Source: Pseudacidovorax intermedius (lineage in GTDB: Bacteria > Pseudomonadota > Gammaproteobacteria > Burkholderiales > Burkholderiaceae_C). Taken from it: DNA of 64,000 nucleotides. The notes under the pieces are model-generated. The model was not told where the DNA came from. It ran no database searches and was given only the letters and a program-made list of their open reading frames with translations. The stretch is from contig NZ_QQAV01000002.1 in assembly GCF_003350475.1 (NCBI RefSeq), positions 186,001 to 250,000 of the forward strand, in the 5' to 3' direction. Below are positions 1 to 64,000 of the stretch, one piece after another. Each line of letters starts with the position of its first letter. Position 1 is the stretch's first letter. A program made the translations under genes and the position numbers.

Positions 1-1546
1 CCCGGCGGTAGAGGTTGGCCAGGTCCAGCCGCACCCACGGGCTGTTGGGGGCGGCGAGCAGCGCGTCCTCGAGCGTGCGCTGGGCGCCGGCGGTGTCGCC
101 CGTCGCCAGTTGCTGCTGCGCCTGTGCGCGGGCCTGCTCGGCGCGCAGCGCCGACAGGTCGCCCAGTTGCGCGACCTGTTCGGGCGTCAGGCGTTGCAGC
201 AGGGTCTGCGCATCGGCCTGTCGTCCCTGCCGGGTGTAGACGGTGACCAGGCCCGCCAGGGCCTGCGCCTGGGCGGGCTGGGCCTGCAGCACGCGGCGGT
301 AGTTCTCTTCGGCGGCGCCGAGTTCGCCCGCCGCCTGCTGGAGGTCGGCCAGGCCGAGCCGGGCCACGGGCTCGGCCGGGTCGGTGCGCGTGGCCTGTTC
401 GTACAGGCGGCGCGCCGCCGCGCTGTCGTTGCGTTCGCGCGCGGCCCGGGCCTCGCCCACCTGCTGCCAGTAGGTCGCGCTACGCAGGGCCTGCGCCCAC
501 TGGCTGGCCTGGCCACCGCGGCTGGCGCGCTCCAGCAGTTGGCGCGCCTCGGCATAACGCTGCTGGCGTAGCCGCACCACGCCCAGGCCGCCCAGCGCTT
601 CGGGGTCGTTCGGGTTCTGGCGCAGCACGTCCTGGAAGCGGGCCTGGGCGGCGTTCTCGTCGCCCTGCTGCAGGGCGCGGTAGCCTTGTGCCAGCGGCTG
701 GGCCTGTGTGCTGGCCTGCGCACCTTCGCGCAGGCGGGCCAGGCGGGCGCTCACCGCCTCATCGGTGCGGCCGGACAGGTACTGCTCGTACAGCGGCGTG
801 TCGCTGGGCCGTGCGTCCAGCCAGATCAGGGCCTGGCGCCAAGCCTCCCGCGCGGCGGTGGCCGTGTCGCCGCCCTGGCCCGCCAGTTCGGCCAGGCTGC
901 GGATGCCCTCGCGCCGGCTGGGCTCCCGGTAGGTCTGCAGGCGTGCCAGGGCGAGCCTGTAGGCGGCATTGCCCGGGTTACGCTGCACCAGCTGCTCCAG
1001 GCCGCGCCGGCCTTCGTCCCAGCTCTGGGCGGAACCGCCCAGCACCTGGTAGTACTCCAGGGCGAGCGGTTCGGGCACCGGCTGGTTGCCGATCACCTCC
1101 CGGTACAGGCGGATGGCCTCCTCGGTACGGCCGGCCTGTGCCGCGGCCCGGGCGCGCTGCAGGTCGTTGGTGGGCGCCGGGGCACCGGCGGGGCGGCGCA
1201 ACTGCTCGTCCAGCCGCGCGAGCCGGCCATCGCCTGGCCGCGCGGCCCGCAACCGTTCGATCCAGCTGCGGGCCGCATCGGCATTGCCGCGCGCCAGTTC
1301 GAGCTGCGCCATGCCGGCCAGCGCATCGGGTGCGTTCGGGTCGACCCGCAGCAGCTTGCGCCAGCTCTCCTCGGCCAAGTCGTTGCGGCCCAGGGCCTGC
1401 CAGTAGCGGCCCTGCTCGACGAGGGCCGTGGCCGCGTCCGACTGGGCCCGGGCGGGGGTGGCGGGCATCAGCGAGCAGACGAGGCCCAGCGCGGCGGGCA
1501 GCGTGCGCAGGGACGCGGGGAAGGGGGTCAGGCGTTGGCGGGGCAT
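1..1546 (-). CDS. bcsC: BcsC, cellulose export TPR protein (N-terminal part only)
   Basis: BcsC is the periplasmic TPR scaffold and outer-membrane barrel that passes nascent cellulose out of the cell. Only about 515 N-terminal residues lie in the window; the remaining repeats and the C-terminal barrel are beyond base 1. The start at 1546 gives a signal peptide (MPRQRLTPFP... ending near TPARAQ). It is followed by degenerate 34-residue TPR units, for example ALGRNDLAEESWRKLLRVDP and DPEALGGLGVVRLRQQRYAE. The start overlaps the end of bcsZ by 19 bases, so it is the last gene of the operon. The frame is open to the window edge. Truncation is by the window, not by mutation, as far as can be seen. 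Confidence 0.9.
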   Translation of the reverse strand, partial: MPRQRLTPFPASLRTLPAALGLVCSLMPATPARAQSDAATALVEQGRYWQALGRNDLAEESWRKLLRVDPNAPDALAGMAQLELARGNADAARSWIERLRAARPGDGRLARLDEQLRRPAGAPAPTNDLQRARAAAQAGRTEEAIRLYREVIGNQPVPEPLALEYYQVLGGSAQSWDEGRRGLEQLVQRNPGNAAYRLALARLQTYREPSRREGIRSLAELAGQGGDTATAAREAWRQALIWLDARPSDTPLYEQYLSGRTDEAVSARLARLREGAQASTQAQPLAQGYRALQQGDENAAQARFQDVLRQNPNDPEALGGLGVVRLRQQRYAEARQLLERASRGGQASQWAQALRSATYWQQVGEARAARERNDSAAARRLYEQATRTDPAEPVARLGLADLQQAAGELGAAEENYRRVLQAQPAQAQALAGLVTVYTRQGRQADAQTLLQRLTPEQVAQLGDLSALRAEQARAQAQQQLATGDTAGAQRTLEDALLAAPNSPWVRLDLANLYRR

Positions 1547-2736
1547 GGCGGGGCAGGATTCGGCTGCAGCCGGCCGCTGGCGTCGAAGGCGAAATGGCCT
1601 TCCAGCCAGCCACGCCCGAAGAGCAGCAGCATGCGTTCGTAATAGGGCAGCAGCGGCTGGCCGGCGGCGGTGCGCAGGTTCACGAAAGCCAGCCGGGCCT
1701 GCACGAGTTGTTCATGGCCCAGGGCGCGCAGGTAGGGCAGCAGCGCCGCCGAGAAGCCCGGCGGGCCATCGCCGCGGACCGTCCCGGTGGCGGTGTCGAC
1801 CCGCTCGGCGACGCGGCCGGTGGACTGCAGCAGGGCGCGGGGCCCGTACAGGCTATGCAGCAGCGGCGCCCGGCCCGTGTCGCCCGTCGCCGTCATGCCC
1901 GCCCACAGGTACACCCGGATGGCGTCGTAGCTGCCTTCCGCCCCCTTCTCGGGATCGGTGACGAAGGCCTGCCGGGCCTCGCTCCAGGCGCACCAGTCGG
2001 GCACGAAGCCGTGCGGCGAGGTGGCGGCGACCATGCGGACCGTGTTCTGCGCGATCTCGCTCCAGGGGCCGGCCGGGTTCTCGGTGGCCAGCCGGCGCAG
2101 CAGGGGCAGGGGCATGTAGCTGGCATTGAGCCGCCACACGGGGCCCTTGCCCACGCCGCGCGGCCAGGGCAGCAGCATGGCGCCCAGGCCGGGCAGGCGC
2201 ACCACTTCCTCGCGGATCACCAGCACCAGCATCTGGCGGGCGAGCGTGGTGTAGGCCGGCTGCTGCCACAGGCGCCCGGCCTCCAGCAGCGCATAGGCGA
2301 TCCACAGGTCGGCGTCGGAGGCAGGGTTGACATCGATCACGCCCCAGCCGCCATCGTCGCGCCGGCCCCACTGCCAGGCCGGCAGGCGGCGGTCGGGCTG
2401 CCCGTCGCACAGGTTGGCGGTGGTCCAGTCCAGGATGCGCCGGAAGGCGGCGCGGTCGCCATGCACCAGCGAAAAGAAGAGGCCGTAGGACTGTCCTTCC
2501 GAGGTCGACTGCTGGCGCGGCGTGTCGAAGTCCACGATCCGGCCATCGGCCTGCAGGTGACGGGCGGCGAAGGCGGGCCAGTCGCTGCGGTCGAGGCAGG
2601 CCAGGCCGGGCGGGGCGGCGGCCGCGGCCTGCGCCCACGCGGGCGGTGCCACCGCCGGCAGCGCGCACAGCAGCGCCTGCTGCAGCCAGCGACGGCGGGC
2701 CAGGGGCGGGGAGGGGAAGTGGAGGTCTTGCTGCAT
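1528..2736 (-). CDS. bcsZ: BcsZ, periplasmic endo-1,4-beta-glucanase (GH8)
   Basis: A 402-residue glycoside hydrolase family 8 cellulase that trims cellulose in the periplasm during synthesis. The N-terminus has two arginines ahead of a hydrophobic stretch ending near PAWAQA (about residue 37), a signal peptide. The likely general acid is Glu80 in STSEGQSYG and the likely base is Asp271 in SYDAIRVYLW, matching the family pattern; DADLWIAYALLEAG at 141-154 is another conserved block. The ATG at 2736 lies 11 bases after the bcsB stop. It sits between bcsB and bcsC, the usual place in class I operons. Confidence 0.93.
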   Translation of the reverse strand: MQQDLHFPSPPLARRRWLQQALLCALPAVAPPAWAQAAAAAPPGLACLDRSDWPAFAARHLQADGRIVDFDTPRQQSTSEGQSYGLFFSLVHGDRAAFRRILDWTTANLCDGQPDRRLPAWQWGRRDDGGWGVIDVNPASDADLWIAYALLEAGRLWQQPAYTTLARQMLVLVIREEVVRLPGLGAMLLPWPRGVGKGPVWRLNASYMPLPLLRRLATENPAGPWSEIAQNTVRMVAATSPHGFVPDWCAWSEARQAFVTDPEKGAEGSYDAIRVYLWAGMTATGDTGRAPLLHSLYGPRALLQSTGRVAERVDTATGTVRGDGPPGFSAALLPYLRALGHEQLVQARLAFVNLRTAAGQPLLPYYERMLLLFGRGWLEGHFAFDASGRLQPNPAPPCPANA

Positions 2737-2747
2737 GAAGGTGGGTG

Positions 2748-5057
2748 TCACTCCAGCCGACGCCGCGCGCGCTGCTGCAGCCCGGCATAGGCGACGGCCG
2801 CTGCCAGCGCCGCCGCGGCCAGGGCCAGCAGTGCGGGCATGAAGGCATTGCGCGAGAGCTGCCACTGCAGCCAGGTCAGGGGCGGCAGCCGACCCACGTA
2901 GTAGGGCTGGCCGCCGAGCACGCTCTCCACACGGCCTTCGCGCACCACCGCCATGCTGCCCTGCACGCGCTGCAGCAGTTCGGGCGTCTGGAGCGCGTCC
3001 AGCAGCTTGTCGCCCTGGCCCGGCTGGGCCAACACGGCGACCACGCTGCGGCCCGGCCGCAGCGGCGACTCGAAGCCGGCGAGCACGGCCGTCTCGCGAC
3101 CGGCGCCGTGCAGGTCCAGCTGCGCGGCCTGGGGCAGGTCCTGCCGCATGCGCGAGCCGGCCACGATGTCGAGTGCGCGGCGCAGCCAGTCCGGCAGTTC
3201 CAGCCGCAGGGTGTCGGCCGCGGGCTGGCTCAGCGGCATGCGCGCGCGCCACTCGCCGAACAACGGTTGGCGGTCCAGGTCGCCGAGCACCAGCAGGTCC
3301 TTGTCCGCCATCTCCGCCGCCCGGCGGGCGTCGCCCACACGCAGCCGCAGGGCGGGGTAGCCGGTGCTGCGGCCGATCTGGCCCATCAGGCCCAGGTAGA
3401 GGCCCAGATCCTGCGCCGTGGGCGCGGGCGGCAGCAGTACCGCGGTGTCGGCCAGGTCCGCGAGGCGCGAGAACGGGAAGCCCGCGTTGGCATAGGCCGC
3501 CAGGTCGGGCATGGCGATGTAGTGCGGCAGGCCCGAGAGGTCGAGCGTGGAGTCCGGATCGATGGCCCCGCGCACATTGGCCAGCAGCGGCTGGCACTTG
3601 CCGGCGCTGGGCTCGAAGTAGTAGTGCAGCCGCAGCTGGCTGCTGGGGGCCAGCAGCTGGGGCGGCACCTGCACCGTCTTCTTCTCGGCCACGGTGCCAT
3701 CGGGCAGCAGCGGCAGGGCGAAGGGGTTCCACCAGGCGTCGTGCAGCGTGTTGGCGGCCCGCAGCGGCACCGAGCCGATGAAGCTCTGCCCCATGTTGAT
3801 GTTCAGGGTGGACTGGTCCGGCCGCACGCGCGGGGTGTAGCGGTAATGCAGCGCCAGCGGCATGCCGTGGCTGCGCCAGGTGAAGAGGTCCGGCGGCAGC
3901 TGCAGGTTGACGCGGATGACGTCGGGCGCATAGCCGCTGACGTTGAGGTCCTGGGCCTGGGCCAGTTCGCCCAGCTGCACGGGCCGGTCGCTCGGGACCC
4001 AGCGCGGCGCGTCGTAGGGCTTGCGCGCAGGCGGCGGCTCGAAGCCGGCGATACGCGCCTGGGCACCTGCCATTGCGGGTGAGCCCACGGCCAGCGCAGA
4101 GGCGGCGCTGCGCAGCTCGGCGGCGTCGCGGCCCATCACCAGCAGCAGCTTGTGCTGGGCATTGCCGGGCATCGGCACGACCGCGAGCTGCGGGCCGTCG
4201 ATGGGCGGCACGGCCACGCCCGCGGGCGCGGACTGGGGCGTGGCGAAAACCACCGCATGGCCGCCGGCCGGCAGGGCGCCCTCGCTGACCGGAAAGCGGG
4301 CGCCGCGGTAGCCTGCCAGCGCACCGAACCACGAGGCGACGATGCCCGCGGCCTCCAGCACCTCGGGTGTGGCACCAGGTGGCAGCACGAAGGGCAGCGT
4401 CAGCCGGCCCACGTCGCGCCGATCGAAGAAGGGCACCGGCAGCAGGCGCAGGTCGTTGTCGAGCGTGAGCGGCTGGACGGACAGCCGCAGCGTGCTGCCG
4501 CTGTCGATGGCGGCCCACAGGCTGCTGTGGTTGGGATCCTCGCAGTCGCGGGTGTAGTGGCCGACCAGCTCGACGACGAGCCGGTTGAACTCGGTCACCA
4601 GCCGGCGGTCGATGGCGATCTCGGCGGTCTGCGGCCGGCCCGCGGCGGCAGGGTCTACCGGCAAGGTGGCCAGCACGACGTCGTTGACGCTGACCTTCAG
4701 GTGCGACAGCGCGGGGATCAACGCCGGCGAGAAGGTGTAGTTCAGCCGCAGGTTGCCGCCGGTGACCAGTTCGTCCGCCCGCACGCTGAAGGGAATGCCC
4801 ACGGCGCCGCTGGTGCCGCGCAACTGGATGGCGTAGTCCACCCCCAGCTGGCGCAGCGTGGCCTCGCGCACGGACGGGCCTGCCACAGCCGTGCCCGGTG
4901 CCGGGACGGTCGCCGCCGCCGCGCCCGTCGGCGCGGGCTGCTGCGCGTTCAGGCCCGGCGCCGGGCCTGCCAGCAGGCCGAGGGCGAGCGCGGCCGGCAG
5001 CAGTCGGCGGCCGGATGCCGGCGAGCGGCGGGGAGGCGCGGCGCGCATGCCGTTCAT
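2748..5057 (-). CDS. bcsB: BcsB, periplasmic cellulose synthase regulatory subunit
   Basis: BcsB is the membrane-anchored periplasmic partner of BcsA; it stabilises the synthase and guides the glucan chain with carbohydrate-binding domains. The 769-residue product has a signal peptide (about residues 1-40, ending near GLNAQQ) and a long periplasmic region. One hydrophobic helix close to the C-terminus (NAFMPALLALAAAALAAAVA) is followed by arginines. The open frame extends further upstream into bcsA, but the ATG at 5057 overlaps the bcsA stop as ATGA and directly precedes the signal peptide, so it was chosen. Length is normal for the family. Confidence 0.94.
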   Translation of the reverse strand: MNGMRAAPPRRSPASGRRLLPAALALGLLAGPAPGLNAQQPAPTGAAAATVPAPGTAVAGPSVREATLRQLGVDYAIQLRGTSGAVGIPFSVRADELVTGGNLRLNYTFSPALIPALSHLKVSVNDVVLATLPVDPAAAGRPQTAEIAIDRRLVTEFNRLVVELVGHYTRDCEDPNHSSLWAAIDSGSTLRLSVQPLTLDNDLRLLPVPFFDRRDVGRLTLPFVLPPGATPEVLEAAGIVASWFGALAGYRGARFPVSEGALPAGGHAVVFATPQSAPAGVAVPPIDGPQLAVVPMPGNAQHKLLLVMGRDAAELRSAASALAVGSPAMAGAQARIAGFEPPPARKPYDAPRWVPSDRPVQLGELAQAQDLNVSGYAPDVIRVNLQLPPDLFTWRSHGMPLALHYRYTPRVRPDQSTLNINMGQSFIGSVPLRAANTLHDAWWNPFALPLLPDGTVAEKKTVQVPPQLLAPSSQLRLHYYFEPSAGKCQPLLANVRGAIDPDSTLDLSGLPHYIAMPDLAAYANAGFPFSRLADLADTAVLLPPAPTAQDLGLYLGLMGQIGRSTGYPALRLRVGDARRAAEMADKDLLVLGDLDRQPLFGEWRARMPLSQPAADTLRLELPDWLRRALDIVAGSRMRQDLPQAAQLDLHGAGRETAVLAGFESPLRPGRSVVAVLAQPGQGDKLLDALQTPELLQRVQGSMAVVREGRVESVLGGQPYYVGRLPPLTWLQWQLSRNAFMPALLALAAAALAAAVAYAGLQQRARRRLE

Positions 5058-7219
5058 TTCGCCGCCTGGCGCGCCGCGGGCCGCGGATCGGGGCCGATGC
5101 GCAGGCCCGCCTGACGCAGGTAGTGGAAGCTCATGTCGCGAAGTCCGATGACGCTGATCCGGCTGATGTGCGCGAGGACCGACCACACGGACGCGCGGGG
5201 ATGGTTGCCCCAGCGGGCCGCCCACAGGTCGGCGCGGGCGGTGGTGCACTGCACGAAGGCGCGCTCCTGCGCCAGCGTCATGGCATCCAGGCGCACGCCC
5301 ATGCGCCCGTTCTGGTTGTGGCGCACCACCGCGTCGAAGCGATGCTCCTGCGCGCCCGCGAACAGCGCGACCGACACGCGGTCATCCGTCTTCGCCGCCA
5401 CCGGCTCCGGCAGGCGCAGGCCCAGGCCTTGCTGGGAGAAGTCGTTGGTCTCGCAGCGCATCGACACGCCGTCCGACGTGTACAGCGTGGCCGCCACCTG
5501 CAGCCGCACGCGGTGCGTCTCGTGCCGTTGCTGTGCCTCGTTGGCGGCCGCCACGCAGGCGCCCAGGATCAGCACGTTGTAGACCGTCCAGGCCATGTTC
5601 AGCCAGACCGTCAGCGTGTCGTGCGCCGGCACCCAGCCGAGCCGCCACACGCCGAAGCCCAGCCCCACCACGTTCAGCAGCAGCAGTACCAGATAGGGCT
5701 TGGCGATCTGGGCATCGAAGTAACGCTCGGCGATCAGCCCGCCCTTGGCCGTGACGTTGAAGCTGCCCAGCTTGGGATTGAGCAGCGCCACCAGCGTAGG
5801 ACGGAAGATGTACCAGGCCAGCACCGCCTCGTAGACCTCGTTCCACAGCAGGTAGCGGAACCGCCCCTGGATGCGGCTGTTGGTGAGATTGGCATGCAGG
5901 ATGTGCGGCAGCGCGAAGGCGAAGATCATGGCCGCCGACGCATGGATCACGCTGGCACCCAGCAGCAGGTAGGCCAGCGGCGCCGTCAGGTAGATCAGCC
6001 GCGGCAGCCCGTACAGGAAGTGCAGCATCGCATTGAGGTAGCACAGCCTCTGTGCCCAGTTCAACCCCCGGCCGAGCAGCGGGTTGTCGGTGCGGAAGAT
6101 CTGCGCCATGCCCCGCGCCCAGCGGATGCGCTGGCCCACATGGCCCGACAGGCTCTCCGTGGCCAGGCCCGCTGCCTGCGGCAGGGCCAGGTACGCCGTG
6201 TTGTAGCCGGCACGGTGCATCTTGAGTGCCGTGTGGGCGTCCTCGGTCACCGTCTCTACGGCGATGCCGCCCACCGCCTCGCAGATCGTGCGCCGCAGCA
6301 CGGCGCAGGAGCCGCAGAAGAACGCCGCGTTCCACAGGTCGTTGCCGTCCTGGATCAGGCCGTAGAACAGCTCGCCCTCGTTGGGCACGGTGCCGAAGGT
6401 GCCCAGGTTGCGCTCGAAGGGATCGGCCGAGAAGAAGTAGTGCGGCAACTGCACCATGCCCAGCTTCGGGTCGCGTCCGAACCAGCCCATCGCGATCTGC
6501 AGGAAGGAGCGGGTGGGGATGTGGTCGCAGTCGAAGATGGCGATGAACTCGCCCCGAGTGCGCTTGAGGGCCGCGTTGATGTTGCCGGCCTTGGCATGGC
6601 GGTTGTCCGTGCGGGTGAGGTGCTCCACGCCGGCGGCTTCGCAGAAGACGCGGAATTCCTCGCGCCGGCCATCGTCCAGCACGTAGATGCGCAGCTTGTC
6701 GCGCGGCCAGTCGATGGTCTGGGCCGCCAGCACCGAGCTGCGCACCACATCCAGCGGCTCGTTGTAGGTGGGAATGAACAGGTCCACCGTGGGCCACTGG
6801 GTCGGGTCCGCAGGAAGCGGCACCGGCCGGCGCTGCAGCGGCCAGGCCGTCTGCACATAGCCCAGCACCAGCACCACGAAGGCGTACACCTCCGCCACCA
6901 GCAGGCCGGCGCCCAGCGTCAGGTCGAGCACGCCGGGCAGCACCAGCGTCTCGGTCAAGCGCCAGTAGAGGTAGCGGGAGGACACCGTCACCGACAGCAC
7001 CATCATCACCAGGCTGGCGAAGCGGCCGCGGGCGCGGCCGACCACGAGGGCGGCGACGAAGCACGTCACCGACAGCAGGAGCTGCTGCCCGAGCGTGAGC
7101 GGCGTGATGACCACCAGCGCCAGCAGCACGAGCGCCAGCAGCCAGCCGCCCACGCGCACGGGCAGCAGGCCCAGCCAGGCGGGCGGCTGTGCGGCGGGCT
7201 GCGCCGGCGACGGCGTCAT
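5054..7219 (-). CDS. bcsA: BcsA, cellulose synthase catalytic subunit (UDP-forming)
   Basis: Inner-membrane family 2 glycosyltransferase that polymerises glucose from UDP-glucose and extrudes the chain. The 721-residue protein has N-terminal membrane helices (about 23-120), then a GT2 domain with DDG at 182-184, DCD at 230-232, TED near 325-327 and QRIRW at 363-367, the D,D,D,QxxRW signature. More helices follow (about 395-555). The C-terminal PilZ domain has an arginine-rich start (RHETHRVR, 565-572) and NDFSQQG (592-598). It should therefore be activated by cyclic di-GMP. It is 46 bases downstream of bcsQ and overlaps bcsB by 4 bases. Confidence 0.97.
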   Translation of the reverse strand: MTPSPAQPAAQPPAWLGLLPVRVGGWLLALVLLALVVITPLTLGQQLLLSVTCFVAALVVGRARGRFASLVMMVLSVTVSSRYLYWRLTETLVLPGVLDLTLGAGLLVAEVYAFVVLVLGYVQTAWPLQRRPVPLPADPTQWPTVDLFIPTYNEPLDVVRSSVLAAQTIDWPRDKLRIYVLDDGRREEFRVFCEAAGVEHLTRTDNRHAKAGNINAALKRTRGEFIAIFDCDHIPTRSFLQIAMGWFGRDPKLGMVQLPHYFFSADPFERNLGTFGTVPNEGELFYGLIQDGNDLWNAAFFCGSCAVLRRTICEAVGGIAVETVTEDAHTALKMHRAGYNTAYLALPQAAGLATESLSGHVGQRIRWARGMAQIFRTDNPLLGRGLNWAQRLCYLNAMLHFLYGLPRLIYLTAPLAYLLLGASVIHASAAMIFAFALPHILHANLTNSRIQGRFRYLLWNEVYEAVLAWYIFRPTLVALLNPKLGSFNVTAKGGLIAERYFDAQIAKPYLVLLLLNVVGLGFGVWRLGWVPAHDTLTVWLNMAWTVYNVLILGACVAAANEAQQRHETHRVRLQVAATLYTSDGVSMRCETNDFSQQGLGLRLPEPVAAKTDDRVSVALFAGAQEHRFDAVVRHNQNGRMGVRLDAMTLAQERAFVQCTTARADLWAARWGNHPRASVWSVLAHISRISVIGLRDMSFHYLRQAGLRIGPDPRPAARQAAK

Positions 7220-7265
7220 GCGGCGGGCCTTCCCGATGCGCCTGGGGGCGCCGTGGAGCGACGCC

Positions 7266-8057
7266 TCACGCCTGGGCGGGCCAGTGGCCGGGGCTGGTGG
7301 CGTCCAGGTGGGGCAGCAGGCGCCGCACCGCCTCGTCGATGTCGTGCGCGGCCTGGCTGTGCGGCGCGTACTGCGCCACCGGGAGCATGTGCGCCATGGC
7401 CTCGCTCACGGCCTGGTCCTGGTGCAGTTCGCCGATGAGGCGCGGGCCCAGCTCGTCGCGCAGGCGCTGGAGCACATCGCGCGCCAGCCGCCGCTCGGGC
7501 GCGACCTGGTTGACCAGGTACAGCAGCCCGCCGAAGCCGGCGCGTGCACGGGCGTACTTGTCGACCATGCGCTCTACCAGCTCACGCGTGGCGAAGGAGG
7601 CCGCGTCCGCCAGCAGCGGCATCAGCGCGAGCGAGGCCACGCGCAGCACCTGCTGCAGATAGACCGACGGGCCGGGCGGCGTGTCCACCACCACCACGGC
7701 GTCGGCCGGCAAGGCCCAGCCCTCGATGGCCAGCGCCAGCCAGTCCGGCTGGGCGGCCAGCGACTGCTGGAACGCGACGAGCTGCTCGTCGTCGAGCTGG
7801 CCGAAGGGCAGCAGCACCACGCCGCCGCGGCCGCGCATCATGCTCTGGCGCCAGCCGATGCGGCCGAGCACCACGTCGGCCAGGCCGTTGGTGGGCAGGG
7901 GCTGTGGCGCCAGATGCAGCCGCAGCGCGTTCTGTGGATCCAGGTCCAGCGCCAGCACGGGCCGGCCCTGGCGTGCCAGGGCCGCGGCCAGGTTGGCTGC
8001 CAGCGTGGTCTTGCCCACCCCGCCCTTGGAGGCCACCAGGGCCAGCACGGTCGCCAT
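7266..8057 (-). CDS. bcsQ: BcsQ, MinD/ParA-like ATPase of cellulose synthesis
   Basis: A 263-residue deviant-Walker P-loop ATPase. The signature KGGVGKT is at residues 11-17, and [12 protein letters not shown] near 38 is the Walker A-prime region. BcsQ proteins help place or assemble the cellulose machine, often at a pole. The ATG at 8057 lies 6 bases after the bcsP stop and the gene precedes bcsA by 46 bases. A chromosome-partition ParA is the alternative by sequence type, but the operon position settles the call. Confidence 0.9.
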
Positions 8058-8063
8058 GGCGGC

Positions 8064-8474
8064 TCAGGCCTGGCGGCGCCAGCTGCGCAGCAGCCCATGC
8101 CGCACCGCGGGCGGGCTGGACGATGCAGGCGGCTGCTGCGCCAGCCGCTCGAACAGCTGCTGCAGCGGTGCCATGCGCGCATCGTTGCCGGCGGTCGCTG
8201 CGCCCACGGGCAGCGAGGGCGCCGCTGCGCTGGCTGCCGCATGGCGAAGCAGTGGCGCCAGTCGCGCGGAGGGCATGGCCGGGGAGGTCGGCTCCGCCTG
8301 CGCGGGGCCGGTCCCCGTCGACGGCGCAGCCCCCGTATGGGGCGAAGCAAGCAGGGGCCACTCGGCCGTCGGCTCGGGCGCGGCCGGCGACGCGAACTTG
8401 CGGTAGCTGCCGGCGTCGCCGTCGAATTTCTGGAACAGGCCGACGATGTCGTCGGGAGGCACGGGAGCAGTCAT
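8064..8474 (-). CDS. bcsP: BcsP-like proline-rich accessory protein of cellulose synthesis
   Basis: A 136-residue protein rich in Ala and Pro. Near its N-terminus is the short conserved-looking block DDIVGLFQKFDGDAGSYRKF (residues 8-27), which resembles the N-terminal motif shared by BcsP, BcsO and BcsR proteins. The rest looks disordered and ends in a basic tail (LLRSWRRQA). There is no signal peptide or membrane helix. The ATG at 8474 overlaps the bcsD stop as ATGA, and it is followed closely by bcsQ. By analogy with BcsR-BcsQ it may partner the ATPase; that is inference. The family name is moderately sure. Confidence 0.6.
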   Translation of the reverse strand: MTAPVPPDDIVGLFQKFDGDAGSYRKFASPAAPEPTAEWPLLASPHTGAAPSTGTGPAQAEPTSPAMPSARLAPLLRHAAASAAAPSLPVGAATAGNDARMAPLQQLFERLAQQPPASSSPPAVRHGLLRSWRRQA

Positions 8475-8959
8475 CGATCGGCGCGTCGGTGGAGTTGGAG
8501 ATGGATGCGCGGGCTGACGGTGGGCTCGACCGCATCGGGCACGAGCGCCGACACGGCCAGCGCGGCGGGCGAGCCCTGGGCTTCGAGCCAGCCCTCGTAC
8601 ACGCCTTCGAAGAAGCTCTGCGCCCAGGGCAGCGAGACGCTGCCGAAGCTGGCCACCAGCGGTTGGCAGTGGTGCTGCAACCACAGCCGGTCCTCGTCCT
8701 CGTGCAGGCGCACGAAGCCCCAGCGCATGTCGGCCCAGGCGCGGTTCATCGCCGCCTCGAGTTCGGCCACGGTCTGGCAGCGCTCCAGCGGCATCGACTG
8801 CGCCACCCGCCGGCCCAGACGGGCGAACAGCGCCTTCAATTCGCTGTCCGGGAGCCCTTCGCCCAGTTCCATGCCCAGTGCCTGATTGAAAAGGCGCCAT
8901 TGCCGATCGCAATGAACACTTTCGTAATACGCTATTTCTTCGGAGCTCAAGGAGGACAT
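8471..8959 (-). CDS. bcsD: BcsD, cellulose crystallisation subunit
   Basis: A 162-residue soluble protein matching BcsD. It begins MSSLSSEEIAYYESVHCDRQ and holds the block SFFEGVYEGWLEAQGSPAA around 113-132. BcsD octamers in the periplasm organise parallel glucan chains in Komagataeibacter and define class I bcs operons. Here it is the first gene of the operon rather than the last, which differs from the Komagataeibacter order. No signal peptide is visible, as usual for the family. The upstream Shine-Dalgarno sequence is weak, so leader structure may control translation. Confidence 0.88.
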   Translation of the reverse strand: MSSLSSEEIAYYESVHCDRQWRLFNQALGMELGEGLPDSELKALFARLGRRVAQSMPLERCQTVAELEAAMNRAWADMRWGFVRLHEDEDRLWLQHHCQPLVASFGSVSLPWAQSFFEGVYEGWLEAQGSPAALAVSALVPDAVEPTVSPRIHLQLHRRADR

Positions 8960-8990
8960 AAAAACGGGTCCCGCATCTCATGGGTCAGAA

Positions 8991-9020
8991 AAAAACATTC
9001 ACTTGTAATTAAATGTTTTT
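8991..9020. promoter_or_regulatory. Inverted repeat in bcs 5' leader
   Basis: Two perfect 9-base arms, AAAAACATT (8991-8999) and AATGTTTTT (9012-9020), flank a 12-base spacer, 32 bases upstream of the bcsD start. It would overlap the start of the bcs transcript if the candidate promoter at 9025-9053 is right. It could be a regulator site or an mRNA hairpin. The function is unproven. Confidence 0.4.
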
Positions 9021-9024
9021 AGCA

Positions 9025-9053
9025 AAGATAGGATTTGATTTTTCCTTTGAAAA
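9025..9053 (-). promoter_or_regulatory. Candidate sigma70 promoter of the bcs operon
   Basis: On the minus strand TTTTCA (9053-9048) and TATCTT (9030-9025) are separated by 17 bases inside the AT-rich block. Both boxes are imperfect. The position is right for transcription of bcsD onward, with a leader of about 60 bases. Confidence 0.3.
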
Positions 9054-9131
9054 CAACAACCTGAATGACATTTGGCGAGAGTTTTCCTCATGTTGGGAAA
9101 CCTTTCGCAACCATGGTATCGCGCTTTGTTT

Positions 9132-9155
9132 CTCAACGGCCAATTGGCCGTTGAG
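9132..9155. promoter_or_regulatory. 24-base perfect palindrome upstream of bcs operon
   Basis: The half-site CTCAACGGCCAA is followed without spacer by its exact reverse complement TTGGCCGTTGAG. It lies about 80 bases upstream of the candidate bcs promoter and about 415 bases before the plus-strand gene. It fits a binding site for a dimeric regulator. It is not followed by a T-tract, so it is unlikely to be an intrinsic terminator. Confidence 0.45.
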
Positions 9156-9569
9156 GCTGACAAGCCGCCTCAGAAACGATGCAAGTCCGGAAAATGTCCT
9201 CGCATTGCGAAGGGGACCGCGTCGGACAATTCCGCTTTGCAGCCGGCCCGGCGGGAACGGGGCATGGCCGGCCCTCGTACCGGGGAGGCGCAGGTGCAGA
9301 CCGGCCCTGTGCCTGCGAAACAGGCAATCCGTCCAAAGTGCACGAGGGAACGGGCCTTGGCGACGCCTTCCCAGGAATATGCCCAGACTTATCCACAGAA
9401 ATCCGGGACAACACGGCCTGCGCGGCAGGAGCGCGCGGGGCGACTTGTCCGGACGTGTGCGTAAACGCACTTCCGCGCACCGGCGAGGGGCAGAAACTGC
9501 AAGGCATCGATCCGGTGGCACCTGCCGCGACGGGATCGACCCCTCTCCCGACGCACGAAAGGATTCGCC

Positions 9570-9953
9570 ATGAACAAGACCGCTCTTCTCGCCGCTGCCC
9601 TGCTGACGCTGGCCGCCGGCGCCGCCTCCGCCGAAACGCAGGAGGACTACATCCAGCAGAACCGCACGCCGGTGCACAGCACCCTGGCGCGCGCCGAAGT
9701 GCAGCAGCAACTGGTGGCCGCCGAGCGCAGTGGCGACGTGGCCGCCATCGGCGAAGCCAGCAGCTTCGGCCAGCAGCCCGTGTTCGTCAGCGCCCGCACC
9801 CGTGCCCAGGTGCAGGCCGAGGCGGTGGCCGCAGCCCATGCGGCCAACCAGAACCTGGACCCGCGCGCCTTCGTCGACAGCCGCCTGCCCGCCAACATGC
9901 AGCGTGAGCCGCAGCGTCAGCAGGCCTCCGGCACCGCCCAACAACCCCTGTGA
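9570..9953 (+). CDS. Small secreted protein, possibly DUF4148-like
   Basis: A 127-residue protein with a clear signal peptide (MNKTALLAAALLTLAAGAASA, cut near residue 21). The mature part is short, Ala/Gln-rich and probably periplasmic. The segments RAEVQQQLVAAERSGD and RTRAQVQAEAVAAAHA recall the RxxVxxEL repeats of DUF4148 proteins common in Burkholderiales, but the match is loose. A good AAGGA site precedes the ATG. The stop lies 8 bases before the doxX-type gene, so the two are probably cotranscribed. Function is not known. Confidence 0.75.
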   Translation: MNKTALLAAALLTLAAGAASAETQEDYIQQNRTPVHSTLARAEVQQQLVAAERSGDVAAIGEASSFGQQPVFVSARTRAQVQAEAVAAAHAANQNLDPRAFVDSRLPANMQREPQRQQASGTAQQPL

Positions 9954-9961
9954 GGCCCGCC

Positions 9962-10402
9962 ATGTCCTACGCTTCCTCCGAGACGGGCGCCGCGCTGGTC
10001 CCGCCCCATGACGATGCCGGCAAGCTGGTGCTGCGCCTGGCGGTCGGCGTGCTGGTGTTGCTGCACGGCATCTTCAAGCTGGGCACGGGCCCGGGCTTCA
10101 TCGTGAAGATGCTGGCCGCCCACGGACTTCCCGGGGCCATCGGCTACCTCGTCTATGTGGGCGAAGTGCTGGCGCCGGCGCTGATGATCCTGGGCCTGTG
10201 GACGCGCCCGGCCGCGGCGGTGGTCGTGATCAACATGATCGTGGCCTTCCTGCTGGTACACACCAGCCAGTTCTTCTCGCTGACTGGCCAGGGCGGCTGG
10301 GCGCTGGAACTGCAGGGGCTGTACCTCTTCGGTGCCCTGGCGGTGATGCTGCTGGGCGCGGGCCGCTATGCGGTCGCCGGTCCGCAGCGCGGGCTGAACT
10401 GA
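9962..10402 (+). CDS. DoxX-family inner-membrane protein
   Basis: A 146-residue integral membrane protein with about four helices. Its first helix carries the DoxX-type pattern LRLAVGVLVLLHGIFKL, followed by MLAAHGLPGAIGYLVYVGEV. DoxX/DoxD-like proteins are linked to quinone or thiol redox chemistry, but most members are uncharacterised. A GTG at 9950 overlaps the previous stop and is also in frame. The ATG at 9962 was chosen because GAGG (9952-9955) sits six bases ahead of it. It converges with the CRP-like gene 19 bases away. Confidence 0.82.
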   Translation: MSYASSETGAALVPPHDDAGKLVLRLAVGVLVLLHGIFKLGTGPGFIVKMLAAHGLPGAIGYLVYVGEVLAPALMILGLWTRPAAAVVVINMIVAFLLVHTSQFFSLTGQGGWALELQGLYLFGALAVMLLGAGRYAVAGPQRGLN

Positions 10403-10421
10403 GACTGGGCGCGAGGCGGCG

Positions 10422-11138
10422 TCAGGCGCCGCCGTCGCCCATCACCTCGGCGACCACGCGCGCCAGGCGCGCCACATCGGTGACGACGAGGGCGTCGCCC
10501 TCCTTGCGCAGCAGGCCGGCTCGCACCAGCGCATTGAGTTCGCGGGTGACCTGCTCTCGGTTGGTGCTGATGCGGCTGGCCAATTCGGCATGGCGCGGTG
10601 CCGGCGCCAGCCGCACCTCGCCGGCAGTGACCTCCGGGCTGGCGGTCCGGGCCAGCCGCAGCAGTTCCGCATGAAGGCGGTTCTGTACGCCCAGCGTGCT
10701 CAACTCGATCACCCGCTCCGACAACTGGCGCACCAGCGTCGTCAGGCGCTGCATCTGGCGCCGGGCCACAGCCGGTTCCTGCTGCAGCAGGTCCAGGAAG
10801 GCCTCACGGTCCAGCACTGCCACCAGGCTGTCTTCCACCGTCATCACATCCGCCGAGCGGGGTTGGCCGTCCAGCGCGGCGAGGTCGCCGACGATTTCGC
10901 CGGCGCCCAGATCGCGGAAGGTGACCTGCCGGCCGTTGGCGCCGTAGGTGGTCACGCGCACGGCGCCGTCGATCACCAGGTAGACGTCGGCGCGCCGCTG
11001 GCGCCGCAGCAGCAGGGGCTGGCCCGCGGCCACCCGGCGCCAGGCGCAGCGGCCCGCCAGTGCGTCCAGGCGTGCCGGGGGCAGGTCGTCGAAGAGGGCA
11101 AAGCGCCGAAGCGCAAGACTGGAAGGCCGGTCGCTCAT
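10422..11138 (-). CDS. CRP/FNR-family transcription regulator with cyclic-nucleotide domain
   Basis: A 238-residue regulator. Residues about 10-130 form a cNMP-binding jelly roll with a phosphate-cassette-like GDLAALDGQPRSA, where Asp replaces the usual Glu of GEL. A coiled dimer helix follows, and a C-terminal winged helix contains RHAELASRISTNREQVTREL, a crp-type HTH. There is no FNR-like cysteine cluster, so a nucleotide rather than an iron-sulfur signal is likely. The ATG at 11138 was chosen over an upstream frame extension. It is divergent from the cyclase gene with only 26 bases between starts, which suggests a local signalling pair. Confidence 0.88.
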   Translation of the reverse strand: MSDRPSSLALRRFALFDDLPPARLDALAGRCAWRRVAAGQPLLLRRQRRADVYLVIDGAVRVTTYGANGRQVTFRDLGAGEIVGDLAALDGQPRSADVMTVEDSLVAVLDREAFLDLLQQEPAVARRQMQRLTTLVRQLSERVIELSTLGVQNRLHAELLRLARTASPEVTAGEVRLAPAPRHAELASRISTNREQVTRELNALVRAGLLRKEGDALVVTDVARLARVVAEVMGDGGA

Positions 11139-11164
11139 GGGCGCGCGATTATGCTCAGCCGCCC

Positions 11165-12862
11165 ATGAGCCCGCCTCCGCCGGTCGCCGCACCGGCCGCC
11201 CCCGCCCCCTTCTCCTTGCGTTCGCGCCGCGATCTGCGCTGGGCCAGCGGCCTGGTGCTGATGGCCTACGTGACGCTGCACCTGCTCAACCATGCGCTGG
11301 GGCTGGTCTCGCTCGGGGTGGCCGAAGGGGCGCTGGGGCCGCTTCGCGCCATCTGGCATTCCTGGCCGGGCACGCTGCTGCTCTATGGCGCGGTCGCCGT
11401 CCACCTGGCCCTCGCCTTCGTGGCGCTGTGGGAGCGGCGCAGCCTGCGCATGCCGCCGTCGCAGGGGCTGCGCATCGTGCTGGGTTTCGCCTTGCCGCTG
11501 CTGCTGGCCTCGCACCTGGCGTCCATGCGCGGCGGCTACACCTTGTTCGGATTGAACGGCAGCTATGCGCGGGTGGTCGACGGCCTGTGGGGATCGGCCG
11601 GCGGGATCTTCCAGATCATCGCCCTGGCCACGGCCTGGACGCACGGCTGCATGGGCCTGCACTTCGCCCTGCGGGCAAATTCGCGCTGGCGGCGGGCGCA
11701 GCCGCTGCTGCTCGCGGCGGCCGTGTTGCTGCCCACGTTGGCGGCGCTGGGTTTCGTGGCCATGGGGCGGGAGTGGCAGTTTGCGCCAGGGCTGGTGACC
11801 GCGCCCGACGCCGTCCAGGGTCACCGGCTGGGCATGCTCGCCGAGCATGGCCAGGACCTCTACGTGACGCTGCTGGCGGCGTGCCTGCTCGCGCGGCTGG
11901 CCCGAGGGCGCCTGCACCGGCTCTCCGGCGCACGCATGCTGACGCTGCGCTATCCGGATCGCAGCGTGCAGGTGCCCGTCGGCTGGAGCGTGCTGGAGGC
12001 CAGCCGGGCCCATGGCATTGCCCACCTGTCGCTGTGCGGCGGCCGGGCGCGCTGTTCCACCTGCCGCGTGCGGGTGGCGGGCCCTGCCGGGCACTGCCCG
12101 CCGCCCGGCCCCGACGAGCAGCGCACGCTGGCCCGCGTGCGTGCCGGCGCCCAGGTCAGGCTCGCCTGCCAATTGAGGCCGACGGGCGACCTGGAGGTCT
12201 CCCCGCTGCTGGGCGCCGGCGGGGCCGCCGAAGGCCACCGTCCGCGGCTGGACGGCGAGCGGGAGGTGGCCGTGCTCTTCGTCGACCTGCGCCGCTGGTC
12301 CGGCCTGGCCGAGCGCCAGTGGCCCTTCGACCTCGTCTACGTGCTCGACCGCTACTTCGCGCTGGTCGGCCGGGCCGTGCGGGAGGCGGGCGGCGTGCCC
12401 AACCAGTTCATCGGCGACAGCGTGATGGCCCTCTTCGGCCTGGAGGAAGGCCTGGATCTCGCCTGCCGGCGGGCCTTCCGCGCGGCGGCGCTCATCAGCG
12501 CCCGGTTGCGCGCGTGGAGCACCGACTTCGAGCGCGAATTCGGCCAGCCCCTCGATTTCGGCATGGGCCTGCATGCCGGCACGGCCGCCGTGGGCGAGGT
12601 CGGCCACCTGGACGTGCAGAGCTTCACCGCCGTGGGCGAGGTCGTGAACACCGCCAGCCGGTTGCAGGAGCAGACCAAGGCGGCCGGCGCGGCGCTGGTG
12701 GCCTCGCGCTTCGCGGTGCGGCATGCGGGCCTGTCGCCGGCGGCCGGGGAAATGCGGCGCATCGACGTGCGGGGCCGCCGCGAGCCCATCGAGGTGGTCG
12801 CCTGGTCGGCGGAGGCGCTGGCCGTGGCCGTGCAGGGCCAGGGTGGATCGCCGCTTTTGTAG
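11165..12862 (+). CDS. Membrane [2Fe-2S] ferredoxin-class III nucleotide cyclase fusion
   Basis: A 565-residue three-part protein. Residues about 25-245 hold some six membrane helices rich in histidine (HLLNH, SHLAS, WTHGCMGLH), reminiscent of haem-binding cytochrome b-like anchors. Residues about 255-345 are a [2Fe-2S] domain with Cys291, Cys297, Cys300 and Cys335. Residues about 365-550 are a class III cyclase with metal aspartates Asp374 (FVDLR) and Asp418 (QFIGDS), and Asn495/Arg499 in GEVVNTASRL. The position that is Lys in many adenylyl cyclases is Gln414, so ATP versus GTP choice is uncertain. It probably makes a cyclic nucleotide in response to electron-transport or redox state. Confidence 0.87.
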   Translation: MSPPPPVAAPAAPAPFSLRSRRDLRWASGLVLMAYVTLHLLNHALGLVSLGVAEGALGPLRAIWHSWPGTLLLYGAVAVHLALAFVALWERRSLRMPPSQGLRIVLGFALPLLLASHLASMRGGYTLFGLNGSYARVVDGLWGSAGGIFQIIALATAWTHGCMGLHFALRANSRWRRAQPLLLAAAVLLPTLAALGFVAMGREWQFAPGLVTAPDAVQGHRLGMLAEHGQDLYVTLLAACLLARLARGRLHRLSGARMLTLRYPDRSVQVPVGWSVLEASRAHGIAHLSLCGGRARCSTCRVRVAGPAGHCPPPGPDEQRTLARVRAGAQVRLACQLRPTGDLEVSPLLGAGGAAEGHRPRLDGEREVAVLFVDLRRWSGLAERQWPFDLVYVLDRYFALVGRAVREAGGVPNQFIGDSVMALFGLEEGLDLACRRAFRAAALISARLRAWSTDFEREFGQPLDFGMGLHAGTAAVGEVGHLDVQSFTAVGEVVNTASRLQEQTKAAGAALVASRFAVRHAGLSPAAGEMRRIDVRGRREPIEVVAWSAEALAVAVQGQGGSPLL

Positions 12863-12872
12863 AATCCGCGGC

Positions 12873-12956
12873 CAACCGAGGAGCGTTGCAGCGCCGTCAG
12901 GCGTGAGGCTCGGAATCCACACGCAACCACGCTCACCCGCCCGTGCCGCGGTGAGT
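12873..12956 (+). ncRNA. S-adenosylhomocysteine (SAH) riboswitch
   Basis: The leader of ahcY matches the SAH aptamer consensus. CCGAG (12876-12880) pairs with CTCGG (12909-12913), and the core GAGCGTTGCAGCG and GTCAGGC follow in order. GAGCG (12881-12885) can pair with CGCTC (12929-12933) as the pseudoknot. A further CTCACC/GGTGAG stem spans 12932-12955. A TAGAAT -10-like box at 12860-12865 would start RNA just before the aptamer. In this class SAH binding turns on genes that clear SAH, here the hydrolase. The exact 3' limit is uncertain. Confidence 0.92.
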
Positions 12957-13011
12957 CTTCATCTCCCCCAACGCGCAGCGGAAACCCGAAACCCGTGTTC
13001 TGGAGCATTGC

Positions 13012-14445
<1,434 letters not shown>

Positions 14446-14567
14446 GCACCCGCCGGGCTTCGTGCCGCCGCCTTGGGCGCCCGTGCAGGGCGCGCGCAGG
14501 CGGTGCGCCGGAGCCGGTGGCCGCGGCGCCTCGCACGGGGCGAGCCGGCCTGCTCCCGTCTTCTCCC

Positions 14568-15341
14568 ATGCGCGCTGACCAGCTGCTCGTCGAACGCGGC
14601 CTGGCTGCTTCCCGCTCGCAGGCGGCGCGCCTGATCGCGGGTGGCCTGCACTGGCGGTTGCACGCCAGCCAGCCCTGGCGTGCGGTCGCCAAGAATGGCG
14701 ACGACGTGCCGCCCACGGCCGAGCTCGAACTGGTCGACGCCGCCGAGGCACGCTATGTGTCGCGCGGCGGCCTGAAGCTCGAAGGCGCACTCGATGCGGC
14801 GGGCCTGGATGTCGCCGGCCTGCGTTGCCTGGACGTGGGCCAGTCGACCGGTGGCTTCACCGACTGCCTGCTCCAGCGCGGCGCCGCCGCCGTGGTGGGC
14901 GTGGATGTGGGCCATGGTCAGCTGCACGAACGGCTGCGGGCCGATGCGCGCGTGCAGACGCTGGAGAAGGTCAATGCGCGCCATCTGCAGCCCGCGCAGT
15001 TCGCGCCGGTGGGTGGCGCAGATTTCGGGCTGGTCGTCGGCGACCTGTCCTTCATCTCGCTCACGCTGGTGCTGCCGGCGCTGGTGCCGCTGATGGCACC
15101 GACGGGGCGCCTGCTGATGCTGGTGAAGCCGCAGTTCGAGCTGCAGCCGGCGCAGATTGGCAAGGGCGGCATCGTCCGCGATCCGGCGCTGTACGCCGAG
15201 GTCGAGGCCCGGCTGCGGCAGGGCTGCGCCGATGCCGGCCTGCGCCTGCTCCAATGGCTGGACAGCCCCATCGCCGGCGGCGACGGCAATCGCGAGTTCT
15301 TCATCCACGCGGCGCCTTCGGCGGCCGCGCACGACAACTAA
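14568..15341 (+). CDS. tlyA: TlyA-family rRNA methyltransferase
   Basis: A 257-residue two-domain protein. An N-terminal S4 RNA-binding domain starts MRADQLLVERGLAASRSQAA. An FtsJ-like methyltransferase follows, with LDVGQSTGGFTDCLLQRGA as the SAM loop and LVKPQFE as the later lysine motif. TlyA enzymes 2'-O-methylate cytidines of rRNA; the old name hemolysin is a historical artefact. Starting at ATG 14568 puts the S4 domain at the very N-terminus. As a SAM user it produces SAH, which fits its place between ahcY and metF. Confidence 0.88.
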   Translation: MRADQLLVERGLAASRSQAARLIAGGLHWRLHASQPWRAVAKNGDDVPPTAELELVDAAEARYVSRGGLKLEGALDAAGLDVAGLRCLDVGQSTGGFTDCLLQRGAAAVVGVDVGHGQLHERLRADARVQTLEKVNARHLQPAQFAPVGGADFGLVVGDLSFISLTLVLPALVPLMAPTGRLLMLVKPQFELQPAQIGKGGIVRDPALYAEVEARLRQGCADAGLRLLQWLDSPIAGGDGNREFFIHAAPSAAAHDN

Positions 15342-15361
15342 CGACAAGAAAAGGGTTCCCC

Positions 15362-16195
15362 ATGGCGCTGCCGATCAGTTTCGAGTTCTTCCCGCCCAAG
15401 ACGCCCGAAGGCGCGGTCAAGCTGCGGGCCGTGCGGGCGCAGCTGCGTGCCCGCGCGCCGCAGTTCTGCTCGGTGACCTATGGCGCCGGCGGTTCCACGC
15501 AGGCGGGCACCTTTGCCACCGTGAAGGAGATCCTGGAAGAAGGCACCGACGCCGCCTCGCACTTCTCGTGCATCGGCGCCACGCGCGAGACGGTGCGCGA
15601 TCAACTGCATCAGCTCAAGGCCATGGGCGTGCGCCGCCTGGTGGCGCTGCGCGGCGATCTGCCCAGCGGCTACGGCATCGGTGGCGAGTTCCAGTACGCG
15701 AGCGACCTGGTGGCCTTCATCCGTGCGGAGACCGGCCGCGATTTCCATCTCGAGGTGGCCTGCTATCCCGAGGTGCATCCGCAGGCCCGCTCGCCCCAGG
15801 CCGACATGCAGGCCTTCGCGACCAAGGTGCGTGCGGGCGCCGATTCGGCCATCACGCAGTACTTCTTCACGCCCGAGGCCTACTTCCGCTTCGTCGACGA
15901 GGCCCGCGCGGCCGGTGCAGACGTGCCGATCGTGCCGGGCATCATGCCCATCACCAGCTCGACGCAGCTGATGCGCTTCTCGGATGCCTGCGGCGCGGAG
16001 ATCCCGCGCTGGGTGCGGCTGCGGCTGCAGTCCTTCGGCGACGACACGGCTTCGATCAAGGCCTTCGGCCTCGACGTGGTCGCGGCCCTGTGCGAGCGCC
16101 TCGTGGCCGGCGGCGCACCGGCGCTGCACTTCTACACGATGAACCAGGCCGCGCCCGCCTTGGCGCTGCTGGACCGGCTGGGCCTGGGCGAATGA
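15362..16195 (+). CDS. metF: 5,10-methylenetetrahydrofolate reductase
   Basis: A 277-residue flavoprotein that reduces methylene-THF to methyl-THF for methionine synthesis. It has the typical start SFEFFPPKT at residues 6-14, then YGAGGST near 40, LRGD near 98 and QYFFTPEAYFRFVD near 162-175. Length agrees with the single-domain bacterial MetF. The ATG at 15362 lies 20 bases after tlyA with AAAAGGG ahead of it. With ahcY it completes much of the activated-methyl cycle. Its stop overlaps the rlpA start as ATGA. Confidence 0.97.
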   Translation: MALPISFEFFPPKTPEGAVKLRAVRAQLRARAPQFCSVTYGAGGSTQAGTFATVKEILEEGTDAASHFSCIGATRETVRDQLHQLKAMGVRRLVALRGDLPSGYGIGGEFQYASDLVAFIRAETGRDFHLEVACYPEVHPQARSPQADMQAFATKVRAGADSAITQYFFTPEAYFRFVDEARAAGADVPIVPGIMPITSSTQLMRFSDACGAEIPRWVRLRLQSFGDDTASIKAFGLDVVAALCERLVAGGAPALHFYTMNQAAPALALLDRLGLGE

Positions 16196-16866
16196 GCGTC
16201 TGGGCAACGGCGCGGGCCGCATGTGCGGCACTCGCGACGCTGCTGGCCGTGGCCTGTGCGCCGCTGCCGACGACGCCGGACGCCGGGGCGGGTGGCACGG
16301 CGCCGCCCGAGACCGCCGCCGTCCGCCCGAAGCTTCGGCCATTGGAACGGCAACCGCCGGCCGCCGCCGAGGCGCCGCGTTCGCGCGTGGTCCAGATCTT
16401 TCCCGACCTGGGCGAGACGCCGGACGGTCCGCCCGACGACCTGCAGGTCGAGGAATTCGAGCGGGGCGGGGGCTCCTGGTACGGCGTGCAGTTCCACCGC
16501 CGGCGCACCGCCAGCGGCGAGCTGTTCGACATGACCAGCTTCACCGCGGCCCACAAGACGCTGCCTTTCGGCACCAAGGTGTGCGTGCGCAGCCTGGTGA
16601 ATGGGCGCGAAGTGCTGGTCTACATCAACGACCGGGGGCCGTTCACGCCGGGCCGCATCATCGACCTGAGCCAGGCGGCGGCCGAGCAGATCCAGCTGAC
16701 CACCATCGGCTTCAAGCAGGTGTCGTTGACGGTGATCCCGGACGAGGGCGGGCGCTGCGCGGGCGAGCGGGTCGAAGGTGGCCTGGCGCCCATCAACGTG
16801 GCGGCGGTGCCGCGTCCCGCTCCAGCGCGTCGTGCGCCGGCCCGGGGGGTGAAGCGCCGGCGCTGA
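16192..16866 (+). CDS. rlpA: RlpA-family septal/peptidoglycan lipoprotein
   Basis: A 224-residue protein with a hydrophobic leader ending in LLAVACAPL, probably a lipoprotein attachment site at Cys23, though Ala rather than Leu/Val stands at -3. The double-psi beta-barrel domain (about 92-185) includes GGGSWYGVQFHRRRTASGE, FDMTSFTAAHKTLPFGT and VYINDRGPF, with the catalytic-type Asp of INDRGPF. The C-terminus is basic and has no SPOR domain, unlike E. coli RlpA. RlpA proteins bind or cleave peptide-stripped glycan at the septum. It is coupled to metF by a 4-base overlap. Confidence 0.87.
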   Translation: MSVWATARAACAALATLLAVACAPLPTTPDAGAGGTAPPETAAVRPKLRPLERQPPAAAEAPRSRVVQIFPDLGETPDGPPDDLQVEEFERGGGSWYGVQFHRRRTASGELFDMTSFTAAHKTLPFGTKVCVRSLVNGREVLVYINDRGPFTPGRIIDLSQAAAEQIQLTTIGFKQVSLTVIPDEGGRCAGERVEGGLAPINVAAVPRPAPARRAPARGVKRRR

Positions 16867-16917
16867 GGTGTGGGCGGCGGCCATCGTGGACGAAACCCAC
16901 CCGGCTGCCGCGGTGGA

Positions 16918-17817
16918 TCAGCCGCCGTGCTCCAGCGTGAAGGCGGCGTTGGCGTCCTGCGCCAGCACCTGCGCCATGCGGGCCAGGCTGGGCCGCAACC
17001 GCGCGGCCAGGGTGTGCGGCGGATTGATGATGAACATGCCGCTGGCGGGCAGGCCAGGCCGGCGGCTGGTTTCGCCCGGTAGCGCGGCGGCCATGCGGCT
17101 GGACTTGACCGTGAGGCTGGCGTTGAGCCAGGGCTTGCCGGCCTTGGTCGCCAAGGTCTTGAGCCGGCGGGGCAGTTCGTGCGCCTCCGGCCGGGGAATG
17201 ATCGGATACCAGACGGCGTAGACGCCCGTGGCGAAGCGCTTGAGCGCCTCGCCCACGTAGGCGGCGGTGCGGCCATAGTCGGTCTTCATTTCGTAGCTCG
17301 GATCGGTGAGCACGAGTGCGCGGCGCGAGGGCGGCGGCAGGAACTTGGTGGCGCTGCCGAAGCCGTCCTCGCGCAGCACGGCGATGCGGCGGCCCGCGTC
17401 GAGCTGGGCCACGTTGCCGGAAAGCGTTTTGGCGTCGGTGGGATGCAGCTCGTAGAGCTTGAGGCGGTCGTGTTCGCGCAGCAGCTGATGGGCGACGAAG
17501 GGCGAACCCGGGTACACGCGCAGCGCCTCGCCGCGGTTGAACTCACGCACCAGGGTCATGTAACGGGCCAGCGCGTCGGGCAGGGGGGTGTCGGATGCAG
17601 CGGCCGCCTCGGCCAGCCTCAGCACGCCTTCGGCGGCTTCGCCGCTCTTGCCTGCATAGTCGCCGTCCAGGCGATACAGGCCGGCGCCGGCATGGGTGTC
17701 GACCATCGTGAGGGCCGTGTCCTTCTCCAGCAGGTAGTCGAGCACGGCGATCAGCACCGTGTGTTTGAGCACGTCGGCATGGTTGCCGGCGTGGAAGGCA
17801 TGGCGGTAGCTGAACAT
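16918..17817 (-). CDS. rlmJ: 23S rRNA (adenine2030-N6)-methyltransferase
   Basis: A 299-residue RlmJ/YhiR-type methyltransferase. The N-terminal block [19 protein letters not shown] is diagnostic, [10 protein letters not shown] is the SAM loop, and [12 protein letters not shown] is the catalytic motif (DPPY-like, with Ser in place of the second Pro). It methylates A2030 of 23S rRNA. It converges with rlpA and starts 187 bases from rplM, from which it is divergent. Confidence 0.94.
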
Positions 17818-17847
17818 GGGGCAATGCTAACCGCGGCAGCGCCCATC

Positions 17848-17877
17848 TGGCGCGTATCTGCAGGCCGTGCATATAAT
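17848..17877 (+). promoter_or_regulatory. Promoter of rplM-rpsI
   Basis: A perfect -10 TATAAT lies at 17872-17877 with a TG two bases further upstream of the usual extended position. The -35 region is weak. It leaves an untranslated leader of roughly 120 bases before rplM, which could hold autoregulatory structure as is common for ribosomal protein operons. Confidence 0.6.
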
Positions 17878-18003
17878 GGAAGGCTTCGCAGCGTTTTACC
17901 GAGCCCCGCGGCGAAGCTCAGACACCCGCCTAAGAGCTTTCCTTCAGAGAAAGACCGACCGCGGAAAAGGGCTCTTCCAAACCTCCTTTTCCAAGGAAAT
18001 CTC

Positions 18004-18432
18004 ATGTCTACGTTCAGCGCCAAGCCCGCTGACGTGAAGCACGAGTGGTTTGTGATTGACGCAACCGATAAGGTTCTCGGTCGGGTCGCCAGCGAAGTGG
18101 CCCTCCGTCTGCGCGGCAAGCACAAAGCCATCTACACGCCTCACGTCGACACCGGTGACTTCATCGTCATCGTCAACGCGTCCAAGCTCAAGGTCACCGG
18201 CACCAAGAGCCTCGACAAGGTCTACTACCGTCACTCCGGCTTCCCGGGTGGCATCACCGCCACCAACTTCCGCGACATGCAGGCCAAGCACCCCGGCCGC
18301 GCGCTCGAGAAGGCCGTCAAGGGCATGCTGCCCAAGGGTCCTCTGGGCTACGCCATGATCAAGAAGCTGAAGGTCTACGGCGGCGCTGAGCATCCGCACA
18401 GCGCCCAGCAGCCGCAGCCGCTGGAAATCTGA
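18004..18432 (+). CDS. rplM: 50S ribosomal protein L13
   Basis: The 142-residue L13 of the large subunit. It begins [20 protein letters not shown] and contains [17 protein letters not shown] and HSGFPGGI. It ends with the conserved [17 protein letters not shown] region. A purine-rich CCAAGGAAATCTC ribosome site precedes the ATG. It is paired with rpsI 11 bases downstream, the near-universal arrangement. Confidence 0.99.
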
Positions 18433-18443
18433 GGAGTCCCGAG

Positions 18444-18836
18444 ATGATTGGTGATTGGAACAACGGCACCGGCCGTCGCAAGTCCAGCGTCGCCCGCGTG
18501 TTCCTCAAGAAGGGCAGCGGCAAGATCACGGTGAATGGCAAGCCGATCGAGCAGTTCTTCGGCCGCCAGACCTCGATCATGATTGCGAAGCAACCGCTCG
18601 CGCTGACCGAGAACCTGGAAGCCTTCGACATCCAGGTGAACGTGCACGGCGGCGGTGAGTCCGGCCAGGCCGGCGCCACCCGCCACGGTATCACCCGTGC
18701 GCTGATCGACTACGACGCGACCCTCAAGCCGGTGCTGAGCCAGGCTGGCTTCGTCACCCGCGACGCGCGTGAAGTCGAGCGTAAGAAGGTCGGTCTGCAC
18801 TCCGCACGCCGCCGCAAGCAGTTCTCGAAGCGCTGA
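18444..18836 (+). CDS. rpsI: 30S ribosomal protein S9
   Basis: The 130-residue S9 of the small subunit. It begins [20 protein letters not shown] and ends [14 protein letters not shown], the tail that reaches the P-site tRNA. GAGGAG precedes the ATG. It is followed after 20 bases by a strong intrinsic terminator. Confidence 0.99.
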
Positions 18837-18856
18837 GCGTTTCGCAGCTGCCACAG

Positions 18857-18884
18857 AAAAACCGCCCTCGGGGCGGTTTTTCTT
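18857..18884 (+). terminator. Intrinsic terminator after rpsI
   Basis: An 11-base perfect stem AAAAACCGCCC / GGGCGGTTTTT closes on loop TCG and runs into a T-rich tail. The A-tract on the other side could also stop transcription from the minus strand. Confidence 0.93.
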
Positions 18885-18949
18885 TGCCTGCGTTAGCATT
18901 CCTTCCCTTGGTCGCGCCCGCCGGGCTCGGCCCTCCACGGAGATATTCC

Positions 18950-19324
18950 ATGACCGCAGTTGCCGAAACCACCGCGCCCGCCGTGCAGGCGATGCCCGAG
19001 CCGATCGTGTTCACCGATTCCGCCGCCGCCAAGGTGGCCGACCTGATCGCCGAGGAAGGCAATCCCGATCTGAAGCTGCGCGTGTTCGTCCAGGGCGGCG
19101 GCTGCTCCGGCTTCCAGTACGGCTTCACCTTCGACGAGGTGACCAACGATGACGACACGACCATGACCAAGAACGGCGTGTCGCTGCTCATCGATGCCAT
19201 GAGCTACCAGTACTTGGTCGGTGCCGAGATCGACTACAAGGAAGATCTGCAAGGTGCCCAGTTCGTGATCAAGAACCCCAACGCCACCACCACCTGCGGC
19301 TGCGGTTCGAGCTTCTCGGTCTGA
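18950..19324 (+). CDS. erpA: Iron-sulfur cluster insertion protein ErpA
   Basis: A 124-residue A-type carrier (HesB/IscA family) that delivers Fe-S clusters to apoproteins. The three conserved cysteines are present in [12 protein letters not shown] and [11 protein letters not shown]. The N-terminal extension before [13 protein letters not shown] is usual for betaproteobacterial ErpA. Start chosen at ATG 18950 with a GGAG site; an upstream GTG/TTG extension would run into the rpsI terminator. It lies downstream of rplM-rpsI as in many Burkholderiales. Confidence 0.95.
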
Positions 19325-19364
19325 TCCCCCGCACCGTGCGACAACAACGCCAGTCGCCGCCATG

Positions 19365-19390
19365 AAAGCCGCCTTCGGGCGGCTTTTTGT
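19365..19390 (+). terminator. Intrinsic terminator after erpA
   Basis: Stem AAAGCCGCC / GGCGGCTTT around a TTCG tetraloop is followed by TTTTTGTTT. It ends just before the MFS gene. Confidence 0.92.
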
Positions 19391-19414
19391 TTCCCTTTGC
19401 GCCCGAGCCCGCCC

Positions 19415-20842
19415 TTGACCGCCTCCCGACCCGAAGCCGCTCCAGCGGCCACCGACACCTCGCAACGCATCCTGCTGTGGCTGGTGGCCATCGGCTTCTT
19501 CATGCAGACGCTGGATGCCACCATCATCAATACCGCCCTGCCGTCGATGGCGCGCGCGCTGGGCGAAAGTCCTTTGCGCATGCAGTCCGTCGTGGTGTCC
19601 TATTCGCTCACGATGGCCCTGCTGATCCCCGCCTCGGGCTGGCTGGCCGACCGCTTCGGCACGCGGCGCATGTTCATGGTGGCCATTGCCTTGTTCACGC
19701 TGGGTTCGCTGGCCTGCGCGGCGTCGCGGCATTTGGACGAACTGGTGGCGGCGCGGGTGCTCCAGGGCCTGGGTGGTGCGCTGCTCCTGCCGGTGGGTCG
19801 GTTGACGGTGCTCCGTACCTTTCCCCGCGCGCAGTTCCTGCAAGCCATGAGCTTCGTGGCGATTCCTGGCCTGATCGGCCCTCTGCTGGGTCCGACGCTG
19901 GGCGGTTGGCTGGTCGAATACGCATCGTGGCACTGGGTGTTCCTGATCAACCTGCCGGTGGGCCTGATCGGCCTGGCAGCGACCCAGCGTTTCATGCCCG
20001 ACGTGCGGGCCGATGCGCCCGGCCGCTTCGACCTGCTGGGCTACGTGCTGCTGGCCTTCGGCATGGCCAGCCTGTCGCTCGCCATCGAAGGTGCAAAGGG
20101 CCTGGGGCACGCCGGAGCCCTGGTGCTGGCGGTGTTCGGCTTCGCGGCCGTGGTGGCCTATTGGCTGCATGCCGTCCGGCATCCGGCGCCGCTGTTTTCC
20201 ACCCACCTCTTCCAGGTGCGGACCCTCTCGGTCGGGTTGCTGGGCAACCTGTTCTGCCGGCTGGGCAGTGGCGCCATGCCCTTCCTGATTCCGTTGTCGC
20301 TGCAGGTGTCGCTGGACTACTCGCCGATGCAGGCCGGCATGATGATGCTGCCGACGGCGCTGGCCGGCATGGGCATGAAGCGGGTGGCGGCCCAGTTGAT
20401 CCTGCGCTTCGGCTACCGGAACCTGTTGACAGCCAACACCTGCATCATCGGCCTGCTGATGACCAGCTTTGCGCTGGCCTCGCCCGGCGAGCCGCTGTGG
20501 CTGCGGCTGCTGCAGTTCGCGCTGTTCGGCGCCTTCAATTCGCTGCAGTTCACCGCCATGAACACCCTCACCCTCAAGGACCTGGATGGGGCCAGCGCCA
20601 GCAGCGGCAACAGCCTGTTCTCGATGGTGCAGATGCTGGCGATGAGTCTGGGGGTCGCCATGGCCGGCGCCGTGCTGTCGGGCTTCAGCGGTGCCTTCGG
20701 CGATCACGCCCTGCCGGCCTTCCAGGCCACCTTCGTGACGGTGGGACTGGTGACCGTGGCCTCGGCCTTCATCTTCTGGCAGGTGCCGCCGGAGGCACGC
20801 TCACCCCAGCTGGAAGAACCGGACGCGGCCGGCCGGCACTGA
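19415..20842 (+). CDS. MFS multidrug exporter, DHA2 (EmrB/QacA, 14-helix type)
   Basis: A protein of about 475 residues with some 14 hydrophobic helices. The first is ILLWLVAIGFFMQTLDATI, and motif A GWLADRFGTRRMF follows helix 2. The D1-type ALPSMARALGES fits the DHA2 drug:proton antiporters such as MdtD and HsrA. No ATG lies before helix 1. TTG 19415 gives TASRPEAAP as N-terminus, and TTG 19397 is also possible; neither has a strong ribosome site. Substrate cannot be told from sequence. It converges with anmK. Confidence 0.88.
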   Translation: MTASRPEAAPAATDTSQRILLWLVAIGFFMQTLDATIINTALPSMARALGESPLRMQSVVVSYSLTMALLIPASGWLADRFGTRRMFMVAIALFTLGSLACAASRHLDELVAARVLQGLGGALLLPVGRLTVLRTFPRAQFLQAMSFVAIPGLIGPLLGPTLGGWLVEYASWHWVFLINLPVGLIGLAATQRFMPDVRADAPGRFDLLGYVLLAFGMASLSLAIEGAKGLGHAGALVLAVFGFAAVVAYWLHAVRHPAPLFSTHLFQVRTLSVGLLGNLFCRLGSGAMPFLIPLSLQVSLDYSPMQAGMMMLPTALAGMGMKRVAAQLILRFGYRNLLTANTCIIGLLMTSFALASPGEPLWLRLLQFALFGAFNSLQFTAMNTLTLKDLDGASASSGNSLFSMVQMLAMSLGVAMAGAVLSGFSGAFGDHALPAFQATFVTVGLVTVASAFIFWQVPPEARSPQLEEPDAAGRH

Positions 20843-20930
20843 GGCCGGGTGCCCGCCCGGCTGCAGCCATGCTGGGCTCCGTCGGCTGGGTCCATTTCGC
20901 GGCCACGCGGCCGTGCGATCTTGGAGGCGC

Positions 20931-22046
20931 TCAGGCCGGGTAGAGCGCGCCCAGCACCCTCAGGCCACGTGCGCCCGTCGCCATGGGCAGATTGCCGGGT
21001 TCGCCGGCCACGAGGCGCTGTGCCAGCCAGGCAAAGGCGGTGGCCTCGACCTGCTGCGGCGGCAGGCCGTGCGCGGCGGAGCTGTCGATGGCCACGCCGG
21101 GCAGCTGCTGCGTCAGGCGGCGCATCAGGTCGTCATTGGCGGCGCCCCCGCCGCAGACGATCAGCCGTCGGACCCCCGGCGCATGCAGCCGCAGCGCCTC
21201 GGCGCAACTGCGGGCGGTCAGCTCCGCCAGGGTGGCCTGCACATCGCATGGATTCGCCGCCAAGTCGTCGGGCTGCAGATGCTGCGCGAGCCACTGCGGA
21301 TGGAACAGGTCGCGCCCGGTGCTCTTGGGAATGGGTTGGGCGAAGTAGGGTTCGGCCAACAGGCGCTGGAGCAGCGCAGGGCGGACCGAGCCCGAAGCGG
21401 CCCAGGCTCCGCCGGCATCGAAGGCGGTCCCTCGGTGCAGATGGCACCAGTGGTCGAGCAGGGCGTTCGCCGGGCCGCAGTCGAAGCCGCGCACCGGCCC
21501 GTCATCGCCCGGCAGCAGGCTCAGGTTGGCGATGCCGCCCAGGTTGAGCGCCGCACGGTCCTCGCCGGACCGGCCGAACAGCGCGGCATGGAAGGCCGGC
21601 ACCAGAGGGGCACCCTGGCCGCCCGCGGCCACGTCGCGCGAGCGGAAGTCGCAGGCCACAGGCAGGCCCGTCAGTTCGGCCAGCAGGGCCGGGTTGTTCA
21701 GCTGCAGCGTGTAGCCCGTGCCGTCGAAGGCGCCCGGCCGGTGACGTACCGTCTGACCATGGGCGCCCATGGCGCGGATCGAGCCTGCGGCCCGACCGGC
21801 CTGGTCGAGCAGTTGCCGCACCACCGCGGCGTAGTGGCGTGCCAAGCCGTTGGCGGCGAGGGCGGCCCGGTGCAGTTCGTCCACGCCCTGCGGCTGGTTC
21901 AGCGCCAGCAGTTCGGCGCGCAGGGCGGCGTCGAAGTCGACGCTCGCATGGGCATGCACCGTCACGCCGCCGTCGAAGGCGGCGATCACGCCGTCCACGC
22001 CGTCGAGGGAAGTGCCGGACATCAGGCCGATGAAAAGCGCCGTCAT
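20931..22046 (-). CDS. anmK: Anhydro-N-acetylmuramic acid kinase
   Basis: Phosphorylates and opens 1,6-anhydroMurNAc, feeding recycled cell-wall sugar to MurNAc-6-P. The 371-residue protein has the family start FIGLMSGTSLDGVDG (4-18), MGAHGQTVRHRP near 92-103, NLGGIANLSLLPG near 168-180 and DCGPANALLDHW near 189-200. It follows the M23 endopeptidase gene, with a terminator between. Both act on peptidoglycan turnover. Confidence 0.96.
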   Translation of the reverse strand: MTALFIGLMSGTSLDGVDGVIAAFDGGVTVHAHASVDFDAALRAELLALNQPQGVDELHRAALAANGLARHYAAVVRQLLDQAGRAAGSIRAMGAHGQTVRHRPGAFDGTGYTLQLNNPALLAELTGLPVACDFRSRDVAAGGQGAPLVPAFHAALFGRSGEDRAALNLGGIANLSLLPGDDGPVRGFDCGPANALLDHWCHLHRGTAFDAGGAWAASGSVRPALLQRLLAEPYFAQPIPKSTGRDLFHPQWLAQHLQPDDLAANPCDVQATLAELTARSCAEALRLHAPGVRRLIVCGGGAANDDLMRRLTQQLPGVAIDSSAAHGLPPQQVEATAFAWLAQRLVAGEPGNLPMATGARGLRVLGALYPA

Positions 22047-22069
22047 GCGGGGTTCTCGAATGTCGCCAA

Positions 22070-22095
22070 GAAAAAAGCGCCGGAGGGCCGGCGCT
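22070..22095 (-). terminator. Intrinsic terminator after the M23 peptidase gene
   Basis: On the minus strand AGCGCCGG / CCGGCGCT form an 8-base stem around a 4-base loop and run into TTTTTTCTT. It lies between the M23 gene and anmK, so anmK probably has its own promoter or depends on read-through. Confidence 0.85.
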
Positions 22096-22151
22096 GCTTG
22101 AAGGGGAAATGGGGCCCGGCCGCCGGTTCGGGGCAGGCCGCCGCGCCGTCG

Positions 22152-23513
22152 TCAGTCCGCGCGGGCCTGCAGCACCGCGCTGGCGGCGGCGAGTTCGGTG
22201 CGCGCCGCACCCATCGCCTTGGCGAAGGCTGCGCGGGCGGGGGCGGGAATCGGCGCGCCGCCATCCTGCTCGGCCAGCATGCGCTGCGGGTCGAAGTACT
22301 GGCCGTCGATGCGGAACTCGAAATGCAGGTGCGGGCCGGTGGCCCAGCCCGTGGAGCCCACCGCGCCCACGCGCTGACCCTGGCTCACCGACTGGCCCGC
22401 CTTGACGTCGATGCGGCTCAGGTGCGCATAGGCCGTCTGCTGGCGATTCCGGTGGTTGATGATGACGATGTTGCCGTAGCCGTTCTGCCAGCCGGCGAAA
22501 TCGACCGTGCCGTCGCCCACGGTGCGTACCGGCGTGCCGGGCGGTGCGGCGAAGTCGGTGCCGGTGTGCTGCCGCCAGCTGTTCAGGATCGGGTGCAAGC
22601 GCATCGCGAAACCGCTGGACACGCGGGTGAACTCGACCGGCGACGCCAGGTAGGCGCGGCGCAGGCTTTCGCCGTCGAAGCGGTAGTAGCCGCCTTTCTG
22701 CCCGGCAGGCTCGAACCACATGGCCTGATGGACCTTGCCGCCCGTCTCGAACTCGGCGGCAAGCACGCGGCCGCTGCGCATGGCCTGGCCGTCAGCTTCG
22801 AGGCTTTCGTACTGCACGGCGAAGCGGTCGCCCTTGCGCAGCTGGCGGAAGTCCACGTCGCCCGAGAAGATGTCCGCCAGCTGGCTGGCGACAGCGTCTG
22901 GGATGCCTGCAGCGTCGGTGGCGGCGAAGAGCGAACTCTGGATGGTGCCACCAGCCACGCGCTGGTTGATGTCCAGCGTCTCGGCCTCGCTGCGCACGGC
23001 GAAGCTGGCGCCGTCCGGCTGCATCGTGATGCGGCGGAAACCGCCCGCGTTGTCGGGCACCCAGCGGGCCGACAGGCGATGCAGGCGGCCGTCCTGGCCG
23101 ATCTCGGCGGAGATGGTGCGGCCCACGCGGCTGAGCATGGCGGCGCGCGCCTCGCCGTTGCCGCGCACGAAGGCGGCGGCCGCCGGGTCGTTCACGCCGA
23201 GGCGGCCGAGCAGGGCATCTGCCGTGTCGCTGGCGCGGGTGGACTCGGTGCGGAAGAGGGTGAAGCTGTAGCCGTCGAGGGCTTGGCTCTGGCTTTCGAC
23301 AGAGACGGGGGTGACGGTTTCGAGGACTTGGCGGATCGGCAGATCCGCGGCATCGGGGCCCAGCGAGGCGACGGCGAAGGCGCCGCCGCCGGCGGTCATC
23401 AGCATCGCGGCGACGGCGGCGGTGAGATGGCGGGGATGGGTCCGGATGACCAGGGCCACGCGAGACGCAAACGCTTCCTCGGCGGCCAGAATGCCGTTGA
23501 TCAGTTTCGACAA
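22152..23513 (-). CDS. M23 murein DD-endopeptidase, MepM-like
   Basis: A protein of about 453 residues. It has a membrane anchor (HLTAAVAAMLMTAGGGAFAVA, about 30-50), an OapA/LysM-like middle and a C-terminal LytM domain. Zinc motifs are visible: HPILNSWRQHTGTDF, GYGNIVIINHRN and GPHLHFEFR. It would cut peptide cross-links in the periplasm to let the wall grow. TTG 23513 (protein start MSKLINGILAAEEAF) is taken as the start. The open frame goes on to 23696 but would overlap the divergent tyrS start; the first ATG is inside the membrane helix. Confidence 0.88.
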   Translation of the reverse strand: MSKLINGILAAEEAFASRVALVIRTHPRHLTAAVAAMLMTAGGGAFAVASLGPDAADLPIRQVLETVTPVSVESQSQALDGYSFTLFRTESTRASDTADALLGRLGVNDPAAAAFVRGNGEARAAMLSRVGRTISAEIGQDGRLHRLSARWVPDNAGGFRRITMQPDGASFAVRSEAETLDINQRVAGGTIQSSLFAATDAAGIPDAVASQLADIFSGDVDFRQLRKGDRFAVQYESLEADGQAMRSGRVLAAEFETGGKVHQAMWFEPAGQKGGYYRFDGESLRRAYLASPVEFTRVSSGFAMRLHPILNSWRQHTGTDFAAPPGTPVRTVGDGTVDFAGWQNGYGNIVIINHRNRQQTAYAHLSRIDVKAGQSVSQGQRVGAVGSTGWATGPHLHFEFRIDGQYFDPQRMLAEQDGGAPIPAPARAAFAKAMGAARTELAAASAVLQARAD

Positions 23514-23669
23514 CGTAGGAATCCAGGGCTCGGGTTCGGCGGCCGCCCTGCAGCGCTGTAGGTGAGCGCTGATGCCAGTGCGGGGCGAAAAGAGGCGCTG
23601 CGTAGAATGCACAGCGCAAAACCCGGCGGAGTATAGCGGCGTGTGTTGTTTCCGCCCCTCAAAATCGCA

Positions 23670-24902
23670 ATGAATCCCCAGTCTCCTATTGGTCAAACAC
23701 TATCGGATGGTGTAGGACAAGCGCTCGAAATTTCGCTGCGAGGCGCCGACGAACTGCTGCCTCAGGACGAGTGGATCCGCAAGCTGCAGCGCGCCGAAAA
23801 GACCGGCCAGCCGCTGCGCATCAAGCTGGGCCTGGACCCCACGGCCCCCGACATCCACATCGGCCACACGGTGGTGCTCAACAAGATGCGCCAACTGCAG
23901 GACCTGGGCCACCAGGTGATCTTCCTGATCGGCGACTTCACCACCCTGATCGGCGACCCCTCCGGCCGCAACAGCACCCGCCCCCCCTTGACGCGTGAGC
24001 AGATCGAAGAGAACGCGCAGACCTACTACCGCCAGGCCAGCCTGGTGCTCGATCCGGCGCGCACCGAGATCCGCTACAACTCCGAATGGAGCGACCCGCT
24101 GGGCGCCCGCGGCATGATCCAGCTGGCGGCCAAATACACGGTGGCCCGAATGATGGAGCGCGACGACTTCACCAAGCGCTTCAAGGCCGGCCAGTCGATC
24201 TCGGTGCATGAGTTCCTGTACCCGCTGATGCAGGGTTACGACTCGGTGGCACTCAAGAGCGACCTGGAGCTCGGCGGCACCGACCAGAAGTTCAACCTGC
24301 TGGTGGGTCGCCACCTGCAGCAGGAATATGGCCAGGAGCCGCAGTGCATCCTGACCATGCCCCTGCTCGAAGGCCTCGACGGCGTCGAGAAGATGTCCAA
24401 GAGCAAGAACAACTACATCGGCATCAGCGAGGCGCCGAACACCATGTTCGCCAAGGTCCTGTCGATCTCGGACGCGCTGATGTGGAAGTGGTTCACGCTG
24501 CTGAGCTTCCGCTCGTTGAAGGAGATCGCCGCGCTCAAGGCCGAGGTCGAGGGCGGGCGCAATCCCAAGGACGCGAAGGTGATGCTGGCCAAGGAGATCA
24601 CGGCCCGCTTCCACAGCGCCCAGGCGGCCGACGCGGCCGAGCAGGACTTCATCAATCGCAGCCGCGGCGGCGTGCCGGACGAGATTCCAGAGGTGCAGAT
24701 CAACGGTGCGCCGCTGGGCATCGCCCATGTGCTCAAGCAGGCGGGGCTCGCGGCATCCACGTCGGAGGGCAACCGCCTGATCGATGGTGGCGGCGTGCGA
24801 GTGGACTCCAGCGTGGTGAGCGACAAGGGTCTCAAGCTGGAGGCCGGGAGCTACGTCGTGCAGGTGGGCAAGCGCAAGTTCGCGCGGGTGCTGCTGGCCT
24901 GA
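23670..24902 (+). CDS. tyrS: Tyrosyl-tRNA synthetase
   Basis: Class I aminoacyl-tRNA synthetase charging tRNA-Tyr, 410 residues. HIGHT near 62 and EKMSKS near 231 are the ATP signatures. The C-terminus is an S4 RNA-binding domain ([21 protein letters not shown] onward). It is the TyrZ-like branch, judged from [24 protein letters not shown] box at 23603-23608 is a plausible -10. The ATG at 23670 was preferred to the upstream TTG at 23643. It is divergent from the M23 gene. Confidence 0.97.
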
Positions 24903-24912
24903 CTGACCGTTT

Positions 24913-24939
24913 CAGGCGTGCCGACTGGCACGCCTGCTT
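24913..24939 (+). terminator. Terminator-like hairpin after tyrS
   Basis: A perfect 10-base stem CAGGCGTGCC / GGCACGCCTG with loop GACT starts 10 bases after the tyrS stop. The T-tract is short (CTTC), so termination may be partial. It sits between convergent genes. Confidence 0.65.
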
Positions 24940-25008
24940 CAATGTGCCGGCCATGCCGGTCGCGCGTCAGGCGGCAGGGCGGGCGCTGCCAAGAAGCGCG
25001 CGGGGCCT

Positions 25009-25629
25009 TCAGCGCAGATCGACCACGACGCGCCGGTTGCGCGGCTCGTCCACCTCGTCGGCCGTGGGTACGGCCAATTCGCGCTCGCCGCGTCCGGCGG
25101 CTTCGATGCGTTCCTGTGCGAAGCCGCGCTGGATCAGCATCTGTCGCACCATCTGTGCCCGGGCCAGCGACAGCGCGTCGTTGGCCGCCGCCGCACCCCG
25201 GGTGTCGGTGTAGCCGGTGATGACCAGGTCGGCGCCCGGCCGGGCCAGGGCGTCGCCCAGCAGCGCATCGAGGGCGCGCTGCGATTGCGCAGCCAGTCGC
25301 GTGCCCCCTGTGTCGAAGAACAGCACGTAGCGCTGCGGGCGGGCGGGCCGCATCGAGAACAGGCTGGGGTTGCGGGCCTGCACCGTCGCCGCGTCGGTGG
25401 TGTCGACCACCGGCGGCTGGTTGGTGGCAACCACCGAGGCGCGTTCGTAGGGCTTGTCCAGCCGCTGCTGCCCGCCAGCCGTTTTCACGACCACCGCGGA
25501 CGGCGTGCCGTCGTCCTGCGGCAGCAGCACCACGCGGGTGGAGGGCGGCGGTGGCGCCGCGCAGGCCGCGAGCAGTAGGGCTACGGCGGGAACGGCCCAA
25601 CGCAGCAGGGTGAACGGGCGGCGCATCAT
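25009..25629 (-). CDS. OmpA-family lipoprotein
   Basis: A 206-residue protein with an arginine-rich start and a lipobox-like LLLAACAAP (Cys near 22). The C-terminal OmpA domain (about 95-206) contains YVLFFDTGGTRLAAQS, DLVITGYTDTRGAAAAN and EPRNRRVVVDL, the peptidoglycan-binding fold. It should tether or bind the wall from the envelope. The ATG at 25629 overlaps the stop of the FecR-domain gene as ATGA, so the two are translated together. Confidence 0.88.
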   Translation of the reverse strand: MMRRPFTLLRWAVPAVALLLAACAAPPPPSTRVVLLPQDDGTPSAVVVKTAGGQQRLDKPYERASVVATNQPPVVDTTDAATVQARNPSLFSMRPARPQRYVLFFDTGGTRLAAQSQRALDALLGDALARPGADLVITGYTDTRGAAAANDALSLARAQMVRQMLIQRGFAQERIEAAGRGERELAVPTADEVDEPRNRRVVVDLR

Positions 25630-26099
25630 GGGGCCTCGGCGGACACGATGAAGTCCGTCCCTCGGATGCCGATCGTGGCCGTCTGCGTCTCCACGCGCAC
25701 CGCTTCCGGATGGGCCTTGCCCAGCAGGCCGCTGATCATGCGCAGCGAGCCCCGCAGCAGGCCGACCAGCAGGTTGCCGTCCTGCGTGGTGCTGTCGAAG
25801 CGGTAGTCGCGCAGGTCCACGCGCGAGGCGGGGCCGACGACCAGGGTGGTGCCGTCCCGCAGCACGAGGCCGGCTGCGCCTTGCGCGTCCGTCTCGACGC
25901 GGTCGCTGGCACGCAGCGTGCTGCCCGCCTGGGCGGCCTGCGATTGCCCGGCCGCGTTCACGATGAGAACCTGCCCCTGGACCGATTTGATGAAGCCGGC
26001 GTGTCCGCCGCTCACGGCGTCCTGCGCCTGGGCCGGGCCCACAATGCCGACCCACAGGGCAGCGGCGGCGAGCAGGCCTTGAAGCATCCTCTGTCTCAT
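25626..26099 (-). CDS. Secreted FecR-domain protein
   Basis: A 157-residue protein with a signal peptide ending near GPAQAQD (about residue 27). The FecR-type beta domain holds GQVLIVNAAGQSQAAQAGSTLRASD-like sequence and ends TATIGIRGTDFIVSAEAP. Unlike FecR anti-sigma regulators it has no N-terminal cytoplasmic or membrane segment, so it acts in the periplasm. TAAGG precedes the ATG at 26099. FecR plus OmpA pairs often accompany a CHASE2 adenylate cyclase; none is next to them here. Confidence 0.82.
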   Translation of the reverse strand: MRQRMLQGLLAAAALWVGIVGPAQAQDAVSGGHAGFIKSVQGQVLIVNAAGQSQAAQAGSTLRASDRVETDAQGAAGLVLRDGTTLVVGPASRVDLRDYRFDSTTQDGNLLVGLLRGSLRMISGLLGKAHPEAVRVETQTATIGIRGTDFIVSAEAP

Positions 26100-26190
26100 G
26101 ACCTTAATCTGGCGCTAAAGAAAACCGCGCATGATAGGTCGCGCCCCACGGCGCTCTGCGGCGCGTTCAGTAGAGTTTTTGACAAAGAAC

Positions 26191-27153
26191 ATGAAATATT
26201 TCCCTATCGGTGATGATTCGCCGTTTTGGCAGCCGCGCAATCTGCTGAAGCTGTCCATCGGGGTCGCACTGGTCACCATCCTGCTCAAGAGCATCGCCGG
26301 CTATGTGACCCATTCCATGGGCCTGATCTCGGACGCCATGGAGTCCTTCGTCAACCTGGCCAGCGCGGTGTTCGCACTGAGCATGGTGACGGTGGCCTCC
26401 CGCCCTGCGGACGACGACCATCCCTACGGCCACCACAAGGCCGAATACTTCTCATCCGGCTTCGAGGGCGTGCTGATCGTCGGTGCGGCGCTGGCCATTG
26501 CGGGCGCGGCCGTGCACCGGCTGCTGAATCCCCAGCCGCTGGAGCAGCTGAGCTGGGGCCTCGTGCTCTCGGCCGTCAGTTCGGCCTTCAACGGCGGGCT
26601 GGCCTGGCTGCTGTTCCGCGCGGCCAAGAAGCACAACTCCATCGCGCTGGAGGCCGATGGCCGGCACCTGATGACGGATGTGTGGACTTCCGTCGCCGTG
26701 ATCATCGGCGTGATCGCCGTGGGCTTCACCGGCTGGCTGTGGCTCGATCCGTTGCTGGCCATCGGCGTGGCGATCAACATCATCTGGGAGGGGGGGCAGC
26801 TGGTCTGGCGCTCGGCCCAGGGCCTGATGGACGAGGCGCTGGCGCCGGCCGATCAGGCGTTGTTGCAGGCGGTGCTGGATCGCATCGCCGCCGAGACGCC
26901 CGCCGACACCGAGATGCGCTTCGACCACCTCGTGACCCGCCGCGCCGGCCGCCGCTGCTTCGCCGACCTGCACATGCATCTGCCGGGCGGCTGGACGCTG
27001 CGCCGCGCCGCGCTGATGCGGGACGACGTCGAGCGGGCACTGATGGCGGTGCTGCCCAACCTGCGGGTGACCATCCAGCTGCTGCCGCTGAAATTCGAGT
27101 CGCGGGCCGCGCTGGCGCAGGACCGCGACCCCGTCGGCCGGGTGCTGCCATGA
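26191..27153 (+). CDS. Cation diffusion facilitator (CDF) metal transporter
   Basis: A 320-residue metal/proton antiporter with six helices and a C-terminal cytoplasmic domain. The metal-site helices read [18 protein letters not shown] and HLMTDVWTS (His-x3-Asp). In the first, the position four residues after Asp is Ser, not the second Asp of FieF, so metal choice may differ. [15 protein letters not shown] is the family loop. The ATG at 26191 was chosen over an upstream frame that adds a basic stretch. Its stop overlaps dtd as ATGA. Confidence 0.9.
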
Positions 27154-27590
27154 AGGCGCTGCTGCAGCGCGTGCGCGAGGCGCGCGTGGAGATCGCCAGC
27201 GAGGTGGCGGGGGCCATCGGGGCAGGCCTGCTCGTGCTGGTGTGTGCCGAGCCGGGCGACACCGAGGCTGTGGGCGAGCGGCTGCTGGCCAAGATCCTGA
27301 AGCTGCGCATCTTCTCGGACGAGACCGGCAAGATGAACCGCAGCGTGCAGGATGTGGGCGGCGGGCTGTTGATCGTCAGCCAGTTCACGCTGGCGGCGGA
27401 CGTGCGCGGCGGCAACCGGCCCAGCTTCACGGGCGCTGCGCCGCCGGACGAGGGGCGGCGGCTCTACGACGCCTTCGTCACGCAGGCCCGCAGTTTGCAT
27501 CCCGAGGTGGCCACGGGGCGTTTCGGGGCCGACATGCAGGTGCACCTGGTCAACGACGGTCCGGTCACCATTCCCATCGACATGCGCTGA
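27150..27590 (+). CDS. dtd: D-aminoacyl-tRNA deacylase
   Basis: Removes mischarged D-amino acids and glycine from tRNA. The 146-residue protein has both signatures: [17 protein letters not shown] near 75-91 and NDGPVTIPI near 136-144 (family NxGPVT). It shares a 4-base overlap with the CDF gene, so it is translationally coupled. Length is normal. Confidence 0.96.
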
Positions 27591-27651
27591 ACGCCGGGAT
27601 TGCTCTCGGGGCCTCAGGCTGTGTGCAGGCGGGTCTGTGAGAGGCGCGCTC

Positions 27652-28113
27652 TCAGCGACCCCGATACGGATTGCGTACGCCCAGCCCGGCCAGGATCTCG
27701 ATCTCGCGCGCTTCCATCGCTTCGGCGTCCTCGTCGCCGGTCTCGTGGTCCCAGCCCTGGGCATGCAGCGTCCCGTGCACCAGCAGGTGCGCGTAATGGG
27801 CGGCCAGGGTCACGCCCAGCTCCTTCGCCTCGCGCGCCACCACAGGCGCACACAGCACCAGGTCGGCCATCACCATCGGCGACTGCGCATAGTCGAAGGT
27901 CAGCACGTTGGTCGCGTAGTCCTTGCCGCGGAACTCGCGGTTGAGCTGCTGGCCTTCCTCGGCGTCCACGATGCGCACGGTGATCTCGCCGGGCGCCTCC
28001 AGCGCATGGCGGATGCAGCGGACCACGCGGTGGCGGGGCAGGGCGGCGCGGTGGCGCGCCAGCGCGTCGATGCGGCCGAACTGCAACGACAGGGAAAGTG
28101 GCGGCATCGCCAT
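27652..28113 (-). CDS. ybeY: Endoribonuclease YbeY (16S rRNA 3' maturation)
   Basis: A 153-residue metalloprotein acting in rRNA processing and ribosome quality control. The zinc site [19 protein letters not shown] gives the H-x3-H-x5-H triad. It carries [15 protein letters not shown], the family block upstream. The start codon overlaps the phoH stop by one base (TGATG), so it is coupled to phoH as in many proteobacteria. Confidence 0.96.
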
Positions 28114-29066
28114 CAGTCGACCTTTGCGCTGCTGCGCTTGCGGGAGGCGTCGTAGGCATCGACGATGCGCGCCACCAGCGGATGGCGCACCACGTCGCCG
28201 GTGTCGAAGCGGGTGAAGGCCAGGCCCTGCACCCGGCGCAGCACGCGCTCGGCCTCCACCAGACCACTGGTCTGCGTCTTGGGCAGGTCGATCTGGCTGA
28301 TGTCGCCCGTCACCACGCACTTGCTGCCGAAGCCGATGCGGGTGAGGAACATCTTCATCTGCTCGGGCGTGGTGTTCTGCGCCTCGTCCAGGATGACGAA
28401 GGCGTTGTTGAGGGTGCGCCCGCGCATGAAGGCCAGCGGCGCGATCTCCAGCGCATTGCGCTCGAAGGCCTTGGTGACCTTCTCGAAGCCCATCAGGTCG
28501 TACAGCGCGTCGTAGAGCGGGCGCAGATAGGGATCGACCTTCTGCGTGAGGTCGCCGGGCAAAAAGCCCAGGCGCTCGCCAGCCTCCACCGCCGGGCGGG
28601 TCAGCACGATGCGCTGCACGCTGCTGCGCTCCAGCGCGTCGACCGCGCAGGCCACCGCCAGGTAGGTCTTGCCGGTGCCCGCCGGGCCGATGCCGAAGGT
28701 GATGTCGTGGTTGGCGATGTTGTCGAGGTAGACGCTCTGATTGGGGGTGCGGGCGCGCAGGTTGCCGCGGCGGGTGGCGAGCGTGAGCGCGCCTTCCTCG
28801 TCCTCGGCCATCTGGCCGTCGCCGGCCAGAGTGAGCTGCACCATAGCGGCATCGACCGGATGTTTGGCGATCTCGTAGAGGGCCTGCAGCACCTCCAGCG
28901 CGCGCTCGGCGCGGGCCTTGGGGCCGTCGATCTTGAACAGCTCGTGGCGGTGGGCGATCTTGACCTCCAGCGCCTCCTCGATGCGGCGCAGGTGCGCGTC
29001 CATGGGGCCGCACAGGTGTGCCAGGCGGCTGTTGTTCGCGGGGGTGAAGCTGTGGCGGAGAATCAC
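28113..29066 (-). CDS. ybeZ: PhoH-family ATPase (YbeZ)
   Basis: A 317-residue PhoH-like NTPase that partners YbeY. Walker [12 protein letters not shown] is near residue 125 and Walker [15 protein letters not shown] near 220. [18 protein letters not shown] is the diagnostic PhoH block. The GTG at 29066 was chosen because it gives [20 protein letters not shown] at the N-terminus, typical for the family, and has AGAGAAAAAAG ahead of it. It is divergent from ruvA with 48 bases between starts. Confidence 0.93.
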
Positions 29067-29114
29067 GCGGCTTTTTTCTCTGGCAGATGGAATCGAAGGA
29101 TCGGCACGCAAGTC

Positions 29115-29696
29115 ATGATAGGAAAACTCACCGGAACCCTGGCCGAACGCAACCCGCCGCAGATCGTCATCGACTGCGGCGGCGTGGGCTACGAGGTGGA
29201 CGTGCCGATGAGCACCTTCTACAACCTGCCGCAGGTGGGCGCGAAGGTCTCGCTGCTCACGCACTTCATCGTGCGAGAGGATGCCCAGATTCTCTACGGC
29301 TTCGCGTCGGCGGAAGAGCGTGCGGCCTTTAGGCAGCTGATCAAGATCGCGGGCGTGGGGCCGCGCACGGCGCTGGGCATCCTGTCGGGCCTGAGCGTGG
29401 GCGAGCTGGTGCAGGCCATCGCGTTGCAGGAGCCGGGCCGACTGGTGAAGATTCCCGGCATCGGCAAGAAGACGGCCGAGCGCCTGCTGCTGGAGCTCAA
29501 GGGCAAGCTGGGCGACGCCGTGGGCACCGCCGGCGCTGCCGCCCAGCCCGCCAGCGACGCCCAGGCCGACATCCTGCAGGCCCTGCTGGCGCTGGGTTAC
29601 AACGACAAGGAAGGCGCTGCCGCCCTCAAGGCCCTGCCCAAGGACGTGGGCGTGAGCGAGGGCATCAAGATGGCGCTGAAGGCGCTGGCGAAGTAG
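29115..29696 (+). CDS. ruvA: Holliday junction helicase subunit RuvA
   Basis: Binds four-way junctions and loads the RuvB motor. The 193-residue protein begins MIGKLTGTL and has two helix-hairpin-helix motifs ([31 protein letters not shown]). The C-terminal RuvB-binding domain ([17 protein letters not shown]) follows a flexible linker. Unusually, ruvB is not next to it but 6.1 kb downstream beyond the lipid cassette. Confidence 0.97.
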
Positions 29697-29788
29697 GCGC
29701 TCAGGTTCCGCTGACTTTTGCTCGAAAGGCCGCGGAGCAGGCCACGCGTGGACATCCGCGGAACCGGCGTTGCCGGGCCGCTGGATGT

Positions 29789-29852
29789 GCCCCCTTGAGG
29801 GGGGAGGCGGAGCGCGAAGTGCGAAGCCTGGGGGTGGGTCAAGGAACCCACC
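29789..29852. repeat. Comamonadaceae-type short palindromic repeat
   Basis: Contains CCCCC-TTGA-GGGGG (29790-29803), then a GC-rich arm around GGCGGAGCGCGAAGTGCGAAG, then GGTGGGT / ACCCACC (29833-29852) closing over the last codons of ynbB. The composition and order match the short intergenic repeats seen many times in Comamonadaceae genomes. It lies exactly between ruvA and the inserted lipid cassette. Copy number in the genome cannot be counted here. Confidence 0.6.
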
Positions 29853-30786
29853 AATAGTGGAGCGCGTGGAAGTACATCGGCGCGGCAAAGATCACCGAAT
29901 CCAGCCGGTCCAGCATGCCGCCGTGGCCTTCGATCATGGTGCCCCAGTCCTTCACGCCGCGGTCGCGCTTGATGGCGGACATCACCAGCCCGCCGAAGAA
30001 GCCCATCACGCAGATCATGAAGGCCATGAGCGCGGCCTGCCAGGGCGCGAAGGGCGTGGCCCACCATAGCGCCGCGCCCAGCAGCGTGGCGCTGGCCACG
30101 CCGCCGATGAGCCCTTCCCAGGTCTTGGAAGGCGACAGCTCCGGCGCCACCTTGCGCTTGCCCAGCAGCTTGCCCCACACGTACTGCAGCACGTCGCTGC
30201 CCTGCACCACGATCACCAGGAAGGCGATCAGCAGCAGGTTGCGCCCCTCGAAGCCGGGGATGTTCAGCGTCAGCAGCGCCGGCACGTGGCTGATGCAGAA
30301 CACGCAGACCATCAGCCCCCACTGCACCTTGGACGTGCGCTCCAGGAAGCGCTGCGTGTCGCCGCCCAGGGCCGACAGGATGGGCAGGATCAGGAACACC
30401 TCCACCGGGATGAAGATGGCGAACATGCCGTACCACTCGATCCACACCAGGAAGTACTGCACCGGCAGTGCCACGTAGAAGGCGGCCGCCATGGCCAGGT
30501 GGTCGCCGCGCCGGGTGTAGGTGAGGCTCAGGAACTCGCGCAGCGCGTAGAACGAGACCAGGTAGAACAGCAGGATCACGCCCAGCTTGCCGAAGGCGAA
30601 GGCGACGCCGATCACGGCCACCATCACCCACCAGGCATTGACGCGGGCGTTCAGGTTGTCGATGACCGAATGGGGCGCGCCATGGGCCACGCGCCACTTG
30701 AGCAGCGCGCCGATGGCCGAGGCCAGTACCAGCACGCCGGCCACGCCGCCGAAGAGCATCAGGGTGGTGTGGGTGATGGGACTCAT
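29839..30786 (-). CDS. ynbB: YnbB-like CDP-diacylglycerol synthase
   Basis: A 315-residue multi-helix membrane protein of the CdsA family, which makes CDP-diacylglycerol from CTP and phosphatidic acid. The C-terminal signature SAIKRDRGVKDWGTMIEGHGGMLDRLDS (268-295) is intact, with its conserved KD, HGG and DRxDS. SPSKTWEGLIGG is the other conserved block. It is the last gene of the cassette and overlaps the acyltransferase by 4 bases. Being in this cassette rather than next to frr/dxr marks it as the YnbB-type paralogue, not the housekeeping CdsA. Confidence 0.88.
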   Translation of the reverse strand: MSPITHTTLMLFGGVAGVLVLASAIGALLKWRVAHGAPHSVIDNLNARVNAWWVMVAVIGVAFAFGKLGVILLFYLVSFYALREFLSLTYTRRGDHLAMAAAFYVALPVQYFLVWIEWYGMFAIFIPVEVFLILPILSALGGDTQRFLERTSKVQWGLMVCVFCISHVPALLTLNIPGFEGRNLLLIAFLVIVVQGSDVLQYVWGKLLGKRKVAPELSPSKTWEGLIGGVASATLLGAALWWATPFAPWQAALMAFMICVMGFFGGLVMSAIKRDRGVKDWGTMIEGHGGMLDRLDSVIFAAPMYFHALHYWWVP

Positions 30787-31487
30787 CGTTCCTCCGCTTT
30801 GTCATGGTCCGGCCGTAGGTCCAGCATGGCCTGCTGCGCGCGCGCCAGGAAAGCGGCCTTGTCCTCGCCGTCGGCCAGCACCACCGGCGCGCCGTAGCGC
30901 ACCGAGCAGGCCAGCGGCACCGGCACCAGCTGCCCCTTGGGCAGCACGCGCCTGAGGTTCTCGATCCACACCGGCACCAGCCGCACCTGCGGGCAGGCGC
31001 GGGCGATGTGGAAGAGCCCGCTCTTGAGCGGCAGCATCACCGCATCGCCGGTGTTGCGCGTGCCCTCGGGGAACATGATCAGCGAATCGCCCGCCTCCAG
31101 CGCCTGCACCATCTGTTCCACCGGATTGGCGGCCGTGCTGCCCGCCGCACCGCTGCCGTCGCGGCGGATCATCAGCGCATTGAACACGTCCTGGCCGATG
31201 AAGCGGCGCAGCCGCGAGGCCAGCCAGTAGTCCTGCCCCGCGACGGGCCGGGTGATGGCCCGCAGGTCGGGCGGCAGCGTGGCCCACACCAGCACGAAGT
31301 CGCCATGGCTCGAATGGTTGGCGAAGTACAGCGTGGTCTCGGCCACCGGCGTGGTGCCGCTCCAGATGGCGCGCACGCCGGTGAGCAGGTTGGCCACCAG
31401 CACGATGGCCCGGGCGGCAACGAAGGCGCCGGCCTGCCGCAGCAGGACGCGCGCGGGCGGTGTGTCGGAGTCGAGGATGTCGTTCAT
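30783..31487 (-). CDS. 1-acylglycerol-3-phosphate acyltransferase, PlsC-like
   Basis: A 234-residue acyltransferase. NHSSHGD (motif I, H-x4-D), MIRRDG (motif II), FPEGTRN (motif III) and LVPVWIEN (motif IV) are all present. It would convert lysophosphatidic to phosphatidic acid or acylate a related lysolipid at the membrane. The ATG at 31487 overlaps the preceding stop, and its own stop overlaps ynbB. The pair could make phosphatidic acid and then CDP-lipid. E. coli ynbABCD lacks this gene. Confidence 0.88.
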   Translation of the reverse strand: MNDILDSDTPPARVLLRQAGAFVAARAIVLVANLLTGVRAIWSGTTPVAETTLYFANHSSHGDFVLVWATLPPDLRAITRPVAGQDYWLASRLRRFIGQDVFNALMIRRDGSGAAGSTAANPVEQMVQALEAGDSLIMFPEGTRNTGDAVMLPLKSGLFHIARACPQVRLVPVWIENLRRVLPKGQLVPVPLACSVRYGAPVVLADGEDKAAFLARAQQAMLDLRPDHDKAEER

Positions 31488-31969
31488 GGCGAAGGCAGGC
31501 CGGCGTGGAGGCCGGCGATGAGGGCGATCAGGACGCAGAGGGTTTGCAGCAGCACGACGCCCAGATGCCGGCGCATCAGGGCCTGCGTGCCGCGCAGGCG
31601 CTCTTCCAGCGGGCGTGGGGTGCCCGGCGACGCGGGGCGCAGGCCCAGCCACGCCAGCGCGTCGTCCAGCGCGGCCAGGTCGGGCAGCGCGCCGCGGCCG
31701 AGGGCTGCGAACAGTCCCTCGTCCAGGTGCAGGCGCAGCGCCAGGTAGCGTTCGGCCAGGCCGAGCATCGCGCCGAGCGACCAGGCGGCAAGGCACAGGC
31801 GGCTGGCAGGCATGGCCCATCCGGCGGCGACCGCCGCCAGGGCAAGGAGGCAGGCGGCCGACAGCAGCAGGCTCCAGGCGGCCACGGGTCGCTGGGCGGC
31901 CAGCCGCGCGGCCAGGGCGGCGCAGCGGCTGCGTGCCTGCGGATCAGGGGGGGACGACGGCAGGGTCAT
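31484..31969 (-). CDS. Small membrane protein of unknown function in lipid cassette
   Basis: A 161-residue protein I do not recognise. It has two close hydrophobic helices (about 30-75, LLLSAACLLALAAVAAGWAM and LCLAAWSLGAMLGL). A soluble, leucine-rich middle (ALGRGALPDLAALDDALAWL) and a third helix near the C-terminus (VVLLQTLCVLIALIAGLHAG) follow. It overlaps its neighbours by 4 bases on both sides, so it is made in step with the PAP2 phosphatase and the acyltransferase and probably works with them in the inner membrane. Confidence 0.8.
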   Translation of the reverse strand: MTLPSSPPDPQARSRCAALAARLAAQRPVAAWSLLLSAACLLALAAVAAGWAMPASRLCLAAWSLGAMLGLAERYLALRLHLDEGLFAALGRGALPDLAALDDALAWLGLRPASPGTPRPLEERLRGTQALMRRHLGVVLLQTLCVLIALIAGLHAGLPSP

Positions 31970-33291
31970 GGATGGCGCGGCAATGGCGCGGGGCTCTGCA
32001 GGGTGGAGAGCGCCGTCCGCCACGGCGCACGCAGCACGATCTGCGGCCGCGCGCGCCGGACCACCGCCTCCGCCGCGGCCGGCTCGGACGCACCGCCGTG
32101 CCGCAGCAGCCAGCCCACGACTGTCGCAGCACTGCGCGAAAAGCCCAGCGCGCAGCAGACCCACACGGCGCCGTCGCCGGAGCGCCGCTGGCCTTCCAGC
32201 ACCGCGACGGCCCGACGCAGCCGGACCGGCGAGGGCGTGGCGAGGTCCAGCATCGGCACGCAGCGGGCGCCCGGCACGCGCGGCAGTTGCAGTTCGGCGC
32301 ACAGGCTCAGCAGCCGCGGCCGGCCGGCGGCCTGCCACTCCGCCTGGGAGGGGAGGCGTCCCAGCCACAAGCCCGGCGCCACCTCCACGCGGGCCGGCAG
32401 CTTGCGCGTCCAGGCCCACGCGTTGACGGCGGCCGCGGCCCGGTAGGGGCCCAGGAGCCAGCGCGCGGCGTAATGCATGCGGCCATGCCGGTCCATGCGG
32501 AAGCCGCGCGCACCGAAGCCGGCGTAGTTCAGCGCCACCAGGGCCAGCGACGCGGTGGGCCAGCCCAGCCACAGGAGCCATCCACCCCCCTGCAGCGCCA
32601 GGGCCAGGCACAGCAGGGCGCCCACCGCGTAGGCCCCGGCCAACCGCCCGCGCCCGCCGTCCCGCGCCCACCGCCAAGCGCGGGGCAGCGCCACCTGCCG
32701 CTCCAGCGGCCACAGCCACAGGCACAGCAGGCCCAGCAGCGCGCCGGTCGGGATGTCGATGAAGTGGTGCTGGTAGGTGGTCAGCACCGAGGCGCAGATC
32801 AGCAGCGTCCACACGTGCAGCACCGCGCGCGCCCAGCGCGGACGGATGAGCTGCCGGTACCAGTCCCACAGGATCACGGCCAGCGCGATGTGCAGCGAGG
32901 GCGCCTGGTTGAAGGGCTTGTCGAAGCCGCGCAGCGCCTCGAACAGGAAGGCGGGCGCGCCCTGGACCGCCGGCTGCCCGAAGCTGAAGCCCAGCGGCCA
33001 GAGCACGAAGCAGCCTACGGCCACGACCTGCGCCGTCAGCAGCCGCGCCGCATGCCGGTCCACGAGATGCCGGGTGCGTCCGAGGAACAGCGACAGCGCG
33101 TAGAAGGCATTGATCGACCAGTACGGAAAGATGGTCCAGGCCCAGAAGGGCAGGCCCCGCTCCCAGTCGAACACCACCGAGGGCACCTGGGCCCGCGTGC
33201 CGGCCCACCAGTTCGCGAGGCCGTAGCTCAGGTAGAAGAAGGGCCCCAGTAGGGCCAGCCAGGCAAGGGCGCGCTTCCAGGGCCGCTTCAT
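31966..33291 (-). CDS. ynbD: YnbD-like PAP2 and dual-specificity phosphatase fusion
   Basis: A 441-residue membrane protein. The N-terminal half has about six helices with PAP2-type motifs FNQAPSLHIAL (PSLH 131-134) and TTYQHHFIDIPTG (His175/His176, Asp179), as in inositol-phosphotransferase-like PAP2 proteins. The C-terminal domain (about 300-441) is a dual-specificity phosphatase with Cys380-x5-Arg386 in CCALGFSRSA. It could move a phospho-headgroup and then remove a phosphate. The same fusion is known as YnbD in E. coli; its substrate is not established. Confidence 0.9.
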   Translation of the reverse strand: MKRPWKRALAWLALLGPFFYLSYGLANWWAGTRAQVPSVVFDWERGLPFWAWTIFPYWSINAFYALSLFLGRTRHLVDRHAARLLTAQVVAVGCFVLWPLGFSFGQPAVQGAPAFLFEALRGFDKPFNQAPSLHIALAVILWDWYRQLIRPRWARAVLHVWTLLICASVLTTYQHHFIDIPTGALLGLLCLWLWPLERQVALPRAWRWARDGGRGRLAGAYAVGALLCLALALQGGGWLLWLGWPTASLALVALNYAGFGARGFRMDRHGRMHYAARWLLGPYRAAAAVNAWAWTRKLPARVEVAPGLWLGRLPSQAEWQAAGRPRLLSLCAELQLPRVPGARCVPMLDLATPSPVRLRRAVAVLEGQRRSGDGAVWVCCALGFSRSAATVVGWLLRHGGASEPAAAEAVVRRARPQIVLRAPWRTALSTLQSPAPLPRHP

Positions 33292-35045
33292 GCCTTCTGC
33301 GCGAGCGAGACGGTGAAGATGCCCCAGCGGTCCACCCGCTGGGCGATCTTGCGGAAGCCCGCGGCTTCCACCAGTTGGTCCATCTCGGCCTGCGTGCGCC
33401 TGCGCATCACCCAGGCCTGGCCCTGGCGGTGGCTGGTGAGCGCCCGGGCGATCATCTCCAGCTGCGGATGCCAGGGCTGGCCGGTGTAGACCAGGTAGCC
33501 GCCGGACTCCATAGCATCGGCCACGCCTGCCAGCGAGCGGGCCACCATGTCGTTGTCGGGGAACAGCTCGTACAGCCCCGACACCACCGCCAGCGTCGGT
33601 CGTGGGGTCACTGCGGCCAGGCTCGCGCGGTCGAAGGCATCGGCCTGCACGAAGCGTGCGATGTCCTGCAGGCCTCGCTGGGCGATGAGCCGTTGCCCAT
33701 CGCGCACGTTGATGTCGCTGTAGTCGCGCAGCAGGATCGACACGGGCGCGACGGCACTGCCTGCCGCGGCATCGAGCACATAGCGGCCATGGCCGGCCGC
33801 GATGTCCATCAGCCGCACCTCGCGGCCTTCGTGGGCAAGCCGGCCCATGGCTTCGCGCAGCAGCTCTTCGACATGCAGCTTGCGCTGGCGGATGCCGCGC
33901 CAGCCGATGGAGTCGAGGTAAGTCCGGTCCACCAGCTGCCCCACCAGCGGTGCGCCCGCCGGCTCGTTGCGGTAGACGTAGTCCAGCGTGCTGCCGGAAT
34001 CGAAGCCGGTGGCGTGGCCCAGGGCGATGCCGCGGGACAACCGGCCGCCCAGGCGCAGGCCGGCGCGCGTGGCGGCCCAGTACAGCCCGCGCGGCGACAG
34101 CGCCGGCAGCGGGGCCGCAAGTGCCCGGGCCTCGTCGGCGGTGAAGCCCAGGCGGTCGGCCGTGCGCAGGTCGGCCGGCGCGGGTGGCGCGTCGAAGAGC
34201 CGCAGGATGAAGCCGCGCACCGCGGCCACGGCGCCGGCCCGGTCGCGCTCGCCCAGCGTGTCGTGGAAGAAGCCGGGCAGCTCCACCTTCTCTTTCACGC
34301 GGCTGCCCAGCTGGTCGAAGAAGCGATGCTGCGGCCCGGGATGCACCACCCAGTCGGCACCGGAGATCAGCAACTGCGTCGGCAGCACGATGGCCTGGGC
34401 GTCGTCGACCACGCGCTCGGCGGCCTCGTACAGGTCGAGCAGGATGTTGACGGCGATGGGCCGTGTGATCAGCGGATCGACCTGGTAGCTGGCGATGCGG
34501 GCCGGGTCGTGCGTGAGGAACTTCGGCTTGACGTAGCTGTTGACGAAGAACAGCCCGCGCAGCCTGTGCATGAGCGCGAGGCCGGGCCGTGCGAAGGGCA
34601 CGTAGAGCTTGACCTTGAAGGCCGGCGAGGCGAGCGTGAGGCCGCGGACCTTGGGCGCGTAGTCGTGCGCCCAGGTCGAGATCAGCACGGCCCCCACGCT
34701 CTGGGCCACGACGTGCATGTCCTGCTCGGCCACGCCGTGCTGCGCGGCGATGTGCTCCACGAAGGTCTGCACGTCGCGCACCGAATGCGCGAAGCTGGGG
34801 CTGTGGCCGCGCGGGCCCGGCGAGCGGCCATGGCCGCGGGCATCCCAGGCGAAGAAGTCGAAGTCGGGCAGGTCCAGCTCGTCCACCAGGTGCGCCATGC
34901 GGGCGCCGTGCTCATGGCCGCGGTGGAAGAGCAGCACCGCCCCACGGCGCGCGCTGCCGGTGGCAGGCCAATGGCGATAGAAAAGCGATTCGCCGTCGTG
35001 CGTCTGGAAGTGCAGTTCCTCGGCGATGCGTGGTGTGGCCGTCAT
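33288..35045 (-). CDS. ynbC: YnbC-like alpha/beta hydrolase and methyltransferase fusion
   Basis: A 585-residue two-domain protein. Residues about 1-290 are a lysophospholipase-like alpha/beta hydrolase with AWDARGHGRS, nucleophile Ser116 in VAQSVGAV, and likely Asp in ISGADWVV and His in FFHDTLGE. Residues about 385-585 are a class I SAM methyltransferase with MDIAAGHGRYVLDAAAG and LRDYSDINV. There is no signal peptide, so it works in the cytoplasm or at the inner leaflet. It overlaps ynbD by 4 bases and follows ynbA by 45. Chemical target unknown; a lipid is likely. Confidence 0.9.
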   Translation of the reverse strand: MTATPRIAEELHFQTHDGESLFYRHWPATGSARRGAVLLFHRGHEHGARMAHLVDELDLPDFDFFAWDARGHGRSPGPRGHSPSFAHSVRDVQTFVEHIAAQHGVAEQDMHVVAQSVGAVLISTWAHDYAPKVRGLTLASPAFKVKLYVPFARPGLALMHRLRGLFFVNSYVKPKFLTHDPARIASYQVDPLITRPIAVNILLDLYEAAERVVDDAQAIVLPTQLLISGADWVVHPGPQHRFFDQLGSRVKEKVELPGFFHDTLGERDRAGAVAAVRGFILRLFDAPPAPADLRTADRLGFTADEARALAAPLPALSPRGLYWAATRAGLRLGGRLSRGIALGHATGFDSGSTLDYVYRNEPAGAPLVGQLVDRTYLDSIGWRGIRQRKLHVEELLREAMGRLAHEGREVRLMDIAAGHGRYVLDAAAGSAVAPVSILLRDYSDINVRDGQRLIAQRGLQDIARFVQADAFDRASLAAVTPRPTLAVVSGLYELFPDNDMVARSLAGVADAMESGGYLVYTGQPWHPQLEMIARALTSHRQGQAWVMRRRTQAEMDQLVEAAGFRKIAQRVDRWGIFTVSLAQKA

Positions 35046-35090
35046 GCGTGATTCGTCCCCGGGGTTGTTGTGAAACTCATCGGCGCCGGC

Positions 35091-35699
35091 TCATCCGGCG
35101 GTGCGCTCGGCCAAGGCGGCGCGCACGCGGCGCACCACCGTCCAGCCCGTGGCCAAGGCCAGCAGCGGCATCAGCCAGGCCGCCGCGGCCGGCAGCGGCC
35201 AGCCCAGGGCCACGTACAGCCCCAATGCGCCGAACACGAAGGCCCGGTCGCTCTTGCCCATCGGCCCGTCGTAGCGGCGGCTGGCGCCGACCGTCGGCCC
35301 CAGCGCGCCCGCGAATTCGGACAGGCCTGCCAACACGATCACCACGCCCACCCAGAAGCCGGAAAAGGGCGCGACCAGGGCGAAGGGCAGGTACAGCGCC
35401 GCGTCGGACACCACGTCCGTCAGCTCGTTGAGGAAGGCGCCCAGCGCGCTCTGCTGGCCGTGCTCGCGCGCCAGCATGCCGTCCACGGCATTGAAGGCCA
35501 TGCGCACCAGCATCCAGAGCGGCACCAGCGCGAAGGCCGCGTGGGAGGGGGCGGCCCAGAACAGCCACAGGCCGAGCGCCACGGAGACGAGGCAGGCCGC
35601 CATCGTGACCTGGTTGGCCGTGACGCCCGCCCGGGCGAGGCGTTGGACCAGAGGGCGGAGCAGGGCCTGGAAGCGGGGCTTGAGCTGGTAGATGGACAA
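35091..35699 (-). CDS. ynbA: YnbA-like CDP-alcohol phosphatidyltransferase
   Basis: A 202-residue inner-membrane enzyme with about six helices. The CDP-alcohol motif is FNAVDGMLAREHGQQSALG followed by AFLNELTDVVSD. Two positions normally Asp in this motif are Asn, as I recall for E. coli YnbA too, so the family may use a different metal or substrate mode. It would attach an alcohol to CDP-diacylglycerol. The start TTG 35699 (MSIYQLKPRFQALLRPL) matches the family N-terminus; no ATG or GTG fits better. It is the first gene of the cassette, 109 bases from the divergent ruvB. Confidence 0.88.
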   Translation of the reverse strand: MSIYQLKPRFQALLRPLVQRLARAGVTANQVTMAACLVSVALGLWLFWAAPSHAAFALVPLWMLVRMAFNAVDGMLAREHGQQSALGAFLNELTDVVSDAALYLPFALVAPFSGFWVGVVIVLAGLSEFAGALGPTVGASRRYDGPMGKSDRAFVFGALGLYVALGWPLPAAAAWLMPLLALATGWTVVRRVRAALAERTAG

Positions 35700-35808
35700 G
35701 GTGTTGGCGATGAGCGGCAGGAGCGGTCGATTCTGCCGCCTGAATGCAGGCTGACCGCGTCCCGGCCGCGGCAGGCGCCGCCTACAATCCGCCGCTTCCC
35801 CCCGCGAC

Positions 35809-36873
35809 ATGTCCATCCACACCGACGACTTCGCCCCGGTACCGCAGCGCGTGGTGTCCGCGGCCCCCGCCTCACCCAACGAAGAAGCCATCGAACGCGC
35901 CCTGCGGCCCAAGCTGCTCCAGGAATACGTGGGCCAGGCCAAGGTGCGCGAGCAGCTCGAGATCTTCATCGGTGCCGCCCGCAAGCGGCGCGAGGCGCTC
36001 GACCATGTGCTGCTCTTCGGCCCGCCGGGCCTGGGCAAGACCACGCTGTCGCACATCGTCGCGGCCGAACTGGGCGTCAACCTGCGCCAGACCAGCGGCC
36101 CGGTGCTCGAAAAACCCAAGGATCTGGCGGCGCTGCTGACCAACCTCGAGCCCAACGATGTGCTCTTCATCGACGAGATCCACCGGCTCTCGCCGGTCGT
36201 CGAGGAAATCCTGTACCCCGCGCTCGAGGACTACCAGATCGACATCATGATCGGCGAGGGGCCGGCGGCGCGCAGCATCAAGCTCGACCTGCAGCCCTTC
36301 ACGCTCGTAGGAGCCACTACGCGCGCCGGCATGCTGACCAATCCGCTGCGCGACCGCTTCGGCATCGTGGCGCGGCTGGAGTTCTACACGGCCGAGGAGC
36401 TCACGCTCATCGTCACCCGCAGCGCCGGCCTGCTCAACGCGCCCATCGACCCCGACGGGGCCTTCGAGATCGCCCGCCGCTCGCGCGGCACGCCCCGCAT
36501 CGCCAACCGGCTGCTGCGCCGGGTGCGCGACTATGCCGACGTGAAGGGCGATGGCCGCATCACCCAGTCCATTGCGCACAAGGCGCTGGCCATGCTCGAC
36601 GTCGACCCGGAAGGCTTCGACCTGATGGACCGCAAGCTGCTGGAGGCGGTGATCCACCGCTTCGACGGCGGTCCGGTGGGCCTGGACAACATTGGCGCCA
36701 GCATCGGCGAGGAGTCCGGCACCATCGAGGACGTGATCGAGCCCTACCTGATCCAGCAGGGCTACCTGCAGCGCACGCCGCGCGGGCGCATCGCCACGCT
36801 CGCGGCTTACCGCCATCTCGGCGTGACCGCGCCCAGCAGCCGCAGCGCCGACGGGGACTTGTTCGGCGGCTAG
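35809..36873 (+). CDS. ruvB: Holliday junction helicase ATPase RuvB
   Basis: The AAA+ motor that drives branch migration with RuvA. 354 residues: Walker [13 protein letters not shown] near 66-77, Walker [12 protein letters not shown] near 117-127, sensor GATTRAGML near 164 and the C-terminal winged helix ending [23 protein letters not shown] at 35783-35788 is a plausible -10. It is separated from ruvA by the oppositely oriented lipid cassette, although in many bacteria the two are adjacent. Confidence 0.98.
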
Positions 36874-36909
36874 CCGGACGGCGAGGTGGCTGCCAGAATC
36901 GCCGCCGCC

Positions 36910-37902
36910 ATGCACACCCACGACCTCAGCCCCTGGCAGCACAGCCACCAGTTCGACACCGGCAACCCCGCCGCCGAGCGCAGCACCCGCTGGGTGCTCG
37001 CCATCACCGCCGCCGCGATGGTCATGGAGATCGCCGCCGGCTGGTGGTTCAACTCCATGGCGCTGCTGGCGGACGGCTGGCACATGAGTTCGCACGCGGT
37101 GGCCATCGGCGTCAGTGCCTTCGCCTACACCGCGGCGCGCCGCCTGGCGCGCGACCGGCGCTTCGCCTTCGGCACCTGGAAGATCGAGGTGCTGGGCGGC
37201 TTTGCCAGCGCGGTCTTCCTGCTGGTGGTTGCGGGCCTGATGGTCTTCGGCTCGCTGGAGCGGCTGTGGTCGCCGGAGCCGATCCATTACCGCGAGGCGG
37301 TGATCGTGGCCGCGCTGGGCCTGGCGGTGAACCTGCTGTGCGCCTGGCTGCTGGCCGGGGCGCACGGGCATGACCACGGACACGGCCATGGCCATGCACA
37401 CGCTGGGCATGGGCACGGCGGGCTCGGACACGACCATGGCCACGGCCACGGCCATGACCACCACCACGATCTGAACCTGCGCTCGGCCTACCTGCACGTG
37501 CTGGCCGATGCCGCCACCTCGGTGCTGGCCATTGCCGCGCTGCTGGGCGGCTGGTTCCTGGGCTGGGCCTGGCTCGACCCGGTGATGGGCGTGGTTGGCG
37601 CGGTGCTGGTGGCCAACTGGGCGCGCAGTCTCTTGCGCCAGACCAGCGCCGTGCTCCTGGACCGCGAGATGGATCATCCCGTCACCGAGGAGATCCGCGA
37701 AGGCATCGAGACCGGCCTGGCCGATTCGCACACCCGCGTGGCCGACCTGCATGTCTGGCGCGTGGGCCGCGGCGCCTACGCCTGCGCGGTGACGGTCGTC
37801 ACGCATTCGCCCACGCTGGATGCGGATGGCGTGCGGGCCTGCTTCTCCATGCACGAGGAGATCCGGCATTCCACCGTGGAAGTGCAGCGCTGCAGCGTCT
37901 GA
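36910..37902 (+). CDS. dmeF: DmeF-type cobalt/nickel CDF efflux protein
   Basis: A 330-residue CDF transporter. It has six helices, a long histidine-rich cytoplasmic loop (about residues 157-187, repeats of HGHGHDHGH), the first metal helix LLADGWHMSSHAVAIG with His where zinc CDFs have Asp, and the second HVLADAATSVLAI (His-x3-Asp). This pattern marks the DmeF group that exports cobalt and nickel. It starts 36 bases after ruvB. No DmeR-type repressor gene is adjacent. Confidence 0.9.
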   Translation: MHTHDLSPWQHSHQFDTGNPAAERSTRWVLAITAAAMVMEIAAGWWFNSMALLADGWHMSSHAVAIGVSAFAYTAARRLARDRRFAFGTWKIEVLGGFASAVFLLVVAGLMVFGSLERLWSPEPIHYREAVIVAALGLAVNLLCAWLLAGAHGHDHGHGHGHAHAGHGHGGLGHDHGHGHGHDHHHDLNLRSAYLHVLADAATSVLAIAALLGGWFLGWAWLDPVMGVVGAVLVANWARSLLRQTSAVLLDREMDHPVTEEIREGIETGLADSHTRVADLHVWRVGRGAYACAVTVVTHSPTLDADGVRACFSMHEEIRHSTVEVQRCSV

Positions 37903-38062
37903 GCGGCGCATCGGCGGGTCCGGTCGCACCGCCGCTTCGCATCAAGCCGGGCGACGGCGATTTGGCACCTGCCGTTGGCGTTGAGACGGCTGGCCCCGAC
38001 GTCACATCGTCGTCATGCCACCGCCATGCTGCCGTCATGCGCCGCGCCGATGCTGCCGGTCC

Positions 38063-38938
38063 ATGCAACGCGACGACGCCTTCCTGCGCGCCTGGCAAGA
38101 CAACGCCGGCCGCCTGTCCGATGCCGGCGAGGACGAAGGCGGGGGCGAGCGCCCCGTGCTGTGCTTTCGCACGCTGTGGATCTCCGACCTGCACCTGGGC
38201 ACGCCCGGCTGCCAGGCCCATGCCCTGCTCGACTTCCTGAAGAACACCGAGTGCGAGACCCTGTACCTCGTCGGCGACATCGTCGACGGCTGGCAGCTCA
38301 AGCGCCACTGGTACTGGCCGCAGGCCCACAACGACGTGGTGCAGAAGCTGCTGCGCAAGGCGCGCAAGGGCACGCGGGTGATCTTCATCCCGGGCAACCA
38401 CGACGAATTCGCGCGCAAGTACCTGCACCACAACTTCGGCGGCATCGAGGTGGCCGACGAATGGGTGCACGAAACGGCCGACGGCCGCAAGCTCTGGGTG
38501 ATCCACGGCGACCTGTTCGACGGCGTCATCCAGTGCGCCAAGTGGCTGGCCTACGTGGGCGACTCGCTCTACGAATTCACGCTGCGCCTGAACCGGCACT
38601 TCAATTCGCTGCGTGCACGCATCGGCCTGCCATACTGGTCGCTGTCCAAGTACCTCAAGCACAAGGTCAAGCGTGCCGTGAGCTACATGGGCGACTTCGA
38701 GCAGGCGGTGGCCCGCGAGGCCGAGCGCCGCGGCATGCAGGGCGTGGTCTGCGGCCACATCCACCATGCCGAGATGCGCGAGATCGACGGCATCCTGTAC
38801 TGCAACGACGGCGACTGGGTCGAGAGCCTGACGGCGCTGGCCGAGCATGCCGACGGGCGGCTGGAACTGGTGGACTGGACGCCCCGCGTGCGCCAGCAGG
38901 GCCGCCGCGCGGCGCAGGCCCTGCCGGCCCTGGGCTGA
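38063..38938 (+). CDS. Metallophosphoesterase, UDP-2,3-diacylglucosamine diphosphatase family
   Basis: A 291-residue calcineurin-type hydrolase. Metal motifs are SDLHLG near 41-46, GDIVDGW near 72, GNHDEFARKYL near 112 and GHIHHAEM near 232. It belongs to the LpxH2-like branch (HWYWPQAHNDVVQKLLRKAR is typical), which resembles the lipid A enzyme LpxH but may act on other phospho-lipids or nucleotides. Several upstream ATGs exist; 38063 gives the conserved start MQRDDAF. No partner gene is evident. Confidence 0.82.
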   Translation: MQRDDAFLRAWQDNAGRLSDAGEDEGGGERPVLCFRTLWISDLHLGTPGCQAHALLDFLKNTECETLYLVGDIVDGWQLKRHWYWPQAHNDVVQKLLRKARKGTRVIFIPGNHDEFARKYLHHNFGGIEVADEWVHETADGRKLWVIHGDLFDGVIQCAKWLAYVGDSLYEFTLRLNRHFNSLRARIGLPYWSLSKYLKHKVKRAVSYMGDFEQAVAREAERRGMQGVVCGHIHHAEMREIDGILYCNDGDWVESLTALAEHADGRLELVDWTPRVRQQGRRAAQALPALG

Positions 38939-39029
38939 TCGCCCGGCGCGAGCGCCGCCCCAAAGCCCCGGCCCGCACGGCGGGCGCGCTGCCGTCTGCG
39001 AAAATGGCGGGTTGCCCTGGAGCCCGCCT

Positions 39030-40663
<1,634 letters not shown>

Positions 40664-40664
<1 letters not shown>

Positions 40665-41488
40665 TGGGGCACGAGACGATGCGGCCGTTGGCCGACTGGC
40701 CCGAAGCCGCCCGCCGCGGTCTGGTGGGCGTGTTCACCGACATCGACGACACGCTGACCACCGACGGCGCCATCACGCCCGATGCCCTGGATGCGCTGGC
40801 TGCACTGCAGGCCGCCGGCCTGCAGGTGGTGGCCATCACCGGCCGGCCCGTGGGCTGGAGCGAGCCCTTCGCGGCCCGCTGGCCGCTCGACGCCATCGTG
40901 GCGGAGAACGGCGCCGTGGCGCTGGTGCCCGAAGGCACCTGGCAGCCGGGCGGTGTGCGCACGCTGCACAAGCGCTACCAGCAGGACGCCGCCACCCGCG
41001 CCGCCAACTTCGCGCGCATGCAGGCCGTGCTGGCGCACATCGAGGCCAGCATCCCGGGCGCGCGCCGCGCCACCGACAGCGCGGGCCGCGAATGCGACAT
41101 CGCCATCGACCACAGCGAGTTCACGCAGCTGTCCGAGGCGCAGATCGACAAGGTGGTGATGGCCATGCGGCACGAGGGCATGCACGCCACCGTGAGCAGC
41201 ATCCACATCAACGGCTGGTACGGCGAGCACAACAAGCTGTCGGGCGCGCGCTGGATCGTGCGCGAACTCTGGGGCCGCGACTTGGGCGCCGAGATGGAGC
41301 GCTGGGCCTACGTGGGCGATTCGACCAACGACGCGCTGATGTTCCAGGCCTTCGACCACAGCATCGGCGTGGCCAACGTGGCGCGCTTCGTGCCGCACCT
41401 GTCGCACCTGCCGCACTACGTGGCCAAGGGCGAGCGCGGCGCCGGCTTCGCGCAGGCGGCGCGCGCCGCGCTGGTGGCCCGGCGCTGA
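40664..41488 (+). CDS. HAD-IIB family sugar-phosphatase-like hydrolase
   Basis: A 274-residue haloacid-dehalogenase hydrolase. Motif I is FTDIDDTLT near 24-32, motif II TGRPVGWSEPF near 60, and motif IV AYVGDSTNDALMFQAF near 216-231. The cap is of the type IIB (Cof/sucrose-phosphatase) class. It resembles mannosyl-3-phosphoglycerate phosphatase-like proteins, but the true substrate cannot be told. It is translationally coupled to prfC, which is probably not informative about function. Confidence 0.85.
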
Positions 41489-41493
41489 TCGGA

Positions 41494-42933
41494 TCAGCCG
41501 GCCGGCCAGGCCGACGCGGGCATCGCCGGCGTCTCGTCCAACGTAGGAGGCACCGTTGTGCCGAAGCCGGCCGCCGCGAGCGAGCCGACGGCCAGTTCGC
41601 CATCCACGATCCGAAGCCGCGGGCCGGCGGGCGTGGCCTGGTACAGGTCGGGGTGTGCAGCGAGGAAGGCCTGCGCCTCGGCCGCCGGCCGGCCCTGGAA
41701 GCCGTCCACGAAGTGGTGCGCATTGCGCTCCACGTCGCCGATGCCCAGCCAGGCGACCAGGGCCAGGTCCTGCTGCAAGGCCAGCCCCGGCAGTGTGGTG
41801 AGGTCTTCCGCCGACATGAAGCAGGGGTCGGCCGGGCTCGCCGCGTTCCACAGCAGGCAGCGCGCCCGGTTCAGGATGGACTTGTAGAAGCCCTTGCAGG
41901 CCTTGGTCGAGACGCCGCGGTAGCCGAGTTGACGGGCGCGCACGAAGGCGTCCAGTTCGCCGTCCGACTCGTCGATGAGCAGCGGCGGCAGGCTGTGCAG
42001 GTCCGGCAGCGGCGCGGTAAGCGCACGGCCGCGGGCGATGGGTTGCTCGATGAAGCGCACGGCGGCGCACAGCGACACCAGCGCGGGATCGGCGCGCATC
42101 TGGCGCCACAGCGCGAGCACGGCCGCGGCGTCCTCGAACTGCTCGTTGCCGTCCAGCGTCACGGCCCAGCCGGGCGGCTGGGTGTCGAGCAGCGCCGCGA
42201 TGCGGCCCAGACGTGGGAGGTCGGCCCCGGGCTGGCCGGAGAGCTTGATCTTGAAGTGCCGGTTGCCGTAGGCGGCGATCACCTCTTCCAGCGTCTGCGG
42301 CAGGCCGTCGTGCACCTGGGCGCCGGCGGCCACGTCCGCGGCGGTGATCGGGTCGAGCAGGCCCACCGTGTGGCGAGCGGCCAGGCGCCGCAGCGGTTGC
42401 TGCCCCGCCAGGAAGGCGGGCAGGTCCAGTCGCGCCAGGTCGGGCGCCACGGAGGCGGCCTCGATGCCGGGCAGATTGGCGTGCAGCGCCTGCCAGAGCC
42501 CGGCGCCTTGCAACCGGCACAGTGCGTCGAGCACGGCCCGGTCGAGCAAGGCGGGGCCGTAGCTGGCCACCAATGGGTTCAGCCCCCGGCGCTCCCCCGC
42601 CTGCTGCAGGGGGCCGTGGTGCTGCGCGAACAGGGCGAAGGCGCTCAGCGGCGGCGCCGCCAGATAGGCCTCGCGCGCCTGCTGCAGCGAGGCGCGCAGC
42701 TGGTGCTGGTTGTCCTCGTCCGACAGGCGTGGATCCTTGTCGAACCACTTGGCGGCCAGGGCGTCGGCCGCGAAGCCTTCGCCTTCCCGGCCGTCCGGCA
42801 GCCGGATGCGCAGCCGCACGATGGCCTGCTGGCCGCCCGTGACCGTGATGGTCCCGAAGCGGAAGGGCAGGCGCATGCGGTAGGTGGACTCGAACAGGTC
42901 CACTGCCGTGACGCGAAGGCGCGGCGCGTCCAT
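41494..42933 (-). CDS. Enolase-superfamily (mandelate racemase/muconate-like) enzyme
   Basis: A 479-residue TIM-barrel enzyme. HFKIKLSG supplies the K-x-K base. LDGNEQF, FIEQP and LIDESDGE are the three metal acids. VSTKACKGF places a lysine on the opposite face where mandelate racemase and glucarate dehydratase use a His-Asp pair. That pattern suggests epimerisation or beta-elimination like the muconate-lactonising branch, not true glucarate dehydratase. It ends the catabolic operon after an ABC importer. Substrate is probably an organic acid or acid sugar brought in by that importer. Confidence 0.82.
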   Translation of the reverse strand: MDAPRLRVTAVDLFESTYRMRLPFRFGTITVTGGQQAIVRLRIRLPDGREGEGFAADALAAKWFDKDPRLSDEDNQHQLRASLQQAREAYLAAPPLSAFALFAQHHGPLQQAGERRGLNPLVASYGPALLDRAVLDALCRLQGAGLWQALHANLPGIEAASVAPDLARLDLPAFLAGQQPLRRLAARHTVGLLDPITAADVAAGAQVHDGLPQTLEEVIAAYGNRHFKIKLSGQPGADLPRLGRIAALLDTQPPGWAVTLDGNEQFEDAAAVLALWRQMRADPALVSLCAAVRFIEQPIARGRALTAPLPDLHSLPPLLIDESDGELDAFVRARQLGYRGVSTKACKGFYKSILNRARCLLWNAASPADPCFMSAEDLTTLPGLALQQDLALVAWLGIGDVERNAHHFVDGFQGRPAAEAQAFLAAHPDLYQATPAGPRLRIVDGELAVGSLAAAGFGTTVPPTLDETPAMPASAWPAG

Positions 42934-42944
42934 GGATGCGCCGC

Positions 42945-43796
42945 CTACCAGTGCGGCCCGCCGCGGCCTTCGTCGCCGCGGCCGGCACTGCCGGACAGCT
43001 CGGTGTAGATGCGGAAGGCCAGCTGCCCCAGCTCGGGGGTGGCCCGCGTCCGGGCGGTGCGCGGGCGGGCGATGGGCACGTCGTGGATGTCCGCGACGCG
43101 GCCGGGGCGTGGGGACATCACCACCACCCGGTCAGCCAGGAAGACGGCCTCGGGGATGGAGTGCGTCACGAAGACGATGGTCTTGCGCGCGGCGCGGGGC
43201 TGGTCCTGTCCCCAGATGCGCAGCAGTTCCAGGTTCATGTCGTCGCGCGTCATGGCGTCGAGCGCGCCGAAGGGCTCGTCCATCAGCAGGATGGGCGGGT
43301 CCAGGATGAGTGCGCGGCACATCGCCGCGCGCTGCTGCATGCCGCCGGAGAGCTCGCCGGGCCGCTTGCCGGCAAAGTCGCCGAGCCCCACCAGCCGCAG
43401 CAGTTCATGCGCGCGCTCGCGGTAGCGGGCACGGTCCAGGCCGGCGAGCTCCACCGGCAGCAGCACGTTGTCCAGCACGCTGCGCCACTTCAGCAGCAGC
43501 GCCGCCTGAAAGACCATGCCCACCTGTGGAATGGGCTTGTCCACCGGCACGCCCTGCACGCGCACCTGCCCGCTGGTCACCGGCCGCAGCCCGGCCATGG
43601 CGCGCATGAGCGTGGACTTGCCGCAGCCGCTCGGCCCGACCAGCGCGACGAACTCGCCCTCGTGGATGGACAGCGAGATGTCGCGCAGCGCCTCCACCGG
43701 GCCGCTTTCGGCGGGGTAGACCATGCCGGCATGGTCGACCTCGATCAGCGGCCGCGCAGTGCCGGGGCTCGGCGGCGGAGAAGCGGTGGAAGCCAT
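42945..43796 (-). CDS. ABC transporter ATP-binding protein (NitT/TauB type)
   Basis: A 283-residue ATPase. Walker A VGPSGCGKST, Q-loop GMVFQAALLLKW, signature LSGGMQQRAAMCRAL, Walker B LLMDEPFGALDAMTRDDMN and switch VTHSIPEAVFLADRV are all intact. The type matches nitrate/sulfonate/taurine importers. The ATG at 43796 gives MASTASPP; the frame is open further upstream without family match. It forms an importer with the two genes before it. Confidence 0.93.
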   Translation of the reverse strand: MASTASPPPSPGTARPLIEVDHAGMVYPAESGPVEALRDISLSIHEGEFVALVGPSGCGKSTLMRAMAGLRPVTSGQVRVQGVPVDKPIPQVGMVFQAALLLKWRSVLDNVLLPVELAGLDRARYRERAHELLRLVGLGDFAGKRPGELSGGMQQRAAMCRALILDPPILLMDEPFGALDAMTRDDMNLELLRIWGQDQPRAARKTIVFVTHSIPEAVFLADRVVVMSPRPGRVADIHDVPIARPRTARTRATPELGQLAFRIYTELSGSAGRGDEGRGGPHW

Positions 43797-43822
43797 GCCG
43801 ATGCCGCCTTCGTGACGCGCGC

Positions 43823-44839
43823 TCACTTCGCGGCCAGCGGCAATGCCACCTTGGCCAGCAGACCCTTGGTGTAGACGGCCTGACAGTCCACCTTTCGGGG
43901 CAGGCCCATGTAGGTGTTCACGATGTCCACCGACGCGCACATCTTCTTGTCGTCGATGGCGCCCAGGCCGTTGTCGGCGAAGTTTCGGGTGCGCATCAGA
44001 TCGAAGCCGAGCAGCATGTTGGCGCGGATCACGTTCACGTCGATCTCCGGCACCCGCTTCTTGTAGATGGCCAGGGCCTCCTCCGGGTTGCTCATCACGT
44101 CGCGCCAGCCCTGGTACGAGGCCTCGAGAAAGGCCCGCAGCTGCTGGGGCCGGTCGGCGATGGTCTTGTCGCTGGCCATGAGCGACATGGCATACAGGTC
44201 GAAGCCATGGTCCGCCCAGGCCATGCGCACCACCTTGCCCTCGCCCATCGCCTTGTCGTAGAAGGGCTGACCTGTCGTGTAGTCGGCCACTCCGTCCATG
44301 CGCTTCTCGGCGATCGAGGCCACCTTGGCAGTGGGCTCGATGTTGACCCAGGTGACCTTCTGCGGGTCGATCCTGTTCAGGCGGGCGAAGGCCGGAAAGG
44401 CCAGCCGCTGGCTGTCGCCGGCCGGCGCACCCACGGTCTTGCCTTCCAGGTCGGCGGGCTTCACCAGCGGTGCGTCGCTGCGGCTGAAGAAGGTCATGGG
44501 CGTCTTGTCGAAGACGATGCCCACGATCTTGACCCGTGCGCCGCGCGAGACGGCCGAGATGATCGGCACGGCATCGGCCAGGCCGGCATCGGCGCGGCCG
44601 GTGTCCACTTTGGCGATGGCGTCGCCCGAACCCTTGGAGGCCTCGATGCTCACGTCCAGGCCGCGCTGGGCGTAGTAGCCCTTGTCCAGCGCCACCCAGT
44701 AGGCCGCGTGGTCGCCCACGGCGAACCAGTTGAGCGCCAGCGTGAACTTCTCCTTGGGCTGGGCGAGGGCCGGGCCGTGGGCCGACAGCAGCGCGAGGCC
44801 GGCCACGGTGGCCTGCAGGGCGGCGGAACGAAGAGGCAT
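43823..44839 (-). CDS. ABC transporter solute-binding protein, NMT1/THI5-like
   Basis: A 338-residue periplasmic receptor with a signal peptide ending near HGPALAQP (about residue 26). The family block LALNWFAVGDHAAYWVALDKGYYAQRGLDV follows directly, with GRADAGLADAV later. NMT1-like receptors bind small organic ligands such as pyrimidines, sulfonates or aromatic acids. It lies between permease and ATPase genes. Confidence 0.92.
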   Translation of the reverse strand: MPLRSAALQATVAGLALLSAHGPALAQPKEKFTLALNWFAVGDHAAYWVALDKGYYAQRGLDVSIEASKGSGDAIAKVDTGRADAGLADAVPIISAVSRGARVKIVGIVFDKTPMTFFSRSDAPLVKPADLEGKTVGAPAGDSQRLAFPAFARLNRIDPQKVTWVNIEPTAKVASIAEKRMDGVADYTTGQPFYDKAMGEGKVVRMAWADHGFDLYAMSLMASDKTIADRPQQLRAFLEASYQGWRDVMSNPEEALAIYKKRVPEIDVNVIRANMLLGFDLMRTRNFADNGLGAIDDKKMCASVDIVNTYMGLPRKVDCQAVYTKGLLAKVALPLAAK

Positions 44840-44903
44840 GGCAGCTTCCTTTCTGGGGAGGGAGGACGAAGCGGTGGAGGAGGATTCGGGAATGGGCGGC
44901 GCC

Positions 44904-45674
44904 TCAGCCGGCGCGGTCCTCGGCCCAGGGCGCGAGCAGGCGCGACAGGCCGGCCACCAGGCCGTACAGCAGCAGCCCCAGCAGGGAGATCCACACCAGC
45001 GCGGCAAAGGCGGCCGGCGTGTTCATGCTGCTCTGCGTGGTGATGATCACGTAGCCCAGGCCCTTCTGCGAGGCGACGAACTCGCCCACGATGGCGCCCA
45101 CCACGGCCGAGGTGGCGGTGACCTTCAGCGCGCTCAGGATGTAGGGATAGGCATTGGGAATGCGGATCTTGAGGAAGACCTTCCACTTGGGCGCGCTGAA
45201 CACGCGGCCCAGGTCCACCAGGTCCTGGTCGATCTGCGTGAGACCGACGGCGGTGTTGATGACCACCGGGAAGAACCCGATGAGCGCGCCGATCAGCATG
45301 TTGGGCAGGATGCCGTAGCCCAGCCACATCAGGAACAGCGGCGCGATCGCCACCTTGGGCAGCGTGTTGACGAAGACCAGGAAGGGCGTGAGGGCCCGCG
45401 AGAGCCCGGGCGACCACGCGATGGCCATGCCCAGCAGCACGCCGGAAGCGCCGGCCAGCACGAAGGCGCCGAGGATCTCCACCGCGGTGATCCAGGCATG
45501 CTGCAGCCACGGGATCTCCTGGCTCACCATGGCCTGCAGCACGGCCCCCGGGCTGGGCAGCAGGTACTCGCGGATGTCGAAGACCGACACCGCCAGCTGC
45601 CACAGGAGCACGAAGCCGACGAAGATGCCCACGGCCGGCAGGTAGTGAGCGAGGGCCTGGCGCAGACGGTGCAT
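44904..45674 (-). CDS. ABC transporter permease (NitT/TauC type)
   Basis: A 256-residue inner-membrane permease with about six helices. The EAA loop is GRVFSAPKWKVFLKIRIPNAYPYI near 165-188, and NTLPKVAIAPLFLMWLGYGILPN is the typical transmembrane block of this subfamily. It is followed after 64 bases by the binding protein gene. Confidence 0.93.
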   Translation of the reverse strand: MHRLRQALAHYLPAVGIFVGFVLLWQLAVSVFDIREYLLPSPGAVLQAMVSQEIPWLQHAWITAVEILGAFVLAGASGVLLGMAIAWSPGLSRALTPFLVFVNTLPKVAIAPLFLMWLGYGILPNMLIGALIGFFPVVINTAVGLTQIDQDLVDLGRVFSAPKWKVFLKIRIPNAYPYILSALKVTATSAVVGAIVGEFVASQKGLGYVIITTQSSMNTPAAFAALVWISLLGLLLYGLVAGLSRLLAPWAEDRAG

Positions 45675-45696
45675 GCGGCGTTCCTGGAGTGGGGTT

Positions 45697-46761
45697 TCAG
45701 CGGAGCCAGCGGTCGCGGTTCGCGGCCACGAATTCGTCGTCGGACAGGTCGGCGTGCTCGCGGCACACGCGATCCAGCGCGTCGGCCTGGCCGGGGCTCA
45801 GGCCCTCCTGCGGATCGAGGCACCAGATGCCTTCGAGCAGGCCCTGGCGGCGCAGGATCTCGTGGCAGCCGGCGATGCAGCCGCGGAAGTCGTTCGCCAC
45901 GTCGAAGAAGGCGCTGTTGCAGTCGGTGACGCGGCTGTCCAGTGCCAGCAGCTCGGCCGGCACGGCGCCGGCTGCGACCGCGGCCTGGCAGCGATCCAGC
46001 AACTGCACGGCCTTCTGCGTCCAGACCGACCAGTGCCCCAGCAGTCCGCCGCGGAAACGCACGGTGACGGGCGCGCCGTCGCGCATCACGGTGAACGGCG
46101 TGAGCAGGTCCAGCACGATGTGGTCGTCATTGCCGGTGTAGAGCGTCACCCGTTCCTCGGCCCGTGCCGCCACCAGGCCGCGCACCACGTCCAGGGTGCG
46201 GTAGCGGTGGAAGGGCGCCACCTTGATGGCGACCACCTGCTCGATGGCCGCGAAGCGGGCCCAGAAGCCTGCGCTGAGCACCCGGCCGCCGACCGCCGGC
46301 TGAAGGTAGAAGCCCACCAGCGGCAGCTCGGCCGCCACGGCCTGGCAGTGGGCGATGAGTTCGTCCTCGCTGCGGTCGCTCAGGGCGGCCAGGCTCAGCA
46401 GGCCGGCGTGGTAGCCGAGGTCGCGCGCCAGCCGGGCCTCGGCCAGGGCCTGGGTGGTCGGACCGCACAGGCCCGCCACGAGCGCGAGCTCGCGCTGCGT
46501 ACCCACCCAGTCGCGTGCCGTCTCGGCCGCCAGCCGCAGCACCGGCTCGTACAGCCCCCTCTCGCGGATGGCGAACTGGGTGGTGTGCACGCCCACCGCG
46601 AGGCCGCCGGCGCCGGCGTCGAGGTAGTAGCGGGTGAGGGCGCGCTGGCGGCGCTCGTCCAGCTGTCGCTGCGCATCCAGGGCGAGCGGGTGGGCAGGAA
46701 TGGCCAGGCCGCGCTGCAGCAGCTGGCGGGCATGGGTCACGGCGTCGTCGGCAAGAGGCAT
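45697..46761 (-). CDS. Dihydrodipicolinate synthase/N-acetylneuraminate lyase family protein
   Basis: A 354-residue class I aldolase-type enzyme. The Schiff-base lysine is in VVAIKVAPFHRYRT (about 188), with the tyrosine of LVGFYLQPAVGG ahead of it. It is longer than DapA (about 290 residues) and sits in a catabolic operon, so it is more likely an aldolase or dehydratase/decarboxylase on a keto acid than a lysine-pathway enzyme. A TTG at 46794 is also in frame; ATG 46761 was chosen. It follows the GNAT gene by 4 bases. Confidence 0.82.
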   Translation of the reverse strand: MPLADDAVTHARQLLQRGLAIPAHPLALDAQRQLDERRQRALTRYYLDAGAGGLAVGVHTTQFAIRERGLYEPVLRLAAETARDWVGTQRELALVAGLCGPTTQALAEARLARDLGYHAGLLSLAALSDRSEDELIAHCQAVAAELPLVGFYLQPAVGGRVLSAGFWARFAAIEQVVAIKVAPFHRYRTLDVVRGLVAARAEERVTLYTGNDDHIVLDLLTPFTVMRDGAPVTVRFRGGLLGHWSVWTQKAVQLLDRCQAAVAAGAVPAELLALDSRVTDCNSAFFDVANDFRGCIAGCHEILRRQGLLEGIWCLDPQEGLSPGQADALDRVCREHADLSDDEFVAANRDRWLR

Positions 46762-46765
46762 GGGG

Positions 46766-47653
46766 TCATCCGAATTCGGGGCCGGCCACGGCAAAGAGAG
46801 GGGCCGAGGGTTGGGTCACGCAGTCGGGCAGGGCCGGCGCCCGCGCCATGCGCACGAAGGGCCGCTGCACGGTGAAGCCCTGGGCGCCGAGCCATGCGCG
46901 CAGGGCGGTGTGGGCATCCGGGACATCGATGAAGACCGGCCCGTCCAGTTCGGCCAGGGCGGTCTGCAGCAGCGCCTGGGCCTGGGCGCTCGTGGGCGCC
47001 ACCAGGGGGCCGATCTGCCAGGCCCGCCGGCCTTCGCGCGCGATGACGAAGGCCGAAGGGCCGCCGTCGCCCGCCCACAGCCACGTCCGCGTGCCGCGGC
47101 GGGCCAGCAGGTCGCGCAGCAGCAGGCCGCGCGTGAGGCCGCTCGCGTTGCGGTCGAGAGTGGTCAATGCGCCTTCGTCGTCGCCCCGGGCGGGCCGCAC
47201 CGCGCTGTCCACCACCGGGGCAGGATGTCGGCCGGCCTCGCCCGCCCAGCGGCAGAAGCCGAAGCCGGGCCAGAAGCCGAGGCGCTCGTACACCGCCTGG
47301 CCGGCCGGCGTGGCGTCGAGGACGGGGGTGAGCCGGCGCTCGCCCAGGTGTGCCAGCGCCTCACGGAGCAGGTCGCTGGCCAGGCCCCGATGGCGCCATT
47401 CGCGGTCGACCAGCACCATGGAGATCCAGGCCAGTGGCCCATAGGGCAGCACGGCCGCGGTGGCCACCAGCTCGCTGCGTGCCGTGCGCCGGCCGATGGC
47501 GACGCCGTGGCGGGCGAAGAAGGCCCAGTCGTCGGCCGTCTGGTTCCAGCCCGCGGCATCGGACAGCGCCACGCCGGCGAACACGTCCGCGTCGCCCAGC
47601 CGCACCGGGCGCGTCGGCTCGGCGTCGGCGCGGGTCGCCTCAGAAGGCGCCAT
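46766..47653 (-). CDS. GNAT-family acetyltransferase with C-terminal second domain
   Basis: A 295-residue protein. An N-terminal GNAT domain has the acetyl-CoA loop DREWRHRGLASDLLREAL near 103-120. A C-terminal acetyltransferase-like domain (about 160-290) has RRAWQIGPLVAPTSAQAQAL. The two-domain form resembles the YitH/HolE-type GNATs. It overlaps the end of the epimerase gene by 14 bases. Its substrate in this operon is unknown. Confidence 0.82.
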   Translation of the reverse strand: MAPSEATRADAEPTRPVRLGDADVFAGVALSDAAGWNQTADDWAFFARHGVAIGRRTARSELVATAAVLPYGPLAWISMVLVDREWRHRGLASDLLREALAHLGERRLTPVLDATPAGQAVYERLGFWPGFGFCRWAGEAGRHPAPVVDSAVRPARGDDEGALTTLDRNASGLTRGLLLRDLLARRGTRTWLWAGDGGPSAFVIAREGRRAWQIGPLVAPTSAQAQALLQTALAELDGPVFIDVPDAHTALRAWLGAQGFTVQRPFVRMARAPALPDCVTQPSAPLFAVAGPEFG

Positions 47654-48716
47654 CCCGCACCTCGAACTTGGTCGGCTTGTGCAGGCTGGGGCGTTGCTGG
47701 ATCACCCAGTCGGCCACCCAGTCGAGCATCGCGCCCAGCGGCACGACGGGATAGCCGAAGAGGCGGGTGGCCTGCGTGGTGTCCGACAGCAGGGCGGTGG
47801 GCGCCTCCTGCCCGCTCACCCGCACCGGCACGTCCATGCGGCGGGCGAATTCCTCGACCAGCCAGCGCACGGAGAGGGTCTCGGGGCCGGTGCAGTTGAT
47901 GGGCGAGGGCGGCGTGGTGCAGTGGCGCAGGCTGCGCAGCGCCTGGGCATTGGCATCGCCCTGCCAGATCACGTTCACATGGCCCATGGCCAGGTCGATG
48001 GTCTCGCCCCGGTGCACCTTGGCGGCGATGTCGTGCAGCACGCCGTAGCGCATGTCGATGGCGTAGTTGAGGCGGAACAGCCGCCCCGGCGTGCCATGGC
48101 GCGCGCCGAAGTACTGGAACATGCGCTCGCGGCCGATGCAGGACTGGGCGTATTCGCCGATGGGCGCCGGCGGGGTCAGCTCCGAGGCGCCCTGGCGCCC
48201 GACCTGCGTCAGCGGATAGATGTTGCCGGTGGAGAAGGCCACGATGCGCGATTGGCGGAAGGTGTCCGCCACCAGCGCCGGCACATGGGTGTTCATGGCC
48301 CAGGTCAGGGCCTGGTTGTCCTTGGCGCCGAACTTGTGGCCGGCGGCGAAGACGATGTTGGGCACCTTCGGCAGGGCCTGCAGCGCGTCGCGGTCGAGCA
48401 GGTCGCAGGCGATGGTGTGCACGCCCCAGCCCTCCAGCTGTTCGCGCACCGCCGGGTCGCTGAAGCGGGCCACGCCGATCACGCGCTTGTGCGGTGCGGC
48501 GTTGCGAGCCAGCCGGGCCAGCGTCGGGCCCATCTTGCCGGCCACGCCCAGGATCATCAGGTCGCCATCGACCGCGGCCAGATCGTCCACGAGGGCCTGG
48601 GTCGGACGGGCCAGGAAGGCATCCAGCGCTTCCACCGAGTCGAAGCGCTCGGGCAGTTGCGTGGGGTCCAGCAGGGCCGCGGACGCAGGCGCCGCGGGGG
48701 AAAGGCTTGGGCTCAT
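47640..48716 (-). CDS. NAD-dependent epimerase/dehydratase family protein
   Basis: A 358-residue extended short-chain dehydrogenase. The Rossmann loop is degenerate, LMILGVAGKMGPTLARLA, near 53-70. AFSTGNIYPLT and the Tyr-Ala-Gln-Ser segment EYAQSCIGRERMF hold the active-site region, with the usual Lys of YxxxK replaced by Ile or shifted. First structural gene of the TetR-controlled operon, with its own strong promoter 40 bases upstream. It may oxidise or epimerise a sugar acid. Confidence 0.83.
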   Translation of the reverse strand: MSPSLSPAAPASAALLDPTQLPERFDSVEALDAFLARPTQALVDDLAAVDGDLMILGVAGKMGPTLARLARNAAPHKRVIGVARFSDPAVREQLEGWGVHTIACDLLDRDALQALPKVPNIVFAAGHKFGAKDNQALTWAMNTHVPALVADTFRQSRIVAFSTGNIYPLTQVGRQGASELTPPAPIGEYAQSCIGRERMFQYFGARHGTPGRLFRLNYAIDMRYGVLHDIAAKVHRGETIDLAMGHVNVIWQGDANAQALRSLRHCTTPPSPINCTGPETLSVRWLVEEFARRMDVPVRVSGQEAPTALLSDTTQATRLFGYPVVPLGAMLDWVADWVIQQRPSLHKPTKFEVRDGAF

Positions 48717-48756
48717 GGGTGACTCCGCGGCACCGGTTCCGGCGCCTTGGAGATGC

Positions 48757-48785
48757 ACTGTAGGCACCGCTTTCGATGCTGTCAA
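48757..48785 (-). promoter_or_regulatory. Sigma70 promoter of the epimerase-to-enolase operon
   Basis: On the minus strand a perfect TTGACA (48785-48780) and TACAGT (48762-48757) are separated by exactly 17 bases. Transcription would begin near 48750, about 35 bases before the epimerase ATG at 48716. The -35 overlaps the TetR-type inverted repeat. Confidence 0.78.
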
Positions 48786-48797
48786 CCGTTTGGTTGA
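48782..48797. promoter_or_regulatory. Operator-like inverted repeat (TetR regulator site)
   Basis: TCAACC-GTTT-GGTTGA is a perfect 6-4-6 inverted repeat that covers the -35 element. It lies between the TetR-family gene and the first structural gene. The layout suggests repression relieved by a pathway ligand. Confidence 0.65.
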
Positions 48798-48862
48798 AAA
48801 TGGACGAAAGGCAGGCGGGGCCGGCTGCAGGCCCGCGGGGCCCGCGCCAGCAGGGGGAGCCT

Positions 48863-49510
48863 TCAGGGGCGCAGCCCGGCCATGGCAAAGCTCACCACGT
48901 GGGCGCGGTAGGACTCGACGGCGCCGCCCTCGCACAGGTCGCGGCCGAAGATGGAGGACAGCGTCAACCGGTTCGAGAAGAAGAAGTACGACATGCCGGC
49001 AACCGACACGTACAGCTCCACCGCATCGATGCCGGCGCGGAAGACGCCCGCCGCCATGCCGCGCGCGAGCGTCTGGGCGATGAGCTCGATCAGCGGGGAG
49101 TTGGTATCGCGGATCGCCGCCGAGTCGCGCACATGGGCGGCGCCGTGCGCGTTCTCGTGGTTGAGCAGCCCGATGAAGTCGGGGTGGCGGGCCAGGTAGT
49201 CGAAGGAGAAGCCGATGAGCGCCGCCATGGCGGCGGTGGGCTCCATGTCGCCGAGGTGCAGGTCCCGCTCCAGCGAGCGGATCTCGGCGTAGACCGCTTC
49301 CAGGGCGGTGCGGTAGAGGTCTTCCTTGTTGCCGAAGTAGTAGTACAGCAGCTGCTTGTTCACGCCCGCCCGTGCCGCGATCTCGTTGACCCGGGCACCG
49401 GCCAGGCCCTTGGCCGCGAACTCGGCGCGGGCCGCCTCCAGGATGGCCTGCCGGGCCGCGTTGTGCGAGCTGTCGTCGGCGACGGGGGCTGCGGCGCGGC
49501 GTGCGGTCAT
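48863..49510 (-). CDS. TetR-family transcription regulator
   Basis: A 215-residue repressor. The N-terminal HTH is [48 protein letters not shown] in full context, residues about 23-70, with [11 protein letters not shown] typical of the family. The C-terminal ligand domain is all-helical with a [12 protein letters not shown] block as in RutR-like members. It is upstream of and codirectional with the catabolic operon, and divergent from the aldehyde dehydrogenase, so it may control both. Confidence 0.92.
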
Positions 49511-49694
49511 GGCGAAGGGGCGGGAAGAAGGGGGAGGCGATTATCCGCGGGGCCTCGTTCCGCCCGGGCTTGCGCGCGCGGCGTGGCGAGCGGGTAGCAT
49601 TGTTCGTTCTCTCCCGCCTTGCGGCACTTCGCCGAGCCTCTCGGCCCCGGCCCCTGCCGCTCCTCCCGACCGACCACCAAGGACGACGACGCGC

Positions 49695-51137
49695 ATGACC
49701 GCTTCCTATCCCAACACCCAGCTCCTGATCGCCAACGAATGGGTCGATGCCGCCAGCGGCAAGACGCTGGACGTGATCAACCCGGCCACCGGCCAGCCCA
49801 TCGGCAAGGTGGCCCATGCGGGCAAGGAGGACCTGGACCGGGCCCTGGCCGCCGCGCAGAAGGGCTTCGAGGCCTGGCGCTTCACGCCGGCGCACGAGCG
49901 CGCCGCCCTCATGCGCAAGGCCGCCGGCCTGGTGCGCGAGCGCGCCAACGAGATCGCGCCGCTGCTGACGCAGGAACAGGGCAAGCCCCTGGCCGAGGCC
50001 CGCATCGAAGTCGTGGCGGCCGCCGACATCATCGAATGGTTCGCCGACGAAGGTCGCCGCGTCTACGGCCGCATCGTGCCCTCGCGCAACCTGGCCGCGC
50101 AGTCGCTGGTCATCAAGGAGCCGGTCGGTCCCGTCGCGGCCTTCACGCCCTGGAACTTCCCCATCAACCAGGTGGTGCGCAAGCTGGGTGCCGCGCTGGC
50201 CGCCGGCTGCTCCTTCCTGGTGAAGGCGCCGGAAGAGACGCCGGCCTCGCCCGCCGCCCTGATCAAGGCCTTCGTCGATGCCGGCGTGCCGGCCGGCGTG
50301 GTCGGCCTGGTGTTCGGTGACCCGGCCGAGATCTCCAGCTACCTGATCCCGCATCCGGTGATCCGCAAGATCACCTTCACCGGCTCCACGCCGGTGGGCA
50401 AGCAACTGGCCGCGATGGCCGGCCAGCACATGAAGCGCGCCACCATGGAACTGGGTGGCCATGCGCCGGTGATCGTGGCCGACGACGCCGACATCGCCCT
50501 GGCCGTCAAGGCCGCCGGTGCCGCCAAGTTCCGCAACGCCGGCCAGGTCTGCATCTCGCCCACGCGCTTCCTGGTGCACAACAGCATCAAGGCCGAGTTC
50601 ACCGCCGCGCTGGTCAAGCATGCGCAGGGCCTGAAGGTCGGCGACGGCCTGGCCGAAGGCACGTCGATGGGCCCGCTGGCCAATTCGCGCCGCCTGACGG
50701 CCATGGCCAACGTGGTGCAGGACGCGCGCGCCAAGGGCGCCAAGGTGGTGGCTGGCGGCGAGCGCATCGGCAGCGAAGGCAACTTCTTCGCGCCCACCGT
50801 GCTGGACGATGTGCCGCTGGACGCCTCGGTGTTCAACGACGAGCCCTTCGGCCCCGTGGCGGCCATCCGCGGTTTCGACACGCTCGAGGACGCCATCGCC
50901 GAAGCCAACCGCCTGCCCTTCGGCCTGTCCTCGTATGCGTACACGCGCTCGATCAAGAACGCGCACCTGCTGTCGCAGCGCATCGAGGCCGGCATGGTCT
51001 GGATCAACCAGCCCGCCACGCCCACGCCCGAGATGCCCTTCGGTGGCGTCAAGGATTCGGGCTACGGCTCGGAGGGTGGCCCGGAGGCCATCGAGGCCTA
51101 CCTCAACACCAAGTCCGTGACCATCATGGCGGCCTGA
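49695..51137 (+). CDS. NAD(P)-dependent aldehyde dehydrogenase, succinate-semialdehyde type
   Basis: A 480-residue enzyme. The catalytic Cys is in [12 protein letters not shown] (about 286), the Glu in [11 protein letters not shown] (about 252), and the cofactor loop [11 protein letters not shown] is near 228. It resembles the GabD/alpha-ketoglutarate-semialdehyde group. It is divergent from the TetR gene with 184 bases between. A role as the last step of the same pathway (oxidising the aldehyde released after the enolase and DHDPS-family steps) is plausible but unproven. Confidence 0.9.
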
Positions 51138-51156
51138 GCGACTCTGTCGCTCAGCA

Positions 51157-51187
51157 GCAAAAAGGGCCGCATCGCGGCCCTTTTTGC
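51157..51187 (+). terminator. Intrinsic terminator after aldehyde dehydrogenase
   Basis: A perfect 12-base stem AAAAAGGGCCGC / GCGGCCCTTTTT around ATC, starting about 20 bases after the stop. The symmetric A and T tracts make it bidirectional. Confidence 0.92.
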
Positions 51188-51238
51188 GTCCGGCGCCCGT
51201 GCAACGCAGGGCGCCGAGCCAAAGTCATTCAGTCAGTA

Positions 51239-51300
51239 CCGTTCGCCCTGAGCCTGTCGAAGGGCTTGCGCCCAGGCTTCGACAAGCTCAGCCCGAACGG
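51239..51300. repeat. Burkholderiales-type inverted repeat (REP-like)
   Basis: CCGTTCGCCCTGAGCCTGTC reads outward from one end and GACAAGCTCAGCCCGAACGG from the other, forming a 62-base hairpin with a few mismatches. The core TGTCGAAGGGC / GCTTCGACA is a repeat seen very widely in intergenic regions of Burkholderiales. It sits between the ALDH terminator and the convergent Bug receptor gene. Confidence 0.8.
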
Positions 51301-51349
51301 CCTTGGGTGAATGGTCGGACCAACGTTGGGCCGCAGGATGGCTCAATGC

Positions 51350-52327
51350 TCACTGCGGCTTGCCCAGCCCCAGCTTGTCGATCACGGCCTTCTCGCGCTC
51401 CACCGTCTCGCGGGCGAAGCGGGTGTAGTCGGCGCTGCCCATGTAGATCGGCACCATGTCGTACTTGGCGAGCGAGGCCAGGTAGCTGGGTTCTTCCATC
51501 GCCTGCTTGAAGGCGTCGTGCAGCTTCTTGACCACCTCGGGCGGCGTTCCGCGCGGGGCGCCGATGCCGAAGGGCGAGTTCTGCACGATGTCGTAGCCCA
51601 GCTCCTTGAGCGTGGGCGCATCCGGGAAGCGCGCGAGCCGCTTGTCGCCCCAGGTGTTGAGCACGCGCATCTTGCCGGACTCCACGTAGGGCGCCCAGCC
51701 GGTGCTGTCGGCGCCGGCCATCAACTGGCCGCTCATCAGCGCCAGCGTGAGGTCGGCGCTGCCCTTGTAGGGCACGTGCTGCAGCTGGATGCCGGCGCGC
51801 TGCGCCACCAGCTCGGTGGTCAGGTGCGGGCTGGTGAGCGTGCCAGTGGAGCCGTAGGTGAGCTTGCCCGGATTGGCTTTGGCATAGGCCACGAAGTCGG
51901 CCCAGTTCTTGAACGGGCTGTCGGCCGGGACGACGATGCCGAAGGCGTAGCCGGTGACGTTCAGCACGTAGCTGATGTCCTTGATCGGGTCCCAGTTGAT
52001 CTTGGTCGTGTAGCCCAGGCGGAACACGCCCAGCGGGATCTGCGCCAGCGTGTAGCCGTCGGGCTGCACGGTCTGCAGCTGCTGGGCTGGCAGCGTGCCG
52101 CCAGCGCCGGGCTTGTTGTCGATGATGACCGGCTGGCCCAGCACCTTGCTGGCGTTCTCGGCCAGCTGGCGCATGGTGATGTCGGTCGGACCGCCGGCCG
52201 GGAAGGCGATGACGAGGCGGATGGGTTTCTCGGGGAAGGCGCGTGTGGCCTGCTGGGCCTGCGCGCTCAGGGCGGCAGTGCCGAGGGCGGCGAGCATGAG
52301 CGCGCCGAGGAGGGGGCGACGGTGCAT
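51350..52327 (-). CDS. Bug-family (TctC-like) tripartite tricarboxylate receptor
   Basis: A 325-residue periplasmic binding protein. The signal peptide MHRRPLLGALMLAALGTAAL is cut near AQAQQ. The family blocks KPIRLVIAFPAGGPTD, VIIDNKPGAGGTL and SPFGIGAPRGTPPEVVKKL are intact. Bug receptors are extremely numerous in this group and mostly orphan; no TctA/TctB membrane genes are nearby. Ligand unknown. The frame extends upstream, but ATG 52327 begins the signal peptide. Confidence 0.93.
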   Translation of the reverse strand: MHRRPLLGALMLAALGTAALSAQAQQATRAFPEKPIRLVIAFPAGGPTDITMRQLAENASKVLGQPVIIDNKPGAGGTLPAQQLQTVQPDGYTLAQIPLGVFRLGYTTKINWDPIKDISYVLNVTGYAFGIVVPADSPFKNWADFVAYAKANPGKLTYGSTGTLTSPHLTTELVAQRAGIQLQHVPYKGSADLTLALMSGQLMAGADSTGWAPYVESGKMRVLNTWGDKRLARFPDAPTLKELGYDIVQNSPFGIGAPRGTPPEVVKKLHDAFKQAMEEPSYLASLAKYDMVPIYMGSADYTRFARETVEREKAVIDKLGLGKPQ

Positions 52328-52534
52328 GGAAGAGGTCTCCGGGTCTTGCTTCGTAAGGCCGGCCATTAGGCGGGAGGCGGGGCCGCGCGGCAATCGGTGG
52401 AGGCCCCGTCGAAGGGGCTTTGCTGTAGCCAAGGTGACGCGCTCTCCGGGCCGGGCGCGGCCATGTCGCAGAACCCGGATTCATGAAGAGTTCACTCCTC
52501 CTGCGTCCAATGCGCAGCGCTTGTCCCGACCACG

Positions 52535-53374
52535 ATGAAGAACATCCCGAATCCGCCGGCATGCCCATGCCCGCCGGCGGCCGCGCAGCCGCAACCGACC
52601 CCCGTGCCGCGTACCAGCCTGACGGCGCTGACCCTGTTGCTGTCCGCCCTGACGGCGCAGGCCATGCAGCCGCTGATCACCGACGACACCGGCACCCAGG
52701 GCGCCGGCGTGCAGCAGATCGAACTGGCCGCCGCACGCGCCCGTCGGTCCGCCGGCCCGGCGCGCCAGACCGGCGACAGCCTCGCGGCCACCTACACCTA
52801 TGGCCTCACCGACACCGTCGACCTCTATGCCGCGCCCACCTTCCTGCGCATGCAGGCCGACGGCAGCCGCACGAGCGGCTGGGGCAATACCGCCTTCGGC
52901 CTCAAGTGGCGCTTCTACGAGAACGAGGCCACCGGCACCAGCCTCGGCATCAAGCCCGAGTTCGACGCGCCCGTGAGCAGTGGCCGCGAGGCGCGAGGCC
53001 TGGGCGACGGCCGCAGCTCGGCGCAACTGACGCTGCTGCTGAGCCAGCAGTTGCCCTTCGGCGCCCTGCACGTCAACTATGCGTGGGGCCGCCAGCGCGA
53101 CATCGATCCGACGGCCGGTGCCATCCAGCGGCGCCTGTCCACGGCGCTGGTCTGGAACATCGCCGACGACTGGAAGCTGGCCGCCGATGTGGGCCTGCAG
53201 CAGCGCCAGGGCGTCGACGCGACGCGCCAGCGCACGCGCTATGCCGAGCTTGGTGTGGTCTACAGCCTGGGCCCGCGCTGGGACCTGGCCGCAGGGGTGA
53301 TCCGCGCGCGGGACGACCTGCAGCCGGCGGTCCGCACCACCACCGGCACGCTGGGCCTCACGGGCCATTTCTGA
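52535..53374 (+). CDS. Outer-membrane beta-barrel protein of unknown substrate
   Basis: A 279-residue protein with a long proline-rich leader (NPPACPCPPAAAQPQPTPVP) before a hydrophobic signal segment ending near LTAQAMQP (about 43). Alternating short strands follow (AATYTYGLTDTVDLYAAPTF, GLKWRFYENEATGTSLGIKP, LSTALVWNIADDWKLAADVG). The C-terminal residue is Phe (LGLTGHF), the outer-membrane insertion signal. It resembles the phenol-pathway MetA-like transporter family loosely. It may be associated with the downstream cluster. Confidence 0.78.
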   Translation: MKNIPNPPACPCPPAAAQPQPTPVPRTSLTALTLLLSALTAQAMQPLITDDTGTQGAGVQQIELAAARARRSAGPARQTGDSLAATYTYGLTDTVDLYAAPTFLRMQADGSRTSGWGNTAFGLKWRFYENEATGTSLGIKPEFDAPVSSGREARGLGDGRSSAQLTLLLSQQLPFGALHVNYAWGRQRDIDPTAGAIQRRLSTALVWNIADDWKLAADVGLQQRQGVDATRQRTRYAELGVVYSLGPRWDLAAGVIRARDDLQPAVRTTTGTLGLTGHF

Positions 53375-53417
53375 GTCATCTGCCGGTCAGCCAAAGGGCG
53401 CGGAACGCCGCCCTGCA

Positions 53418-53434
53418 CTTAATTTGGCGTTAAG
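53418..53434 (+). promoter_or_regulatory. PmrA/QseB-type response-regulator box
   Basis: CTTAAT-TTGGC-GTTAAG consists of two direct hexamers eleven bases apart. It differs at one base from the recalled PmrA/QseB consensus (C/T)TTAA(G/T)-N5-(C/T)TTAA(G/T). It lies 74 bases before the first gene of a cluster that ends next to a QseB-like regulator gene. No clear -10 follows, so the promoter itself is uncertain. Confidence 0.5.
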
Positions 53435-53507
53435 CGCGTCCGCAGACCATCACGGCCATTCGTCAACCTGCGTAGTGGCTTTTCTGCCGCCGCGACACGG
53501 ACCACCC

Positions 53508-54161
53508 ATGCGCCTGTTCTCTCCCCTGGGCGATGCCATGCCGACATCGCCGATCCCCTCCGCCTTTCCCGTGGCGGGCCATCTCACGCGGCATCCGGAG
53601 GCCGATCCGCAACGCGCCGCGGTGGAGCAGAGCATCCGCGAGATGTATGCCCAGCGCTATGGCGCCCTGGTACCGGCCTTCGCGCCCATGCTGCTGGCGC
53701 TGCGCGAGGGCAGCCAGGTGCTCGCCGCGGTGGGCTATCGCCGGGCGGACGAAGGTCCGCTCTTCCTGGAGCAGTACCTCGACGCGCCGGTCGAGTCGCT
53801 GATCGCCGCGCATGCCGGCCGGCCCGTGGACCGTGCCGGCATCGTGGAGGTCGGCAACCTGGCCGCGCCGCGGGGTGGCGAAGGCCGCCGCCTCGTGCAG
53901 CTGCTCGGGCCCTACCTGATCGGCGAGGGCTTCGACTGGGTCGTGGGCACCGTCACGCAGGAACTGCGCGCGATGCTCGTGCGCCTGGGCGTGGCCCCGC
54001 TCACGCTGGGCCGCGCCGTGCCCGATGCGCTGGGCGACCAGGCCCGTTGCTGGGGCAGCTACTACGACCATGAGCCGGTGGTGATGGCCATCCACCTGCG
54101 GCGCGCCCTGCGGCACTTCATGACGCGCCGCGCCCGCCTTGCCGCCGGAGGCCGCGCATGA
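53508..54161 (+). CDS. Thermostable-hemolysin-family protein (GNAT-like fold)
   Basis: A 217-residue protein of the family named after a Vibrio heat-stable hemolysin. The conserved C-terminal block is VEVGNLAAPRGGEGRRLVQLL, then FDWVVGTVTQELRAMLVRLG and DQARCWGSYYDHEPVV. The family looks related to acetyl/acyltransferases, and there is no signal peptide, so true hemolysin activity is doubtful. ATG 53508 was chosen; ATG 53538 (MPTSPIP) is possible. Its stop overlaps the ANL ligase start as ATGA. First gene of a five-gene cluster. Confidence 0.8.
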   Translation: MRLFSPLGDAMPTSPIPSAFPVAGHLTRHPEADPQRAAVEQSIREMYAQRYGALVPAFAPMLLALREGSQVLAAVGYRRADEGPLFLEQYLDAPVESLIAAHAGRPVDRAGIVEVGNLAAPRGGEGRRLVQLLGPYLIGEGFDWVVGTVTQELRAMLVRLGVAPLTLGRAVPDALGDQARCWGSYYDHEPVVMAIHLRRALRHFMTRRARLAAGGRA

Positions 54162-55615
54162 CCGCCACTTCGCATGACCCGCAGGCCATCGCCCTCGACG
54201 ACGGCATCCGCACCTGGCGCGCGGCCGACGTCGATGCCCAGGCCGCCTTGCTCGCGCAGCGACTGGCCGCGCAGGGCACCCGCGTGCTGGCCACGCTCAT
54301 GGACAACTCGCCCGCCTGGGTGATCGCCGACCGGGCCGCGCTGCGGGCCGGCATCGTGCATGTGCCGCTGCCCGCCTTCTTCACACCGGAGCAGATCGCC
54401 CATGCCATCGGCGCGTCGGGCGTGGACACCGTGCTCACCCTGCCGCCCGTGGCCGCCCACTGGCCGCAGGCGCCGGCCGTGCCGTGCGAGATCGCCGGCC
54501 AGCCCTTCACGATGCTGCGCCTGCCCGCGCGCAAGGTGCCCATGCCGTCGGACACGGCCAAGATCACCTTCACCTCGGGCACCACGGGCGCACCCAAGGG
54601 CGTGTGCCTGACGGCCGCGTCCATGCAGCGCGTGGCCGATGGCCTGGTGGTGGCCATGGCGCCGCAGCAGGTGCAGCGCCACCTGTGCGCGCTGCCCTTC
54701 GCCGTGCTGCTGGAGAACATCGCCGGACTGATGGCGCCTTTGACGGCCGGTGCCACCTGCATCGTGCTGCCCCTGCAGGATGTGGGACTCACGGGTTCGT
54801 CCAGCTTCGATGTCGCCGCCTTCCACGCCGCCATCGTCCGGCACCAGCCGAACAGCCTGATCCTGCTGCCGCAGATGCTGCGGGCCTGGGCGGGCTATCT
54901 GGCGCAGACGCGCCAGCGCGCGCCCGAGTCGCTCAAGCTGGTGGCCGTGGGCGGCGCCGCGGTCGGCGTGGGTCTGGTGCAGGCCGCGCGTTCGCTGGGC
55001 ATCCCGGCCTACGAGGGGTATGGCCTGTCCGAAGGTGCCTCGGTGCAGACACTCAACCTGCCCGGCTGCGACCGCCCGGGCAGCGCCGGCGCTGCGCTGC
55101 CCCATGCCCGCCTGCGCATCGCGGCCGATGGCGAGATCGAGGTGGCCGGCAGCCTGTTCGCCGGCTACCTCGGCGATGCGCGCGCGCCCGGCGAATGGTG
55201 GCCGACGGGCGATCTGGGGCATCTGGATGCTGACGGCTTCCTGCATGTGGATGGCCGCAAGAAGAACCTGCTGATCACCGCCTTCGGCCGCAACGTCTCG
55301 CCCGAGTGGGTGGAGACCGCCTTGCGCGGCCATCCCGCCATCGGCCAGGCGGTGGTCTTCGGCGATGGACAGCCGTCGCTGTCGGCGGTGCTCTGGCCGC
55401 TGGCGGCCGATGCCGACGATGCCTGGCTGCAGGCGGCCGTCGACGCCGCCAATGCGCACCTGCCCGATTACGCGCGCGTCCAGCGCTGGGCCCGCGCCGT
55501 CGCCCCCTTCACGGCCGAGTCCGGCATGGCCACCGCCAATGGCCGGCCGCAGCGCGCGGCCGTGCTGGCGCGCCATGCGCAGGCGCTGGAACTGCCCGCG
55601 CCTGCCCTTGCCTGA
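54158..55615 (+). CDS. ANL-superfamily AMP-binding ligase
   Basis: A 485-residue acyl-adenylating enzyme. The P-loop is FTSGTTGAPKGVCL near 144, YGLSEGASVQTLN near 288, TGDLGHLDADGF near 349 and GRKKNLL near 366. The A10 motif reads ANGRPQR, with Arg in place of the usual catalytic Lys, so the adenylation half-reaction may be altered or use another residue. It would activate a carboxylic acid, probably a fatty acid, for its neighbours. It overlaps the preceding gene by 4 bases and is followed after 40 bases by the diiron protein. Confidence 0.87.
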   Translation: MTATSHDPQAIALDDGIRTWRAADVDAQAALLAQRLAAQGTRVLATLMDNSPAWVIADRAALRAGIVHVPLPAFFTPEQIAHAIGASGVDTVLTLPPVAAHWPQAPAVPCEIAGQPFTMLRLPARKVPMPSDTAKITFTSGTTGAPKGVCLTAASMQRVADGLVVAMAPQQVQRHLCALPFAVLLENIAGLMAPLTAGATCIVLPLQDVGLTGSSSFDVAAFHAAIVRHQPNSLILLPQMLRAWAGYLAQTRQRAPESLKLVAVGGAAVGVGLVQAARSLGIPAYEGYGLSEGASVQTLNLPGCDRPGSAGAALPHARLRIAADGEIEVAGSLFAGYLGDARAPGEWWPTGDLGHLDADGFLHVDGRKKNLLITAFGRNVSPEWVETALRGHPAIGQAVVFGDGQPSLSAVLWPLAADADDAWLQAAVDAANAHLPDYARVQRWARAVAPFTAESGMATANGRPQRAAVLARHAQALELPAPALA

Positions 55616-55655
55616 GCCCCGCCTTCTTCCTTCTCATCCCTTCACGGAGCTTCCG

Positions 55656-56348
55656 ATGAGTTTCCATGCCCGCCTTGTCGCCGAGACCGCCACCGAGCGC
55701 GTCGGCCTGCTCGGCACCCCCATCATCCAGGGCTGCCTGCGCGGCGACGTGTCCCTGCCCAGCTACCTGGCCTTCCTGCGCGAGGCGTACCACCACGTCA
55801 GCCACACCGTGCCGCTGATGCGGGCCTTCAAGGCGAGGCTGGATGCCGGCCATGCCTGGCTCGAAGGTGCGCTCGACGAGTACATCGAGGAAGAGCAGGG
55901 CCACGACGAGTGGATCCTTGACGACATCCGCGCCTGCGGCGGCGATGCCGAGGCCGTGCGCCGCGGCCCGCCGGGCCATGCGACGGAGGTCATGGTGGCC
56001 TATGCCTACGACACCATCGCCCGCCGCAATCCGCTGGGCTTCTTCGGCATGGTGCATGTGCTGGAAGGCACCAGCGTCTCGATCGCGCTGATGGCCGCCG
56101 ACCAGATCCAGAAGCCACTGGGCCTGCCCGACTCGGCCTTCAGCTACCTGCGCTCGCACGGCACGCTGGACCAGGAGCACACCGCCCATTTCGCGCTGCT
56201 GATGGAGCAGATCGAGGACCCGGCCGACCAGGACGCCATCGTCCACGCGGCCAAGGCCTTCTACCGGCTCTATGGCGACGTCTTCCGCAGCCTGCCGCTG
56301 CCGCAGGGCCAGACGGCGGCGACGTCTGCCGCGGGAGTGGCGGCATGA
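55656..56348 (+). CDS. TenA-like haem-oxygenase-fold diiron oxidase (HDO)
   Basis: A 230-residue all-helical protein annotated elsewhere as iron-containing redox enzyme or TenA family. Possible metal ligands are Glu43/His46-His50 (REAYHHVSH), Glu80/His83/Glu85 (EEQGHDEW), Glu137, His168 and Glu174/His175/His178 (DQEHTAHF). This dense His/Glu set favours a diiron oxidase like UndA over thiaminase TenA, which uses a cysteine. The ATG at 55656 has ACGGAG ahead. It overlaps the SDR gene by 4 bases. A fatty acyl substrate supplied by the ligase is a reasonable guess. Confidence 0.82.
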   Translation: MSFHARLVAETATERVGLLGTPIIQGCLRGDVSLPSYLAFLREAYHHVSHTVPLMRAFKARLDAGHAWLEGALDEYIEEEQGHDEWILDDIRACGGDAEAVRRGPPGHATEVMVAYAYDTIARRNPLGFFGMVHVLEGTSVSIALMAADQIQKPLGLPDSAFSYLRSHGTLDQEHTAHFALLMEQIEDPADQDAIVHAAKAFYRLYGDVFRSLPLPQGQTAATSAAGVAA

Positions 56349-57226
56349 AGGCGGCGGACAGCCGGGTACTGCTCACCGGGGCCAGTGGCGGCATCGGGTC
56401 TGCCGCCGCACGTCGGCTGATCCAGGCGGGCGCCAGCGTGATGCTCGCTGGCCGCTCGCCCGCGCGGCTGGCGGCCCAGGCCCGTGCCCTGGTGCGCGAG
56501 CTGGGCGTGGAGCGCCATCGCGTCGAGTGGTATGCCTCCGACCTGACCCGGGTGGACAGCCTCGATCCGCTGGTGCAGGTGGCGGCGCAGTGGCAGTGCA
56601 ATGCCGTGGTCCATGGCGCTGGCACGCCCGCCTTCGGCCGGCTGGAGTCCTTCGATGCCGGCGCCGTCGCCCAGGTGCTGCAACTGAACCTGTTCACGCC
56701 CATGCTGCTCACTCAGGCGCTGCTGCCGCATCTGCGGCAGCAGAAGCAGGCCAGCGTGCTCTTCGTCGGCTCGGTGCTGGGCCGGCTGGGGCTGCCGGGC
56801 TTCAGCGTCTACAGCGCCGGCAAGTTCGGTCTGCGCGGCTTTGCCGAATCGCTGCGACGGGAACTGGCCGACACGTCGGTCAAAGTGCAGTACCTCGGAC
56901 CGCGCAGCACGAAGACCGAGTTCAACAGCGAAGCCGTCGAGCGCTACAACCAGGCCACCAAGACCGCCATGGACGATGCCGACACGGTCGCCCAGGCCCT
57001 GGTGCAACTGCTGGAGCGCGGCACGGCCGAACGCTTCCTCGGCTTTCCCGAAAAGCTGGCGGTTCGCCTGAACGGCATGGCGCCCGCCTTGCTGGACGGC
57101 GCCTTCGCCGCCCACCGCAATAGCCTGCCGCCGGTGCAGCCGCCCGCGCCGCTCACGCTCGAGCATTTCGAGTCGCAGCGGCCCGAGTCGGCCGACGCGC
57201 ATTCGCTGCAGGCTCCGCAGCTCTGA
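56345..57226 (+). CDS. Short-chain dehydrogenase/reductase
   Basis: A 293-residue classical SDR. TGASGGIGSAAARRL near 11-25 is the cofactor loop, NAVVHGAGTPAFGRL near 86 the NAAG region, LFVGSVLGRLG holds the Ser, and YSAGKFGLRGF the Tyr-x3-Lys near 160. AGRSPARL after strand 2 suggests NADP. A C-terminal extension (about 250-293) may bind a partner or membrane. It overlaps the diiron protein gene as ATGA, so both are made together. Likely reduces a ketone or aldehyde from the pathway. Confidence 0.9.
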   Translation: MKAADSRVLLTGASGGIGSAAARRLIQAGASVMLAGRSPARLAAQARALVRELGVERHRVEWYASDLTRVDSLDPLVQVAAQWQCNAVVHGAGTPAFGRLESFDAGAVAQVLQLNLFTPMLLTQALLPHLRQQKQASVLFVGSVLGRLGLPGFSVYSAGKFGLRGFAESLRRELADTSVKVQYLGPRSTKTEFNSEAVERYNQATKTAMDDADTVAQALVQLLERGTAERFLGFPEKLAVRLNGMAPALLDGAFAAHRNSLPPVQPPAPLTLEHFESQRPESADAHSLQAPQL

Positions 57227-57301
57227 GGCTGCAGGCCTTGCAGCTCTGAGCCCCGGACCCCGGCCCGCCTTCGACCCCCTCCACCTTCCTTTTCGAATTC
57301 C

Positions 57302-58027
57302 ATGAAGACCACCCCCGCCACCTTCTCCACCCGTGCCGTCGCTGCCGCCAGGCCCGCCGATGCAGGGCCGCGCCGCCGCGTCTGGCTGTCGATGGCCCTG
57401 CTGGCCGGTGCCGGCGTGCTGGCGGCAGTCACGCCGCTGATCACCCGCGCCGCGCCCGTCGACGACGGCGTCGCCGAACTGCAGCACGACTGGGAAGTGA
57501 TCCGCTACCAGGCGCCGCCGGCCGAGCGCGAGAAGCGCTTCGAGGCGCTGGCCGCCAAGGCGCACAAGCTGAGCGAAGCCAACCCCGGCCGGGCCGAGCC
57601 CCTGGTGTGGGAAGGCATCATCGTGAGCTCCGTGGCCGGCGAGAAGGGTGGCCTGGGCGCGCTGGGCCTGGTCAAGCAGGCCAAGGCGCTGTACGAGTCG
57701 GCCATCGCCATCAACGGCGACGTGCTCGAAGGCTCGGCCTACAACAGCCTCGGTGTGCTCTATTACAAGGTGCCCGGCTGGCCCGTGGGCTTCGGCGACA
57801 AGGCCAAGGCCAAGGATCTGCTGCAGAAGGCGCTGGCGCTCAACCCCAAGGGCATCGATCCCAACTTCTTCTACGGCGAATACCTGGTCGAGACCAAGCA
57901 GCCCGACCAGGCGATGACCTACCTGGAGCGCGCCCTGCAGGCGCCCGCGCGGCCCGGCCGGCAGATCGCCGACACCGGCCGCCGCGAGGAGGTGAAGGCG
58001 CTGATGGACAAGATCAAGGCGCGCTGA
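57302..58027 (+). CDS. TPR-repeat envelope protein
   Basis: A 241-residue protein. A basic N-terminus is followed by one hydrophobic helix (VWLSMALLAGAGVLAAVTPL, about 27-46), a signal anchor or signal peptide. The rest has tetratricopeptide-like helices (EGSAYNSLGVLYYKVPGWPV, AKDLLQKALALNPKGIDPNF, PDQAMTYLERALQ). It resembles the TRAP transporter TAtT-like periplasmic TPR proteins. It is the last plus-strand gene of the cluster, 75 bases after the SDR, and converges with the histidine kinase gene. Confidence 0.8.
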   Translation: MKTTPATFSTRAVAAARPADAGPRRRVWLSMALLAGAGVLAAVTPLITRAAPVDDGVAELQHDWEVIRYQAPPAEREKRFEALAAKAHKLSEANPGRAEPLVWEGIIVSSVAGEKGGLGALGLVKQAKALYESAIAINGDVLEGSAYNSLGVLYYKVPGWPVGFGDKAKAKDLLQKALALNPKGIDPNFFYGEYLVETKQPDQAMTYLERALQAPARPGRQIADTGRREEVKALMDKIKAR

Positions 58028-58054
58028 GCGGCGCTCTCGTGCAGGCGGCGCTGC

Positions 58055-59410
58055 TCAGCGATGCGCCGCGTCGAACTGCAGCACCGCGCGCACGCCGCGG
58101 CCGTCGGCGCGCGGTCCCAGCTGCAGTTCCAGCCCGTGCAGCTGGGCGATGCGCCGCACGATCGACACGCCCAGGCCGCTGCCCACCTCGTGGTGGCCTT
58201 CGGGCCGGTAGAAGCGCTCGCCCATGCGCGCGAGCTGACCGGCGGACAGCGGCGGCCCGTCGTTCTCCACCTCCAGCTGCTCGCGGCCGATGCGCAGCAG
58301 CACGCTGCTGCCCTCGGGCGCATAGCGCACGGCGTTGTCCAGCAGGTTGCGCACCAGCACTGTCATCAGGTGACCATCGCCCAGCAGCGGCATCGGGTGC
58401 GTGCCGGTGGGCGGCCATTCGCAGCCCAGGTCGATGCGGCGGCGCTCGGCCAGGGGCAGGCAGTCGCTCATGGCCTGCTCGACGATGGGCGGCCAGTCGA
58501 TCTCGGCATCCAGCGAAGGCAGCACGCCCGATTCCACGCGCGACAGCGACAGCATCTGCGTCACCAGCCGCTCCATGCGGCGCAGGCCGGCGCTGAGTTT
58601 TTCCTCCGCCTGCCGGCGCTCGGCCGGGGTGCCGGCATGGCGCACCACGTCCCACTGCGCGGCCAGCACGGCCAGTGGGGTTCGCAGTTCGTGCGCGGCG
58701 TCGGCGGTGAAGCGGCGTTCGCGCACCAGCAACTGCTCGATGCGCTGGAACAGGCCGTTCATCGCCACCAGCAGGGGCTTGAGCTCGGCCGGCGCGCGGG
58801 CGCTCGGCACGGGTCGCAGGTCCTGCGCGTCGCGGTGCGCGAGTTCGCTGGTCAGCCGGCGCATCGGTGTCAGGGCGGCACGCACCGCCCAGGCCATCAC
58901 GGCCAGCAGCACCGGCAGCACCAGCAGCCAGGGCACGACCTGCGTGACCGTCAGGCCATAGACGAGCTCGTCGCGTTCGTAGGCACCCTGGCCCGCCGCC
59001 ACCAGCCACTGGCCGTCGACTGAGCGCATGTAGTAGATGCGCCAGGGCCGACCGTCCACCTCGTCATCGATGAAGCCTTGGGCGTCGGCGCGGAAGTTCA
59101 GATCCACGCCCTCCCGGTCGGACAGGGCCAGCTTGCCGTCGGCCGACCAGACGGCGATCGCCAGGTCGCGCACATCGGAGTCGCCCGCGTCGGGCGCCCC
59201 TTCCCTGGGTGCGGGCGGCAGCGTGGCCGATGCGCCGGGATAGCCATGGCCCAACGTGGCCTGCACCTGCCGCGCGAGGCGCACGAGTTCGGTGTCGAAC
59301 ATCTCGTTGACCTCGTGGCGGGCCCGCTGGGTCGAGAAGTACAGCGCCAGGCCCCACACCAGCGGCGCGCAGATCAGCAGGTACAGCAGCAGGCGGCGCT
59401 GCAGGCTCAT
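58055..59410 (-). CDS. QseC-like sensor histidine kinase
   Basis: A 451-residue membrane kinase. Helices lie at about 5-25 and 155-180 and flank a periplasmic sensor. A HAMP-like linker follows, then the H-box FTADAAHELRTPLAVLAAQW (His near 240), N-box LVRNLLDNAVRYAPEGSS, and G-boxes VENDGPPL and GSGLGVSIVRRI. It should autophosphorylate and pass phosphate to the regulator 25 bases upstream. The TPR gene converges on its 3' end with 27 bases between. Start chosen at ATG 59410 before the first helix. Confidence 0.92.
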   Translation of the reverse strand: MSLQRRLLLYLLICAPLVWGLALYFSTQRARHEVNEMFDTELVRLARQVQATLGHGYPGASATLPPAPREGAPDAGDSDVRDLAIAVWSADGKLALSDREGVDLNFRADAQGFIDDEVDGRPWRIYYMRSVDGQWLVAAGQGAYERDELVYGLTVTQVVPWLLVLPVLLAVMAWAVRAALTPMRRLTSELAHRDAQDLRPVPSARAPAELKPLLVAMNGLFQRIEQLLVRERRFTADAAHELRTPLAVLAAQWDVVRHAGTPAERRQAEEKLSAGLRRMERLVTQMLSLSRVESGVLPSLDAEIDWPPIVEQAMSDCLPLAERRRIDLGCEWPPTGTHPMPLLGDGHLMTVLVRNLLDNAVRYAPEGSSVLLRIGREQLEVENDGPPLSAGQLARMGERFYRPEGHHEVGSGLGVSIVRRIAQLHGLELQLGPRADGRGVRAVLQFDAAHR

Positions 59411-59435
59411 GCGGGACTTCCGTGCTGCATGGGGC

Positions 59436-60110
59436 TCAGGACGATGCCTCGCCCGTGCCCAGTGCGTAGCCCACGCCGCGCACCGTGCGCACGATGGCCG
59501 GGTCGATCTTGCGGCGGAGGTGGTGGATGTGGACTTCGAGCGAATTGCCCTCCGGCTCGCCACCGCTCCAGTCGTAGAGCTTTTCGAGCAGCGTGGACTT
59601 GGACAGCACGCGCTGCGGCTGGCTCAGGAAGATCTCCAGCAGTGCCAGCTCGCGGCCGGTGAGCTCCACACGCGCGCCGCGCCAGTGCACGAGTTTGCTG
59701 GCCGGGTCATAGCTGAGCTGGCCGTGCTGCCACACCGCCTGCGCATGGCCGGCGGTGCGCCGCACCAGGGCGCGCAGGCGCGCGGCCAGTTCGTCGATGG
59801 TGATGGGCTTGATCAGGTAGTCGTCGGCGCCGGCGTCCAGGCCGTCGATGCGCTGCTCGACGCCGTCGCGCGCCGTCAGCACGAGGATCGGCAGCACGCG
59901 GCCGGCCTGCCGCCAGCGCCGTAGCCAGCTCATGCCATCGCCGCCCGGCAGCCCCAGATCGAGCACCACGGCGTCGAAGGGGGCGCCGGCCAGGGCGGCA
60001 TCTGCCTGCGTCCCGTCGCGGAACCAGTCCACCGCATGGCCGCGCTGCCGCAGGCCCTGGGCGAGGGCGTCGCCCAGCAGGGTGTCGTCTTCCACGATCA
60101 TGAGGCGCAT
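59436..60110 (-). CDS. QseB/PmrA-like OmpR-family response regulator
   Basis: A 224-residue two-domain regulator. The receiver has acidic MIVEDDTLLG, phospho-Asp in AVVLDLGLPGGDG (about 51), Thr in LVLTARDG and Lys in DYLIKPI. The C-terminal winged helix ends LEVHIHHLRRKIDPAIVRTVRGVGYAL. It is cotranscribed with the kinase. Regulators of this branch bind repeats of the CTTAAT type, and such a box precedes the neighbouring cluster at 53418. Start at ATG 60110; the frame extends upstream without family match. Confidence 0.95.
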   Translation of the reverse strand: MRLMIVEDDTLLGDALAQGLRQRGHAVDWFRDGTQADAALAGAPFDAVVLDLGLPGGDGMSWLRRWRQAGRVLPILVLTARDGVEQRIDGLDAGADDYLIKPITIDELAARLRALVRRTAGHAQAVWQHGQLSYDPASKLVHWRGARVELTGRELALLEIFLSQPQRVLSKSTLLEKLYDWSGGEPEGNSLEVHIHHLRRKIDPAIVRTVRGVGYALGTGEASS

Positions 60111-60236
60111 GGCAGGCGGCGACGGGGGCAGGGTGGCAGGCCAATCCCCGCGAGGGAGGCCGGCCTGCAGCGCCTGCAGTTGCCGAGAGTGGTTCAGGTG
60201 GCAGTCAGGATATCGCACCCTGCCTCGCGCAAAAGA

Positions 60237-60268
60237 AAAAGGGACCCCGTTTGCACGGGGTCCCTTTT
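60237..60268 (-). terminator. Strong intrinsic terminator after tRNA-Met
   Basis: A perfect 13-base stem AAAAGGGACCCCG / CGGGGTCCCTTTT with a 6-base loop. On the minus strand it runs into TTTTTCTTTT. It lies 7 bases beyond the tRNA 3' end and insulates the tRNA from the regulator gene. Confidence 0.93.
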
Positions 60269-60275
60269 GAGGTTT

Positions 60276-60352
60276 TGGTGGCGCTTCACGGACTCGAACC
60301 GCGGACCTGTGGATTATGATTCCATCGCTCTAACCGACTGAGCTAAAGCGCC
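60276..60352 (-). tRNA. tRNA-Met (anticodon CAT)
   Basis: A 77-base cloverleaf with encoded CCA. The acceptor is GGCGCTT with AAGCGCC, the D-arm GCTC/GAGC, the anticodon loop ATCATAA giving CAT, and the T-arm CGCGG-TTCGAGT-CCGTG. It is the elongator form because it lacks the initiator's 1:72 mismatch and GGG/CCC anticodon stem. The top pair of the anticodon stem (27:43) is A-C. A lysidine-modified tRNA-Ile2 also has CAT in the gene and cannot be fully excluded. Confidence 0.95.
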
Positions 60353-60404
60353 GAAGCCAGCGATTATAGGGGGCAAAAATCGGCGGGCGCAAGCCCCCTT
60401 GCCG

Positions 60405-61184
60405 TCATTGGTTCTTGAACTCTGCCTTGCGCTTGTTCAGGAAGGCATCCATGCCTTCCTTCTGGTCGGCCGTGGCGAAGAGGGCGTGGAACAGGCGGCG
60501 CTCGAACATCACGCCGTCCGACAGCGAGCCTTCGAAGGCGCGGTTGACCGACTCCTTGGCGGCCATCACCGCGATCTGCGAGAAGTCGGCGATGGTCAGC
60601 GCCGCGCCCAGGGCCTCGTCCATCAGCTTGTCGTAGGGCACCACGCGGCTGACCAGGCCAGCGCGCTCGGCCTCTGCGGCGTCCATCATGCGGCCGGTCA
60701 GGGCCATGTCCATGGCCTTGGCCTTGCCGACGGCGCGCGGCAGGCGCTGGGTGCCGCCGGCACCGGGAATCACGCCCAGCTTGATCTCGGGCTGGCCGAA
60801 CCGGGCGTTGTCGGCCGCGATGATGAAGTCGCACATCATGGCCAGTTCGCAGCCGCCGCCCAGGGCGAAACCGCTGACGGCGGCGATCACCGGCTTGCGG
60901 ATGGAGCGCACCGACTCCCAGTTGCGGGTGATGTAGTCGCCCTTGTAGGTGTCGACGAAGGTGTACTTGGCCATCAGCGCGATGTCGGCGCCCGCCGCGA
61001 AGGCGCGCTCGCTGCCGGTGATGATCATGCAGCCGATGGCCTCGTCGGCATCGAAGGCCTTGAGCGCGGCGCCCAGCTCGTCCATGAGCGCATCGTTGAG
61101 CGCGTTGAGGGCCTTGGGGCGGTTGAGCGTGACGATGCCGACCTTGCCGGCTTCGACGCGCACTTCGATGTTCTCGTAGCTCAC
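60405..61184 (-). CDS. Enoyl-CoA hydratase (crotonase family)
   Basis: A 259-residue crotonase. Oxyanion-hole blocks are [11 protein letters not shown] near 62 and [19 protein letters not shown] near 100-118. One catalytic Glu is in [20 protein letters not shown]. The second catalytic position (AMDMALTG) is Asp where the classical enzyme has Glu164, so activity may be tuned. It probably hydrates enoyl-CoA in fatty-acid oxidation. It follows the tRNA gene in reverse orientation with no operon partners. Confidence 0.93.
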
Positions 61185-61316
61185 GGGGGTCTCCTGGAAT
61201 GAACGGACAGGGCGGGCCGGCGAGGCCCTCGCGCACTATACCGACGGCCACCCGGCCGACGTGGTGGGCGGCTGTCCGCCCGGAGACGTCGATGCCGTCA
61301 GGCGACCGGCCGCCGC

Positions 61317-63200
61317 TCAGCCCTGAAGCCAGCGCTTGAGCAGCTCGGCGTCGCTGCCGGCCAGGCGCCAGGTGCGCGCGTCGCCCGACGGCCAGGCCAG
61401 CGGCAGGCGCAACAGTCGGCGGTCGCGGGCCACCAGGGCCACGCATTTCCTGGCGGCGCCGAGGTACAGCGGGATGTCGTCGAGCTTGCCGATGCGCCAG
61501 CCTTCCGCGGCCTTGGCGCCGTGGGTGGCGGTCTCGACGGCCAGCCATTCGTCGCCGGCGGCGAAGCCGGCCTTCTCGGCCGCGCCGCCGCGCAGCACCA
61601 TCTTGACCTTGACGGTGCCGCCGCTCTCGTCGACCCGCAGCCCCAGGGCCTGCGCCAGCTGCGCCGGGTCGTCGTGGATGGCCACGCCGTGCGCCGGCAG
61701 CAGGTCGCGCAGCGGCAGTTCAGCTGTGCCATTCGCCCACCGCGACAGCTCGTTCGTGTACGCCCGGCCGCCGACATGGGCCAGCGTCGCGGCAATCGCG
61801 GCCTCGTCGATGGGTCCGCCCTCGCTTGTGCGCCACAGCTCGCGCATCACCGCATCCAGCGAGCCCTGGCCCTCGCGCCGCAGCGTCAGGTCAAGGCACA
61901 GCGCCACCAGCGCGCCCTTGGTGTAGTAGCTCACCGTGGTGTTGGGCGTCTGCTCGTCGGGGCGGTAGTAGCGGATCCAGGCGTCGAAACTGGCCTCGGC
62001 CACCGACTGCACGGCGGCGCCGGGCGTCTGCTGCACCTGGTTGACGGTCTTGTTCAGCAGCTTGAGGTAGGTGGCGTCGTCGATGCAGCCGGCGCGGCGC
62101 AGCAGCAGGTCGTCGTAGTAGCTGGTGAAGCCTTCGAAGAACCACAGCAGCCGCGTGTAGTTCTCGCGCGTGTAGTCGTAGCGGGCGAACTCCGCCGGCC
62201 GCAGGCGCTTGACGTTCCAGGTGTGGAAGTACTCGTGGCTGATCAGGCCCAGCAGCGTGGTGTAGCCCTCGGGTTGCCGCGCGGCGCCCCGGCGCGGCAG
62301 GTCGCGGCGGGTGCAGATCAGCGCGGTGCTGTGCCGGTGCTCCAGGCCGCCGTAGCCGTCGTCGGTGGCGTTGAGCATGAAGACATAGCGGTCGTGGGGG
62401 GCGGGGTGCTGGGTGGCAGCGCGGGCCTTGGCGGGGCGCTTCGCCTTGGCAGAGGCCGTTGGCCCCTCACCCTGCCTCTCCCCAGGGGGGAGAGGAGGAA
62501 GACCGGGGTCGTCCTGATGCCAGAAGCGCATCTGCGTCTCGCAGATGGCGCGGGTGTCGGCGATCAGCTTGTCGCCATCGAAGGAGGGCGGGGCGCCGGC
62601 CACCACGAAGCGGTGCGGCACGCCCAGCACGTCGAACTCGGCGCTCCAGAAGGCGCCCATCTCGACCGGGCTGTCGGCCACCTCGTCGTAGTTGGCGGCC
62701 TGGTAGGTGCCGAAGCCGCGGCGGTCGGTCTTGAGCGGGCGCAGCGCGGTGGCCAGCTGCCAGGGCGCCTCGCCCTCGGGCAGGGCGGGCGGCACGATCT
62801 CGATCTGGCAGGGCGATCCGTCCTGGCCGTCCACGCGCAGGCACAGGCTGGTGCCGTTGAAGAAGCCGCGGGTCCGGTCGAGCCACGCGGTGCGCACCGA
62901 GTTGTCGAAGGCGCAGACCTGGTAGCGCAGCGTGAGCGGCTGCCCCGCCTTGGCGGCGATGCGCCAGCTGGCCTTGTCCAACTGCGTCACGGCCACGGCG
63001 CGCCGGCCTTGCGTGGCTCTGGGCGCGCCCTGCAGGTTGCGCGCGAATTCACGCACCAGGTAGCTGCCCGGGATCCACACCGGCAGCGAGACGACCTGGT
63101 CCGCCGCGGGCTCGTCGATGGTGAGGGTGACCTCGTACAGGTGGGCGTTCAGGTCCGCCACCGCGATGCGGTAGCGCAGGCCGGCCGGGGCGCCGGCCAT
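61317..63200 (-). CDS. M61-family glycyl aminopeptidase-like metallopeptidase with PDZ domain
   Basis: A 627-residue zinc peptidase. The N-terminal beta domain (LRYRIAVADLNAHLYEVTLT) is followed by the HExxH site in LISHEYFHTWNVKRLRP and the third ligand Glu in LLWFFEGFTSYYDD. The C-terminal PDZ domain includes VLRGGAAEKAGFAAGDEWLAV. A stretch near residues 236-266 (LPPGERQGEGPTASAKAKR...) is an in-frame insert encoded by an intergenic-type repeat. There is no signal peptide. The ATG overlaps the dsbC stop by one base (TGATG). Confidence 0.92.
   Translation of the reverse strand: MAGAPAGLRYRIAVADLNAHLYEVTLTIDEPAADQVVSLPVWIPGSYLVREFARNLQGAPRATQGRRAVAVTQLDKASWRIAAKAGQPLTLRYQVCAFDNSVRTAWLDRTRGFFNGTSLCLRVDGQDGSPCQIEIVPPALPEGEAPWQLATALRPLKTDRRGFGTYQAANYDEVADSPVEMGAFWSAEFDVLGVPHRFVVAGAPPSFDGDKLIADTRAICETQMRFWHQDDPGLPPLPPGERQGEGPTASAKAKRPAKARAATQHPAPHDRYVFMLNATDDGYGGLEHRHSTALICTRRDLPRRGAARQPEGYTTLLGLISHEYFHTWNVKRLRPAEFARYDYTRENYTRLLWFFEGFTSYYDDLLLRRAGCIDDATYLKLLNKTVNQVQQTPGAAVQSVAEASFDAWIRYYRPDEQTPNTTVSYYTKGALVALCLDLTLRREGQGSLDAVMRELWRTSEGGPIDEAAIAATLAHVGGRAYTNELSRWANGTAELPLRDLLPAHGVAIHDDPAQLAQALGLRVDESGGTVKVKMVLRGGAAEKAGFAAGDEWLAVETATHGAKAAEGWRIGKLDDIPLYLGAARKCVALVARDRRLLRLPLAWPSGDARTWRLAGSDAELLKRWLQG
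62461..62495 (-). repeat. Short palindromic repeat, copy 1, inside the M61 gene
   Basis: CCTCTCCCCCCTGGGGAGAGG on the minus strand (split here as CCTCTCCCC and GGGGAGAGG arms) is followed by CAGGGTGAGGGGCC. It matches the copy at 63919-63953 over almost its whole length. It is translated in frame as PLPPGERQGEGP. Confidence 0.78.
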
Positions 63201-63901
63201 CAGTTGCTCGTGGCCGAGAGTTGCTGCTCCACCTGCGCGGCCGGCACGGCGCCGGGGGTGCGCGTGCCGTTGGCGAACAGCAGGGTGGGCGTACCCGTGA
63301 TGTTGTACTTGCGGCCGAACTCGACGTTGCGCTTGAGCGCCTGCGTGTCGCATTCGCCCGTGGCGGGCTTTACGCCGTCCATCATCCAGTCGCTCCAGAC
63401 CTTGGCCTTGTCCTTGGAGCACCAGATGTCGCGCGACTTCACGGCCGAATCCGGACCCAGCACCGGGTACAGGAAGAGGTGGATCGTCACGTTGTCCACC
63501 TTGCGCAGCTCGCGCTCGAACTGCTTGCAGTAGCCGCAGTTCGGATCTTCGAAGATGGCCAGCTTGCGCTTGCCGTTGCCGCGCACGATCTTGATGGCGT
63601 CCTGCACCGGCAGCTTGTCGAAGTCGACGGCGGTGAGCTTGTCCACGCGCTCCTCGGTGAGGTTGCGGCGGTTCTTCACGTCGATCAGGTGGCCCTGGAT
63701 CAGGAAGTTGCCCTGCTCGTCGGTGTAGTACAGGTCGAAGCCCTGCCGCACTTCCCACAGGCCGGGCATGGCGGCCTTGCGCACCTCGTCGATCTGCGCG
63801 AGCTGCGGAAAGCTGGCGCCGAGGTTCTTGCGGATCTCGGCTTCGCCGGCATGGGCGGTGGCCAGCGCGGCAGCGAGGAGGAGGGGGGCGAAGTACTTCA
63901 T
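63200..63901 (-). CDS. dsbC: Thiol:disulfide interchange protein DsbC
   Basis: A 233-residue periplasmic disulfide isomerase. The signal peptide MKYFAPLLLAAALATAHAG is cut near residue 19. An N-terminal dimerisation domain follows (LYYTDEQGNFLIQGHLIDVKN region). The thioredoxin domain has the active site CGYC in FEDPNCGYCKQFER, a second Cys pair (IWCSKDKA, TGECDT) and the cis-Pro in ITGTPTLLFANG. It should shuffle wrong disulfides of secreted proteins, kept reduced by DsbD. It overlaps the M61 gene by one base. Confidence 0.95.
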   Translation of the reverse strand: MKYFAPLLLAAALATAHAGEAEIRKNLGASFPQLAQIDEVRKAAMPGLWEVRQGFDLYYTDEQGNFLIQGHLIDVKNRRNLTEERVDKLTAVDFDKLPVQDAIKIVRGNGKRKLAIFEDPNCGYCKQFERELRKVDNVTIHLFLYPVLGPDSAVKSRDIWCSKDKAKVWSDWMMDGVKPATGECDTQALKRNVEFGRKYNITGTPTLLFANGTRTPGAVPAAQVEQQLSATSN

Positions 63902-63918
63902 GGTGCGAGGGTGTTGCG

Positions 63919-63953
63919 CCTCTCCCCGCCGGGGAGAGGTCGGGTGAGGGGCC
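63919..63953 (+). repeat. Short palindromic repeat, copy 2, upstream of dsbC
   Basis: CCTCTCCCC-GCC-GGGGAGAGG followed by TCGGGTGAGGGGCC. The arms form a perfect 8- to 9-base hairpin. It is the same element as the copy inside the M61 gene 1.4 kb away and lies just before the dsbC start, where it could affect the dsbC leader. Confidence 0.78.
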
Positions 63954-64000
63954 TGGGCTTGTGCAGCACCAGGAACGATGGGGAGGCCCAAGGCCCTCAC

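What the first reader, a model, noticed from the sequence alone, without database searches (positions are those of the whole stretch)
29839..35699. Six-gene ynb-type membrane-lipid cassette with an added acyltransferase and unknown membrane protein
The sequence shows a CDP-alcohol phosphatidyltransferase, hydrolase-methyltransferase fusion, PAP2-DSP fusion, small membrane protein, PlsC-like acyltransferase and CdsA-like synthase on one strand. The last five genes are joined by four successive 4-base overlaps. Four of the six correspond to E. coli ynbA, ynbC, ynbD and ynbB, whose joint function is not settled. Together they could make phosphatidic acid, activate it to a CDP-lipid, transfer a headgroup, then phosphorylate/dephosphorylate or methylate it. 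This is a self-contained route to an uncharacterised phospholipid, or a remodelling system parallel to the housekeeping one.
Basis: partly seen in the sequence, partly recalled or inferred. Interest (0 to 1): 0.8.

Follow-up and report, generated by a model that had tools for sequence, protein, structure and literature searches.

The report
Arc1-type bacterial membrane-defence gene cassette
The six-gene lipid cassette is real, and it is the counterpart of a Pseudomonas aeruginosa gene cluster already reported to protect cells against toxins, some of them membrane-destroying, injected by rival bacteria; how its enzymes do this is still unknown.

Summary
In detail: six minus-strand genes at 29839-35699, the last five joined by four ATGA overlaps. 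The organism is probably Pseudacidovorax. That cluster is arc1A-F, a Gac/Rsm-controlled operon protecting against type VI secretion attack, including lipase effectors. Its chemistry is unsolved in the papers I read. All six families occur in 37 of 57 surveyed loci; E. coli ynbABCD is a four-gene form, probably reduced. Most likely it is an inducible branch that acylates, CDP-activates and head-groups a phospholipid to repair or harden membranes. Plain PG synthesis is disfavoured: E. coli YnbD cannot replace PGP phosphatases. Gene A, in all 130 loci carrying it, has Asn at two of the four metal-binding Asp positions of its enzyme family, so its reaction may be unusual. Membership is near certain; mechanism is inference.

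The parts
35091..35699 (-). gene A (arc1A / ynbA type): CDP-alcohol phosphatidyltransferase-like, 202 aa, TTG start; motif N70xxD73G..AR...G87xxxN91E92xxD95
   Evidence: the family's N-terminus fits this start
33288..35045 (-). gene C (arc1B position / ynbC type): alpha/beta hydrolase fused to SAM methyltransferase, 585 aa; Ser116, Asp231, His261 and D414, A416, G418, R421 invariant in 18 aligned homologues
   Evidence: that these are the catalytic and SAM-binding residues is inference from the families
31966..33291 (-). gene D (arc1C position / ynbD type): PAP2 membrane domain fused to dual-specificity phosphatase domain, 441 aa; PSLH, QHHxxD and C380x5R386 invariant in 37 rows; ATGA overlap with C
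31484..31969 (-). gene X (arc1D position): small helical, probably membrane protein, 161 aa, no known family; R79, D83, R124, L131 invariant in 49 rows; ATGA overlap with D
30783..31487 (-). gene P (arc1E position): PlsC-like acyltransferase, 234 aa, with NHxxHxD and FPEGTR; ATGA overlap with X
29839..30786 (-). gene B (arc1F / ynbB type): CdsA-like cytidylyltransferase, 315 aa, with KRD...KD...GHGGxxDRxD; ATGA overlap with P
35809..36873 (+). ruvB, flanking the cassette on the opposite strand (context, not part of the system)
29115..29696 (+). ruvA, flanking the cassette on the opposite strand (context); the cassette lies between ruvA and ruvB
   Evidence: name from recall of the family

Best explanation
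This is an Arc1-type antagonism-resistance cassette: an inducible side branch of phospholipid synthesis that helps membranes survive phospholipase toxins injected by other bacteria. Proposed path: P acylates a lysophospholipid or lysophosphatidate. B activates the resulting phosphatidate to CDP-diacylglycerol. A moves the phosphatidyl group onto a phosphorylated alcohol. D removes the phosphate and/or exchanges the head group. C methylates the head group and clears an acyl chain or by-product. X holds the membrane enzymes together. The product is a minor glycerophospholipid, probably not plain PG, that replaces or hardens attacked lipid. Shown by sequence: the six families, intact motif residues in C, D, P and B, and correspondence with arc1A-F. 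Shown by others in P. aeruginosa: the defence phenotype. Inferred: every catalytic step in this order, the product, the role of X, and that the cassette serves defence in this organism.
For: Correspondence: the published PA2541 and PA2536 deletion primers (PMC8926400, Appendix 3, seen) fall on the start and end of A and of B in L158, with 0, 0, 0 and 1 mismatches. All six genes lie between them in the window's order, at 61, 74, 53, 41 (over only 70 aa), 51 and 71% identity for A, C, D, X, P, B. Phenotype: arc1 mutants are less fit under B. thailandensis T6SS attack; a second deletion in the operon adds nothing; basal expression is very low and Gac/Rsm-inducible. arc1A loss sensitises to V. cholerae, less so when its lipase TseL is inactive, and to A. 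baylyi carrying only its lipase Tle1; the strain lacking tssM1, arc1A, arc3A and aas was no more sensitive than its parent to Tae1 or Tse2. Association: in 300 genomes of the order, 16 of 25 with the YnbC family also carry the Arc3A family PF10101, against 45 of 275 without; 15 of 25 carry T6SS TssC, against 57 of 275. By genus: 14 of 21 against 25 of 114, and 15 of 21 against 33 of 114. PF10101 and TssC themselves are only weakly linked (20 shared, p 0.09).
Against: No lipid product of Arc1 or Ynb is reported in the passages I read. In the V. cholerae assay the quadruple mutant was no worse than the arc3A mutant, so arc1A is described as auxiliary there. The first study could not tie Arc1 to one effector: no single-effector mutant of B. 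thailandensis relieved the defect, and in the transposon screens one Arc1 gene passed the threefold cut-off for Tle3 and one for ColA, a pore-former. Arc1 loss also modestly raised attacker survival, so the effect is not purely defensive. The associations were not corrected for genome size or for ancestry above the genus. The window genome has no PF10101 match, and its Gac/Rsm status was not tested. Gene A departs from its enzyme family's signature, so the head-group step may not occur as drawn.
Confidence: 0.5

Rival explanations
1. Arc1 simply re-makes phosphatidylglycerol: P, B, A and D act like PlsC, CdsA, PgsA and a PGP phosphatase.
For: The P. aeruginosa study says four of the six products have significant homology to PG-synthesis enzymes. 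D's phosphatase fold also matches PTPMT1 (rank 41; its PGP-phosphatase role in mitochondria is recalled).
Against: E. coli YnbD did not complement a conditional PGP-phosphatase mutant or a C55-PP-phosphatase mutant (tested alone, without the other ynb proteins added). A matches archaetidylinositol-phosphate and PI-phosphate synthase models (80 and 57 bits) far better than PgsA (23.5 bits), all below cut-off. YnbB overproduction could not replace CdsA (data not shown in that paper).
Confidence: 0.2
2. The cassette makes phosphatidylinositol(-phosphate): A joins inositol phosphate to CDP-DAG and D removes the phosphate.
For: Closest NCBIfam and PDB sequence matches of A are inositol-phosphate enzymes. 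By alignment the two phosphate-binding arginines of PI-phosphate synthase (R155, R195) correspond to R152 and R191, both invariant in 17 aligned A proteins.
Against: R94, reported critical for inositol-phosphate binding, corresponds to V96. A90, where a bulky residue cuts activity, corresponds to E92, invariant in the 17. No inositol-phosphate synthase was looked for.
Confidence: 0.12
3. A is not a transferase but a CDP-lipid-binding pseudoenzyme that senses or channels CDP-DAG or damaged lipid for the others.
For: The metal-binding aspartates D1 and D3 are Asn in A of all 130 loci that carry it. In a solved relative D1 and D3 coordinate metal 1 and D3 also metal 2. The three other CDP-alcohol transferases in the same genome have all four Asp.
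Against: The proposed catalytic base D4, plus D2, is kept in 129 of the 130; the other (L085) is broken before D4. arc1A is required for full defence, which fits either reading.
Confidence: 0.2
4. The cassette is a backup for MPIase-type glycolipid (GlcNAc-PP-diacylglycerol) synthesis.
For: YnbB overproduction raises MPIase in E. coli; a review reports that YnbB restores MPIase but not phospholipid and makes CDP-DAG in vitro.
Against: ynbB deletion leaves MPIase not significantly changed. This role needs none of A, C, D, X or P as far as described. The defence phenotype is not explained.
Confidence: 0.08

Closest known systems
Pseudomonas aeruginosa arc1A-F (PA2541-PA2536), antagonism resistance cluster 1; PMC8926400 and PMC12663445
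   Same: Same six genes in the same order, 41-74% identity; the paper describes five of six genes as phospholipid-related and the pathway as probably specialised, the core machinery lying elsewhere
   Different: Different organism (probably Pseudacidovorax); cassette sits between ruvA and ruvB; no Arc3A-family match in this genome; regulation unknown
Escherichia coli ynbABCD
   Same: Four of the six families, same domain fusions, 38-60% identity
   Different: E. coli has no X or P beside them and uses the order A-B-C-D
Mycobacterial / Renibacterium PI-phosphate synthase (class I CDP-alcohol phosphotransferases)
   Same: Same family by profile; PI-phosphate synthases are the nearest solved relatives of A by sequence
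   Different: A has Asn at D1 and D3, lacks R94, and carries Glu at the A90 position

Membership tests
Arc1 cluster | six genes arc1A-F in operon order, homologous gene by gene | tested here: met
Arc1 cluster | post-transcriptional activation by Gac/Rsm | not tested
   published for P. aeruginosa only
Arc1 cluster | protection against T6SS attack, including lipase effectors | not testable with these tools
   published for P. aeruginosa; not shown for this organism
E. coli ynbABCD | ynbA, B, C and D homologues adjacent and co-directional | tested here: met
   the window has two further genes and a different order
CDP-alcohol phosphotransferase (gene A) | PF01066 domain above cut-off | tested here: met
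   38.9 bits against 22
[quoted passage not shown]
   D1 and D3 are Asn in A of all 130 loci that carry it; a canonical activity should not be assumed
PI-phosphate synthase | inositol-phosphate pocket residues R94, R155, R195 | tested here: not met
   R155 and R195 positions kept, R94 position is Val; alignment-based, no structure of A was predicted
PGP phosphatase (gene D) | dephosphorylates PG-phosphate | not testable with these tools
   the E. coli homologue YnbD failed complementation
CDP-diacylglycerol synthase (gene B) | PF01148 domain and the KD...GHGGxxDRxD signature (signature recalled) | tested here: met

The most novel reading that the evidence does not exclude
Arc1A/YnbA is a CDP-alcohol transferase with a rebuilt metal site (Asn at D1 and D3, a conserved Glu in the acceptor pocket). 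With its partner proteins it makes an undescribed 'immune' phospholipid, phosphatase-trimmed and methylated, that makes bacterial membranes resist phospholipase toxins; E. coli's orphan ynbABCD operon is a reduced version of the same system.
Probability: 0.3. Interest if true: 0.8.

Novelty: new member of a known kind. Interest (0 to 1): 0.5.

Why it matters
It joins two bodies of work: the E. coli ynb genes, studied one gene at a time (YnbB, YnbD), and the P. aeruginosa Arc1 defence cluster, whose chemistry is unsolved. The main texts of the two Arc1 papers I searched hold no word beginning 'ynb'. If they are one system, E. coli K-12 becomes a simple host in which to look for its lipid product, and the negative YnbD result already argues against the PG-synthesis reading. 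The conserved Asn/Asn substitution in gene A gives a concrete, testable reason to expect unusual chemistry.

Tried and rejected
Weakened: 'added acyltransferase and membrane protein'. X and P are in the commonest form (37 of 57 survey loci carry all six), and E. coli YnbC sits in a set with X+P-bearing rows. Against a simple story: the X+P label changes at least 10 times on that tree (some of it from contig ends), five long-branched rows (L024-L027, L052) lack X+P, and the root is a midpoint. So loss in E. coli is likely, not proven.

Not found: X as a known fold. It is predicted confidently (mean pLDDT 91.6), but the best PDB match has E 0.68 and the best viral match 0.70; it has no Pfam or NCBIfam match at E 0.1. 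It may still be an ordinary small helical bundle.

Tried: the PDB search with D's model listed dual-specificity phosphatases in the 50 rows shown, so it gave no separate verdict on the PAP2 domain.

Tried: the idea that the cassette cut an otherwise joined ruvA-ruvB. Among 10 genomes of the window's family without the YnbC family, ruvA ends within 40 bases of ruvB in 4, about 1.0-1.4 kb away in 2, and is not within the 1.5 kb fetched in 4. So the split is not unique to cassette carriers.

Tried: paper searches. 'ynbABCD' gave no paper. Searches on ynb names gave, besides the papers used, yeast-medium names, B. subtilis genes of the same name and E. coli gene lists (listings). One transposon screen hit ynbB, but ynbB was then found unnecessary for the phosphoglyceride-linked antigen studied (PMC8609368, passages). 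ynbD appears in one table of E. coli fitness candidates (PMC3855560, one passage). PA locus-tag searches gave one paper on the operon itself and scattered single mentions (of the latter only the listing was read). PMC11888443 names Arc1-3 once, as Gac/Rsm targets (one passage).
Full report
OBSERVATION. The six frames are as described. On the minus strand, in order of transcription: A 35699-35091, C 35045-33288, D 33291-31966, X 31969-31484, P 31487-30783, B 30786-29839. The four junctions C/D, D/X, X/P and P/B are ATGA overlaps. Pfam supports A, C, P and B well above cut-off, and D's PAP2 just above. D's DSP domain scores below Pfam's cut-off but matches solved dual-specificity phosphatases by sequence (best 1.5e-06) and fold (best 1.6e-06). 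X has no Pfam or NCBIfam match at E 0.1. The closest named relative of C is from a Pseudacidovorax MAG (95% identity), so the organism is probably Pseudacidovorax (Comamonadaceae).

CONSERVATION. The C family PF12147 passes its cut-off in 25 of 300 genomes of the order, 27 of 398 of the phylum and 13 of 369 of the class (10 of those at over 280 bits); the samples overlap. I fetched 57 loci around the strong hits and 80 named loci from a genome scan that kept its best 80 of 588 relatives. In the 57 survey loci all six families occur in 37; the rest are 5 ACDB, 3 CDX, 2 ACB, 2 ACDPB, 2 C only, 2 ACDX and one each of ACPB, CB, CDXPB, AC. Some of these lie near contig ends. Pooled with E. coli, L158 and the window and de-duplicated (3 rows dropped), 137 loci give 103 with order A-C-D-X-P-B and 7 with A-B-P-C-D-X (spacing not checked, and in L046, L047 and L072 other sequence lies between members). 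The pool is weighted towards Pseudomonas and Variovorax. On a quick tree of 60 C proteins, E. coli YnbC (no X, no P) pairs with one partial locus (L073) inside a set of 8 rows, 5 of which carry X and P (set support 93). The simplest reading is that E. coli lost X and P. But the X+P label changes at least 10 times on the tree, a group of five long-branched rows also lacks X+P, and the root is a midpoint, so the ancestral form is not settled.

IDENTITY. Ting and colleagues (PMC8926400; I read the outline, sections 5 and 6, and found passages) named PA2541-PA2536 arc1A-F. I found the same six-gene locus in one of 25 genomes of a genus (presumably Pseudomonas) by an exact 20-base match to a published PA2536 primer region, took 15 kb, and found that the PA2541 start and end and the PA2536 start and end primer regions fall on the ends of A and B, with 0, 0, 0 and 1 mismatches. 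Window against this locus: A 61%, C 74%, D 53%, X 41% over 70 residues, P 51%, B 71% identity. The main texts of both Arc1 papers hold no word beginning 'ynb'. Figure supplements were not seen, so I do not claim the link is unreported everywhere.

WHAT OTHERS HAVE SHOWN. Arc1 mutants of P. aeruginosa lose fitness under B. thailandensis T6SS attack. A double deletion within the operon is no worse than the single. Expression is low and Gac/Rsm-inducible, and Arc1 is not needed for heat, peroxide, salt or detergent stress. Arc1 loss also modestly raised attacker survival. None of the tested single-effector mutants of B. thailandensis relieved the Arc1 defect; in transposon screens one Arc1 gene passed the cut-off for Tle3 and one for ColA. 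A 2025 study (PMC12663445, passages) found that arc1A loss sensitises to V. cholerae, less so without active TseL, and to A. baylyi carrying only its lipase Tle1. [quoted passage not shown] arc1A was judged auxiliary to arc3A against V. cholerae. In E. coli, YnbB overproduction raises MPIase but cannot replace CdsA, and its deletion has little effect (PMC6362211, passages). A review (PMC7018664, passages) says YnbB makes CDP-DAG in vitro. YnbD failed to complement PGP-phosphatase or C55-PP-phosphatase mutants (PMC7413402, passages).

ACTIVE SITES. C keeps Ser116, Asp231, His261 and D414, A416, G418, R421 in all 18 aligned homologues. D keeps PSLH, QHHxxD and Cx5R in all 37 aligned rows, though its PAP2 C1 region varies. 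P and B keep their motifs. Gene A is the exception. Of 130 loci with A, 126 read N-D-R-N-D at the D1-D2-R-D3-D4 positions. Three more (L025, L026, L052) keep both Asn but change the Arg, and one (L085) keeps both Asn and is broken just after. So D1 and D3 are Asn throughout. In M. tuberculosis PgsA1, metal 1 is held by D1, D2 and D3 and metal 2 by D3 and D4, with D4 as presumed base (PMC6506517, passages); the eight signature residues are called absolutely conserved in PMC4634129 (passages). The three other CDP-alcohol transferases of this genome have Asp at all four positions. Mapping by the alignment and the shared spacing (the program's own alignment puts a gap near D1, so D1 rests on spacing): R155 and R195 correspond to R152 and R191, R94 to V96, and A90 to E92, the last invariant in 17 aligned A proteins. 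This is conserved change, not decay. It means the usual chemistry cannot be assumed and an inositol-phosphate acceptor is less likely. I did not model A.

X. AlphaFold gives a confident model (pLDDT 91.6, pTM 0.82) of five helices, two of them 35 residues long, with no PDB match at E 0.001 (99 weaker matches, best 0.68) and no viral match at E 0.001 (69 weaker, best 0.70). Conserved charged residues (R79, D83, R124) and its usual place after D suggest a scaffold or lipid-handling subunit (inference).

ASSOCIATION. In the 300-genome order sample, the Arc3A family PF10101 (over cut-off) is in 16 of 25 C-positive and 45 of 275 C-negative genomes (Fisher p 7e-7). T6SS TssC is in 15 of 25 and 57 of 275 (p 6e-5). 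By genus: 14 of 21 against 25 of 114 (p 1e-4), and 15 of 21 against 33 of 114 (p 3e-4). PF10101 and TssC are only weakly linked to each other (20 genomes share them, p 0.09), so the links are not simply that rich genomes have everything; still, genome size and ancestry above the genus are not controlled. The window genome has two TssC matches and no PF10101 match.

VERDICT. Membership in the Arc1 kind: about 0.95. That it serves defence in this organism: about 0.6 (inference from the correspondence). That it makes a phospholipid other than plain PG: about 0.45. The system is known; its chemistry, its link to ynb, and the altered site of gene A are what make it worth following.

Noticed in passing
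G000:C1:88150-89880 (L175:67-1797), upstream of ruvC: A second acyltransferase-CdsA-like pair: P paralogue (49.5% identical over 202 aa) and B paralogue (40% over 337 aa). The B paralogue has lost the CdsA signature (KD becomes PH, GHGG becomes TGANG) yet is conserved: found in 8 of 12 sampled genomes of the window's family, with the altered motif printed for 7 and ruvC beside it in 7. It looks like a conserved pseudo-synthase paired with an acyltransferase.
   Followed up: partly
window 29115-36873: The cassette lies between ruvA and ruvB on the opposite strand. The same placement is seen in 10 of the 137 pooled loci (window, Pseudacidovorax, Variovorax, Xenophilus), and ruvB alone is visible in 4 more with the full cassette.
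   Followed up: partly
window 31966-33291 (gene D, residues 101-107): In the PAP2 C1 region the common 'FSFxRP/FTFxRP' reads 'FSFGQP' in 9 of 37 aligned rows (window, Pseudacidovorax, Variovorax, Xenophilus, Hydrogenophaga), so a basic residue of the PAP2 site is lost in this branch.
   Followed up: no
G373 (three C-family matches; L041, L049, L053): One genome of the order carries three YnbC-family genes, one of them very divergent.
   Followed up: no
L048, L052, L021, L068, L069: Variant arrangements in which A, B-P or D lie on the opposite strand to C, so the cassette is not always one transcript.
   Followed up: no
G000:C1:1412130 and G000:C17:96734: The window genome carries two T6SS TssC genes, so the organism is probably itself a T6SS user.
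   Followed up: no
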